From assembly GCA_030654015.1 (NCBI GenBank), contig JAURYI010000124.1:1-45919 (forward strand): 45,919 nucleotides of DNA, read 5' to 3'. Under the pieces are notes generated by a model, which made no database searches, was not told the origin of the DNA, and saw nothing but the letters and a program-made list of their open reading frames with translations. The translations under genes were made by a program, and so were the position numbers. Positions 1 to 45,919 of this stretch are shown here, in pieces. The first letter of the stretch is position 1; each line of letters begins with the position of its first letter. Source of the stretch: Methylococcales bacterium (GTDB lineage: Bacteria > Pseudomonadota > Gammaproteobacteria > Methylococcales > Methylomonadaceae).

Positions 1-11
1 AGACGTTGAAC

Positions 12-290
12 TCACCCAAGCAATCCGGGTTCGCTGAGCAACTTCTTTAGCTTGGGTTTGGACTGGACAGGACGGTCTAACGCAGCGTGAAATGCGTCCC
101 ACTTCTCTGGGCTCAGTTCAAAGCGCTGCCGGTCGGCGAGCGTTTGGTTGGCGGCAATAATGCCAGCCTCCAGCAAAAATTCACTGACGCTCTTATGGGT
201 CGCGTGCGCCGCCTCTTGAAGCAGCAATTTTACAGAGGCGCTGGCGCGCACATCGATATGTTCGGACTTGGGCTGGATAACGACTGGCAT
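12..290 (-). CDS. DUF1778 (TacA-type) antitoxin
   Basis: This 92-residue protein has the DUF1778 layout. An N-terminal ribbon-helix-helix segment (IDVRASASVKLLLQEAA, then THKSVSEFLLEAG) is followed by a C-terminal tail with LSPEKWDAFHAALD and a proline/lysine-rich end, which in this family neutralises a GNAT acetyltransferase toxin that acetylates aminoacyl-tRNA. The ATG at 290 has a strong GGAGG six bases upstream. In TacAT operons the antitoxin comes first, so the toxin should lie beyond position 1 and is not visible. Family membership is read from sequence; neutralisation of a GNAT toxin is inferred from the family. Confidence 0.88.
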   Translation of the reverse strand: MPVVIQPKSEHIDVRASASVKLLLQEAAHATHKSVSEFLLEAGIIAANQTLADRQRFELSPEKWDAFHAALDRPVQSKPKLKKLLSEPGLLG

Positions 291-315
291 AAAGGCCTCC
301 TTATGTTGGATTTTT

Positions 316-344
316 ATGATAACGTCCCGACATTGTCATGACAA
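316..344 (-). promoter_or_regulatory. promoter with palindromic operator for the DUF1778 antitoxin gene
   Basis: On the minus strand TTGTCA (339-344) and TATCAT (316-321) are 17 bases apart, a good sigma-70 promoter. The -35 box is half of a perfect 12-base palindrome, TTGTCATGACAA (333-344). Ribbon-helix-helix antitoxins usually repress their own operon at such palindromes. The operator assignment is inferred from position and symmetry. Confidence 0.5.
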
Positions 345-407
345 ATATTTTTAAAACAAAAACAAAAACACAGTTCAAACTACCCAAATAACCACTTTAG
401 TATAACC

Positions 408-1256
408 ATGACCCATCAACCGCCCCCTTTAATCACCATTATCATTGCTGTTTATAATGGCGCCAAAACCTTGCAGCAATGTATCGATAGTGTCGCGCAA
501 CAAACTTATGCCAACAAAGAATTAATCATTATCGATGGCGGTTCTAACGACGGCACTGTTGAATTGCTGAAGGCGAATGATCAGCATATCAACTACTGGA
601 TTTCCGAACCCGATCAAGGCATTTATAACGCCTGGAATAAAGGATTGGCACAAGCACAAGGTGAATGGATTTGTTTTTTAGGCGCGGATGATTTTTTTTG
701 GGATACGCAGGTGCTCGAAAAAATCAGTAAGCCTTTGGCCACATTACCCGCGAGTATTCGCGTGGCTTATGGACAAATCATGCTGCTTAATTCTAAAGAT
801 GAAGACTTATATTTATCCGGCGAACCTTGGCAGAACGTTAAAAAACGCTTTAAGCAAATTATGAGCATTCCGCACCCCGGCACGCTGCATCGGCGCAGTT
901 TGTTTGAACAGCATGGCCGCTTTGATGAATCATTTCGTATCGCGGGCGATTATGAATTGTTATTGCGCGAGCTAAAAACCGCCGATGCTGCGTTTATTCC
1001 TGATGTAATCACCGTGGCCATGCGCCAAGGCGGCATTAGCAGCGATCCACAAAATGCGCTGGTTCAATTGCGTGAAGTAAGGCGTGGACAGCGTATCCAA
1101 GGATTAAATTTTCCTGGAGTCAGCTGGCTAATGGCCATAGCAAGGGTATATATCCGCTTGTTGTTATGGCAATTTCTAGGCGAACAAGCGGCTAGAAAAA
1201 CTTTGGATTGGGGGCGGCGTATGCTGGGCTTACCGGCATTTTGGACGCGAACCTGA
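408..1256 (+). CDS. family 2 glycosyltransferase (GT-A fold)
   Basis: The 282-residue protein opens with the GT2 nucleotide-binding strand (ITIIIAVYNGAKTL), has DGGSNDGT, and carries the metal-binding acidic motif as GADD at residues 92-95. The middle part (HPGTLHRRSLFEQHGRFDES, then AGDYELLLRE) is typical of WcaA/WcaE-like enzymes that add a sugar from an NDP-sugar during exopolysaccharide or O-antigen synthesis on the cytoplasmic face of the membrane. There is no membrane segment. The stop overlaps the ATG of a second GT2 gene, so the two are probably co-translated. Donor and acceptor sugars cannot be told. No clear Shine-Dalgarno precedes the ATG. Confidence 0.9.
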   Translation: MTHQPPPLITIIIAVYNGAKTLQQCIDSVAQQTYANKELIIIDGGSNDGTVELLKANDQHINYWISEPDQGIYNAWNKGLAQAQGEWICFLGADDFFWDTQVLEKISKPLATLPASIRVAYGQIMLLNSKDEDLYLSGEPWQNVKKRFKQIMSIPHPGTLHRRSLFEQHGRFDESFRIAGDYELLLRELKTADAAFIPDVITVAMRQGGISSDPQNALVQLREVRRGQRIQGLNFPGVSWLMAIARVYIRLLLWQFLGEQAARKTLDWGRRMLGLPAFWTRT

Positions 1257-2065
1257 TGATACACAGCACTATTATTCCGGTCACAGTAATTATTCCCTGC
1301 TTCCGCTGTGCAGCAACAATAGAGCGTGCGGTTCAGTCTATTGTTGAGCAGACACAACGGCCTACAGAAGTTATTTTGGTTGATGATGCCAGTGGCGATA
1401 ACACGTTGCCTGTTTTACAACAATTGGAATCCCAGTATAAAGGTTGGATAAAAATTATCGTGCTCGGCGAGAATTGCGGTGCTTCTCGTGCGCGCAATGC
1501 CGGATGGGATGCGGCAACTCAACCTTATATTGCATTCTTGGATGCCGATGACAGTTGGCATCCTGCTAAATTGGCTATCCAATATCAGGTCATGTTAAAT
1601 AACCCCTCAATTGTTGCTTCTGGACACCGATGCTTATGGCTTTGTAATCAACAGTTATTGCCTGATATTCCTGATCTAATAAATTTAAGTCCCGTTAATC
1701 CACTCGCTTTGCTTTTTAAAAATCGGTTTGGCGCACCTACGTCGATGTTAAAGCGAGAGTTAGCTTTTCGATTTGTCGATAATAAGCGTTATTCGGAAGA
1801 TTGCTATTTATGGCAACAAATTGCTTTTTCCGGTTTTTTACTGGTATTTATCGATAGCTCATTGACCTACACTCATAAACCACTCTACGGGGCAAGTGGA
1901 CTCAGCGCACAATTATGGGCAATGGAAAAAGGCGAGCTGGATAATTTTTTTAGCTTATATCAGGACAAAAAAATAAATTACGGGCTGTTTTTACTCGCCA
2001 GTGCTTTTTCCTTACTTAAATACTGCAAGCGCGTCATTACGACAAAAATGCGTAGGGTTGGTTAA
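1256..2065 (+). CDS. family 2 glycosyltransferase (GT-A fold)
   Basis: This is a second GT2 enzyme, 269 residues from the ATG at 1256, which shares one base with the TGA of the gene before it (TGATG). A longer reading from TTG at 1208 adds 16 residues lying inside the previous gene and is less likely. VTVIIPCFRCAATIERAVQS and DDASGDNT form the donor-binding half, and FLDADDSW near residue 96 holds the DXD-type motif. The C-terminal part is more AT-rich and less conserved. It probably acts with its neighbour in polysaccharide assembly; substrates are unknown. Its stop overlaps the convergent ackA stop by four bases, leaving no room for a separate terminator. Confidence 0.88.
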   Translation: MIHSTIIPVTVIIPCFRCAATIERAVQSIVEQTQRPTEVILVDDASGDNTLPVLQQLESQYKGWIKIIVLGENCGASRARNAGWDAATQPYIAFLDADDSWHPAKLAIQYQVMLNNPSIVASGHRCLWLCNQQLLPDIPDLINLSPVNPLALLFKNRFGAPTSMLKRELAFRFVDNKRYSEDCYLWQQIAFSGFLLVFIDSSLTYTHKPLYGASGLSAQLWAMEKGELDNFFSLYQDKKINYGLFLLASAFSLLKYCKRVITTKMRRVG

Positions 2066-3114
2066 TCACCACCCAAACAAAGATCACGTATCATCACTTC
2101 TTCATCAGCCGGGATAACCAGCACGGGTTTGTGACCGGGTCGGCCAATGACAGCCATGCCCGACTTGTTGGCAGCCTGATCCAAAACAAAGCCTAAAAAA
2201 TCCAGCGGCGCGCAGATTTTTTCGCGCACTTCGGCGGAATGCTCACCAATACCGCCGGTAAACACCAGCGCATCGATGCCGCCCGCTTTAGCGGCAAAAC
2301 CGCCGATTGCCGCCCTCACTTGCCGGCAAAAATAATCGACAGCGAAGGCGGCGTTGTCGCTCACGCTGGCGGTGAGTTCATTCATTTCCGAACTTTCACC
2401 GGCCGACAAGGCCAACAAGCCCATTTGGTGGAACACCACTTTGCTCAATTGCTCAGGCGTGTAGCGTTTGGCCAATTCCAACATCACGCCGGGGTCAAGG
2501 TCGCCGCTTCGGGTGCCCATAGGGATGCCGCCTGCCGGGGTGTAACCCATGCTGGTATCCACCGATTTCAGGTTCTCCAGCAAACACAGGCTGGCGCCGC
2601 TGCCCAAATGGGCGACGACAACTTTTTGATACGCCGCTTCGCCCAAAACGCTTTCAAGCCTGCTTGCGATATAGGCGTAATTGAGGCCATGGAAACCGAA
2701 ACGGCGCAAACCCAATGCGTTCGGAATCGGCAGGCGTTTGGCCAATTCCGGCAAGGTGGCATGAAACGCGGTGTCGAAACAGACGATTTGCGGCGCATCG
2801 AAGCGTTGCAGGCACAAATCCAGCCCCAGCAAATTACCCGGCAAATGCAACGGCGCCAGATGAATCAGAGCCTCCAGCCGGGCACGCTCGACTGTATCAA
2901 CCCGCCTTGCCGGTTCGGTTATGTCGCCGCCATGCACAAAACGATGCCCGACCAGCGTCGGCAATTCGCCCGCCAAATCGTGCAGCAGCTGGTCGAAAGC
3001 CTGCTGTTGATCGCGCACATGCTCATAACGAAAATTGCGCCGCGCACCGTCAGCGCCAAACAGGCTCGCTTTTAACGACGACGAGCCACTATTGATGGTT
3101 AAAACCGAGTGCAT
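2062..3114 (-). CDS. ackA: acetate kinase
   Basis: Acetate kinase (acetyl phosphate + ADP to acetate + ATP). The protein begins VLTINSGSSSLKASLF, the ASKHA-fold phosphate loop, and has VGHRFVHGG, LAPLHLPGN, FDTAFHATLP, RRFGFHGLNY, HLGSGASLC, MGTRSGDLDPG and FTGGIGEHS, all acetokinase signatures. From the ATG at 3114 it has 350 residues, shorter than the usual 400 or so. The ATG overlaps the phosphoketolase TGA (TGATG), so translational coupling is likely; a TTG at 3132 lies inside xfp and is unlikely. The gene is visibly richer in GC than xfp. With phosphoketolase it turns a sugar phosphate into acetate and ATP; no pta is present here. Confidence 0.93.
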   Translation of the reverse strand: MHSVLTINSGSSSLKASLFGADGARRNFRYEHVRDQQQAFDQLLHDLAGELPTLVGHRFVHGGDITEPARRVDTVERARLEALIHLAPLHLPGNLLGLDLCLQRFDAPQIVCFDTAFHATLPELAKRLPIPNALGLRRFGFHGLNYAYIASRLESVLGEAAYQKVVVAHLGSGASLCLLENLKSVDTSMGYTPAGGIPMGTRSGDLDPGVMLELAKRYTPEQLSKVVFHQMGLLALSAGESSEMNELTASVSDNAAFAVDYFCRQVRAAIGGFAAKAGGIDALVFTGGIGEHSAEVREKICAPLDFLGFVLDQAANKSGMAVIGRPGHKPVLVIPADEEVMIRDLCLGGD

Positions 3115-5498
3115 CAATACGGCCACACCCAATTATCAACTTCTGGCAAATCGGTGCCATGTTCGTAAGCATAATTGCGGCATTCGATCTGCATATCGCG
3201 CATTTTTTCTTTGACGTGCGCACCGGCTACGCGCAATGACGGAATCCGGTTAATCGCGTCAATCACCAAACTGAAACGGTCGATTTCGTTTTGAATGGCC
3301 AATTCCAGCGGCGTGTTGATGCTGCCTTTTTCTTTATAACCGCGCACATGCATATTGTTGTGGTTGTTGCGGCGATAGGCCAAGCGGTGAATCAGCCAAG
3401 GATAACCATGGAAGTTGAACAATATCGGTTTGTCCAGCGTGAACAGGCTGTCGAAATCCTTATCCGACAAGCCGTGCGGATGTTCCGCTTCGGGCGCCAA
3501 TTTGTACAAATCCACCACATTGATAAAGCGTACTTTAAGTTCAGGGAAATTTTCGCGCAGTAACACCACAGCGGCCAGCGCTTCTTTAGTCGGAATATCG
3601 CCGGCACTGGCGATGACCAAATCCGGCTCGAAACCTTGGTCATTACAAGCCCAGTCCCAAATACCGATGCCCTTGGTGCAATGTTTAATCGCCGCATCCA
3701 TGTCCAGATACTGCAAATGTTTTTGTTTGTCGGACACGATAACGTTGATGTAATCGGTACTTTTCAAACAATGATTGGCGACTGATAGCAGACAATTGAC
3801 ATCGGGCGGTAAATAAATGCGCGTCACTTCGGGGCTTTTATTAACCACTAAATCCAAAAATCCCGGATCTTGGTGGGTAAAGCCGTTGTGATCTTGTCGC
3901 CACACGGTAGAAGTAATCAGCAAGTTCAACGATGACACGGGCGCACGCCAAGGCACTTCACTGGACATCGCCAACCATTTCGCGTGTTGGTTAAACATCG
4001 AGTCGATAACGTGAACAAAGGCTTCATAAGTGGAGAAGAAACCATGACGACCTGTCAATAAATAGCCTTCCAGCCAACCTTCCAAGGTATGCTCAGAGAG
4101 CATTTCCATGACCCGACCATCAGGCGATAATTCACCACCATCGGCATCTTCGGGTAAATAATCCGCTAACCATGTTTTTTTACTGACTTCGTAAATATCA
4201 TCGAGTTTATTCGAGCTGTTTTCATCAGGCCCGAATACGCGGAAGTTGTTCATATTGTCGCGCATGATGTCACGCAAAAATTTACCCAATGGGCGGGTAT
4301 TTTCCGCGCTGATTTTACCCGGTGCGGCTAATGCCAATTGGTAATCTTTAAAATCAGGCAGGCGTAAGGCTTTACGCAACAAGCCGCCGTTAGCATGAGG
4401 ATTCGCACTCATGCGGCGTGTGCCTTTTGGAGCCAACGCCTTTAATTCTGGAATCAACGTGCCGTTAGCATCAAATAATTCTTCGGGTTTATAACTGTGC
4501 AACCACGTTTCCAAACCTTGCAAATGGGCGGGATTGTCTTTGATATTGGCTAATGGCACTTGGTGCGAACGCCAAAAACCTTCAACTTTATGCCCATCAA
4601 CTTCTTTAGGACCCGTCCAGCCTTTAGGACTGCGCAACACAATCATCGGCCAGCGCGGACGTGCTGGAATACCTGTACTACGCGCTTCGGCTTGAATGCG
4701 GCGAATTTCCAGCACGCATTGCTCCAGTACATCTGCCATACGCGCGTGCATGACTTCTGGATCGGTACCTTCGACAAAATACGGCGTATAACCGTAGCCT
4801 TTGAACAGATTTTCCAATTCTTCGTGCGAAATGCGTGACAACAGTGTCGGGTTGTTAATTTTGTAACCGTTCAAATGCAGAATCGGCAATACCGCGCCGT
4901 CACGAATCGGGTTTAAAAATTTATTGGAATGCCACGAAGTCGCCAGCGGCCCCGTTTCAGATTCTCCATCACCTACCATCACGGTAACAATCAAATCAGG
5001 ATTATCATACGCCGCGCCGAATGCGTGTGACACGCTATAGCCTAACTCGCCACCTTCATGAATTGACCCCGGAGTTTCAGGCGTACAGTGACTGCCGATA
5101 CCACCCGGAAACGAAAATTCTTTAAAAAAGTGTAACAAGCCTTCTTCATCTTCGCCTTTGTTTGGATAGACTTCAGAATAAGTACTTTCTAAATACGCAG
5201 GTGCAAGTACACCCGGTGCGCCATGTCCCGGGCCTGCCATAAAAATGGCATTCAAATCGTATTTTTTAATCAAGCGGTTGATATGAATATACGCAAAACT
5301 CAAACCCGGACTGGAACCCCAATGTCCTAACAAGCGGTTTTTAATATGCTCAGGTTTCAGCGGTTCTTTCAGCAATGGATTTTCGCGTAAATAGATCATC
5401 CCAGCGGCTAAATAATTACACGCTCGCCAATAGGCATTAATTTTTTGTAACTCATCCGCACTCAGTGCCGTGGTTACTGTTGATGATTCAGTTGTCAT
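3114..5498 (-). CDS. xfp: xylulose-5-phosphate/fructose-6-phosphate phosphoketolase
   Basis: The 794-residue protein is a full-length thiamine-diphosphate phosphoketolase. It cleaves xylulose 5-phosphate (often also fructose 6-phosphate) with phosphate to give acetyl phosphate and glyceraldehyde 3-phosphate (or erythrose 4-phosphate). Family signatures are [61 protein letters not shown] in the ThDP site, and [14 protein letters not shown] in the second half. AAGGA precedes the ATG. The first gene of a two-gene operon with ackA, it would give a phosphoketolase bypass from pentose phosphates to acetate, plausible in an organism using the ribulose monophosphate or pentose phosphate pathway. Confidence 0.96.
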
Positions 5499-5545
5499 AA
5501 GTATCCTTTATCAATAAAGCAGTGAAAGTATTTGTGTTGGTAGTG

Positions 5546-5634
5546 GTAAAGAGTAAGTGATTCATGTCGGAGGTCAGGCTTTGCCCGACAGTCAAGCAGA
5601 GCTTGACCTCCAATTGTTACCACTCACTGTTTAC
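5546..5634. repeat. large imperfect inverted repeat between hypB and xfp
   Basis: Two 35-base arms (5546-5580 and 5600-5634) align without gaps as inverted copies, about 25 of 35 positions pairing. The inner 12 bases (GGAGGTCAGGCT against AGCTTGACCTCC) pair with a single G-T wobble. Smaller stems such as TCAAGC/GCTTGA are nested inside. It could fold at the end of the hyp transcript or lie in the xfp 5' region. A 19-base string just before it (5522-5540) recurs with two differences at 45892-45910, suggesting a dispersed REP or MITE-like family. Confidence 0.6.
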
Positions 5635-5741
5635 GACTACCTTTGTATTTAACAGGTTTTATATAACTGACTATAGTGCATATAAATTATGACAGTTGAA
5701 TTAACCCCTACAATAACCTGTTAATTAAAGATTTGTACTGT

Positions 5742-6506
5742 TTACGCGGCGGGTGTATCAAGCCAATCCAGCCACGCAGTCAATGTTGGTTCTTGCGTCG
5801 CCGATAATTGCAATACTTCAATATCAGGATTAATACGTTTTGCAAATTCGATACACCGCGCCACATCAAAATTGGTGTACGGCAACAAGTCGATTTTATT
5901 GATAATCATCAAATCGGCGGCATGAAACATATCAGGGTATTTCAACGGCTTATCATCCCCTTCGGTGACTGACAACACCACCACTTTATGTGCTTCGCCC
6001 AAATCAAACGACGATGGGCAAACCAGATTGCCGACATTTTCTATCGCCAGCAAACTGTTATCAGGCACGCTTAATGACTGCACCGCTTGACCAATATCGT
6101 AGGCATCTAAATGACAGGCTTTGCCCGTGTTAATCTGCACAGCGGCAACCCCTGTGGCGCGAATTCTATCGGCATCCAAATCGGTTTGCTGATCGCCTTC
6201 GATGACGAAAATAGGGCGGGTATTTTTTAGTGCGTTAATGGTTGCCACTAATAACGTGGTTTTACCTGCCCCCGGACTGGAGACAAAATTCAGCGCGAAA
6301 ATACCGTGCTGTTGAAAATACGCACGGTTTTCATCGGCATAACTGTCATTTTTTGCCAGAATATCCTGCTCGACACGAATCAAACGTTCACCGTGTGACT
6401 CATGCGCGTGGTCATGAGAATCCTGTTCATCATGATGGTGATGATGGGGTTTGAGAGGAGAAAATTTACTTTTAGATGATGAACCGCAACCGCAAATACC
6501 GCACAT
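5742..6506 (-). CDS. hypB: hydrogenase nickel-incorporation GTPase HypB
   Basis: HypB is the SIMIBI-class GTPase that, with HypA, delivers nickel to [NiFe]-hydrogenase large subunits in the cytoplasm. The 254-residue protein starts [10 protein letters not shown], with cysteines of the high-affinity nickel site, followed by a histidine-rich stretch (residues 21-38). The P-loop is [11 protein letters not shown] (about residues 76-86), the G-domain metal site is seen in [10 protein letters not shown] and NLVCPSSFD, and NKIDLLPY is the G4 motif. It lies nine bases after hypA. The His stretch suggests nickel storage. No hydrogenase structural genes are in the window. Confidence 0.96.
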
Positions 6507-6515
6507 ACTGAACTC

Positions 6516-6857
6516 CTAAATAACGATTAATTCTTTAATGCGCATGGACTGCCCCTGCAACACCGTTACGCCGAAACTGCCGCAATGGTGACAGGGATCA
6601 TGGCGCGTTTCTAATAAAACAGATTGTTGGCATTTCGGGCAGACACCCTGCCCTGCGATGTTAATAATCACCAGCTCCGCGTGTTCTGCCAAGGAGTTTT
6701 TCATCACTGCGTCAAAACCAAAACGCAGTGCATCCGCCTCAACACAGGATAACGCGCCTATCTCCAGCACCACTTGCTTAACCTGCTGAAAGCCCTGTTG
6801 TTCCGCTTGGGTTTCCAGCGTATCCAACACGCTTTCTAATAAGGAAATTTCATGCAC
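6516..6857 (-). CDS. hypA: hydrogenase nickel-incorporation metallochaperone HypA
   Basis: The 113-residue protein has the normal HypA length, the N-terminal MHE nickel-binding motif (His2) and a zinc ribbon made by CPKC and CHHC near residues 73-92. HypA supplies nickel, with HypB, to immature hydrogenase and sometimes to urease. Its start lies inside the end of the upstream protease gene (8-base overlap), so the order on the minus strand is protease, hypA, hypB as one operon. A hydrogenase role is favoured because of the protease; no urease gene is seen. Confidence 0.95.
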   Translation of the reverse strand: MHEISLLESVLDTLETQAEQQGFQQVKQVVLEIGALSCVEADALRFGFDAVMKNSLAEHAELVIINIAGQGVCPKCQQSVLLETRHDPCHHCGSFGVTVLQGQSMRIKELIVI

Positions 6858-7332
6858 AGGTATGCGTCTGCCACGTTGTTACATCGGGATTTGCCAATAA
6901 TTTTTCCACCAACGCCACCGCCTGTCGCAAACTCTCTTCTGCTATGACAGATAAACCGTCACCTAATTCAAACTGAACTGCCTGCATAGTCAATAAAAAA
7001 CACGGCGGCGGGGCGGCTTTTTCAATATCTTGATAAACCTGCATCACACTAACGGGGTGCATGGCGTGCGTGGTGTAGCTGTTATCCATCGCCGCGTGTA
7101 ATTGGCTGAAATGTATCGGCTGCGTATTCGCCACCGACGCATCCGCAAATAACACCAGTTGCCGCTGTTTCAAATCCAGCGCGTGTTCAATTTGCAGCTG
7201 AAAATCCGTCAATATTTCCACCGCTTGCACACACGCGGCTGGCAATTGTTCCAATAACAATACGCCCAGCGCGTCATCGCCACGGCTGGGATTGCCGTAG
7301 CCCAGTAATAAAATCGGTTTAGAATGGGTCAT
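6850..7332 (-). CDS. hydrogenase maturation protease (HyaD/HybD/HoxW type)
   Basis: This is a 160-residue member of peptidase family M52, which removes a short C-terminal peptide from the [NiFe]-hydrogenase large subunit after nickel insertion. LLLGYGNPSRGDDALGVLLL is the typical GxGN...D opening, with Asp in place of the nickel-sensing Glu of HybD. Further candidate ligands are the Asp in FADASVA and the His in AMHPVSVMQ. It starts at ATG 7332 and overlaps hypA by eight bases. Each such protease serves one hydrogenase, so a [NiFe]-hydrogenase is expected elsewhere in the genome. The C-terminus is less conserved and the target subtype (Hox or Hyp-linked group) cannot be told. Confidence 0.88.
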   Translation of the reverse strand: MTHSKPILLLGYGNPSRGDDALGVLLLEQLPAACVQAVEILTDFQLQIEHALDLKQRQLVLFADASVANTQPIHFSQLHAAMDNSYTTHAMHPVSVMQVYQDIEKAAPPPCFLLTMQAVQFELGDGLSVIAEESLRQAVALVEKLLANPDVTTWQTHTCA

Positions 7333-7405
7333 AATTACCTGATGTGTTCTTAATCGCTTAGCGTAACACTGTTGGGAAGGTATCTGAATTTTGCATTTAT
7401 CAACT

Positions 7406-7469
7406 GACGTTACGCATGAAAAATCAATAGTCCACGAAAAGCACGAAAAAAATCAAAGCTAATGCGTCC
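7406..7469. repeat. partial copy of a dispersed MITE-like element
   Basis: This stretch matches the reverse complement of 43467-43537 almost base for base, differing at four substitutions and a seven-base gap. Both contain AATAGTCCACGAAAAGCACG. Here only one arm of the inverted-repeat element is present, so it is a truncated or solo copy. Confidence 0.65.
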
Positions 7470-7487
7470 TTTATAAGTGTCTAGGCT

Positions 7488-7520
7488 AGACCTGCGAGGT
7501 TTTTAAAACCTCGCAGGTCT
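7488..7520. repeat. 33-base perfect palindrome, copy 1
   Basis: The two 16-base arms (AGACCTGCGAGGTTTT and its reverse complement) surround a single T. An identical 33-base copy lies at 36349-36381, 29 kb away, in another intergenic stretch. It is a REP-like dispersed palindrome; it could also act as a terminator or structured RNA. Confidence 0.8.
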
Positions 7521-7523
7521 TTA

Positions 7524-7541
7524 TTCAAACCTAGGTTTGAA
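7524..7541. repeat. perfect 18-base palindrome
   Basis: TTCAAACCTAGGTTTGAA is fully self-complementary and lies four bases after the 33-base palindrome. It may be part of the same repeat unit or an operator; nothing else indicates a function. Confidence 0.5.
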
Positions 7542-7804
7542 CTCCTCGCTATCAACACTATAAACATCACTCAGTGTTTAGCACTAGCAAAAATAGTAGC
7601 CCTAAAGCCTATTAACCTCAAGGAAAACCTGATTATTATAAATAGATTGAGCCGTTTTAATAGTCGATAACAGCGGTTCATACTGATACCGCTATCATAG
7701 TGTGTAGCTTTATCACTCTGGCATAGCGACACTTTCTCGCTGGTTACATCACCCCATTTTAGACCCAAGACAGGCTTGCTCTGTGCTGTACGGGTTTCTA
7801 CAGT

Positions 7805-7810
7805 TATAAT
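7805..7810 (+). promoter_or_regulatory. possible -10 box for gshA
   Basis: A perfect TATAAT lies 30 bases before the gshA ATG, on the coding strand, at the end of a long non-coding stretch. No good -35 hexamer at standard spacing is seen, so the assignment is tentative. Confidence 0.35.
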
Positions 7811-7840
7811 GTATTGGATTATATAAGGACTAAAGACGCT

Positions 7841-9433
7841 ATGACTTTTACAACAACTCGCTTGAATACACTTCTGGCTACAGGCAATGAGCATCTGCTG
7901 TGCGGCGGCTTAAAAGGACTCGAAAAAGAGAGCTTACGCCTTTCTCAGAATGGCTTTATTGCTCAAACCCAACACCCCTATGCCTTGGGTTCGGCTTTAA
8001 CCCATCCTGCGATTACCACGGATTATTCAGAAGCTCTGATTGAGCTGATTACGCCGCCGTTTGCGGATGTAAAAGACACGCTGAACTATTTAAAACAGGT
8101 TCATCAGTTTGTTTATGCGCATCTTGACAGTGAAATTCTGCTCGGTGCAAGTATGCCGTGCGGTATTGATGGCGATGACAGTATTCGGATTGCGGAGTAC
8201 GGCACATCGAATGTCGGACGCATGAAGCATATTTATCGACATGGTTTATGGCATCGTTACGGGCGCACCATGCAGGCGATTGCGGGCATTCATTTTAATT
8301 ATTCCGTACCTGAGAGCTTGTGGGTAGCATTACATCAACAAGAACACAGCCCTCTGAGTCTGGCGCAATTTACCAATGACGGTTATTTTGGTCTGATTCG
8401 CAATTTTCAGCGCGTCGGTTGGTTGATTCTGTATTTATTCGGCGCGTCGCCTGCGATTTGCAAAAACTTTTTTCAAAGTCGTCCTGCATTAATGGCGCAA
8501 TTTGACGAGTTTGATAATGGTACGTTGTATCATCCTTATGCCACTTCCTTGCGTATGAGTGACATCGGCTACAAAAGCAAAAATCAGGCAAATCTCAATA
8601 TTGATTACAACTCACTGGACGGCTACGTTGACAGCTTGGGTAAAGCCATTGCTACGCCCTACCCTGACTATCAACAAATAGGGACTGTGGTCGCGGGTGA
8701 ATACCGCCAGCTCAACAGTAACATCCTGCAAATTGAAAACGAGTTTTACAGCACTGTTCGCCCTAAACAAATTGCCCAATCCTGTGAAAAACCAACGCTG
8801 GCATTAAAACGGCGCGGTGTACGCTACATCGAAATGCGGTCTTTGGATTTAGATATATTTAATCCTATCGGCGTTGATGAATCTAAACTGCGGTTTATTG
8901 AAGCCTTGTTATTGACGTGTCTATTAACCGACAGCCCGCCCATGTTGCGCTCTGAACACAACATTAATAACGCCAATCAATTAGCCGTGGCAAACGAAGG
9001 CAGAAAACCCCGTTTGCAATTAAATAAACACGGTAAAAAAATCACCTTGCAAAACTGGGCGCATAAAATTCTGAACACCATGCAGCGTGTCTGTGACGTG
9101 CTTGATAATAGTGTCACTGGTAACCCCTACAATGCGGCGTTAGCACAGCAACGCTTAGCGGTTGATAATACCGATCTGACACCTTCTGCGCGTATGTTAG
9201 CGAACATGAGCCAAAACGCACTACCCTTTGCCCGCTTTGCCTTACACACTTCCGCTGAACACGCCCGCTATTTTCAAGCGCGACCGCTGGACGCTGCTAC
9301 CACCGCGCAATTTATAGCAATGGCGGCAGAATCTCATGCCAAACAACGTGAAATCGAAAGCAAACCCCAACTTCCATTCGCTGAATTTTTACAGCGGTAT
9401 TTTGACCAAACCTGCTCCCAAGACCATGATTGA
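7841..9433 (+). CDS. gshA: glutamate-cysteine ligase
   Basis: GshA joins glutamate and cysteine with ATP, the first step of glutathione synthesis in the cytoplasm. The 530-residue protein is of the E. coli type (about 518 residues), with [13 protein letters not shown] at the N-terminus, [20 protein letters not shown] and the long [15 protein letters not shown] and [19 protein letters not shown] segments of the family. The ATG at 7841, after AAGGA, is preferred over a TTG at 7814. It overlaps the following APS reductase gene by eight bases, so thiol synthesis and sulfate reduction are probably co-transcribed. Confidence 0.95.
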
Positions 9434-10145
9434 TATAACAGCCTTACAAACCGAATTAGCGGGTAAAAATCCGCGCACTATCCTCAGAAAAGCACTGGAA
9501 TCATTCGATAATATCGCTATTTCATTCAGCGGTGCGGAAGATGTAGTGCTGATTGATATGGCACTCGCTATTCGTAAAGACATACGGGTTTTTTCCTTGG
9601 ATACAGGACGTTTGCACCCTGAAACCTACCGTTATATCGAACAAGTGCGCAACCATTACGGCATAGACATCGAACTATTAACGCCTGAACGGGATGCGCT
9701 GGACAGTTTCGTCAAACAAAAAGGCTTGTTCAGTTTTTATCAAGACGGACATAGCGAATGTTGTGGCATTCGTAAAGTTGAACCCTTAAGACGCAAACTG
9801 GCACAGGTTGATGCGTGGATTACAGGGCAACGCAAAGATCAAAGCGTCGATACCCGCTCAGATATTCCCGAAGTGCAACTCGATACTGCATTTTCCACCG
9901 CCGAACATCCGTTGATTAAATTTAATCCGCTGCTCAACTGGAAATCCTCACAAGTCTGGGATCACATTGAAGCCTACCAAGTCCCGTACAACGAGCTGCA
10001 CCAACACGGCTACATCAGCATTGGCTGTGAACCCTGCACCCGCCCCGTACTGCCCAACCAACACGAACGCGCAGGACGCTGGTGGTGGGAAGACAGTACC
10101 AAAAAAGAATGCGGCTTACACGCGGGAAATGTGAAAACATCGTAG
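9426..10145 (+). CDS. cysH: adenylylsulfate (APS) reductase, assimilatory
   Basis: CysH-family enzyme that reduces activated sulfate to sulfite with thioredoxin. The 239-residue protein has the PP-loop-like nucleotide fold ([15 protein letters not shown]) and, unlike E. coli PAPS reductase, the four cysteines of a [4Fe-4S] cluster: Cys112-Cys113 in [11 protein letters not shown] and Cys201/Cys204 in GCEPCTRP. Cys229 in KKECGLH is the catalytic cysteine. These mark it as an APS rather than a PAPS reductase (EC 1.8.4.10). The ATG at 9426 lies inside the end of gshA; upstream in-frame starts extend further into gshA and are unlikely. Confidence 0.94.
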
Positions 10146-10197
10146 AAAATATTTAAATAATGACAGTTCCAATCTATACCGCATGGAGAACCTTTCT

Positions 10198-10257
10198 ATG
10201 AACTATACAAACCTTTTAGCTATACTTTATCGAGTAGCCGAGTACCCTTGTGGTTAA
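10198..10257 (+). CDS. possible 19-codon leader peptide
   Basis: An ATG preceded by GGAG at nine bases opens a short reading frame (MNYTNLLAILYRVAEYPCG) that ends at TAA 10255-10257, just past the GTG start of the next gene at 10250. The next gene itself has no good ribosome site, so coupling through this short frame is possible. Nothing shows that the peptide has a role. Confidence 0.25.
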   Translation: MNYTNLLAILYRVAEYPCG

Positions 10258-12166
10258 GGTTCGTAAATACCTGATTCACATTTTTGCAATAATCTGGCTC
10301 TTACTTAATATTAATGCAGTCCAGTCGGACGAACTCGACCCCGTCACACTGCAATTGAAATGGAAACATCAGTTTCAATTCGCGGGTTACTACGCCGCTA
10401 AAGAAAAAGGCTTTTACCAAGAAGCAGGACTTGATGTCACCATTGTTGAAGCGGCTTCAGGTGTCGATGCGGCACAAGAAGTCATTGCCAACCGCGCTCA
10501 ATACGGTGTTGGTACCAGCGAGTTGATTTTAAATCGCTATCATGGTGATCGTGTGGTGGTACTAGGCGTAATTTTTCAACATTCGCCGCTCTGTCTGGTG
10601 ACGTTAGCAAACTCAGGTATTGATAACGTCCACAAATTAGCCAATCGCAACATAATGATTGAACCAAGTTCAGCGGAACTGTTTGCGTATCTTCATCAAG
10701 AGGGCTTAAACAACACGTTTACCCTGCAACATCACAGCTTTGATTTAAACGACTTGGTGTCGGGTAAAACAGATGCAATGTCCGTCTATGTAACCGACGA
10801 ACTGTATGAACTCAATCAGAAAAGACAAAAATACAACCTGTTCAGCCCACGAATGAGCGGCATTGATTTTTATGGTGACAACTTTTTCACGCTGGAACAT
10901 CAATTGCAAAAACATCCGCATCAAGTAGAAGCCTTTAGAGAAGCCACCTTACGCGGCTGGCGTTACGCGATGCAACATCCAGATGAAATCGTACGGTTAA
11001 TTTATGACCGCTATTCGCAACGTCACAGCATCGAACATTTAACGTTTGAAGCACAAGCGATGCACAATTTAATGCAGCCTGAATTGATTGATGCGGGTTA
11101 CATGAATATCGGTCGCTGGCAACAAATTGCGCAAACTTATCATGGGCTTGGGCTATTACCAGAGCATTTCGATGTCACCACTATGCTGTATTTCTCCAAC
11201 TCGGCAACCGACTTTGAAAAACTTAAAATCAAGCTTTACTATGCGGCGGCGGGTGTGTCGTTGTTGAGTTTGCTATCAGTGATTTTGTTTCGATTCTATC
11301 GCACCGTGCGTATCAATGAAGCGCGGCTCAACACCATGTTCGCTCACGCACCACTGAGCATGATTGTACTGGATGAGAAAAATTGCGTTCAGGGCTGGAA
11401 TGCCGAAGCTGAAAAAACGTTTCTCTGGTCTGCTAAAGATATACTGGGGAAAAATGTCATGGTTTTAGTGCCGCTGACAGAACGCGCAGCGGTGGCAAAA
11501 GTGCTGGCTGCCGTGCATAAAGAACATATCATTTGCCCGCACCAGAACATCAATTTCAAAAAAGACGGTAGTGCAATTTTATGCGAATGGCTGAACGCAC
11601 CCTTTAAAAGTAAACTCGATCAATCGAATTTCATTATCTGCATGGCGCGTGACATTACCGAGAAGAACCGTCTGGAAAACACTCTTAAACACGCGGCGCA
11701 TTATGACAATCTGACTTCCTTGCCGAACCGCGCGTTGATTCTTGAAAAACTAAAACAATCGCTGGAAACAGCCGCACGGCAAAAAACCAAACTGGCGATT
11801 TTATTTCTCGACTTGAACGGTTTTAAAGCGATAAATGATGTGCTTGGACACGAAGCAGGTGACGAACTGCTGATAATAATTGCAAAACGTCTTCCCTACA
11901 CCATCCGCGAAAGTGATTATGCAGGCAGATTGGGCGGCGATGAATTTTTAATTATTTTACAAGACATAGGCTCGCTGAAAAATGCACAAATGATTACCGA
12001 AGAAGTACAAGAATTGGTTTGCCAGCCCTGCGTGATTAACGATGAAGTCATCACCATCGGAGTCAGTATCGGCATCAGCCTTTATCCCGATGACTCAACA
12101 GAAATCAATAGCCTGATTCACCAAGCTGATAAACGTATGTATCAATCAAAACAGAGTACGCGATAG
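10250..12166 (+). CDS. NMT1/THI5-type periplasmic sensor with PAS and GGDEF domains (diguanylate cyclase)
   Basis: A 638-residue membrane sensor. Residues 1-26 look like a signal peptide or first membrane anchor. Residues 30-250 are an NMT1/THI5-like solute-binding domain (LQLKWKHQFQFAGYYAA, KGFYQEAGLDV). A membrane segment follows at about 326-350, then a PAS domain (about 360-470) and a GGDEF domain with an intact GGDEF at about 562-566. RESD five residues before it is the RxxD inhibitory site, so the enzyme should make c-di-GMP from GTP with product feedback. Relatives bind thiamine-precursor-like or other small ligands; the ligand is unknown. The start is GTG. It stands alone between cysH and rep. 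Confidence 0.9.
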   Translation: MVKVRKYLIHIFAIIWLLLNINAVQSDELDPVTLQLKWKHQFQFAGYYAAKEKGFYQEAGLDVTIVEAASGVDAAQEVIANRAQYGVGTSELILNRYHGDRVVVLGVIFQHSPLCLVTLANSGIDNVHKLANRNIMIEPSSAELFAYLHQEGLNNTFTLQHHSFDLNDLVSGKTDAMSVYVTDELYELNQKRQKYNLFSPRMSGIDFYGDNFFTLEHQLQKHPHQVEAFREATLRGWRYAMQHPDEIVRLIYDRYSQRHSIEHLTFEAQAMHNLMQPELIDAGYMNIGRWQQIAQTYHGLGLLPEHFDVTTMLYFSNSATDFEKLKIKLYYAAAGVSLLSLLSVILFRFYRTVRINEARLNTMFAHAPLSMIVLDEKNCVQGWNAEAEKTFLWSAKDILGKNVMVLVPLTERAAVAKVLAAVHKEHIICPHQNINFKKDGSAILCEWLNAPFKSKLDQSNFIICMARDITEKNRLENTLKHAAHYDNLTSLPNRALILEKLKQSLETAARQKTKLAILFLDLNGFKAINDVLGHEAGDELLIIIAKRLPYTIRESDYAGRLGGDEFLIILQDIGSLKNAQMITEEVQELVCQPCVINDEVITIGVSIGISLYPDDSTEINSLIHQADKRMYQSKQSTR

Positions 12167-12212
12167 TGCATAATGTAAGAATCTGCCCATTTTTCTCAAT
12201 GACAATGTTTGC

Positions 12213-14204
12213 ATGACCCAACTCAACCCCCAACAACAAACTGCTGTTAAAGCCATCGACCATCCCCTGTTAGTGTTAGCAGGTGCGGGTAGTGGCAAGA
12301 CGCGGGTGATTACTGAAAAAATCGCTTATCTGGTGAAACAAGGCTTACCTGCGCGGCATATTGCGGCGGTGACGTTTACCAATAAAGCGGCGCGGGAAAT
12401 GCAAAGTCGGGTGTTTAAATTATTGCGCCCTGAAGAAAGTCGCGGTTTGCGGGTGTCTACGTTTCATTCCTTGGGTCTGGATATTTTAAAACTGGAGCAT
12501 AAGAGTCTGGGTTATAAAACAGGGATTACTTTATTTGATGAGCAGGATAAATACGCTTTATTAAAAAATATCATCAGCCATTCAGCTAATACTTATGATG
12601 CTGATTTAATAGACCAGTATGCGGGACAAATTGGGCAATGGAAAAATGCGTTTGTTACGCCTGAGCAAGCGGCACAGACCGCATTGGCTAATATTGCAAT
12701 GTTATACGCTGATTATAATCGCTGTTTAAAATCCTATAATGCAGTGGATTTTGATGATTTGATTTTATTGCCTGTTTTATTATTTCAACAGCATCCTGAC
12801 GTATTAACCAAATGGCAAAATAAAATCCGTTATTTATTAGTGGATGAATATCAGGATACTAATATCAGTCAATATCAGTTAATTAAATTATTGGCGGGTA
12901 ATCTGGGGCGTTTTACCGTTGTCGGTGATGATGACCAATCTATTTATGCTTGGCGCGGCGCACATCCTGAAAACCTCAGCCAGTTACAAAAAGATTATCC
13001 GCGTTTGCAGGTGATTAAACTGGAACAGAATTACCGTTCGGCAGGACGGATTTTAAAAGTCGCAAATCAGTTGATTGCCAATAATCCTCATGCCTTTGAA
13101 AAACGGCTGTGGAGTGAGTTGGGTTATGGCGAACCGCTCAAAGTGTTAAGCCATAAAAATGATATGGTGGAAGCCCAGCAAGTGGTGTCAGAAATTATTC
13201 ACCACAAATTTAAACACGGCGGCAGGTACAGCGATTATGCAATTTTGTATCGGGGCAATCATCAATCACGCTTGTTTGAAACCTGTTTGCGGGAAAACAA
13301 TGTGCCGTATTTTATCAGCGGCGGCACGTCGTTTTTTGCTTATTCGGAAGTGAAAGATGTATTGAGTTATTTGCGCTTGCTGGTCAATCCTCAGGATGAT
13401 GCGGCTTATTTGCGGGTGATTAATACGCCACGCCGTGAAATCGGGCATACCACTTTGGAAAAATTGGGCGCGTATGCCAATGAACGCCATATCAGTTTAT
13501 TTGCCGCCAGTAGCGAGTTGGGCTTGGCACAGCATTTACCCGATAAAGCGCGGCATCGCTTGGATAACTTCCAGCAATGGCTGACGAATACCGCGCAACG
13601 AGTGGAACAGGGCGATACCTTTGCCGTAGTTGAACAGGCGATACAAGAAATCGGTTATGAACAGCATTTAAAAGAAGACAGTAAATCTAAGGAAACCGCT
13701 GAACGCAGGTTGCGCAATGTCACTGATTTAGTCGGATGGTTAAAACGCATTGCGGACAAAGACAGCAGTGAAAAATCGTTATCCGCTGTGGTGTCTAAAA
13801 TTATGCTGATGGATATTTTAGAGCGTAATGAAGAGGAAGAAGCGCACGACCAAGTGAGTTTAATGACCTTGCACGCGGCGAAAGGCTTGGAGTTTCCTCA
13901 TGTGTTTTTAATCGGCATGGAAGAAAATATTTTGCCGCATCAAAACAGCATTGAAACCGATAACATTGAAGAAGAACGGCGTTTAGCGTATGTGGGCATT
14001 ACCCGCGCTCAGCGCAGTTGCACCTTTAGCTACTGTACGCATCGCAAACGTTACGGTGAAATCAGTGAATGTGAACCTAGTCGGTTTTTAAGCGAATTAC
14101 CTGAAGATGATTTGGAGTGGGTGAATAAAAAACAACTCAGCCCTGAGGTGATTAAAGAACGCGGCATGGCGAATCTTGCCAATTTAAAAACAATGTTGTC
14201 GTAA
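12213..14204 (+). CDS. rep: ATP-dependent DNA helicase Rep
   Basis: Superfamily 1A 3'-5' helicase that clears protein roadblocks ahead of the replication fork. The 663-residue protein opens LNPQQQTAVKAI, with Walker A LAGAGSGKTRVITEKIAYLV, then AVTFTNKAAREM (motif Ia), DEYQDTN (II), GDDDQSIYAWRGA (III), LEQNYRS (IV), TLHAAKGLEFPHVFLIG (V) and YVGITRAQRS (VI). The N-terminus and ARHIAAVTFTNKAAREM match Rep more closely than UvrD. Length is normal. tRNA-Arg follows 34 bases downstream on the same strand. Confidence 0.95.
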   Translation: MTQLNPQQQTAVKAIDHPLLVLAGAGSGKTRVITEKIAYLVKQGLPARHIAAVTFTNKAAREMQSRVFKLLRPEESRGLRVSTFHSLGLDILKLEHKSLGYKTGITLFDEQDKYALLKNIISHSANTYDADLIDQYAGQIGQWKNAFVTPEQAAQTALANIAMLYADYNRCLKSYNAVDFDDLILLPVLLFQQHPDVLTKWQNKIRYLLVDEYQDTNISQYQLIKLLAGNLGRFTVVGDDDQSIYAWRGAHPENLSQLQKDYPRLQVIKLEQNYRSAGRILKVANQLIANNPHAFEKRLWSELGYGEPLKVLSHKNDMVEAQQVVSEIIHHKFKHGGRYSDYAILYRGNHQSRLFETCLRENNVPYFISGGTSFFAYSEVKDVLSYLRLLVNPQDDAAYLRVINTPRREIGHTTLEKLGAYANERHISLFAASSELGLAQHLPDKARHRLDNFQQWLTNTAQRVEQGDTFAVVEQAIQEIGYEQHLKEDSKSKETAERRLRNVTDLVGWLKRIADKDSSEKSLSAVVSKIMLMDILERNEEEEAHDQVSLMTLHAAKGLEFPHVFLIGMEENILPHQNSIETDNIEEERRLAYVGITRAQRSCTFSYCTHRKRYGEISECEPSRFLSELPEDDLEWVNKKQLSPEVIKERGMANLANLKTMLS

Positions 14205-14238
14205 TTATGATGGCTATCGGTTAGAATACACGGCTTAC

Positions 14239-14315
14239 GCGCCCGTAGCTCAGCTGGATAGAGCGCAGCCCTCCGGAGGCTGAGGTCAGAGGTTCGAATC
14301 CGCTCGGGCGCGCCA
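14239..14315 (+). tRNA. tRNA-Arg (anticodon CCG)
   Basis: A 77-base cloverleaf with encoded CCA (14313-14315). Acceptor arm GCGCCCG/CGGGCGC, D-stem GCTC/GAGC, anticodon stem CAGCC/GGCTG with loop CTCCGGA, so the anticodon is CCG and reads CGG (Arg). The T-loop is TTCGAAT. The T-stem (AGAGG against CCGCT) has one A-G mismatch at its third pair. It resembles E. coli argX. No second copy of its 3' end was seen nearby, so there is no sign of an integrated element. Confidence 0.95.
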
Positions 14316-14320
14316 TTTCT

Positions 14321-14821
14321 TTATATTACCTGCCCCAATCCGATAGCCCCCAAATACACCACAATAAAATACAATAGCGATAATGCCAAGCTGGCCAATA
14401 AATGAATAGCCAGAGCTGCTTTGATGATATGGGTTATAAGAGCGTAAAACCACAGCACCAGCACCACCATCACATAATAGCTTAACGGATCATCAGTGAC
14501 TGTTACCCACACCATAATCGGCACGAAAAATACCGATAACACATTGGTGCAGAATAAAATAGCAGTGGTCAGTTGAATAAATGCGTCGAGCATTTTATCA
14601 AAAAACAACATGACAGCTACGAATGCGAAAGTGAGCAGTAATTCAAAAGCGACTTCAAAAAACGATTCAAACGGATCATCCGTCATGTTGGTTTGTAAAA
14701 AATACTGTACCACTGCAAAAAATACGACATTGATTTTTAAAAAATCGGTTGATTCTACAAAATCAAGCGGATTAGTGTCGAACCAACACAGGCGCAAGTA
14801 GCGTTTTACTGTATCCAACAT
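14321..14821 (-). CDS. small polytopic membrane protein, function unknown
   Basis: The 166-residue protein is nearly all hydrophobic, with about four or five membrane segments (roughly residues 30-42, 57-77, 83-108, 112-136, 138-162) separated by short acidic loops such as [12 protein letters not shown]. In layout it recalls small Yip1-like proteins, but no signature decides this. It lies 21 bases after the dynamin-like GTPase gene on the same strand, so they probably act together at the inner membrane. A palindrome sits just before its start. It ends five bases from the tRNA. Confidence 0.75.
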
Positions 14822-14822
14822 G

Positions 14823-14837
14823 ACGAGAGTCTCTCGT
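14823..14837. promoter_or_regulatory. palindrome covering the ribosome-binding region of the small membrane protein
   Basis: ACGAGAGTCTCTCGT is a perfect inverted repeat with seven-base arms. It fills the 21-base gap between the GTPase stop and the ATG of the membrane protein and includes the GAGAG that would bind the ribosome. In RNA it could fold and lower translation of the second gene, or end some transcripts. Role inferred from position. Confidence 0.4.
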
Positions 14838-14842
14838 TAAAG

Positions 14843-16207
14843 CTATTTTATTGAGTCCAGATAATCTTTTAATGATTGCTCATCATAACTGCCAAAGTCA
14901 TCATTGAGTGACTGTACCAGTTGTTTGGTTTTTTCCAGTAACTGCGCTAAACGGGCTTTGGTTTTTTTATTCCAGCCGACAGGCTCACTCACGGGTAATA
15001 TCATGCGACCAATGGTCAGGTTTTTTTCAAACAGGTTCGCCAGATTTTCCATGAGCCCCAATTCTTTTTGTCGTGCGGTTAAACGAGTAATAATGAATTT
15101 GGCTTGCAGTCTGCTAATCATTAAGTGCAACGGTAGCATCACGGCGATTAAGGAAATAAGGATGATTGGACCTATGATGGGGTCAAGTAAAAATTCTAAC
15201 AGCCCTATGCCTACTTCAACCAGAACAGCAAGTGAAGCGATAAAACCCAGAATAATCAGCGTGGACATATTAGAACGCTCTTTCCACAGCAGCAGATCTT
15301 TTCTTACTTCTGCGACAACCACTTCCTGAAGATCGTGAATGCTTCTTTCCAGAAAGCTGAGTACGCGATAAGAACGGTCGTGTGCAACATTATCCATGCG
15401 TTGATCTATTTCGGTAAAGTCGGTTTGCTGGCTGGATAAAGCAATGAACTGACCTGCATTAATGCCTAAATTAGATAGTTTTCTTTGCGTAGCGGCAATC
15501 AAATCATGATTGCTGGCAGGCGTTGCGAATGCGGCAGGCTGATCGACCACAAACACAAATTTATTGGTATCTTGATGAATTTCTATTTGTTGAATGAGTT
15601 CATTCACCAGCGGTGTCATGGTGTCGAACACATCGGTGAACACTAATACCAAATCAGAATGTTCAATGATGTGTGTGGTCAGTAACGAGTCAACAGGGTT
15701 TAATTGTGAGGCACTCATATTGGGCGTATCGACAAATAATTTGCCTTTTAAACGATCACTATGAATGGTTTTTAATTCCAGATAGGCATTGATGCGACTG
15801 CCTTCGCCTTTTTGGTGGCGTTCGATTGTGTCACTGATCTGATAAAACGGGTAACGATGATCAACATCCAGTGCAGTTCCAGGCAAGGTCACTGAATTAG
15901 GTTGATTGTTATGCAGTAACACCGTAAATTTATGCGCTGCAGTTTGAATACCTGCGGTTAATTGGTCTGTACTCAGGTAATTATTGATAAATCTGGATTT
16001 TGCCGTGGAGTTGCCGCCAATTAAACTGATAATAGGCCACCATGAACTCCTAGACGCAGTGGTGTCATCCGTCTCAAGCAGTCCCAGATCAAATTCAAGT
16101 TGATCAAGTTCCTGAAAGAGCTTCGCCGTTTTCAGTAATACGGGGCTGTCATTGGTAAAGTGTTTTTCAAGGTTGAGAAGGTATTTACTCACTGTTTTTT
16201 CAGTCAT
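14843..16207 (-). CDS. dynamin-like membrane-anchored GTPase-fold protein
   Basis: A 454-residue protein with a GTPase-like domain (about residues 55-260) and two adjacent membrane segments (317-341 and 344-366), followed by a helical C-terminus. IGGNSTAKSRFINNYL aligns with the Walker A of dynamin-type GTPases but has Ala69 where the GKS glycine should be. FVDTPNMS (161-166) replaces the usual DTPG, and a G4 N/TKxD is not obvious (VVDQPA). T84 and T89 are candidate switch I threonines. It may bind nucleotide poorly or act as a pseudo-GTPase. Bacterial dynamin-like proteins remodel membranes; that role here is inferred. It is the first gene of a pair with the small membrane protein. Confidence 0.7.
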   Translation of the reverse strand: MTEKTVSKYLLNLEKHFTNDSPVLLKTAKLFQELDQLEFDLGLLETDDTTASRSSWWPIISLIGGNSTAKSRFINNYLSTDQLTAGIQTAAHKFTVLLHNNQPNSVTLPGTALDVDHRYPFYQISDTIERHQKGEGSRINAYLELKTIHSDRLKGKLFVDTPNMSASQLNPVDSLLTTHIIEHSDLVLVFTDVFDTMTPLVNELIQQIEIHQDTNKFVFVVDQPAAFATPASNHDLIAATQRKLSNLGINAGQFIALSSQQTDFTEIDQRMDNVAHDRSYRVLSFLERSIHDLQEVVVAEVRKDLLLWKERSNMSTLIILGFIASLAVLVEVGIGLLEFLLDPIIGPIILISLIAVMLPLHLMISRLQAKFIITRLTARQKELGLMENLANLFEKNLTIGRMILPVSEPVGWNKKTKARLAQLLEKTKQLVQSLNDDFGSYDEQSLKDYLDSIK

Positions 16208-16422
16208 GATTTTACGCCTGCGCTTGCTGGTTATTTATAGGTACAACGTCTATTAAGTATACACCTAGCAGTTATTGGATAATACAAAAAACACAGCCGA
16301 TACTAAGACAGTTTTAACGTAAAATAACCTTATAAATTGACGGCTTGTTGTGCTTTTTGTACTTAAAATGCCCCTGTTTATAGTATATTAACCCTTTAAA
16401 TCAACGAGGCTAACGCAGCAGT
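16208..16422. other. divergent intergenic stretch
   Basis: 215 bases between the minus-strand GTPase gene and the plus-strand lipoprotein gene. It is AT-rich and must carry the promoters of both. TATAGTATATTA near 16380 is a candidate -10 area for the lipoprotein gene. No further structure was recognised. Confidence 0.3.
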
Positions 16423-16842
16423 ATGAAATTTCAAATGACGGCATGGAATAGAAATTTAGTGGGTTTTCAAGGCATTACAGGCTTGTTGATGGCTGTGATT
16501 TTATCGGGTTGTTCACTGCCGTTTTTGGGTGGTTACGGTGAAAACGGTCAGACGCGCGAAGAATTCACTCGCTATGTGGAAAGCGTGTTCAAATTACAAA
16601 ACAGCATGACCAGTGAAATGATGGCACTGGCAGACAATGATGATAAACCCGCCAATATGGATGCGTTATTGCGGGCTGAACAAAGTATGCAGAAAAAGTG
16701 TGAAGCACTGAATGAATACGCCGCACTGGATAGTGAAGGGGAAAATGTCAGCCTGTTGTTGCAAAACCGCGTTGCACAGTCGGCGAAAGAGTGTGAAACA
16801 GCGGCAAAAAACCTGCACACATTGCTGTCAAAAAAACGATAA
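16423..16842 (+). CDS. hypothetical lipoprotein
   Basis: A 139-residue protein with a signal peptide ending in the lipobox LSGC, so Cys30 would be lipidated; Ser at +2 predicts the outer membrane. The mature part is mostly charged helix (REEFTRYVESVFKLQNSMTSEM and similar) with two internal cysteines (CEALNEYA and KECETAAKN) that could form a disulfide. I do not recognise a family. It stands alone, convergent with nadB, with a shared hairpin terminator. Confidence 0.8.
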   Translation: MKFQMTAWNRNLVGFQGITGLLMAVILSGCSLPFLGGYGENGQTREEFTRYVESVFKLQNSMTSEMMALADNDDKPANMDALLRAEQSMQKKCEALNEYAALDSEGENVSLLLQNRVAQSAKECETAAKNLHTLLSKKR

Positions 16843-16853
16843 TTCCAAGCATA

Positions 16854-16878
16854 AGGTGGGCAGGTTTTCTGCCCACCT
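16854..16878. terminator. bidirectional terminator between the lipoprotein gene and nadB
   Basis: AGGTGGGCAG, loop GTTTT, CTGCCCACCT is a perfect ten-base stem. It lies between two convergent genes and is followed by A-rich sequence on the plus strand and TTATG on the minus strand, so it could stop transcription both ways, with weak U-tracts. Confidence 0.75.
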
Positions 16879-16911
16879 AAAAATACCAGCTCATCAGCAG
16901 AGCGTATTTTC

Positions 16912-18513
16912 CTACGGTGTTAAAACAGTATTTTGTGCAGGTTTGCTGTCATCGGTTTCAGGATAATCCAGCGTGTAATGTAAGCCGCGACTTTCTTTAC
17001 GTTGCTGTGCGCAACGAATGATTAATTCGGCAACCGTCACTAAATTGCGTAATTCCAGTAAATCACTGGTGACGCGGAAATTGCCATAATACTCAGTAAT
17101 TTCTTTTTTCAGTAAATCAATACGGTTCATAGCGCGTTCTAAACGCTTATCGCTTCTGACAATCCCCACATAATCCCACATAAAATGGCGCAATTCATCC
17201 CAGTTGTGCGATACCACAACCTCTTCATCGGAATCACTGACTTGTGATTCATCCCAGTCGGGAATGTTAGGTGCTGCGGCAATGGAATCCAGTTTTTGTA
17301 AAATATCTTCACTGGCACGTTCGGCAAACACCAAGCACTCCAACAAAGAATTGCTTGCCATGCGATTCGCACCATGTAAACCGGTAGATGCAACCTCACC
17401 CACCGCATATAAATTCTGAATATCAGTACGCGCATAACTATCCGTCAGCACTCCACCGCAAGTGTAATGCGCAGCGGGGACAACAGGAATCGGTTGTTTG
17501 GTAATATCTATATTGAATTTAAGGCACTTTTTATAAATGGTGGGAAAGTGTTCACAGATAAAAGGGGCTGTTTTATGACTTATATCGAGATACACGCAGT
17601 CTATACCGCGTGTTTTTATTTCATGGTCAATGGCGCGAGCGACAATATCACGCGGAGCGAGTTCGGCACGCGCATCAAATTTGTGCATGAAAGGTGAACC
17701 GTCGGGCAAAATTAGTTTCCCGCCCTCGCCTCTGACTGCTTCGCTGATTAAAAAAGATTGTGCGTGCGGATGAAACAAACAGGTAGGATGAAACTGCATG
17801 AATTCCATATTACTGACACGGCAACCTGCACGCCACGCCAAGGCAATACCATCACCCGTCGCGCTTTGCGGATTGGTGCTGTACAAATACACTTTACTCG
17901 CACCCCCCGTCGCTAATACCACTACGCGGGCAGTCATGGTTTTAACCTGTTGTTTTTTGGAATCAAGGACATACGCACCCACTACCCGTTTATTCGTCTT
18001 ATCGGCGGTCGGTCGGGTAATCAGCTCAACCACATTATGATGTTCGAATAATTCGATATTGGCGTGTTCGTGAGCGCGTTCAATCAGGGATAACGAGACT
18101 GCTTTACCTGTCGCATCCGCCGTGTGGACAATACGCCGATGCGAATGCCCGCCTTCCCGATTAAGATGCAGCTGTTTTTTACCATCGGCAGTTTGCTCTT
18201 CGGTAAATGCCACGCCTTGGTCGCGTAACCAGTTAATAGATTTTTTACCATGCGTCACCGTCAGTCTGACTATATCGGGATCGCACAGACCCGCGCCTGC
18301 ATCCAGCGTATCCTCAATATGGGATTCAATGGAATCATCAGCATCGAAAACCGCAGAAATACCGCCTTGTGCATAGTAGGTACTCCCTGCGGTCAAGGCG
18401 AATTTTGATAGCACTGCCACACGGACAGAATAGTCGGCGAGTTTAAGAGCTAAACTTAAACCAGCTCCCCCGCTACCGATAATAAGTACATCGTAATTTT
18501 TTGAGTCAGACAT
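16912..18513 (-). CDS. nadB: L-aspartate oxidase
   Basis: NadB oxidises L-aspartate to iminoaspartate with FAD, the first step of de novo NAD synthesis in the cytoplasm. [18 protein letters not shown] is the N-terminal FAD-binding motif; [41 protein letters not shown] and [16 protein letters not shown] are the succinate-dehydrogenase/NadB family signatures. From the ATG at 18513 it has 533 residues, the normal length; a TTG at 18522 adds three residues. It is divergent from rpoE, the same arrangement as in other gammaproteobacteria. The C-terminus extends past the helical domain with a short variable tail. Confidence 0.96.
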
Positions 18514-18617
18514 AAAAAGCAAACAGTTGAGTTGATAGGGTGGCTTAGTGAGCGTCGTTTAGCGATAATAACGCTTTATTAAAAGGTTCGCCCACTTTTT
18601 GTCATTATTTTGTCATT

Positions 18618-18643
18618 AAACTTATGCTTATTGTGTTTGTCTA
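18618..18643 (+). promoter_or_regulatory. candidate sigma-E promoter of rpoE
   Basis: AAACTT (18618-18623), 16 bases, then TCTA (18640-18643) approaches the sigma-E consensus GAACTT-N16-TCTRA. It lies 21 bases before the rpoE start, so it would give the autoregulation usual for this sigma factor. Two consensus positions are not met, so this is a candidate only. Confidence 0.45.
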
Positions 18644-18664
18644 TTCAGCCCATATATCGCCGCA

Positions 18665-19270
18665 ATGAGTAGTTACCTGAAAAATAGTGATCATTTAGAT
18701 CAAGAACTGGTGTTGCGCGTGCAGCGTGGCGACAAATCGGCATTTGATTTTTTAGTGCTGAAATATCAGCATAAAATCATTCAGCTGGTGAATCGTTATG
18801 TCAAAGACTCCAGCGAAGCTCAAGATGTGGCACAAGAAGTGTTTATTAAAGCCTATCGCGCCATCAGCAGTTTTCGCGGTGATGCGGCGTTTTATACTTG
18901 GCTGTACCGTATTGCGATTAATACCGCAAAAAATGATTTAGTAGCTCGTTCAAGACGACATACCAATGATCAGATAGATATTCAGAATGCCGAAGTGATT
19001 GAACACGCGCTGCAATTGCAAAACACCGATACCCCTGAAACCGAGTTGTTAAATCAGGAAATAGTGGCTACCATTAAAAAAGCCATTGATGAGCTGCCCG
19101 AAGATATGCGTATTGCCATTACCCTCTGTGAATTTGAGGGCTTGAGTTACGAAGCTATTGCCCAAACTATGAACTGTCCTGTCGGCACGGTACGCTCGCG
19201 TATTTTTAGAGCGCGTGAAGCCATTGACCACCAATTAACGCCCCTGCTCACACACGGTGACTTTCGATGA
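18665..19270 (+). CDS. rpoE: RNA polymerase sigma factor RpoE (sigma-E/AlgU)
   Basis: An ECF sigma factor of 201 residues directing envelope-stress transcription. DQELVLRVQRGDKSAFDFLV starts sigma region 2, EAQDVAQEVFIKAYRA and FYTWLYRIAINTAKN complete region 2, and region 4 has LPEDMRIAITLCEFEGLSYE followed by CPVGTVRSRIFRAREAI. The match to RpoE/AlgU is strong. It overlaps the anti-sigma gene by four bases (ATGA) and is followed by degP, the usual stress cluster, and lies divergent to nadB. No clear Shine-Dalgarno is seen. Confidence 0.96.
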   Translation: MSSYLKNSDHLDQELVLRVQRGDKSAFDFLVLKYQHKIIQLVNRYVKDSSEAQDVAQEVFIKAYRAISSFRGDAAFYTWLYRIAINTAKNDLVARSRRHTNDQIDIQNAEVIEHALQLQNTDTPETELLNQEIVATIKKAIDELPEDMRIAITLCEFEGLSYEAIAQTMNCPVGTVRSRIFRAREAIDHQLTPLLTHGDFR

Positions 19271-19521
19271 TTGAAAAAATATCCCGCTTCCTAGATGATG
19301 ATCTCAGTCATGATGAGGTTCTGCACTTATTACAAACCATTCAGGAACAACCTGAATTAAAAGACGCATTAAAGCGTTATGCTGCGGTGAGTCATGCGAT
19401 AAAAACCGATGATTTTTTATGGATTCCCACTGATTTTGCTACCCGCATTCAGCAAACCATTCATCAAAGCTCAGTTGAGGACTTGACTTGTCAAGCGACC
19501 GATAGTTATTCGTTACAATAA
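19267..19521 (+). CDS. rseA: short RseA-like anti-sigma factor without membrane segment
   Basis: Only 84 residues. IEKISRFLDDDLSHDEVLHL and LKRYAAVSHAIKTD match the cytoplasmic sigma-E-binding domain of RseA/MucA, which covers the -10 and -35 binding faces of the sigma factor. RseA and MucA are normally near 200 residues, with a membrane helix cut by DegS and RseP and a periplasmic RseB-binding part. Here the frame ends right after the N-terminal domain, and only 29 bases separate it from degP, so a frameshifted continuation is excluded. Overlap with rpoE (ATGA) suggests coupling. It would be a soluble inhibitor, so release of sigma-E must work differently. Confidence 0.8.
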   Translation: MIEKISRFLDDDLSHDEVLHLLQTIQEQPELKDALKRYAAVSHAIKTDDFLWIPTDFATRIQQTIHQSSVEDLTCQATDSYSLQ

Positions 19522-19550
19522 TTTTTATTCTGTTAAAAAACGGAGATTTT

Positions 19551-20963
19551 ATGTTCAAACATATCAGATGGTATTTATTTTTATTGGTGCTGGTCAGCCA
19601 ACAAGCGTTGGCACAACTGCCCGATTTTACTGACATGGTAAAAACCAATGGCGCGTCGGTAGTCAATATCAGCACCACGCAAAAAGCCAAAGAACCCACA
19701 GAACTCAGCGGCAAAGAACCACAACTGCCCGAAGGAATGCCGCCCGAAATGGAAGAGTTGTTCAAGCACTTCTATAAAAATCCTGATGGCGAAGACGAAG
19801 ATGAAGGCGGCGATGAAGGCGCGCAATCGCTGGGTTCAGGTTTCATCATTTCCAAAGATGGCTATATTTTAACCAATCATCATGTGGTTAAAAATGCCGA
19901 TGAAATCATCGTTAAATTATCTGATCGCAGAGAATTGGTTGCCAAACTGATTGGTTCTGATGCGCGTACCGATGTGGCAGTGTTAAAAGTCGATGCCGCT
20001 GATTTACCTGCCGTCACGATTGGTTCGCCTGAACAACTGAAAGTCGGCGAATGGGTGCTGGCAATCGGTTCACCGTTCGGCTTTGAACAATCAGCCACCG
20101 CAGGTATCGTCAGTGCCAAAGGGCGCAGCTTACCAGGTGGTAACTATGTGCCGTTTATTCAAACTGACGTGGCTATTAATCCAGGTAACTCAGGCGGCCC
20201 TTTGTTTAATATGGAAGGTAAAGTTGTCGGTATCAACTCGCAGATTTACAGCCGTACAGGCGGCTTTATGGGACTGTCGTTCTCCATTCCCATGGACGTA
20301 GTGATGAATGTTGTTGATCAGATAAAAACCAATGGTAAAGCAACACATGGCTGGTTAGGTGTGCAAATACAAGATGTTACGCGCAAACTGGCAGAATCGT
20401 TCGGTATGAAAAACCCCCAAGGCGCGTTAGTGGCAAGAATTGTCCCCGACAGCCCTGCCTCACACGCTGATATACAAATCGGCGACATTATCACTGAATT
20501 TAACGGTCAAGCTGTTGAAAAATCAGGTGATTTACCGCCTATGGTCGGTGTTACGCCCATCAATAAAGAAGCGACCCTGAAAATCATTCGCCAAAATGAA
20601 ACCAAAACCGTGACGTTTAAAGTGGGCTTATTACCCGATCAGGATAAAAAAGCCGTTAAAACTAAAGCCGAGGTAAAACCATCCAATAAATTAGGCGTTA
20701 AAGTCGGTGATTTAACCACGGAAGAAAGAGAAGCGACACAAGTGCCTAAAGGTGGCGTAATCGTGCGCGAAGCAGAAAAAGGCGTTGCTAAAGACGCAGG
20801 TATCAGCCGTGGTGATGTCATTTTACGCATTCAAAATGAAGTCATTAACAACGTGGATGATTTTGAAAAAGTCATCAAAAAACTGCCTGTTGATAAATCC
20901 ATTGCCCTTTTAATTCAACATCGTGGCAGCCCCGCTTTTTTGGCATTAAAACTAAATAAATAA
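19551..20963 (+). CDS. degP: periplasmic serine protease DegP/MucD
   Basis: A Do-family protease/chaperone of 470 residues that degrades misfolded envelope proteins. The signal peptide ends at QQALA. The catalytic triad is His111 (in NHHVV), Asp141 (RTDVAVLKV) and Ser214 (GNSGGPLFN). Two PDZ domains follow (about residues 260-350, starting near GWLGVQIQDVT, and 380-470, with GVIVREAEKGVAKDAGISRGD). An acidic Glu/Asp-Gly loop (near residues 80-92) precedes the protease core. It follows the anti-sigma gene by 29 bases, with CGGAG before the ATG, and is the expected sigma-E target. Confidence 0.95.
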   Translation: MFKHIRWYLFLLVLVSQQALAQLPDFTDMVKTNGASVVNISTTQKAKEPTELSGKEPQLPEGMPPEMEELFKHFYKNPDGEDEDEGGDEGAQSLGSGFIISKDGYILTNHHVVKNADEIIVKLSDRRELVAKLIGSDARTDVAVLKVDAADLPAVTIGSPEQLKVGEWVLAIGSPFGFEQSATAGIVSAKGRSLPGGNYVPFIQTDVAINPGNSGGPLFNMEGKVVGINSQIYSRTGGFMGLSFSIPMDVVMNVVDQIKTNGKATHGWLGVQIQDVTRKLAESFGMKNPQGALVARIVPDSPASHADIQIGDIITEFNGQAVEKSGDLPPMVGVTPINKEATLKIIRQNETKTVTFKVGLLPDQDKKAVKTKAEVKPSNKLGVKVGDLTTEEREATQVPKGGVIVREAEKGVAKDAGISRGDVILRIQNEVINNVDDFEKVIKKLPVDKSIALLIQHRGSPAFLALKLNK

Positions 20964-21049
20964 CATGGTCGTTGGTCGGGGTGTCGCTCTGCGCACCTCG
21001 ACACTACATTGCATTGCCTCATTCCCATCGCACACCAGAGAATATCATC

Positions 21050-22903
21050 ATGGATTTTGCCTTAGAAAAATTTGAATGTCTCGCCTATTCACGCCAATAT
21101 GAGCTTGCCATACAGGAATTACTGAAATTACTGCAAATGCTGGACAGTGGTTATGGCTCATTCAACGAAAATTTCAGCTCCAGTACCATACAGGCAATGC
21201 AGGTTAATTCTGATTTAGTCGATTTGCATATTCTGAGCCGTATTGCAGCCGCAACCACCGCGTTATTCTCCGACCCCGAATTTCATTTTTCTGAAACAGG
21301 CTTTATTCAGGTTATTCAATATCACCGCTGGCTGTCGCTGATATTTGCCGTCAGTCCATTTCGTAATGCCGATCACATCATTCGTTCTTTTAATCAGAAC
21401 GGACATTTCAGTACACCGCTACAGGTTGATAACAAAAATCTGGCAAAATTTTGTCTGCTGTATTCGCTGGAATCGGAAATTGATATTGATTTGGATGCTT
21501 TTTGGCAGATTAATACCCTACTAGCAGCCAATTTGTATCTTGTCTTAATGTCGTCACGGTTTATTTCCAGCCCCGAAGCTCATGCGAAACGTGAAACCTT
21601 ATTACGCTGGCTACCCGATCGGTTAGCGGAAATCGGCACGATAGATCAACTGCCTGTGGGTATTTTTCACGATGTGTATATGCACTGTAGTTATTCAGGT
21701 TATGCAGGCAAACACAACATCAAAGCGGCGATTAATCAGCTATTACGCAATAAACTGGAAGAACTCGGTTTTAAAGACCGAATAGCCCCTGCACGGTTGC
21801 CCGCTACAGGCAAACCCGTGATGCTGGTAGTACCCGAATGGTTTTATTCCAGTCATGCCGTGTATCGGGTATTAGCCAAAGCCATACGCAAAGCCCGCGA
21901 TCAGTTTCATCTGATTTGTCTGGGCGACCCAGCAACCACAGATAACACAGGGAGTGCGGTATTTGATGAATTTATTGAACGTACCGACGGTGGCGACATC
22001 CCCGCTTTATGTCAGCAAATACTGAATATCGCCGAAGAACGGGATGTGCAGGTACTGTATATGCCCAGCGTCGGTATGACTTTGTACACCATGTTTTTGG
22101 CTAATCTGCGCTTTGCTCCGCTGCAAATCACCACACTGGGACATTCTGCCAGTACCTTCGCGCCGCAAATGGATTATTTTGTTATTGATGAAGATTTTGT
22201 CGGTGATGAAGCGTGCTTTTCTGAAAAAGTCATTAAAACCCCCAACGATGCGTTTCCGTTTACACCGTTTGCGCAAAATATGGACGACATCCCGCAAGCT
22301 CCATTACGCAACGCCCCTGCCGTGGTAGAAATTGCCATGGTGGCATCCACCATGAAACTCAACCCCGATTTTTTATACACCTGTCGGCTCATCGCCGAAC
22401 AATCACCCACCCCCGTGCATTTTCAATTTTTTATCGGCGCGGCACGCGGCTTAGTCGGTTTACAAGTTGCGCAAGTGGTCGAACGTTATCTGGGACAATG
22501 GGCAAGTGTGCATTTACAACAAGGTTATGGCGACTACCTGCAAAAATTATCCGCCTGTGATTTGTACATCAATCCGTTTCCCTTCGGCAACATGAACGGG
22601 ATTGTTGATTTACTGTCCGTGGGCTTGGTGGGCATCTGTAAATCAGGTAATGAGCCACATGAACACATCGACCAAGGTTTGTTTGAACGACTGGGAATGC
22701 CCAGCTGGTTAGTCACTACAAGCAATGAAGAGTATATTGCCGCTGCACTGCGGCTGATTAATAACCATGAAGAACGTCTGGCGATACGCTCCAACCTTGA
22801 TGGACGTGCTGCTATCAATCGGTTATTCGAAGGGCGTGAAGAAATATTCGGGCAGATGGTACAAGATGTGCATCAGGCACTGATTGCACAGCAAGCGGAT
22901 TGA
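21050..22903 (+). CDS. HMW1C/NGT-type cytoplasmic N-glycosyltransferase (GT41)
   Basis: The 617-residue protein resembles HMW1C and Actinobacillus pleuropneumoniae NGT along its whole length (both about 620). These enzymes put glucose or galactose from UDP-sugar onto asparagine in Asn-X-Ser/Thr of adhesins in the cytoplasm. Shared landmarks are the N-terminal helical domain (DLHILSRIAAATTALFSDPE), HDVYMHCSY (about 204), the SSHAVYR segment, YMPSVGM, ASTMKLNP (about 432, with the catalytic-site Lys), NPFPFGNMNGIVD (about 508) and EPHEHIDQGLFERLGMP. The ATG at 21050 is preferred over an upstream GTG-type frame opening. It follows degP by 86 bases. No adhesin substrate is visible here. Confidence 0.92.
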   Translation: MDFALEKFECLAYSRQYELAIQELLKLLQMLDSGYGSFNENFSSSTIQAMQVNSDLVDLHILSRIAAATTALFSDPEFHFSETGFIQVIQYHRWLSLIFAVSPFRNADHIIRSFNQNGHFSTPLQVDNKNLAKFCLLYSLESEIDIDLDAFWQINTLLAANLYLVLMSSRFISSPEAHAKRETLLRWLPDRLAEIGTIDQLPVGIFHDVYMHCSYSGYAGKHNIKAAINQLLRNKLEELGFKDRIAPARLPATGKPVMLVVPEWFYSSHAVYRVLAKAIRKARDQFHLICLGDPATTDNTGSAVFDEFIERTDGGDIPALCQQILNIAEERDVQVLYMPSVGMTLYTMFLANLRFAPLQITTLGHSASTFAPQMDYFVIDEDFVGDEACFSEKVIKTPNDAFPFTPFAQNMDDIPQAPLRNAPAVVEIAMVASTMKLNPDFLYTCRLIAEQSPTPVHFQFFIGAARGLVGLQVAQVVERYLGQWASVHLQQGYGDYLQKLSACDLYINPFPFGNMNGIVDLLSVGLVGICKSGNEPHEHIDQGLFERLGMPSWLVTTSNEEYIAAALRLINNHEERLAIRSNLDGRAAINRLFEGREEIFGQMVQDVHQALIAQQAD

Positions 22904-22970
22904 CCATCCTAGTAATGTATACCATAATCTTCACCCCCGAGGATTACATAATAATAACGTGGAGAGAACA

Positions 22971-23372
22971 ATGTCTTTAATGACGTGGACTGTTGAACAA
23001 CATGGTACAAATGTTGGTTTTGCCGATGATGAACATAAAAATGTATTTAAAAACCTTAATATACTTTATGACTTAAGAATGGGAGGTGCGGGAAGACCTG
23101 AAATAACCGAGCAAACCGATATTGTGCTGAATATCGTTGCCGCGCATTTTGCCCACGAAGAACAGGAAATGCAGGCAAAAAAATTTGTCGGTTATGAGCG
23201 TCACAAAGCCGAGCATGACGATTTAATAAATACCTGCATCGCAATGGAAACAAAAATCAAGGCTGGCGAATTGGAACTCAGTAAAAGATTATGCCAATTG
23301 ATTAAAAGCTGGTTTGACAGTCATATTCCCGAATATGACAGAGCCTACGCGCACACCTTAAACAACGGTTAA
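22971..23372 (+). CDS. bacteriohemerythrin
   Basis: A single-domain hemerythrin of 133 residues. The seven di-iron ligands can be followed: His in DDEHKNVF, His and Glu in AHFAHEEQEM, two His in RHKAEHDD, and His and Asp in SHIPEYDRAY. The ATG at 22971 has GGAGAG nine bases upstream. Hemerythrins bind oxygen reversibly; in methanotrophs and other microaerophiles they are thought to supply or sense oxygen, or protect enzymes. It may share a transcript with the upstream glycosyltransferase (67-base gap) but no functional link is obvious. Confidence 0.92.
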   Translation: MSLMTWTVEQHGTNVGFADDEHKNVFKNLNILYDLRMGGAGRPEITEQTDIVLNIVAAHFAHEEQEMQAKKFVGYERHKAEHDDLINTCIAMETKIKAGELELSKRLCQLIKSWFDSHIPEYDRAYAHTLNNG

Positions 23373-23413
23373 TACTCACGACCATTTTACCGTTCGTTCG
23401 CCCGTCAGTGGTA

Positions 23414-23447
23414 TGCCCATAGTTTAAGAAAAACTTAACTGTGGGCA
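23414..23447. terminator. hairpin between hemerythrin and DUF1499 genes
   Basis: TGCCCATAGTTTAAG and CTTAACTGTGGGCA pair with one bulge and one G-T wobble around an A-rich loop. It lies between convergent genes and has no strong U-tract; a terminator is the likely role. Confidence 0.5.
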
Positions 23448-23480
23448 GCGACACTTAAACGGACACTATCCCCCGTTTAA

Positions 23481-23909
23481 TTATTCAATAACGCCCGCTG
23501 TTTTCAACTGCGCACGCAACTGTTCAACCCGCTTACGATTGACACCAAAATCCCCATAACCGATACGCGACGCAGAGCGAATATGAAACAACCGCGCCTC
23601 GCTATCCAACAGCACATCAATATCATCTACAAAGCGAAACACCAGCGACGTTGCCTCAGCATGAAGGGTGTTTTCTTTTTCCTCGGTTATCACAGTGCGC
23701 TCTTGACTCAATAAGGCGTTTTTTAACGCCAGACTAGCGGTATTAATTGCCCCGACAATTTTAAAAGGCGCGATAAAATGCGCCTGATCGGTCGCTAAAC
23801 TGGATACACAATTCGGACTGGCAGGACACGGTGCCAAGGTTTTTTCTGCCGCGTGACTGGTTAATCCGAACATCATAAAAATAATCGCAAAAAGTGTTTT
23901 AGAATTCAT
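23481..23909 (-). CDS. DUF1499 family secreted protein
   Basis: A 142-residue protein with a signal peptide (MNSKTLFAIIFMMFGLTSHA) and the DUF1499 core CPASPNCVSS, followed by the conserved HAEATSLVFRFVDD and RSASRIGYGDFGVNRKRVEQL. Family function is unknown. Paired cysteines (C28, C34) may form a disulfide. It lies 23 bases after the MarR gene on the same strand and may be under the same promoter. Confidence 0.85.
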   Translation of the reverse strand: MNSKTLFAIIFMMFGLTSHAAEKTLAPCPASPNCVSSLATDQAHFIAPFKIVGAINTASLALKNALLSQERTVITEEKENTLHAEATSLVFRFVDDIDVLLDSEARLFHIRSASRIGYGDFGVNRKRVEQLRAQLKTAGVIE

Positions 23910-23932
23910 GAAAAATACCGCTGCTGTGGTTG

Positions 23933-24492
23933 CTACAAAATATTATGCTCTTGACATATTTTTTCACTGTCACTGTCACTGAGTAATTCTTTCGTTAAAT
24001 TACACTGAAAGCCTGTGGGCAGTGTCATAAAATGCTGACAGGTTTTACACAAACCAAACGATTGTGAACGATTGGCTTTTTGCAATGCCATCAATGCTTT
24101 AACGAAAATCATTTCATGATTCACAAACTCGTTTTCTTTAAAAATGACCGCCGCCTGTTTAAATAACTCCGACTGCCGTGCCTGTTGTAACATCGTCTCG
24201 CCTTCAGGCAACAAACTCAGATGCACAACGCGTCGATCTGCAACATCGGCGGTTTTTTTACATAGCCTTTTTTTTCCAGTAACAACAACGTTTGCGACAC
24301 CGTACCCCGCGTCATGCCTAAATAATTAGTGAGTGCGGCGGGAGTATCGCTATAACGATTACAACGCGATAAATAGTCCAGCACTTGCAAATGGACGGGT
24401 TGCAATCCCAATTCAGCGCATTTTTTACGCTCTTCTGAACGAATTAATGCCGTCATACGTTCAATCAAATCAAATACATCAACTGCTTCCAT
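23933..24492 (-). CDS. MarR-family transcriptional regulator, split by a -1 frameshift
   Basis: Two overlapping frames together make one MarR regulator. The first (from ATG 24492) gives the winged-helix domain up to LLLEKKGYVKK. The second continues TADVADRRVVHLSLLPEGE, the conserved wing, and runs to 23933. They join by one base of back-slip at seven A residues (complement of 24253-24259). In the zero frame this reads GTA AAA AAA, giving A_AAA_AAA, the classic -1 slippery heptamer. A programmed shift, an indel error and a real mutation are all possible; unslipped, the product stops after 91 residues. The C-terminus has CKTC, a Cys in FQCN and a Cys in KICQEH, perhaps a metal or redox site. 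Confidence 0.75.
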
Positions 24493-24521
24493 AGAACCTA
24501 TACTGAGCGTGATTAATTAAG

Positions 24522-24551
24522 TTGACACCAAAATATAGTCTACTCTATTAT
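24522..24551 (+). promoter_or_regulatory. promoter and possible MarR operator for the DUF2024 gene
   Basis: TTGACA (24522-24527) and TATTAT (24546-24551) are 18 bases apart on the plus strand. Overlapping the -10 box is an imperfect palindrome ATAGTCTACTCTAT (24535-24548, 10 of 14 positions symmetric), a plausible site for the divergently encoded MarR protein. Its leader to the ATG is about 85 bases. Confidence 0.5.
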
Positions 24552-24644
24552 TAGGTATCGAATCGACATTATTATGCCCCGCGAATAAATTACTTTACCT
24601 AATTTACCACGCAGATTAAATACCGACTTTTTAAAGGAGCTGTC

Positions 24645-24908
24645 ATGCCTGAATCCCATGTATTTGATACCCATGCAAAAACAGCTAAAGGCAAGATTAT
24701 ACACTTTGATGTGATACTCGATGAACAAGATCAGCAAAAAGCCTTGGAATATGCACAAAAATGGTTGCAAAGTATCGGCGAAACTGATGCAACCGTCACA
24801 TCAGGCAACTGTTTTTTTTGTCACAGCATGGAAGTTTCTGACGAAATGAGAGCGCAAATCAACGCCGAAGGTTATGCCATTTATAAGCTGGAAGGTTGCC
24901 CAAAATAG
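24645..24908 (+). CDS. DUF2024 family protein
   Basis: The 87-residue protein has the features of DUF2024: SHVFDTHAKT at the N-terminus, GKIIHFDVILDE, ALEYAQKWLQSIGE, CFFCHS and the C-terminal YAIYKLEGC. The function of this small, single-domain family is unknown; CFFC and the last Cys suggest metal binding or redox sensitivity. AGGAG precedes the ATG. Divergent from a MarR gene that itself has a cysteine-rich tail, so the pair may be one redox- or metal-responsive unit (inference). Confidence 0.85.
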   Translation: MPESHVFDTHAKTAKGKIIHFDVILDEQDQQKALEYAQKWLQSIGETDATVTSGNCFFCHSMEVSDEMRAQINAEGYAIYKLEGCPK

Positions 24909-24939
24909 CGCGTAAAAAACCCGTTCCCGTTTACCTGTA

Positions 24940-24960
24940 CAGCGATTATAAAAATCGCTG
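24940..24960. terminator. hairpin after the DUF2024 gene
   Basis: CAGCGATT, loop ATAAA, AATCGCTG is a perfect eight-base stem 31 bases after the stop codon. The following bases (CTTGATTCTA) are only moderately T-rich. Confidence 0.45.
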
Positions 24961-25030
24961 CTTGATTCTATAGGCTGCTAATTGCTATAACATCAAGATT
25001 ACGAACCATCAACAAAAAAAGGTAACTCGA

Positions 25031-26116
25031 ATGAACGACAAAACAAAATTACGCTGGGGTATTTTAGGGGCGGCTCGCATCAACGAGCGTTTAATGCCTG
25101 CCATTGTTGGTGCATCGAATGCAGAATTAGTGGCTATTGCCAGTCGTCGCCCCGATGCGGCAGCGCAAACGCTGGAAAAATATGCACCCGAACAACAAAA
25201 CGTCCGCATCTATCATGATCGTGAAGTCTTGCTCAACGACCCCGATATAGACGCTGTCTATATTCCGCTTGCCAATTATGAACACGCTGAATGGGCATTA
25301 CGCGCCATTAAACAGGGCAAACACGTCTTGTGTGAAAAGCCCATGGCGTTGAGCGTAGCGGCTATCGAGTCTATCTATATTGCCGCACAGGAACATAACG
25401 TCAAGGTCATGGAAGGCTTTATGTACCGTTTTCACCCGCAACACGCGCGAGTTCAGGAACTGATAGCCTCAGGGCTTATCGGTGAAATTCGCTCCGTCCG
25501 CAGCAGTTTTTCTTTCATGATGCGCCCTGCCAGAATGTATCGCCTAGCCGAAAGCGTCGAAAACGGTGGCGGTGCGATGTGGGACATCGGTTGCTACGCC
25601 ATTCATTGCGCCCGCTTATTTTTCAATCAAGAACCTGTTGCCGTCACCGCATTTTCTAAACACGTTGCCAGCGGTGCGGATATAACCACCAGCGGTATTA
25701 TTGATTTTGGTGAGGGAAAATTCGCCCATTTTGATTTTAGTTTTGAACGCGCCCGCCGCTGTGAATATGAAATTATTGGCACAAAAGGCGGTATCAAATG
25801 CCACAACGTGTGGGCGATGCCGACCGATACGCCTATCATTTCATGGTGGACAGAAGACGGACAACAAGAACAGGAACAACTCGCGCCAGCCAACCATTTT
25901 CAGCTGGAAATCGAGCATTTCAGTCAATGCGTGCTAGACGGTCAAGATCCGCTGTTATCGCTGGAAGATGCAAAAAATAACTGTCAACTTATCGTTGCCG
26001 CCCTGCAATCGGTGCAAGAACAACAAGCTGTTAAGGGTAACGCACTCAGAATGTGGACATTTAAAAGAAAGCGCAGTCGTGAAGTACAAAATGTAAGTGA
26101 TTCGGACGATTACTAG
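25031..26116 (+). CDS. Gfo/Idh/MocA family NAD(P)-dependent oxidoreductase
   Basis: A 361-residue dehydrogenase. RWGILGAARINERLMPAI is the Rossmann nucleotide-binding segment, AVYIPLANYEHAEWALRAI and VLCEKPMAL carry the EKP motif with the catalytic-site Lys, and GGGAMWDIGCYAIH belongs to the C-terminal substrate domain of the family. Members act on sugars, inositols or dihydrodiols; the substrate cannot be given. A C-terminal tail (KRKRSREVQNVSDSDD) follows the domain. AAGG lies upstream of the ATG. It appears to be a single-gene unit, with no linked sugar-metabolism genes. Confidence 0.9.
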   Translation: MNDKTKLRWGILGAARINERLMPAIVGASNAELVAIASRRPDAAAQTLEKYAPEQQNVRIYHDREVLLNDPDIDAVYIPLANYEHAEWALRAIKQGKHVLCEKPMALSVAAIESIYIAAQEHNVKVMEGFMYRFHPQHARVQELIASGLIGEIRSVRSSFSFMMRPARMYRLAESVENGGGAMWDIGCYAIHCARLFFNQEPVAVTAFSKHVASGADITTSGIIDFGEGKFAHFDFSFERARRCEYEIIGTKGGIKCHNVWAMPTDTPIISWWTEDGQQEQEQLAPANHFQLEIEHFSQCVLDGQDPLLSLEDAKNNCQLIVAALQSVQEQQAVKGNALRMWTFKRKRSREVQNVSDSDDY

Positions 26117-26186
26117 AGTTTGGTATAAAATAGAAATGGTAATTCATTATAAGAAAAATTTCCCCTGTCGCTAAGAGAACAACCCA

Positions 26187-26747
26187 ATGAACATGAAAAA
26201 AAACGAAACTGTCGAAGAATCCACACCTCATGCACAAAACGCCGTCGTGCAAACGGCAGATACTGATAACAGCCAGAATGTCGGCAAAATCCGCGATATT
26301 ATTTTTGGCGGGCAAATGCGTGAATACGACAATCGTTTTACGTCACTGGAAGAGCGTTTCAATAAAGAAAGTCTGCGCTTACGTCAGGATATGGAACAAC
26401 GTATGAATTCGCTGGAAACCTTGGTACAAGGCGAGTTTGAAGCCTTAACCGATAAATTGCGTCTGGAGAAAAAAGAACGCAATGATAGCCTGCTTTCCAT
26501 AGAATCGACGCTGAAAAAAGCCAATGAATTACTCAGTCAGCGGTTAGGCGATTTGGAAAATAAAAGCCTTGATGAAATGCGTAAACTGCGTAATCAAGAG
26601 CATGAAGATATTAAAAATCTGCGTAGTAGTCTGCAACAGTTACGCGAAGAAACTAACGCGCAATTTGAGAAGGAACTGGACATATTGCGTAAAACTAAAG
26701 TGGATCGCTCCAGCGTTGCCGCGTTATTTGCAGGCGGCAACATTTAA
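26187..26747 (+). CDS. coiled-coil protein, first gene of a GTPase signalling cluster
   Basis: A 186-residue soluble protein. A disordered acidic N-terminus (1-32) leads to the conserved-looking IRDIIFGGQMREYDNRF, then a nearly unbroken coiled coil (about 50-170) rich in Glu, Lys, Leu and Arg heptads (EERFNKESLRLRQDMEQR and on), ending SSVAALFAGGNI. No enzyme motif. The next gene begins 51 bases later on the same strand. I infer a scaffold or tether for the GTPase or OmpA-like partner encoded downstream. I do not know a named family for it. Confidence 0.8.
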   Translation: MNMKKNETVEESTPHAQNAVVQTADTDNSQNVGKIRDIIFGGQMREYDNRFTSLEERFNKESLRLRQDMEQRMNSLETLVQGEFEALTDKLRLEKKERNDSLLSIESTLKKANELLSQRLGDLENKSLDEMRKLRNQEHEDIKNLRSSLQQLREETNAQFEKELDILRKTKVDRSSVAALFAGGNI

Positions 26748-26798
26748 CAAGATGCGTTTTAACCCAGTGAACAATGCTGATTGTCTATTGTTGCCATA

Positions 26799-28541
26799 AT
26801 GGCAGCTCATTTGACTGAAAAAACTGCCGATACTATCGAGCAGGATAATGCCGCGTTCGATATGCTTATCGAACAAAAACGGTATCAGATGTTAAAGACT
26901 CTATTATTGAAAGAGGAAGAGCAACGCCTCGGACAACTAGAGTCTTATTTTAACAATCCTGATGCACACGCCGAAAAAATCGCTCAGGTGTTACCGCAAG
27001 CACTGCAACAAACCGATACAACTGCATTGCATGGTGCGCTAAGTGACACCGTGCAGAGCTGTATTATTGAGTCCATTCAGGAAAATCCTGTCTTGTATGC
27101 CGATGCGTTATACCCTGTTATTTTCCCCGCCATTAAAAAGTCGATTGCCGAAGCCTTGAAACAAATGATGCAATCGTTAAATCAGGCGATTGAGCAGGGT
27201 TTTTCGTTACATCGGTTTGCGTGGCATTATGAAGCGTGGCGTAGCGGTCTGCCGTATCGGGAAGTGGTGTTACGCCATACCTTGGCGTATCGCGTGGAAC
27301 AAGCGTTTTTAATTCACCGTGAAACAGGTTTATTACTGCACCATGTCTCGCTAGAAGATGTCGATGCACAGCGCGACGGCGATGCAGTGTCGGCGATGCT
27401 CACTGCCATTCAGGATTTTACGAAAGATTCGTTTGCGGTTAATAGCGATGATTATCTGGACATGATTGAAATCGGTGAATACACAGTATTTTTAAGTCGT
27501 GGTTCGTATGCAGTCTTGGCGTGTGTCATACAGGGCATCGCGCCGTATTCCTTGCGGGAAAAATTTGACGTTATTCTGCATGATATTCATCAGCAATATG
27601 GCGCACTGCTGAAAAATTTTGCGGGCGATAGCGCGCCTTTAGCGGTCACCGAACCTGACTTGCAGGCGTGTTTATTGGCGGAACGCAAGCAACTTGACAA
27701 AACTGAGTTTTCACCAAAATATATCCTCGTACCGCTCATGGTGTTGTGCGCTATGTTGGCTTATTGGGGCTATGACAACTGGCAATTTGAACAGCGGGCG
27801 GCGGATTATGTGCGGCTGTTACAGCACAATCAAAGTATCGTCATCACGCAACAAAATTATCACAGCGGGCAGTTGCTGATTAATGGTTTATACGACCCGC
27901 TTTCGGAACACCCTGATACGCTGATTGCACAATCTCGTTTGCAAGCAGATGAAATACAAAGTCATTGGCAAGCCTATCAATCATTAGCTCCTGTGTTTGT
28001 AGAACAGCGGTTAAAACAACTGCTGCAACCACCGCCAACCGTCAGTCTCACCCTTGAAAACAACCGTTTGGTGATTACAGGGATTGCCGATGACGCGTGG
28101 ATTAATAAACTGGCTATCATTACGCCTGCTATTGCAGGTGTCAGTGGTGTTGATAGCGATAAACTGCAAAGTTATCAGCAACAGATTGAAATATTAAATA
28201 CGCAAATTAAAAATATCGCGGTGTATTTTATGTCATCCAGTACCGAATTAACGGAAGATCAAGCTCAGAAACTGGCGGATCTGGTAGCGGCATTGCAACA
28301 AATACAGGCACTCAGCCATTCAATCAATAAAACGCCACATCTGTTGATTACAGGGCAAGCAGACGTTACTGGCACACTTGAAAAAAATAGCGTATTGGCA
28401 CAAAAACGCGCGGCTATTGTTTTGGAATATTTGCAACAACACGGCGTATTTATTGATACCAACGTTAAAGCGCAACTGGGGCAATTGAACAAAGAAGGCA
28501 CAACACAGCGCAAAGTCAGTTTTGCCGTGCTGTTTAATTAA
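26799..28541 (+). CDS. inner-membrane OmpA-C family protein with large cytoplasmic domain
   Basis: 580 residues. About 1-300 are cytoplasmic, with no signal peptide. This part contains LYPVIFPAIKKSIAEALKQM and a segment from YRVEQAFLIHRETGLLL to the FAGD near 285 that has the alternating pattern of longin/roadblock-like domains (inference). One membrane helix follows (YILVPLMVLCAMLAYWGYDNW, about 307-325). The periplasmic part has a BON-like stretch (VSLTLENNRLVITGIADD) and an OmpA-C domain (about 474-580) with ITGQADVTGT and NSVLAQKRA, keeping the Asp and Arg that bind diaminopimelate of peptidoglycan. The ATG at 26799 is preferred over TTG 26781; neither has a good ribosome site. It ends seven bases before the GTPase gene. 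Confidence 0.85.
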   Translation: MAAHLTEKTADTIEQDNAAFDMLIEQKRYQMLKTLLLKEEEQRLGQLESYFNNPDAHAEKIAQVLPQALQQTDTTALHGALSDTVQSCIIESIQENPVLYADALYPVIFPAIKKSIAEALKQMMQSLNQAIEQGFSLHRFAWHYEAWRSGLPYREVVLRHTLAYRVEQAFLIHRETGLLLHHVSLEDVDAQRDGDAVSAMLTAIQDFTKDSFAVNSDDYLDMIEIGEYTVFLSRGSYAVLACVIQGIAPYSLREKFDVILHDIHQQYGALLKNFAGDSAPLAVTEPDLQACLLAERKQLDKTEFSPKYILVPLMVLCAMLAYWGYDNWQFEQRAADYVRLLQHNQSIVITQQNYHSGQLLINGLYDPLSEHPDTLIAQSRLQADEIQSHWQAYQSLAPVFVEQRLKQLLQPPPTVSLTLENNRLVITGIADDAWINKLAIITPAIAGVSGVDSDKLQSYQQQIEILNTQIKNIAVYFMSSSTELTEDQAQKLADLVAALQQIQALSHSINKTPHLLITGQADVTGTLEKNSVLAQKRAAIVLEYLQQHGVFIDTNVKAQLGQLNKEGTTQRKVSFAVLFN

Positions 28542-28548
28542 GGAAGCC

Positions 28549-29052
28549 ATGAAAATACTGCAAAAAAAAATCTGTCTGTTAGGCGATTTTGGTGTCGGCA
28601 AAACCAGTTTAGTAGCACGGTTTGTCAACAATGAATATTCAGAAAAATACCTGACTACGGTCGGTGTCAAAATGGACACCAAATTAATCGCGGTGAACGA
28701 TGAATTAAGCATCAAGCTGATTATCTGGGATATTGCAGGGGAAAATAGTCTGAAAAAAATTTCCCAAACCTATTTACGCGGCGCGGCGGGATTTTTGTTG
28801 GTCATTGACGGTACGCGCATGAATACCCTCGACGGTGCATTAGATATGAAGCGCGGTATTCGTGAATTACTCGGTGATATACCGTTTGTGGTATTGCTCA
28901 ATAAATATGATTTAACCACCCAATGGGAACTGACAGCCGCACACATCGAACGCTTAAACACACCACAGGAACAGCTGTTTTTCACCAGTGCCAAAAGTGG
29001 CGAACAAGTGGAAGCGGCGTTTAACGCGCTAAGTTATGTTTTAACGTTATGA
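28549..29052 (+). CDS. Ras/Rab-like small GTPase
   Basis: A 167-residue single-domain small GTPase. G1 is GDFGVGKTS (12-20), Thr37 in YLTTVGVKM is the switch I threonine, G3 is WDIAGEN (60-66), G4 NKYD (118-121), G5 TSAK (146-149). G3 has Glu65 where Ras has catalytic Gln61, and Phe14 takes the place of Ras Gly12, so self-hydrolysis is probably slow and a partner may be needed. No C-terminal lipid cysteine. AAGGA precedes the ATG at 28549. The stop overlaps the kinase start (ATGA). It likely switches between the coiled-coil/OmpA-like proteins and the kinase; the exact role is unknown. Confidence 0.9.
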   Translation: MKILQKKICLLGDFGVGKTSLVARFVNNEYSEKYLTTVGVKMDTKLIAVNDELSIKLIIWDIAGENSLKKISQTYLRGAAGFLLVIDGTRMNTLDGALDMKRGIRELLGDIPFVVLLNKYDLTTQWELTAAHIERLNTPQEQLFFTSAKSGEQVEAAFNALSYVLTL

Positions 29053-30575
29053 ACGCATTACCCGATGCTATACAACAATATTTACACAGCATCTGGACAG
29101 AAAACGATAAATTCGCCTACTTAAATTTTGACGCACACGGATTGATTAAACATTGGCATTATCATATTGATTATTTTGGTCTGACCGATTTACACAGCGG
29201 TGACCCTGCGGCAGAACAATTAATTTTTTTAGAAGGTTTACTTCCCTATCAGGACAAAGACCCGATTATTATCGAGTCGGTTAATTTTGCCAACGGTGTT
29301 GCCGCTGATATTCATATTCTGCCTGCTGACAATGATATTTATGTGTTATTTTTTGATGTCAGCGAACGGGTTACACAACGGCAAGCAGTGCAACAGGAAC
29401 GGCATACCATCGACTTGTTGTATCAACAACAGCATAAAAATATCGAGCTGTTAAAACAGACGTATCAAGAACTGGACGTTAAAAAACAGCAGGCAGAAAC
29501 GGCTAATAAAGAAAAAAGTCAATTATTGTCCTACATCACCCACGATTTACGCACCCCGCTAACCGCCATATTAGGCTTTGCGCAATTTTTAGAAGCCGAT
29601 ATTTTTGGCGAACTCACCGACAAACAGCGTGATTGCATCGTAAAAATGTTAGCCGCAGGCAAGCACATGGATAACTTAATCAACGACATACTGGACGCGG
29701 CACAGCTTGAAGCGGGCAATATTGCATTACAGCCAGAACCGTTAGCCGTGCGTGTCGCGCTTGCAGACTGTATCGCATGGTTACAACCCATTGCCGAACA
29801 ACAGCACATCACACTGATTAATCGTGTGCCGAATGAGGTAAGCATTCAGGCGGATGCGAAGCGATTTAAACAGGTGATGATTAATCTGCTGCATAACGCA
29901 ATTAAATACAATCGGGAACACGGTTGTATTGTCATTACTGGCAAGGTATTGGCAACATCGTTGCGTATTCGTATTAAAGATACTGGTATCGGTATTGCCG
30001 CACAGCAACTGGACACTATATTTCAACCGTTTACCCGCGTGCTTGATAAAGATAAGGCGAAAAAAATTCAGGGTCATGGTGTGGGCTTAAGCGAATGCAA
30101 GCACCTGATTGGGCTAATGCAAGGCTCGTTAAGTGTGCGCAGTGAATTGAGTGTAGGCAGTGTGTTTTATATCGAGCTGCCTTTAGCGATTGCTTACCAA
30201 GATAAGCAGGAAGAACGTCACCATCAACTGGTGTATTGGTATCAGGATCTGAGTAATATGGAATTATTCGGCAACCTGCTCACCGCCTGTAACAATGTTC
30301 AGCTGTTCGGCTGTAACCATGCAGAACAAGCAGTGCAACTGTGTACACAACACGCGGCGACGGTGTTATTAATCGACATCAACAGCGAACAGCTGGCGGC
30401 GGACATTGCGCAGGTGCAGGTGTTACAACGCCAGCTGAATCAACTGCGTATGATTGCTGTGGTTGCAAAACAGACCCCCGCTGTTGCCATGCAACAGATT
30501 TTACAACAAACGCAGATTGATGATTATCTGACCTGCCCGTTTGATTTTAATCAGGTGCTGGATATGCTTGAATAG
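29049..30575 (+). CDS. soluble histidine kinase with PAS-like input and degenerate receiver
   Basis: 508 residues without membrane segments. Residues 1-110 look like a PAS domain, 115-155 are coiled coil, then HisKA with His165 in SYITHDLRTPLTAILGF. The ATP-binding domain has NLLHNAIKYN, KDTGIGIA and GHGVGLSE. The last 130 residues look like a receiver fold: VLLIDINSE keeps an Asp at the phosphorylation place, but the conserved Lys (CPF instead of KPF) and the acidic pocket are missing, so it is probably a pseudo-receiver. The start overlaps the GTPase stop, implying tight coupling. It could be activated by the GTPase and pass phosphate to the Hpt or REC proteins encoded opposite. Confidence 0.88.
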   Translation: MNALPDAIQQYLHSIWTENDKFAYLNFDAHGLIKHWHYHIDYFGLTDLHSGDPAAEQLIFLEGLLPYQDKDPIIIESVNFANGVAADIHILPADNDIYVLFFDVSERVTQRQAVQQERHTIDLLYQQQHKNIELLKQTYQELDVKKQQAETANKEKSQLLSYITHDLRTPLTAILGFAQFLEADIFGELTDKQRDCIVKMLAAGKHMDNLINDILDAAQLEAGNIALQPEPLAVRVALADCIAWLQPIAEQQHITLINRVPNEVSIQADAKRFKQVMINLLHNAIKYNREHGCIVITGKVLATSLRIRIKDTGIGIAAQQLDTIFQPFTRVLDKDKAKKIQGHGVGLSECKHLIGLMQGSLSVRSELSVGSVFYIELPLAIAYQDKQEERHHQLVYWYQDLSNMELFGNLLTACNNVQLFGCNHAEQAVQLCTQHAATVLLIDINSEQLAADIAQVQVLQRQLNQLRMIAVVAKQTPAVAMQQILQQTQIDDYLTCPFDFNQVLDMLE

Positions 30576-30577
30576 TG

Positions 30578-32266
30578 CTAAAGACCTGCAACAGTGACCT
30601 GATTACGACCATTATTTTTTGACGCATACAACGCCTTATCAGCAGCATCAGCTAATAATTGCGGATCATCAAAAACGGGATAGCTGGCAATGCCGCAACT
30701 GAACGTTACAGAAAAACTGCCACCCTGATAAAAATGCAGTACCTTTTCAAAATCACTGCGCAATTTTTCACATATTGTTGCCGCATTTTCAACGGACGTA
30801 TGAGGAAATACCACCACAAATTCCTCACCGCCATACCGTCCGACCAAATCGGTTTTTCGTACACGGTCTACTAAAAAGCGCGACATATTTTTTAACACCT
30901 GATCGCCGATACCATGCCCATAAGTATCATTGACCTGTTTAAAAAAATCGACATCAAACATTGCCACACTGACAGAGGATTCTTCCCGCCCTGCTCTGGA
31001 CACCTCGTTTCTAATCTGTTCTTTAATATGGCGATGATTATAAAGACCTGTTAAACCGTCTTTGGACATTAAATTGCGCAATTTCCGAAACCGCATTGCT
31101 CGGTAAGCAACAATCCGCACCAGTGTTTCCGCGCGTATCGGCTTAATCAAAAAATCATCACCGCCCTGCAATAACGCCTGTACCTGTAGCTCACTGGAAT
31201 GTTCGGCAGACAGATAAACGATAGGTACAGCCGCATACGCATCAATTTGGCGAATCACGCTGGCAAGCTCATTGCCCCGATAACCCGGCATATATAAATC
31301 CATCAACACTAAATCAGTATTGCCGTTTTCCATCTGTTTTAATACTTGCGTCGGTTCATTACAGATAACGGTCAAAAACCCTGCATTTTCCAGAATCAGT
31401 GCATGGTGTCTGGCAACTTCTTTGTCATCATCAACGATAAGCACCTGATAAGGTTCTTCTGCTTGTCGATTGACCAGTTTATCCAGCCACTCTATTAAAT
31501 TGCCTATATCCAATGGCTTGGCAAGATAGGCACTGCCGCCTGCTTTGACCGCCGCCAGTCGTGCTTCGACATCCACGCGACAGGAAATAAAAATAATCGG
31601 AACATTATTCGGAAGAATGCCCTTGTAATCACCGCGAATTTTTTTAATCGCCTCAGCACCCGCCTTATTACCTTCTGGCAGAATAATATCCACGATTAAC
31701 GCGCAAGGCATTTCTTGTAAAAGACACTGTTTAATAGCAAGGCTATCGTGCAGCACGTTCACCCGATAACCGAATGCCTGTATCTGCTCGGCAATGCTAT
31801 GCGCCAATACTGTGTCATCCTCAATCAGCAAAATAAGTTTATTATCGTCGGTTTGTTCTTCCTGCTGAATGCTGTCAACGATAGCGCATAAGTCTTCATC
31901 CACGACCAAATAAGGCTCTTCCGAATGGGTAATAATGGTATCAAGCAAGTTTTCAAGGTATAAAAAAGCCGTTTTTATTGACTGCTGCTGAACGACAGAA
32001 GGCGGGGCTTCCGACTGCAAAAAAGGGCTGATTTTTTCTTCCAGACGCTTTGCTGATTGCGATAAGCGATTAAAACTAAACGTTGCACTAGAGCCTGCTA
32101 AGGTATGAATACTGATATAAAACTGCTGTAAATCCTCAGGATTCCACTGCTGTACCAGCCGTTGCTCATAGTTTTTCAACTGCGCAAGACGCTCGACCAG
32201 ACTATGAACAAACTCCTGTTGCAACGCTCTCAGCTTTTCAAGAAACTCGGCACGTTTATTGGTCAT
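30578..32266 (-). CDS. Hpt-REC-REC-GGDEF diguanylate cyclase
   Basis: 562 residues from the ATG at 32266. Order: Hpt domain with His54 (SIHTLAGSSATF); receiver 1 (Asp193, Lys250); receiver 2 (Asp323, Lys375); GGDEF domain with GGEEF at 479-483 and RKTD (470-473), the RxxD product-inhibition site. FDVDFFKQVNDTYGH is the usual GTP-site sequence. It should make c-di-GMP under phosphorelay control and can itself be a phosphate intermediate. It overlaps the preceding CheY-like gene by 11 bases and ends two bases from the kinase stop, tail to tail. An upstream TTG at 32326 lies inside the CheY gene and is unlikely. Confidence 0.93.
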   Translation of the reverse strand: MTNKRAEFLEKLRALQQEFVHSLVERLAQLKNYEQRLVQQWNPEDLQQFYISIHTLAGSSATFSFNRLSQSAKRLEEKISPFLQSEAPPSVVQQQSIKTAFLYLENLLDTIITHSEEPYLVVDEDLCAIVDSIQQEEQTDDNKLILLIEDDTVLAHSIAEQIQAFGYRVNVLHDSLAIKQCLLQEMPCALIVDIILPEGNKAGAEAIKKIRGDYKGILPNNVPIIFISCRVDVEARLAAVKAGGSAYLAKPLDIGNLIEWLDKLVNRQAEEPYQVLIVDDDKEVARHHALILENAGFLTVICNEPTQVLKQMENGNTDLVLMDLYMPGYRGNELASVIRQIDAYAAVPIVYLSAEHSSELQVQALLQGGDDFLIKPIRAETLVRIVAYRAMRFRKLRNLMSKDGLTGLYNHRHIKEQIRNEVSRAGREESSVSVAMFDVDFFKQVNDTYGHGIGDQVLKNMSRFLVDRVRKTDLVGRYGGEEFVVVFPHTSVENAATICEKLRSDFEKVLHFYQGGSFSVTFSCGIASYPVFDDPQLLADAADKALYASKNNGRNQVTVAGL

Positions 32267-32648
32267 ATTGATTCCAAAGCGTTTGAAGATGGCTGGGAAG
32301 TTGCAGCGGATTAAAAGGCTTGGCAATAATATCCAGTGCGCCAGCCTGCTTGAATGTGCTGATAAGTTCAGGTGTCGAACGACCTGTCATAAAAATCACG
32401 GGGGTATTTTTACACGCCTCAAGTGCCTGAATTCTTTTTAGCGTCTCCAGACCATCCATCTCAGGCATAATGACATCAAGCAAAATCATATCGGGCGTAA
32501 AGTGCCGCAATAATGTCAATGCTTCCGCACCCGACGCGCACAGCCTGACCGTGTAGTCGCCGATAGTTTCCAACGCCATTGCCACCATAGAGCGCAAGTG
32601 TGCATCATCATCAATATAAAGCAGGGTATTCAAGGTTTTATCTGGCAT
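32256..32648 (-). CDS. single-domain response regulator (CheY-like)
   Basis: A 130-residue stand-alone receiver. LYIDDDAHL holds the acidic pocket, Asp58 in LLDVIMPEMDG is the phosphorylation site, Thr88 (FMTGR) and Lys110 (AKPF) complete it. No output domain, so it works as a phosphate shuttle or by binding a partner. It is the first gene of a minus-strand pair with the Hpt-REC-REC-GGDEF gene (11-base overlap). The ATG at 32648 is preferred over a TTG at 32705. It probably receives phosphate from the opposite-strand kinase and hands it to the Hpt; that route is inferred from gene position. Confidence 0.9.
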   Translation of the reverse strand: MPDKTLNTLLYIDDDAHLRSMVAMALETIGDYTVRLCASGAEALTLLRHFTPDMILLDVIMPEMDGLETLKRIQALEACKNTPVIFMTGRSTPELISTFKQAGALDIIAKPFNPLQLPSHLQTLWNQYDQ

Positions 32649-32815
32649 TTTACACGTTAAACAAGTTGAAAACAGGGAACGGTACACACTATGGTCAACC
32701 AGCAATACTAAACGAACCCGTTACATGGAACAACTTTTGATTTTTTCAAACGGATTAATCCAGCTGTATTTTGCTACACTATTGAGCAACACCCGACCGA
32801 CAAAGGCTCATGATT

Positions 32816-33241
32816 ATGACACTCATCGAAACCTCATTAGCGATTGCCCTGCGTGCTTACACAGGCAAAACCGACAAGGCAGGACAGGACTATATTCACC
32901 ATCCGCTGAGACTAATGGCAAAAATGACCACTGACTATGAAATGTCAGTGGCTTTACTGCATGATGTGATTGAAGATTCCGACATTACCGCCGCCGACCT
33001 GCGCGCAGAAGGCATTCCTGATGACGTAGTGGAAGCGGTGTTATGTTTAACTAAACAAGCGGGCGAAAATTACCAGACGTTTGTGCTAAGAGCCAAACAA
33101 AATCCCCTCGCCCGCAAAGTTAAAATAGCCGATATTGAAGATAACATTAATGTCTTGCGCCTAGTGACCCTAAGCGAAAAAGATTTAGCGCGTATAGCCA
33201 AATATCATGCCGCATGGCGGGTATTAACTGCGCTTGACTGA
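32816..33241 (+). CDS. HD-domain protein related to RelA/SpoT (p)ppGpp hydrolase domain
   Basis: A 141-residue stand-alone HD domain. DYIHHPLRLM, ALLHDVIEDSD and KIADIEDN are the hydrolase motifs of small alarmone hydrolases. The first metal-binding His of the usual AHxGQ is a Tyr here (AYTGKTDKAG), so metal binding may differ. No synthetase or ACT/TGS domain. AAAGG fits best with the second ATG at 32816 (nine-base spacing); an ATG at 32810 would add two residues. It is divergent from the CheY-like gene; a link to that cluster is not shown. Confidence 0.8.
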   Translation: MTLIETSLAIALRAYTGKTDKAGQDYIHHPLRLMAKMTTDYEMSVALLHDVIEDSDITAADLRAEGIPDDVVEAVLCLTKQAGENYQTFVLRAKQNPLARKVKIADIEDNINVLRLVTLSEKDLARIAKYHAAWRVLTALD

Positions 33242-33244
33242 GTG

Positions 33245-33619
33245 TCAGCGTTCCAGAATTTCTACCGCATTGCCATCTGGGTCTCGGCAAAAAAACGCCC
33301 GTCGCCCTGAGATGCTCAGGGTATAAGGAACGCCCATTTTATCCAGCCTGTCGCGTATCGGATCAATGTTAGCGGTAGTTAATGCCACATGGCGATCCCG
33401 TCCGCCATGTGCAGGACGACCTGTGGTCGGATCCATATTAGGCAATTCCAGTAAATGCAGTTGCTGCTGCTCGCCTAAACGCAACCACGCCCCTTTAAAA
33501 CCCAAATCAGGGCGTTCCATTTGTTCCAATCCCAGCACTCCTGAATAAAATGCCAATGAGGCTTCGGTATCCGCCACCACAAAACTGGCGTGGTGCAGAA
33601 TAAGATCGTTTTTTAACAT
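33245..33619 (-). CDS. VOC family (glyoxalase/dioxygenase fold) protein
   Basis: A 124-residue single VOC domain. LHHASFVVADTEASLAFYSG and GLEQMERP start the first beta-alpha-beta module, and VALTTANIDPIRDRLDKMG and FFCRDPDGNAVEILE form the second. Metal ligands usual for the fold are His near the start, His in RHVALTT and Glu in VEILE. Members include glyoxalase I-like, dioxygenase and fosfomycin/bleomycin resistance proteins; no subgroup can be chosen. Its end lies three bases from the convergent HD gene. Confidence 0.88.
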   Translation of the reverse strand: MLKNDLILHHASFVVADTEASLAFYSGVLGLEQMERPDLGFKGAWLRLGEQQQLHLLELPNMDPTTGRPAHGGRDRHVALTTANIDPIRDRLDKMGVPYTLSISGRRAFFCRDPDGNAVEILER

Positions 33620-33747
33620 GAAAAATCCTTGTTATGAGTTGAAATGAGATTGCCTATAATAACTTGCTATTTAAAACTGTATTGTGTAATTTCAAAATGT
33701 ACGAAGCACACACCGTTGTTAAACAATAATAAAGCTGGAGACCTCAA

Positions 33748-34125
33748 GTGGATATTTCAAAAAAGCAACTGACACCAATTACCCCCGATGAACAACAAGC
33801 ACGACAATGGGCGATGTTTTTACACCTGTCACAATTAGCAGGTTACGTCATTCCGTTATTCGGCTTGATAGCCCCTATCGTCATCTGGCAAACCAAAAAA
33901 GACGAATATCCGATACTGGATGAACACGGTAAAGCAGTAGTGAACTGGATTATTTCTGAACTCATTTACGGCGTGATTTGTTCGATATTACTGTTTGTCG
34001 TTATCGGTTTTCCACTGCTGCTGATATTAGGCATTCTTGCGGTGGTATTTCCGATTATTGGTGGCATCAAAGCCAATAATGGCGAGTTGTGGCACTATCC
34101 GATGACGATTAATATCATCAAATAA
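33748..34125 (+). CDS. DUF4870 family membrane protein
   Basis: A 125-residue protein with three hydrophobic stretches (about 27-48, 67-85 and 85-105) of the DUF4870/Tic20-like kind. ARQWAMFLHLSQLAGYVIP, APIVIWQTKKDEYPILDEHGK and AVVNWIIS are the family signature. The start is GTG with CTGGAG ten bases upstream. The function of the family is unknown. It stands alone and is convergent with hemF; the hairpin after it serves both. Confidence 0.85.
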   Translation: MDISKKQLTPITPDEQQARQWAMFLHLSQLAGYVIPLFGLIAPIVIWQTKKDEYPILDEHGKAVVNWIISELIYGVICSILLFVVIGFPLLLILGILAVVFPIIGGIKANNGELWHYPMTINIIK

Positions 34126-34156
34126 TCAATAGCGGTCAACATCAAAATAAAGTAGC

Positions 34157-34184
34157 GGAATCAAAAATCATAATTTTTGATTCC
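34157..34184. terminator. bidirectional terminator between DUF4870 and hemF genes
   Basis: GGAATCAAAAAT, loop CATA, ATTTTTGATTCC is a perfect 12-base stem. A wider stem GTAGCGGA (34152-34159) with TCCGCTAC (34205-34212) offers an alternative fold. It lies between convergent genes. Confidence 0.75.
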
Positions 34185-34220
34185 ATTGCATCACTGCAAC
34201 TTTATCCGCTACCTGAATGT

Positions 34221-35150
<930 letters not shown>

Positions 35151-35334
35151 TCATTTGTTAAGTAAATAGTGTAGTAATGCTAATGAACTGCGCACAGCGG
35201 TTGCATTATAATATCTATAGCATTGTGTATTTTCGTCGCGGATAAATCGACAGTAAAACGCACATTGGCAAAATATGCCTAAAGTTGATAAACTTAGTAG
35301 GTTTTTATTTATTAATTATTAAGTGGTTACTGTT

Positions 35335-35643
35335 ATGAGCGTTATAGAAAGAATCAAAGATCAACTGGAAAATAATCCTGTCGTTTTATACATGAAAGGT
35401 ACACCTGATTTTCCACAATGTGGTTTTTCCGGACAAACTGTCCAGATATTAGCCGCCTGCAATGCCAACTACATGGCAGTGAATATTTTTGAAGATGCCG
35501 AGTTGCGTGAAGCACTCAAAGAATATTCACACTGGCCGACCTATCCGCAACTGTATATTAAAGGCGAGTTAGTCGGCGGTTGTGACATCGTGACTGACTT
35601 GTACCAAAAAGGCGAGTTAGCCAGTCTGTTAGCCGCAGAATAA
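35335..35643 (+). CDS. grxD: monothiol glutaredoxin GrxD
   Basis: A 102-residue CGFS-type glutaredoxin that binds and transfers [2Fe-2S] clusters with glutathione. VVLYMKGTPDFPQCGFSGQTVQIL contains the active-site CGFS, and TYPQLYIKGELVGGCDI gives the cis-Pro and glutathione-binding part. The ATG at 35335 is preferred over a GTG at 35323. grxD, rnt and pyrC close together also occur in Pseudomonas. It needs glutathione, supplied by gshA at 7.8 kb. Confidence 0.96.
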   Translation: MSVIERIKDQLENNPVVLYMKGTPDFPQCGFSGQTVQILAACNANYMAVNIFEDAELREALKEYSHWPTYPQLYIKGELVGGCDIVTDLYQKGELASLLAAE

Positions 35644-35653
35644 TGTTGTTGTG

Positions 35654-35673
35654 GGCGCGATTTCGGTCGCGCC
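35654..35673. terminator. bidirectional terminator between grxD and rnt
   Basis: GGCGCGA, loop TTTCGG, TCGCGCC forms a seven-base GC-rich stem ten bases after the grxD stop, touching the rnt stop. Convergent genes on both sides; U-tract is weak. Confidence 0.6.
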
Positions 35674-36296
35674 TACCCTTCTTTTGCTTCCAAATGTTTC
35701 CAACGATTCACAATTTTACAAAATAATTCGGCCGTTTTTTCTGCATCATATAAGGCAGAATGCGCTTTCTCGTTATCCCACTCCATACCCGCCGCTTGCG
35801 CCACTTTCGCCAACACCGTCTGCTGATACGCCAAACCGCCTAAAGTCGCGGTATCAAACGAACTGAACGGATGAAACGGACTGCGTTTTATTTGTGTGCG
35901 ATGAATCGCCGCATTCAAAAACGCAATATCAAACGCAGGATTATGTCCGACTAAAATCGCTTTTGTGCAGTTATTACGCTTGATTGCCGCTCTTATCGGC
36001 TTAAAAATCATTTCCAGCGCATCTTTTTCATCAATTGCCATACGGAATGGATGATACGGATCTATACCATTAAATTTCAGTGCCGCCTCATCCAGTTCAG
36101 CATTTTTAAACGGAATAACGTGCGTTGTGTAATGCTCAGTAATGTGTAAATCACATTCACTGTTCAGCTCAACAATAACCGCCGCAATTTCTAATAAAGC
36201 ATTTTTTTTAGCATTAAAGCCTGCGGTTTCGATGTCGATAACCACAGGTAAATAACCTCTAAAGCGTTTGTCCAGCGGGATGATGGGTGTGTCCAT
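35673..36296 (-). CDS. rnt: ribonuclease T
   Basis: RNase T is a DEDDh 3'-5' exoribonuclease that trims tRNA and other stable RNAs. VVIDIETAGF has the first Asp and Glu, GHNPAFDIAFLN the next Asp, and HSALYDAEKTAELF the catalytic His and last Asp. Length (207 residues from the ATG at 36296) and the N-terminal RFRGYLPV fit the family; TTG at 36311 would add five residues. It lies downstream of pyrC on the same strand, the order also seen in Pseudomonas, but two palindromic repeats separate them. Confidence 0.94.
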   Translation of the reverse strand: MDTPIIPLDKRFRGYLPVVIDIETAGFNAKKNALLEIAAVIVELNSECDLHITEHYTTHVIPFKNAELDEAALKFNGIDPYHPFRMAIDEKDALEMIFKPIRAAIKRNNCTKAILVGHNPAFDIAFLNAAIHRTQIKRSPFHPFSSFDTATLGGLAYQQTVLAKVAQAAGMEWDNEKAHSALYDAEKTAELFCKIVNRWKHLEAKEG

Positions 36297-36348
36297 TAAG
36301 TTTGCGTTCAATCCAAATAATTAAAAATGTTAAAGATGATTGCCTTTT

Positions 36349-36381
36349 AGACCTGCGAGGTTTTTAAAACCTCGCAGGTCT
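36349..36381. repeat. 33-base perfect palindrome, copy 2
   Basis: Identical in all 33 bases to 7488-7520, with 16-base arms around a central T. It lies between pyrC and rnt, and may end or weaken pyrC readthrough. A second palindrome follows 20 bases on. Confidence 0.8.
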
Positions 36382-36401
36382 TTGGTCTTCGTAATTTCTC
36401 G

Positions 36402-36422
36402 TTCCCACGCGCCGCGTGGGAA
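36402..36422. repeat. REP-like palindrome (TTCCCACGCG)
   Basis: TTCCCACGCG, C, CGCGTGGGAA has ten-base arms. A related hairpin sequence (GTTCCCAC then GCTCCAGC) recurs at 37916 and 38591 next to the toxin-antitoxin genes, so this is one member of a repeat family. Confidence 0.65.
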
Positions 36423-36473
36423 TGCAGTAACGGTGCGCCGCGCCGTGTTTTTATACGCGAAGTAGATACAGAT

Positions 36474-37499
36474 TTACGCGCTAATCAATTTCCAACTCAA
36501 ATTTTCACCCGCTTTTAACGGCGTAATTTCACCATAAACAGCAGGCACAGTCCAAGGCGATTTTTGTAACGTCACAGTGTCGGTATTTCTGGGCAAGCGA
36601 TAAAAATCCGCACCATAAAAACTGGCAAAACCTTCCAGTTTATCCAGCGCGTCCGCCTGTTCAAACGCTTCAGCATACAGTTCCAACGCGCCAAATGCGC
36701 TGTAACACCCCGCACAACCACAGGCATTTTCTTTAGTATGCGTTATGTGTGGCGCACTGTCTGTGCCTAAAAAGAATTTAGCACTGCCACTGGTAGCGGC
36801 TTTTATCAGAGCCTGTCTATGGGTTTCACGTTTTAAAATCGGCAGACAATAATAATGCGGACGAATGCCACCTGCTAACATCGCATTGCGATTAAACAGC
36901 AAATGTTGCGGAGTAATCGTTGCCGCGACATTAGCACCTGCCGCTTCGACGAACTGTACCGCCTCGCGGGTAGTAACGTGCTCCAGAACCACCCGCAAGT
37001 CAGGAAAATCGCGGGTAATCGCCGTTAAATGACGATCAATAAACACCCGCTCTCTATCAAAAATATCACAGCTTTCATCGGTCACTTCGCCATGTAACAA
37101 TAACGGTAATTCGTATTTCTCCATTGCCGCCAATAACGGATAAATCGTCGTAACATCGGCAACCCCCGCATCCGAATTGGTCGTTGCACCCGCAGGATAC
37201 AATTTAAACGCATAAACGTGTTCACACTCAGCAGCGGCTTTAATGGTTTCCACAGTGGTCGCAGCGGTTAGATATAAAGTCATCAATGGCGTAAAATTTG
37301 CACCTGTTGGCACAGCCTGTAAAATTTCTTCCCGATAAGCCAAGGCGTGCGCCACCGTGGTTACAGGCGGTTTCAGGTTAGGCATAATAATCGCACGCGC
37401 AAATTGTGCCGCCGTATGCGGCAACACCGTCTGTAAAATTGCACCATTTCTAACGTGAGTATGCCAATCATCAGGGCGAGTAATCGTTAATGTTTTCAT
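36474..37499 (-). CDS. pyrC: dihydroorotase
   Basis: PyrC closes carbamoyl-aspartate to dihydroorotate, third step of pyrimidine synthesis. The 341-residue protein is of the E. coli type (348). Zinc ligands and active site: [10 protein letters not shown] (two His), [12 protein letters not shown] (carboxylated Lys), LLHGEVT and LEHVTT (His), and LGTDSAPH (catalytic Asp). [13 protein letters not shown] is also characteristic. It precedes rnt on the minus strand. Confidence 0.96.
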
Positions 37500-37599
37500 T
37501 GTTGAGCCGTAAATCTGTAAAATAGCTGGTTATTCTATAGGTAAGTGTGTTGAAAAACTAACACCAACCTCTATATCTGTTGTTTTTTACGGAGTCTTT

Positions 37600-37842
37600 A
37601 TGCCAATTTACGAATATCAATGCAAATCTTGCGGTTTTATGCATGAAGCATTACAAAAACTGAGCGATGAACCACTGGTTGTTTGCCCTGCCTGCACCAG
37701 ACCCGAATTGATGAAAAAAATCTCAGCCGCAGGGTTCAGACTCAAAGGTACTGGCTGGTATGAAACCGATTTTAAAAGCGGTGCTAAGAAAAATGTCGCA
37801 GGTGAAGCCAGTTCCCCTGCAAAAGCAACTAAATCGGAATAA
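37600..37842 (+). CDS. FmdB-family zinc ribbon protein
   Basis: An 80-residue protein with PIYEYQCKSCGFMHE and CPACTRPELMKKISAAGF, the four-cysteine zinc ribbon of the FmdB/CxxC regulatory family, followed by a low-complexity Ala/Lys/Ser tail. Function is not well known. In many gammaproteobacteria this gene sits just before aspS. Here aspS starts 2.5 kb downstream, with the accessory insert between them. TACGGAG gives a good ribosome site. Confidence 0.92.
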   Translation: MPIYEYQCKSCGFMHEALQKLSDEPLVVCPACTRPELMKKISAAGFRLKGTGWYETDFKSGAKKNVAGEASSPAKATKSE

Positions 37843-37862
37843 AATAGCGTTAGCTATGTAGC

Positions 37863-37889
37863 TTGGGTTGCCGCTTTTTGGCAACCCAA
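37863..37889 (+). terminator. terminator after the FmdB gene
   Basis: TTGGGTTGCC, loop GCTTTTT, GGCAACCCAA is a ten-base perfect stem 21 bases after the stop, followed by CAAAAACC. It separates fmdB from the inserted toxin-antitoxin genes. Confidence 0.65.
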
Positions 37890-37915
37890 CAAAAACCTGA
37901 ACTGGATATTTCATC

Positions 37916-37960
37916 GTTCCCACTGCTCCAGCATGGGAGCTTATCCTGACAACACTGGAG
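37916..37960. repeat. cassette-flanking direct repeat A, copy 1
   Basis: Begins GTTCCCACTGCTCCAGC and is matched at 38591-38634 (about 35 of 44 positions). The two copies bracket vapBC. Its end (CTGGAG) lies eight bases before the antitoxin ATG, so the repeat also supplies the ribosome-binding site. Confidence 0.6.
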
Positions 37961-37967
37961 TATTGCA

Positions 37968-38177
37968 ATGAACCTCACAGAACACAGATTAAACATTGCT
38001 CATCAACTCGAAGAACTATCCGAAGAATCGTTGTGTGAATTAGAAAAAATCATTGCTCAATTAAAAGCAAAACCAAAGCAAAAACCAAAACGGCAAGCGG
38101 GTTGTATGAAAGGAATTGTTGTTTATATAGCAAAGGATTTTGACGCGCCTTTAGAGGATTTTAAAGAGTATATGTAA
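37968..38177 (+). CDS. vapB: VapB-type antitoxin (DUF2281-like)
   Basis: A 69-residue protein. An N-terminal helical part (MNLTEHRLNIAHQLEEL...) is followed by a Lys/Pro/Gln linker and the C-terminal KGIVVYIAKDFDAPLEDF...YM end typical of DUF2281 antitoxins that block PIN-domain toxins. The stop shares one base with the vapC ATG (TAATG). Its first 36 residues match the antitoxin of the next module at about half the positions, although the toxins are unrelated. Confidence 0.85.
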   Translation: MNLTEHRLNIAHQLEELSEESLCELEKIIAQLKAKPKQKPKRQAGCMKGIVVYIAKDFDAPLEDFKEYM

Positions 38178-38560
38178 TGAAATATTTATTAGATACTCAT
38201 GCCTTAATCTGGTTTTTAGAAGATGATAAACAACTGCCTATCGCGGTTAAGAATATTATTTGTAGCGACGAAGCCGATATTTATTTAAGCATTGCCAGTT
38301 TCTGGGAAATGGCAATTAAAATAGCGCGTGGTAAATTAAAATTATCACAACCGCTTGAGTGTTTGCTTGATACTTTAGAAAATCAAAGTATTGCATTATT
38401 ACCGATTCAGCCTGCACATATTTTAAAACTATTAGAACTACCCTTTGAACATAACGACCCATTCGACCTTCTTATGATTGCCCAATGTTTGCAAGATGAA
38501 ATAGCGTTTATTAGTAATGAAGAGTTATTTTTGCGTTATGGTGTCAATAGAGTTTGGTGA
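38177..38560 (+). CDS. vapC: VapC-type PIN-domain toxin
   Basis: A 127-residue PIN-domain ribonuclease. Acidic active-site residues: Asp6 in LLDTHALIWFL, Glu43-like in SIASFWEMAIK, and Asp in HNDPFDLLMIAQ. The N-terminal LDTHALIW and FWEMAIK place it with the Sll0205-like PIN group. Such toxins cut tRNA, rRNA or mRNA. Coupled to vapB by TAATG. Repeats with nested hairpins follow downstream. Confidence 0.92.
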   Translation: MKYLLDTHALIWFLEDDKQLPIAVKNIICSDEADIYLSIASFWEMAIKIARGKLKLSQPLECLLDTLENQSIALLPIQPAHILKLLELPFEHNDPFDLLMIAQCLQDEIAFISNEELFLRYGVNRVW

Positions 38561-38590
38561 TTTAACGAATAGTGCAAAATAGGTTTTATA

Positions 38591-38634
38591 GTTCCCACCG
38601 CTCCAGCGTGTGAACTCATCTTGCAACGCTCCAG
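38591..38634. repeat. cassette-flanking direct repeat A, copy 2
   Basis: Begins GTTCCCACCGCTCCAGC and aligns with 37916-37960. It merges into the hairpin GCAACGCT-CC-AGCGTTGC (38623-38640). Confidence 0.6.
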
Positions 38635-38649
38635 CGTTGCGAGTGCATA

Positions 38650-38698
38650 AAGACGCTGGAGCGTCAACTGAGGCATTCCAACTCAGAGCGTTGAAACG
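38650..38698. repeat. cassette-flanking direct repeat B, copy 1
   Basis: Begins AAGACGCTGGAGCGTC (itself a hairpin, 38652-38665), continues with CTGAG...CTCAG, and ends AGAGCGTTGAAACGAT. It is repeated at 39334-39382 with about 43 of 49 positions alike; the two copies bracket the antitoxin-Doc pair. Confidence 0.65.
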
Positions 38699-38732
38699 AT
38701 GAAAACCAACATTTCCACTAAAGGATATTGAA

Positions 38733-38936
38733 ATGAATATTGCAGAATATAAACTAGATTTATTCCGTGAAATTGATGAATTATCAGAAGATTCACTCAT
38801 AGAAGTAAAAAAATTAATCACTCAATTAAAATCAAAACCAAGTGCAGTAATTACACCAGAGCAAGCAGAAGAGTTAAAAATCGGGCGTGAATTTATGCAG
38901 GAATATCACGAAACATTTAACGCACTGGCTAAATAA
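38733..38936 (+). CDS. antitoxin partner of Doc
   Basis: A 67-residue acidic helical protein. Residues 1-36 (MNIAEYKLDLFREIDELSED...) resemble the N-terminus of the VapB antitoxin upstream (18 of 36 identical), but the C-terminus (TPEQAEELKIGREFMQEYHE) is different. It ends two bases before the Doc start. It lacks a clear Phd domain, so I call it an antitoxin from its position and from the shared N-terminal module. AAAGGA precedes the ATG. Confidence 0.75.
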   Translation: MNIAEYKLDLFREIDELSEDSLIEVKKLITQLKSKPSAVITPEQAEELKIGREFMQEYHETFNALAK

Positions 38937-38938
38937 TA

Positions 38939-39334
38939 ATGCAAAAATGGCAGTGGATTGATAAGAAACTATTGGTGATGCTGCATGATGAGAGTTTGCT
39001 TTTACACGGTGGAGCGTCAGGTATTCGAGATGAAGGTTTGTTAGATTCGGCGTTGAATCGTGCAATGAATTTAGCCTTATACAGTGAGCCAGATTTTGCA
39101 GACTTGGCAACGGCGTATGCGATTGGATTAGCGAAAAATCATGCGTTTGTGGATGGCAACAAACGGGTCGCGTTTTTGGCAGTCGGTTTGTTTTTAGGCT
39201 TGAATGGTTACAAACTGACTGCAACCCAAACGGATGCAACGCAGACTATGTTGGCGGTTGCCAGTGGTGAAATACAGGAAACGCATTTTGCACAGTGGAT
39301 ACGCGAACATTCAATAAATCGTTCTGCTATGTGA
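38939..39334 (+). CDS. doc: Fic/Doc-family toxin (Doc)
   Basis: A 131-residue Doc-type Fic protein. HAFVDGNKRVAFLA is the Fic motif in its Doc form (HxFxDGNKR), which in P1 Doc phosphorylates EF-Tu and blocks translation. LLLHGGASGIRDEGLLDSALNR and FADLATAYAIGLAKNHAF are conserved Doc sequence. The start is two bases after the antitoxin stop. Its end runs into direct repeat B copy 2. Confidence 0.93.
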   Translation: MQKWQWIDKKLLVMLHDESLLLHGGASGIRDEGLLDSALNRAMNLALYSEPDFADLATAYAIGLAKNHAFVDGNKRVAFLAVGLFLGLNGYKLTATQTDATQTMLAVASGEIQETHFAQWIREHSINRSAM

Positions 39335-39382
39335 AGACGCTGGAGAATCAACTGAGGTATTTCAACGCAGAGCGTTGGAATG
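39334..39382. repeat. cassette-flanking direct repeat B, copy 2
   Basis: Begins AAGACGCTGGAGAATC and ends AGAGCGTTGGAATGAT, matching 38650-38698. It closes the antitoxin-Doc module and lies next to the DUF2971 gene. Confidence 0.65.
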
Positions 39383-39424
39383 ATTAATGCACCGCATTTT
39401 TATATTAAATATTATGGCTATGCT

Positions 39425-40306
39425 ATGACAAAAGAAATACAAGACAATCTATATCACTATACAGACCATGCAGGATTATTTGGTATTTTGGAAAATAATT
39501 GTTTATGGGCTACACATTATAAATTTTTAAATGATGATACTGAATTAACTGCGGCTAAAGAAAAATTAAAAAACAGTTTGTTAAAATCAGATAGTAAATT
39601 AAATAAAGAATACAAGGATTTGTTTTCTAAAAATAATTATGAAGTATTTGATAATTATTATAATAAATTTGAAGAAAAGGAATTTTACATAACATCACTT
39701 TGTAAAAGCCCCACTGGTAAAGGTATTGCTAAACAGCATATTGCTGAAAATGGACTATTAAGTCAGTGGCGTGGATATTCTGATAACGGTGGTTTTGCCA
39801 TTGAATTCAAAGAAAAAGAATTGATGGAGTTTATTACCAAAGAATATGAATTAGAAAAAAATAATCAAAAATCAATTATTTTTCTGAGCCGTGTTGTGTA
39901 TAGCGATGAAGATTATTCTAAAAAATTCAAAGAATCTATTAATACGATTATAGAAGAAATAAATGGAAAAACGAATATAGAAAAACTTCGTCAATCTTGG
40001 ATTAAGTGTATCGCTTCTTATAAATCAGTAGGATTTAAAGAAGAAAATGAATTTAGAATTATTTCTTATTTAGATAAAACTTCCAAAAAAATAAGGCAAT
40101 TTCGTGGTAAAAATGGAGATATACCTTATATTGAGTTTTTCAAAGATGCGTGTAGCAATTCAGGTATAAATTTACCTATTGAAAGAATTATTGTAGGCCC
40201 GCATAAAGACAAAGAAGCGAGAGCCGCACATTTAAGAGTCAAATTAGCCATTATGGGCAGAGACATTCCCGTTACCATTTCTAAGACTCCTTTTATCGGT
40301 CGTTAA
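39425..40306 (+). CDS. DUF2971 family protein
   Basis: A 293-residue protein from ATG 39425 (ATG 39380 would add 15 residues; neither has a clear ribosome site). [59 protein letters not shown] and FKEENEFRI form the DUF2971 pattern. Function is not established; members occur often among accessory and defence genes. Its coding is much richer in A and T (Lys, Asn, Ile, poly-A runs) than the core genes on either side, a sign of separate origin. No partner gene is visible. Confidence 0.85.
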
Positions 40307-40361
40307 TAATAAATGCCGTAAATCAACAACCCCTTTTTTATTCAACAATACAGGAAAAAAT

Positions 40362-42146
40362 ATGCGTACTCACAAGTGCGGAGAATTAAACACTCAACAA
40401 CTAGACCAAACTGTTTCTATCTGCGGATGGGTACACAGACGACGTGATCATGGCGGCGTTATTTTTATTGATTTGCGCGACCGTGCGGGTCTTGTACAAG
40501 TTGTGGTTGATCCCGATTATGCCGAAGCCTTTGCTACCGCTGAACAGGTGCGTAGCGAATACGTTTTACAAATTACCGCCGTGGTGCGTCATCGTCCAGA
40601 AGGCACAACTAACGCCAATATGCACTCTGGCGAAATTGAGCTGTTAGCCAAAAATATCGTGGTATTAAACGAGTCGGAAACGCCCCCGTTCCCCGTCGAA
40701 AGCGATATCGAAGTCAACGAAGAGTTACGCTTAAAATACCGTTACATCGACTTGCGCCGCGTGGCGATGCAGGAAAAAATGAAGGTACGCCGCGATGTCA
40801 CTCGCGTATTGCGTAACTTCCTCGATGACAACGAATTTTTTGAAATCGAAACACCGTATTTGACTAAAGCGACTCCTGAGGGCGCGCGAGATTACATCGT
40901 ACCAAGTCGCACCCACGAAAATTCATTTTTCGCGTTGCCGCAATCGCCACAGTTATACAAACAAATGCTGATGGTGGCGGGTTTTGACCGTTATTATCAA
41001 GTCGTGCGTTGTTTCCGTGATGAAGATTTACGCGCCGACCGTCAACCTGAATTTACCCAGCTTGATATTGAAACTTCGTTCATGACCGAAGACCAAATTA
41101 TGGTCATCATGGAAGAAATGATTCGTCAGTTATTTGCTAAAGTCATCAACGTGGAATTGGATGCAATATTCCCGCGTATTACTTATGCTGAAGCTATCTC
41201 ACGTTACGGTATCGACCGCCCAGATTTGCGCATTCCGCTGGAATTAGTAGACATCGGCGACGATATGAAAGCCGTTGATTTCAAAGTCTTCTCCGCACCT
41301 GCTAACGATCCTAAAGGTCGTGTCGTTGCTATGCGTGTACCCAATGCAGGTGATTTAAGCCGTAAAGACATTGAAGACCTGACCAAATACGTCAGCATCT
41401 ACGGTGCGAAAGGCTTGGCTTATATTAAAGTCAACGACTTGGAAGCGGGCATTGATGGCTTGCAATCACCAATTGTTAAATTTGCTCCTGCCGAAGTCTG
41501 GGCAAGCGTACTGGCTAAAACTGGCGCACAAACAGGCGATTTAATTTTCTTTGGTGCGGATAAAGCCAGCATCGTCAATGAAGCAATGGGCGCATTGCGC
41601 GTTAAATTAGGTCATGACCTGAAATTGCTGCAAGGCGAATGGAAGCCTGTATGGGTCGTTGATTTCCCTATGTTCGATTGGGATGAAAAATCAGGTCGTT
41701 TCAACGCTATTCACCACCCATTCACCGCGCCTAGTTGTTCAGTGGAAGATTTGGTTGCCAACCCTGCGAGTGCGTTATCACGCGCTTACGACTTGGTATT
41801 AAACGGCACGGAAGTCGGCGGTGGTTCAATTCGTATCAACCGCACAGCAATGCAGCAAACTGTGTTTGAAATTTTAGGCATTGGCGAAGAAGAAGCCCGC
41901 GAAAAATTCGGTTTCTTATTAGATGCGCTGAAATACGGTGCACCGCCCCACGGTGGTTTGGCGTTCGGTCTGGATAGATTGGTGATGTTAATGACGCACT
42001 CAACCTCTATCCGTGACGTTATCGCCTTCCCTAAAACCCAATCAGCCGCTTGTCCATTAGTGAGCGCACCTGCGGTAGTGACCGATGAACAATTGAAAGA
42101 ATTGGGCATACGGTTAATTAAACCTGCTGGCAAAGCAAAAGAATAA
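40362..42146 (+). CDS. aspS: aspartyl-tRNA synthetase
   Basis: A bacterial-type class II AspRS of 594 residues that charges tRNA-Asp (possibly also tRNA-Asn; not resolvable). The N-terminal OB fold has [20 protein letters not shown], the catalytic core has [14 protein letters not shown] (motif 2) and [13 protein letters not shown] (motif 3), and the GAD insertion domain lies between (about 290-420). Length is normal. AGGAAAAA precedes the ATG. In related genomes it directly follows the FmdB zinc ribbon gene. Confidence 0.97.
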
Positions 42147-42172
42147 CGCTACACTTGAAGACGCTTTAATGG

Positions 42173-42197
42173 CTGCCAGTTCTTAAAGGACTGGCAG
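42173..42197 (+). terminator. terminator after aspS
   Basis: CTGCCAGTTC, loop TTAAA, GGACTGGCAG forms a ten-base stem (one G-T pair) 26 bases after the stop. The U-tract is weak. Confidence 0.6.
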
Positions 42198-42252
42198 TCA
42201 TGCTTAATTAAATATCGCACTATCCATTCACTAAAATATCATTGAGATTATT

Positions 42253-42627
42253 ATGAAGAAAATCATGTTGTTATCAGGCTTATTATTACTCAGCCCATTA
42301 AGCTATGCAGGCGCAGACGAACCGATAGAAATCTATTCTGCGCGTTTAAGTGCAGACGACCACACCAACAGCGACGGTAAAAAACTAACCGCTGTTGCCG
42401 ATATTATTCGTCAGGATCGCGCTAATTTTCATAAATTCAACCTGCGTGATAACGACGATACCGCCGACAGTTTTTTTGAAGATGCCAAACACCGTGAACG
42501 CATACCCACTATGTTGAAAAAAGGCAGTATCGACAAAGCAACGGCTAAAAGCATCCTCAACGGCACACCCTTGGTGACCGTGACAATCTACGCTAAATAC
42601 ATCGAAGTATCCCTGTTGCACGAATGA
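42253..42627 (+). CDS. hypothetical secreted protein
   Basis: A 124-residue protein with signal peptide MKKIMLLSGLLLLSPLSYA. The mature part (EIYSARLSADDHTNSDGKKL, ADIIRQDRANFHKF, RDNDDTADSFFEDAKHR) is polar with no cysteine and no family I recognise. The stop overlaps the ATG of the M15 peptidase gene by four bases (ATGA), so the two are probably made together and act in the periplasm. Confidence 0.82.
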   Translation: MKKIMLLSGLLLLSPLSYAGADEPIEIYSARLSADDHTNSDGKKLTAVADIIRQDRANFHKFNLRDNDDTADSFFEDAKHRERIPTMLKKGSIDKATAKSILNGTPLVTVTIYAKYIEVSLLHE

Positions 42628-43373
42628 AATCCCTAGCCGCTCTCTTTTGCTTAGCCCTGTTGAGCAATAACGCTCATGCGGTGTGCGACCAAAATGCCGA
42701 TAAGTTAATCAAAGCCTATCCTGAACATTTAATCGCCTGTGAGAATAACAATCTCGTGTGGCGTAATGGCGAGCGGCAACTGTATGACGATGGCAAACAA
42801 AAAACCTTCGACCAACTGCTGGAACAAGCGGATGTAGAAGATATGTTTGCCTTCCCCTACCCTGTCGGCGCAAACTCCTACGCCCCGCCTGCATTAAATG
42901 TTGACGCTGGACGCATCAGAAACGAAGAGTTTTTTAAGCGGATGTACGGCGCGAGTCAATCCGCCGTTAAAGACAATTTAACCACCCTGAAATGGCTACC
43001 CAAATCAGACGGCGAAACGCTTAAAATTCAAAGCGTCAACGGTGTCGCCGCCAAATTGGAACAAGTCTCCAAAGAATTAGACGAACTTCCGCCCGCATTA
43101 AAAAAATACGTCATCGACACCTCAGGCACCTTCAACTGGCGCGTCATCAGCGGCACAGACCGACTCAGCAACCATTCTTTCGCTATCGCCATCGACATCA
43201 ACACCAAACACGCCGATTATTGGCAATGGGCAAAAGGCGGGTATGCCTATAAAAACTCAATTCCGCACGAAATTGTCGAAATTTTTGAAAAACACGGCTT
43301 TATCTGGGGCGGCAAATGGTATCACTACGACACCATGCACTTTGAATACCGACCTGAGTTGTTGATTAATTGA
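42624..43373 (+). CDS. M15-family peptidase (peptidoglycan carboxy/endopeptidase), secreted
   Basis: 249 residues with signal peptide ending at NNAHA. The C-terminal domain (about 165-245) is M15C-like: SNHSFAIAIDIN supplies zinc His and Asp, and HYDTMHFEYRPELL the second zinc His; GFIWGGKWYHYD is typical. Such enzymes cut L-Ala-D-Glu or D-Ala-D-Ala bonds in peptidoglycan. The N-terminal half (RNGERQLYDDGKQKTFDQLL, AFPYPVGA) is less conserved. It overlaps the small secreted-protein gene before it, a possible partner or inhibitor (inference). Confidence 0.85.
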   Translation: MKSLAALFCLALLSNNAHAVCDQNADKLIKAYPEHLIACENNNLVWRNGERQLYDDGKQKTFDQLLEQADVEDMFAFPYPVGANSYAPPALNVDAGRIRNEEFFKRMYGASQSAVKDNLTTLKWLPKSDGETLKIQSVNGVAAKLEQVSKELDELPPALKKYVIDTSGTFNWRVISGTDRLSNHSFAIAIDINTKHADYWQWAKGGYAYKNSIPHEIVEIFEKHGFIWGGKWYHYDTMHFEYRPELLIN

Positions 43374-43375
43374 TA

Positions 43376-43537
43376 TTACGCACAAGAAAATTTTTGTCCA
43401 CGAAAGACACAAAAAGCACGAAAAAGACTAAAAAATCATAATGTGTATGAATTGACGTGTGAACAAGACACATTAGCTTTGATTTTTTTGTGCCTTTCGT
43501 GCTTTTCGTGGACTATTGCTTTTTCATGCGTAACATC
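43376..43537. mobile_element. MITE-like element with long inverted ends
   Basis: A 160-base AT-rich stretch with no gene. The left end (from TTACGCACAAG through GTCCACGAAAGACACAAAAA) and the right end read in reverse (TTACGCATGAAAAAG through GTCCACGAAAAGCACGAAAG) are inverted relatives of some 50 bases each. The right arm has a near-identical partner at 7406-7469. This suggests a small non-autonomous element; no target duplication was determined. Confidence 0.55.
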
Positions 43538-43650
43538 CGTGAGTAACTGATTGCTAATTCCGCTTGTCACAAACAGCATTGTCATAAATTTGCAGTGCTT
43601 TAGTCATATACTAATCGCCTATCGCTTCTCATTTTTTACAACCAGCCCCC

Positions 43651-45066
43651 ATGTATAAAATACACACCGCAAAGCTGTCCTACGATTTTAAAACCCTGCG
43701 TAATCTGATGGCGAAAGCCACGCCGCCGCGTTCGGGGGATTATCTTGCGGGTGTGGCGGCTGCCAATCATCTGGAGCGCGTGGCGGCGCAGTGGGTGCTT
43801 GCCGATGTGCCGCTGAAACAATTTCTCAATGAAGCATTGGTGCCTTATGAACAGGATGAGGTGACGCGCTTGATTATTGATGAACATGACAGTGTGGCGT
43901 TCGCGCCTGTCAGTCATTTCACGGTCGGTGATTTTCGTGATTGGCTATTATCGGAGCAAGCGACCACCGAAGTATTAACCAGCATTGCCGCTGGTTTAAC
44001 CCCTGAAATGGTGGCGGCGGTGTCTAAAATTATGCGTATTCAGGATTTAATTCTGGTGGCGAAAAAATGCCGCGTGATTACCCGTTTTCGTGGCACGATA
44101 GGGTTAGAAAATCGCCTGTCTACCCGTTTACAACCCAATCATCCGACCGATAATCCAGCGGGCGTTGCCGCCAGTTTATTGGATGGTTTGTTGTATGGTT
44201 GTGGTGATGCGGTTATCGGTATTAACCCTGCATCGGACAATCTGGAAGCCACCTCGCGTTTGCTTTATATGTTGAATGACGTGATCGACCGTTATGCGAT
44301 ACCGACACAATCCTGTGTGCTGGCTCATGTCACCACCACCTTAAAAGCCATTGAACAAGGCGCGCCCGTTGATTTGGTGTTTCAATCCATTGCAGGTACG
44401 CAACAAGCTAATGACAGTTTTGGTATCAATCTGAATATCCTACACGAAGCCCATCTCGCCGCGCTGGAACTAAAACGCGGTAGCTTATTCGATAACGGAA
44501 TGGGCAGTAACTGTATGTATTTTGAAACGGGACAAGGCAGTGCCTTATCCGCTAATGCGCACCAAGGACTGGATCAGCAAACCTGCGAAGCTCGCGCTTA
44601 TGCGGTTGCCCGCAAATTTAAACCGCTGTTGGTCAATACGGTGGTCGGTTTTATCGGCCCTGAATATTTGTATGACGGTAAACAGATTATTCGCGCTGGG
44701 TTGGAAGATCATTTTTGCGGAAAATTATTGGGGCTGCCGATGGGTTGTGATGTCTGTTACACCAACCACGCCGAAGCCGATCAGGATGATATGGATATGC
44801 TGTTGACGCAGTTCGCAGTGGCGGGCGGTACGTTTATTATGGGCGTACCCGGAGCAGATGATGTGATGCTCAATTATCAATCGACTTCGTTTCATGACGC
44901 GCTGTATGTGCGCCAAGTGTTGGGCTTACGACCTGCACCAGAATTTGAACGCTGGTTGCAACAACACGGCATTTTTAATGCGGATAATCAATTGATAGCA
45001 CAACGCGATATACCCGCGTTATTTAAACCCGCAGTACAAAAACTGACTGGAGGCGGCAATGGCTGA
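43651..45066 (+). CDS. eutB: ethanolamine ammonia-lyase large subunit
   Basis: EutB of 471 residues (about 453 in E. coli), which with EutC uses adenosylcobalamin to split ethanolamine to acetaldehyde and ammonia. RFRGTIGLENRLSTRLQPNHPTD, GINPASDN, FQSIAGTQQANDSFG, MYFETGQGSALSANAHQG, GFIGPEYLYDGKQI and MGCDVCYTNHAEADQDDMD are strongly conserved active-site stretches. It overlaps eutC by eight bases. No microcompartment, EutA reactivase or EutR genes are in the window, and no cobalamin riboswitch was seen upstream. The ATG lacks a clear ribosome site. Confidence 0.96.
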   Translation: MYKIHTAKLSYDFKTLRNLMAKATPPRSGDYLAGVAAANHLERVAAQWVLADVPLKQFLNEALVPYEQDEVTRLIIDEHDSVAFAPVSHFTVGDFRDWLLSEQATTEVLTSIAAGLTPEMVAAVSKIMRIQDLILVAKKCRVITRFRGTIGLENRLSTRLQPNHPTDNPAGVAASLLDGLLYGCGDAVIGINPASDNLEATSRLLYMLNDVIDRYAIPTQSCVLAHVTTTLKAIEQGAPVDLVFQSIAGTQQANDSFGINLNILHEAHLAALELKRGSLFDNGMGSNCMYFETGQGSALSANAHQGLDQQTCEARAYAVARKFKPLLVNTVVGFIGPEYLYDGKQIIRAGLEDHFCGKLLGLPMGCDVCYTNHAEADQDDMDMLLTQFAVAGGTFIMGVPGADDVMLNYQSTSFHDALYVRQVLGLRPAPEFERWLQQHGIFNADNQLIAQRDIPALFKPAVQKLTGGGNG

Positions 45067-45844
45067 TTCTAAAGACTTATGGTACAGCTTGAACCAATTC
45101 ACCCCTGCGCGTATTGCCCAAGGACGCGCGGGTATGAGTCAAACCACACGTAATAGTCTGGAGTTTCAATTAGCCCACGCCTTAGCGCGTGATGCCGTCA
45201 ATATCCCGCTGGATTTTATAAAACTCGAACAAGACATCAACGCGCTGAGCTATACAACGCTGACACTACAAACGCAGGCAGACAATCAGCGGCTGTATTT
45301 GCAACGCCCCGATTTAGGGCGTTTGTTAAGTGAATCAGCAATAAGCTGTTTGCAACATAAACCAAGCATTCAAGCGGATGCTGTCGTTGTGGTGGCGGAC
45401 GGTTTATCATCCAAAGCCATAGAGCAACACGCAGTACCGTTTTTACGTTTACTATTACCTGAACTGCAAGCCAAGGCGTACCAACTGCCGCCTGTCTGCC
45501 TAATAAAACACGGGCGCGTTGCCATTGGTGATGCGGTCGCCGATTACTATGCCGCTCGTTTGTGTATCGTGTTAATCGGTGAACGTCCTGGTTTAAGTTC
45601 GCCTGACAGTATGGGAATTTATTTCACCTATCAGGCTAAATCAGGTATCAGCACCGATGCTGACCGTAACTGTATTTCCAATATTCACAGTAACGGACTG
45701 AGTTATGAATCAGCATTAAAAAAGCTGTTGTTTTTAATACAGGAAGCGGAAAAATGTCAATTTTCGGGCGTGAATTTAAAAGATGAAACTACCGAAAATA
45801 GCCTGTTACATGAACAACAGCAAATTAATTTTTGGTCGCGTTAA
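45059..45844 (+). CDS. eutC: ethanolamine ammonia-lyase small subunit
   Basis: The 261-residue EutC carries part of the cobalamin-binding site. SLNQFTPARIAQGRAGMSQTT, FQLAHALARDAVNIPLD, YLQRPDLGRLLS, VVVADGLSSKAIEQHA and IGERPGLSSPDSMGIYFTYQA are family signatures; NCISNIHSNGLSYESAL follows near the C-terminus. It is shorter than E. coli EutC (295) mainly at the N-terminus. It overlaps eutB (ATG within the eutB end) so the subunits are co-translated. Confidence 0.95.
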   Translation: MADSKDLWYSLNQFTPARIAQGRAGMSQTTRNSLEFQLAHALARDAVNIPLDFIKLEQDINALSYTTLTLQTQADNQRLYLQRPDLGRLLSESAISCLQHKPSIQADAVVVVADGLSSKAIEQHAVPFLRLLLPELQAKAYQLPPVCLIKHGRVAIGDAVADYYAARLCIVLIGERPGLSSPDSMGIYFTYQAKSGISTDADRNCISNIHSNGLSYESALKKLLFLIQEAEKCQFSGVNLKDETTENSLLHEQQQINFWSR

Positions 45845-45891
45845 AAATTAAAGTGTTTTTGCAAAGATGTCGTTCCAACACTCCAGAGACT

Positions 45892-45910
45892 GTGAAAGTA
45901 TTTATGTGGG
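45892..45910. repeat. probable start of a repeat copy at the right edge
   Basis: GTGAAAGTATTTATGTGGG matches 5522-5540 at 17 of 19 positions. In both places the string precedes a GGAGG-like sequence, so a copy of the 5.5-kb hairpin family may be cut off by the window end. Confidence 0.35.
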
Positions 45911-45919
45911 AGGGGCTTT

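Follow-up and report, generated by a model that had tools for sequence, protein, structure and literature searches.

Group 1 Rup loci were predicted in 2014 as gene sets combining a rup GTPase gene with genes for a coiled-coil protein, a protein made of an unknown domain, a transmembrane (TM) segment and OmpA, and an output enzyme (Wuichet and Søgaard-Andersen, 2014; PMC4316618). According to the portions of that paper available to us, the GTPase is missing the G3 glutamine, and the output enzyme carries a conserved N-terminal glutamine that was suggested to aid GTP hydrolysis. The literature that we searched contained only this prediction on Group 1 Rup, with the GAP unknown and two of the proteins uncharacterised, and yielded no report of interaction, nucleotide exchange or phosphotransfer. 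Here, we describe a six-gene cluster (26187-32648, from ORF calls) in a 45,919-nucleotide stretch of a contig from a methane-oxidising Methylococcales bacterium (the window). Its four plus-strand genes share all of the above features and are a predicted Group 1 Rup system. The statement of a first-pass annotation that no circuit of this composition had been described was wrong, because these four genes have the layout published for Group 1 Rup, as given in the available text of PMC4316618.

Results

The features of the locus are collected in Table 1. Pfam recovered the domains that the first-pass annotation had assigned to the OmpA-C, GTPase, kinase, CheY-like and Hpt-REC-REC-GGDEF proteins, and the tight packing it described was confirmed: a 7-base gap (28542-28548) lies between the OmpA and GTPase genes, an ATGA overlap (29049-29052) joins the GTPase and kinase genes, and the two minus-strand genes overlap each other (32256-32266) and leave 2 bases (30576-30577) to the kinase end. 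The OmpA protein (Pfam OmpA 34.4 bits, E 2.8e-08), whose reading frame would also allow a TTG start at 26781, is predicted to span the membrane, as proposed earlier, by a single candidate TM segment at residues 304-322 (hydropathy peak 1.59; above 1.7 in the same region of relatives L028-L031). This segment follows the domain termed D and precedes a BON-like region that was read from sequence alone; Pfam matched BON in two of the D proteins that were scanned, those of L027 and L061. The kinase is devoid of a membrane segment, as had been claimed, every 19-residue stretch having a hydropathy of at most 1.3. For the 186-residue neighbour the corresponding maximum is 0.34, and we infer a cytoplasmic coiled-coil protein.

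Table 1. Positions of the genes and features of the locus within the window
Feature	Position	Strand	Basis
Coiled-coil protein, 186 aa	26187-26747	+	ORF; coil read from sequence
D domain-TM-BON-like-OmpA-C protein	26799-28541	+	ATG start; Pfam OmpA
D-domain core	about 27288-27623		
Candidate TM segment	about 27708-27764		Hydropathy
Rup-type (Rab-like) small GTPase	28549-29052	+	Pfam Ras; PDB matches; motif counts
Soluble histidine kinase	29049-30575	+	Pfam domains; structure model; alignment
Hpt-REC-REC-GGDEF diguanylate cyclase	30578-32266	-	Pfam; GGEEF in translation
Single-domain CheY-like receiver	32256-32648	-	Pfam
Block absent in its entirety from four same-genus genomes	26117-32809	.	Genome comparison
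Oxidoreductase flanking block	25031-26116		
HD gene flanking block	32810-33241		
tRNA, the only one in the window	14239-14315		

To follow the gene set across genomes, we examined 61 loci, 60 of which encode a D domain (L033 does not). Of the loci sampled, 23 came from 23 of 49 positive genomes (besides G000), 12 from 12, and a further 13 from 12 of 13 positive genomes, the thirteenth being that of L024; there were four plasmid matches, the second from Rhizobium being left out, and a single Nostoc plasmid represents the Cyanobacteria. A Rup-type GTPase is encoded within 6 kb of the D domain in 55 of the 60 loci (on the opposite strand in 4), the five loci with no recognised Rup being L062, L063, L066, L124 and L134. 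A coiled-coil homologue lies within the same 6 kb in 57 loci; in L032, the match (E 1.1e-08) falls within the D-OmpA frame, an apparent fusion of the two proteins. The outer part of the D proteins differs, consisting of OmpA (labelled in 33/60 loci), SH3b (a tail in the Chloroflexota form) or the TM segment only. GTPase, OmpA-type protein and coiled coil occur together in Methylococcales, on rhizobial plasmids and the Nostoc plasmid, and in the phyla of Roseivirga and of Dehalococcoidia. Because these three are linked across several phyla, the earlier expectation of stable co-occurrence stands for them. The fourth gene encodes a kinase in 28/60 loci and, at many of the rest, a different output enzyme. 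When sequences of 13-18 kb from each of four close relatives (L028-L031) were compared with the window, the four plus-strand genes were matched at E<=1e-15 and no further ORF was. The four-gene association is more than chance. D and Rup distances also correlate (0.88; 0.64 for distant pairs; 35 loci, with L029, L142 and L143 left out), a result that we set aside because it is confounded by the kinship of the genomes.

The two minus-strand genes behave differently from this set. The first-pass annotation had seen all six genes as one circuit with c-di-GMP as output, the REC and Hpt-REC-REC-GGDEF proteins serving as dedicated partners of the kinase, a reading that we consider possible, with the odds leaning somewhat against it. 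Four same-genus genomes have the same neighbouring genes but none of the block between them, and the six genes were therefore gained or lost together in this genus. The genes are convergent and almost touch, Pfam detects GGDEF (148.5 bits), Hpt (31.9 bits) and two receivers in the larger protein, GGDEF-EAL and HD-GYP proteins are among the effectors linked to Rup at other loci, and since the receiver of the kinase itself is degenerate, an outside receiver is plausible. However, the pair is absent beside the same kinase in L028-L031, no match to the OmpA protein was seen in ten further relatives that have a GGDEF homologue (E<=1e-60), and a REC 40-44% identical to the CheY-like protein adjoins a GGDEF homologue in 5 of 12 loci. 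One block may also hold two unrelated modules. We rejected the six genes as a family-wide conserved unit and retained them as a local block, c-di-GMP being a weak candidate for the output of the kinase. Regarding signs of transfer, we found neither a GC shift nor an exact 9-14 base direct repeat between the block edges, and the single tRNA of the window is at 14239-14315.

The GTPase is a single-domain protein (167 aa, <240 aa; Pfam Ras 104.9 bits) that resembles Rab proteins. Among the best 60 of 357 PDB matches, 58 are named Rab or Sec4, including one Thorarchaeota Rab, and the remaining 2 are named only 'GTP-binding protein'; Rab35 and Rab14 match best. Its G3 motif, WDIAGEN, is without a glutamine, and none of 54 aligned Rup sequences, the window's included, has one at this position. 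Neither an MglB homologue nor a CvnB-like, MglB-type roadblock gene was detected beside the GTPase, with no Robl_LC7 match on the window's contig (C14). The three Robl_LC7 matches of the genome lie on C102, with a Ras-family match about 1 kb away, and on C53, where the distance to such a match is about 9 kb.

The longin/roadblock fold regulates Rab and MglA GTPases. On sequence profiles and structure models, lines of evidence that are weak singly and concordant together, the D domain of the OmpA protein looks longin/roadblock-like. From 113 matches we obtained 79 distinct D sequences, 56 of which were used in alignments A5 and A6. At E<=10, a search of the 56-sequence profile against 177,635 PDB sequences gave two matches, one to a Roadblock/LC7 protein (E 0.083) and one to BET5 of the TRAPP complex (E 0.5). 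A core-only profile again placed a roadblock (0.032) and BET5 (0.24) on top, 3 of its 5 matches being of these kinds; across the 177,635 sequences there was no conventionally significant match to longins or roadblocks, and the PDB matches of an early ten-sequence profile had been limited to a pair of saposin-type sequences (E 1.4 and 1.5). Compared to Pfam, the D core gave its best E-values with two longin models (0.001 and 0.0075), each matched by 3 of 56 members; the window's own core matched neither model, and Acyl_transf_1 was likewise matched by 3 of 56 members. When 39 D-bearing genomes were scanned with two Pfam longin models, no match exceeded the cut-off: PF19031 gave 6 matches at E<=5, the best one within a D gene, and PF19036 gave 13, two of them within D genes. 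The matches thus fell mostly outside the D genes. Aligned with hhalign to bacterial roadblocks, the D profile scored weakly (21.6, P 0.012, probability 3.6%) and global alignment failed; bacterial roadblock was the best of nine profiles, and 1 of 100 column-shuffled profiles scored higher. We rejected an assignment to the Pfam roadblock family itself, Robl_LC7 being absent from all 24 families matching the D core and from the 25 listed of 36 matching a longer region.

Structural comparisons point in the same direction, the D model having a mean pLDDT of 51.8 (48-68 across residues 161-270), at which structural matches are unreliable. In VIA, the best match of this low-pLDDT model reached Z 13.1 (2.7 Å, 121 aligned residues). 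Six of the 50 matches listed are labelled 'longin' and none is described as PAS; we take all 50 to be longin SNAREs, TRAPP, adaptor and coat subunits, SRP receptor, Fuzzy, Lst4, C9orf72-SMCR8 and Mon1-Ccz1. The 50 Foldseek matches listed, classed partly by name, are presumably roadblock/longin chains or complexes containing them, 4 of them at E<=0.001 and with target TM-scores of 0.18-0.54. The element order of this low-pLDDT model, EEHEEEHH, is compatible with a longin topology. Slightly short of an even chance, in our estimate, D would be a true longin related to the eukaryotic Rab regulators TRAPP, Mon1-Ccz1 and Fuzzy-Inturned, forming part of a membrane-spanning protein that is anchored to the wall and gates a set of interchangeable output enzymes with PAS modules at their N-termini. 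It is unlikely that D is another alpha/beta domain, such as a plain PAS/GAF-like or profilin-like one, acting as a mere scaffold while the GTPase regulator is encoded elsewhere: the low pLDDT and Pfam longin matches that all stay below cut-off would agree with such a scaffold, but the VIA matches listed are longin-type as far as they can be classed, with PAS absent, and roadblock and BET5 rank first in the profile searches. The available parts of two papers likewise describe a mutual resemblance of longin, roadblock, profilin and PAS-like folds, which would also suit a scaffold (PMC3521125; PMC10933270).

Finally, we analysed the kinase and its counterparts. The kinase consists of a PAS fold (about residues 1-107), a glutamine-bearing helix, HisKA (69.0 bits), HATPase_c (86.4 bits) and a degenerate C-terminal receiver, a weak match (20.8, below its cut-off) absent from the first-pass description. 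Pfam PAS gave no match in the kinase; the PAS assignment comes from the N-terminal model (pLDDT 85.2), which has the fold of the ThkA PAS domain (VIA Z 9.9, 2.1 Å over 83 residues). In the effector alignment, 50 of 52 rows, including the window, have the conserved N-terminal glutamine and the other 2 are gapped. The column lies in glutamine-rich helices and 14 of the 52 rows had been added by their position beside Rup; because it was picked after alignment, the count repeats the published observation and is no blind test. The same PAS module also heads adenylate cyclases, GGDEF-EAL and HD-GYP proteins and sigma-54 activators. Tallied by hand over the 60 D loci, the fourth gene encodes a histidine kinase in 28, a cyclase in 13, a GGDEF protein in 4, an HD-GYP protein in 3 and a PAS protein of 587-598 aa in 3, with 1 cut off and 8 having none labelled; these are loci rather than independent events, with near relatives included (for example L025, L026, L125 and L143) and two genomes counted with two loci each (L023 and L141; L057 and L060). 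Two of the 587-598 aa proteins were scanned and both are sigma-54 activators, and EAL was found in L110, the sole GGDEF effector scanned. That the kinase acts upstream and Rup is the output, working on the envelope via the OmpA protein, is improbable. In favour of this reading, D and Rup are constant partners of a changing enzyme, and the GTPase has been posited as output of the actinobacterial conservons, which lack a response regulator (available text of PMC4316618). Against it, the fourth gene swaps among kinases, cyclases, GGDEF-EAL and HD-GYP proteins and sigma-54 activators, all typical outputs, and the effector N-termini align around a single conserved glutamine.

Discussion

The best reading of the locus is that a membrane/wall protein passes a signal via the GTPase to a soluble kinase, which the GTPase probably controls. 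We give the Group 1 Rup mechanism as a whole, from OmpA protein via Rup to PAS-fronted kinase, a probability of roughly three in four. The first-pass annotation had arrived at the same flow, which fits the published Group 1 Rup hypothesis, and had overlooked the cytoplasmic part of the OmpA protein as a possible GTPase-regulator domain. In the mechanism that we propose, the OmpA protein would sit in the inner membrane, with its periplasmic OmpA part touching peptidoglycan, and the cytoplasmic longin/roadblock-like domain, aided by the coiled-coil protein, would bind Rup and set its nucleotide state. Rup-GTP would then dock on the PAS/coiled-coil N-terminus of the kinase and switch it. Because Rup is without a catalytic glutamine of its own, the conserved effector glutamine, at the start of the helix in this N-terminus, may assist hydrolysis. 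Conjecturally, the kinase of this genus may hand phosphate to the REC and Hpt-REC-REC-GGDEF proteins and thereby adjust c-di-GMP.

Given this arrangement, the longin/roadblock-like domain of the membrane protein is a candidate for the missing Rup regulator, and the PAS module with its conserved glutamine would be the effector part of Rup systems. If D is a true longin, a membrane-anchored longin-Rab regulatory pair would exist in several bacterial phyla, which would bear on the origin of the pairing between Rab-type GTPases and longin regulators; for roadblock/longin proteins, an archaeal origin is thought likely, according to the accessible portions of PMC10933270.

Compared to the published Group 1 Rup loci, the set in the window is flanked by the REC/Hpt-REC-REC-GGDEF pair, which is gained or lost along with it, and the unknown domain is here proposed to be longin/roadblock-like. 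In the portions of PMC4316618 available to us, we found neither outputs of the adenylate cyclase, HD-GYP or sigma-54 kind nor outer domains other than OmpA. The actinobacterial conservons (CvnA kinase, CvnB roadblock, CvnC, CvnD GTPase) similarly encode a kinase, a small GTPase and a roadblock/longin-type partner together, but CvnD belongs to the MglA type and CvnB to the Pfam roadblock family. Moreover, the conservon kinase is membrane-spanning (available text of PMC4316618), whereas here the neighbour of the GTPase spans the membrane and carries an OmpA domain. With MglA/MglB, the polarity switch of Myxococcus, the locus shares a small GTPase paired with a putative roadblock-superfamily regulator; it differs in the Rup features of the GTPase, in a partner that is membrane-anchored and longin-like, and in having an enzyme as output. 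The eukaryotic and Asgard Rab proteins with their longin GEFs (TRAPP, Mon1-Ccz1, Fuzzy-Inturned) likewise combine a Rab-like GTPase with a longin-like partner, whereas the pair described here is bacterial and transmembrane, is linked to longins by sequence below family cut-offs, and would place a putative GEF in the same protein as a wall-binding domain.

A four-gene cassette is the conserved unit

Gene calls and the domain scan bore out the six genes and their tight packing as the first-pass annotation had described them, and hydropathy agreed with its statement that the kinase has no membrane segment, while assigning one candidate membrane helix to the OmpA protein. The kinase C-terminus gave an additional weak receiver match, probably representing a degenerate receiver. 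The window's genome comprises 3.66 Mb, and the closest named record found for the GTPase was its 99% identical counterpart in L019, a Methylococcales MAG. A search of 151 genomes recovered the OmpA protein in 8, its own included. At four loci from relatives (L028-L031, 13-18 kb fetched each), the same four genes matched the window, and no ORF beyond these did so at E≤1e-15. The view of all six genes as one conserved unit did not hold across the family, as only the four plus-strand genes (coiled coil, OmpA protein, Rup GTPase and kinase) are shared with these relatives; the conserved unit is this four-gene cassette. A plasmid protein search matched four records, and each of the three plasmids fetched (Rhizobium, Mesorhizobium, Nostoc) carries the coiled coil, the OmpA protein with its cytoplasmic domain D (located N-terminal to the transmembrane helix, TM), the GTPase and an output enzyme, the deposited Mesorhizobium annotation reading 'OmpA family protein', 'Rab family GTPase' and 'adenylate/guanylate cyclase'.

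Using an alignment of D as genome query with a cut-off of E≤0.001, we obtained matches in the window's phylum (50 of 398 genomes), Roseivirga's phylum (13 of 296) and the Dehalococcoidia phylum (12 of 251). D was present in 60 of the 61 loci examined, accompanied by a coiled coil in 57. The proposed co-occurrence stood in part: a Rup-type GTPase lies within 6 kb of D in 55 of the 60 loci (on the opposite strand in L057, L058, L060 and L064), but the fourth gene is a kinase in only 28. GTPase motifs were sought in the ORFs of L062, L063, L066 and L124 and none was found; in L134, the fifth D locus without Rup, the D gene sits at the very start of the contig. L062, L063 and L066, all from Roseivirga's phylum, retain D together with the coiled coil, with no recognisable Rup nearby; their convergent ORFs measure 164-189 and 450-454 aa. 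In L032, a coiled-coil match (E 1.1e-08) falls inside the D-OmpA frame, an apparent fusion which suggests that the two proteins function jointly.

Correspondence to Group 1 Rup

In the available text of PMC4316618, loci of the predicted Group 1 Rup signalling system combine rup with genes for a coiled-coil protein, a protein whose unknown domain often precedes a TM and OmpA, and an output module with an invariant Gln in its N-terminus, the GTPase itself being devoid of the G3 Gln. Because the window's cassette displays all of these features, the signal path suggested in the first-pass annotation, leading from the wall through the GTPase to the kinase, comes near to the hypothesis published there, and the system had hence already been predicted. 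Gln is absent from the G3 position in 54/54 GTPase sequences, and the G1, G4 and G5 motifs are intact. By gene content and motifs, the four-gene cassette is a Group 1 Rup system, and as such already known as a prediction. A literature search among open-licence papers found no experiments addressing Group 1 Rup.

The kinase N-terminus was confidently modelled (pLDDT 85.2) as a PAS fold, and a Pfam scan of the kinase returned no PAS match. At the start of the helix leaving this fold, 50 of 52 aligned effectors carry a Gln, the other two being gapped; the column was chosen after alignment, so that this count repeats the published observation and is no blind test. Elsewhere in the same genome, Robl_LC7 genes lie about 1 kb (contig C102) and about 9 kb (contig C53) from Ras-family matches, and the two genes on C102 may form an MglAB-type locus.

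The c-di-GMP pair and the six-gene block

Among 99 relatives, the window's genome and G002 not counted, 10 carry GGDEF homologues of the minus-strand Hpt-REC-REC-GGDEF protein (E≤1e-60, 36-45% identity), and none of these 10 yielded an OmpA-protein match. A 40-44% identical REC adjoins the homologue in 5 of 12 loci, so we regard the REC/Hpt-REC-REC-GGDEF pair as a module of its own. Adjacent genes of this kind lie in L180 and L182-L185, from relatives without the OmpA protein, and in L184 and L185 a kinase-like ORF is found just upstream.

In genomes G001, G004, G005 and G007, the oxidoreductase gene directly adjoins the HD gene, with none of the six genes between; the HD gene has a different neighbour in G006, as it does in G003 on the visible side, its other side being the contig end. 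Given this joint absence, the six genes have been gained or lost as a block in this genus. Neither a GC shift nor an edge repeat of 9-14 bases was found for the block. The joint gain or loss favours the six-gene idea, but the proposed c-di-GMP branch is weaker, the pair not being beside the cassette in L028-L031; with the block gained or lost together, a functional link between cassette and pair is possible. In G002, the end of the GGDEF gene and the REC and HD genes occur a second time, 92-98% identical, on contig C117 (L205); this copy probably stems from a different strain within the bin, whose contamination is 6%.

Features with coordinates in the window or in fetched loci
Feature	Position	Observation
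Six-gene block	26117-32809	Missing between its two neighbours, the oxidoreductase and HD genes, in L199, L200, L201 and L203 (four same-genus genomes)
643-aa protein	20972-22903	Upstream of the block; HMW1C-type N-terminal domains
Roseivirga TM + PG_binding_1 protein	L024:5133-5762	Separate protein, directly upstream of the coiled coil
Nostoc D protein	L027:7284-8200	Repeated 'AIAPTI..AI..QI' units ahead of D, a lengthened version of the conserved 'DALYPVI..AI' motif

Resemblance of D to longin/roadblock domains

According to PMC4316618, the unknown domain has no Pfam match. An AlphaFold2 model of D from six sequences (mean pLDDT 51.8; 48-68 over residues 161-270) follows the order strand-strand-helix-three strands-helix-helix. 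The 50 PDB matches listed by Foldseek, only 4 of them with E≤0.001, came from Ragulator and Rag, AP, Mon1-Ccz1, TRAPP and folliculin complexes, Ego3 and other EGO/SEAC or GATOR1 entries, doublet-microtubule and dynein LC7, one MglA-MglB entry and one Streptomyces roadblock. The best of the 50 VIA matches listed was Sec22b (Z 13.1, 2.7 Å, 121 aligned), the others including TRAPP, Ykt6, Vamp7, Fuzzy, AP subunits, SRP receptor, Lst4 and Mon1-Ccz1; six of the 50 carry the word 'longin', and we take the rest to be longin-type.

Searched against 177,635 PDB sequences, a profile of 56 D domains gave two matches at E≤10, namely to a Roadblock/LC7 protein (0.083) and to TRAPP BET5 (0.5). A core-only profile gave five, of which three are of the roadblock/BET5 kinds (0.032, 0.24, 1.5) and the remaining two are other bacterial proteins (1.2 each); none of the matches of either profile is conventionally significant. 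The best Pfam E-values for the D core were those of Intu_longin_1 (0.001) and Fuz_longin_1 (0.0075), each matching 3 of 56 members, as did Acyl_transf_1 (0.036); neither longin model matched the window's own core. Longin models scanned in 39 genomes gave nothing over the cut-off, only 1/6 and 2/13 of the weak matches falling in D genes, and hhalign of D against a bacterial roadblock profile was weak. Taken together, four weak lines from model and profiles agree that D looks like a longin/roadblock domain, and we consider it likely (probability about 0.8) that D belongs to this superfamily. According to the available parts of PMC3521125, longins derived from roadblock-like domains; those of PMC10933270 give a presumed archaeal origin for both.

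Outer domains, outputs and comparison with the published system

OmpA was labelled in 33 of the 60 D proteins, and the L066 protein carries it by Pfam. L119 and L122, which belong to a single family within the window's phylum, carry long outer regions that resemble BON repeats and gave no Pfam match. L130 and L136, both of the Dehalococcoidia phylum, combine a Thr/Pro-rich linker with a bacterial SH3 domain (over the Pfam cut-off in L130, below it in L136), and the D protein of Dehalococcoidia L023 stops after the TM. Peptidoglycan synthesis is missing in two of the three Chloroflexi draft genomes, according to the available text of PMC3971608. No TM was seen by hydropathy in the Roseivirga D protein, as if the wall anchor had split off into the separate protein listed in the table.

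Depending on lineage, the gene beside Rup encodes a histidine kinase, cyclase, GGDEF-EAL, HD-GYP or sigma-54 activator. Tallied by locus, the 28 kinases are joined by 13 cyclases, 4 GGDEF proteins (EAL present in the one domain-scanned), 3 HD-GYP and 3 PAS proteins (both of the two scanned being sigma-54 activators); one further locus is cut off and 8 have no labelled output. The typical outputs in the available text of PMC4316618 are kinases and c-di-GMP cyclase/phosphodiesterase fusions, and cAMP-type cyclases, HD-GYP proteins and sigma-54 activators were not found among the outputs there. Relative to the predicted Group 1 Rup system, the present analysis adds the breadth seen in outputs and in outer domains, together with the likely longin/roadblock assignment of D.
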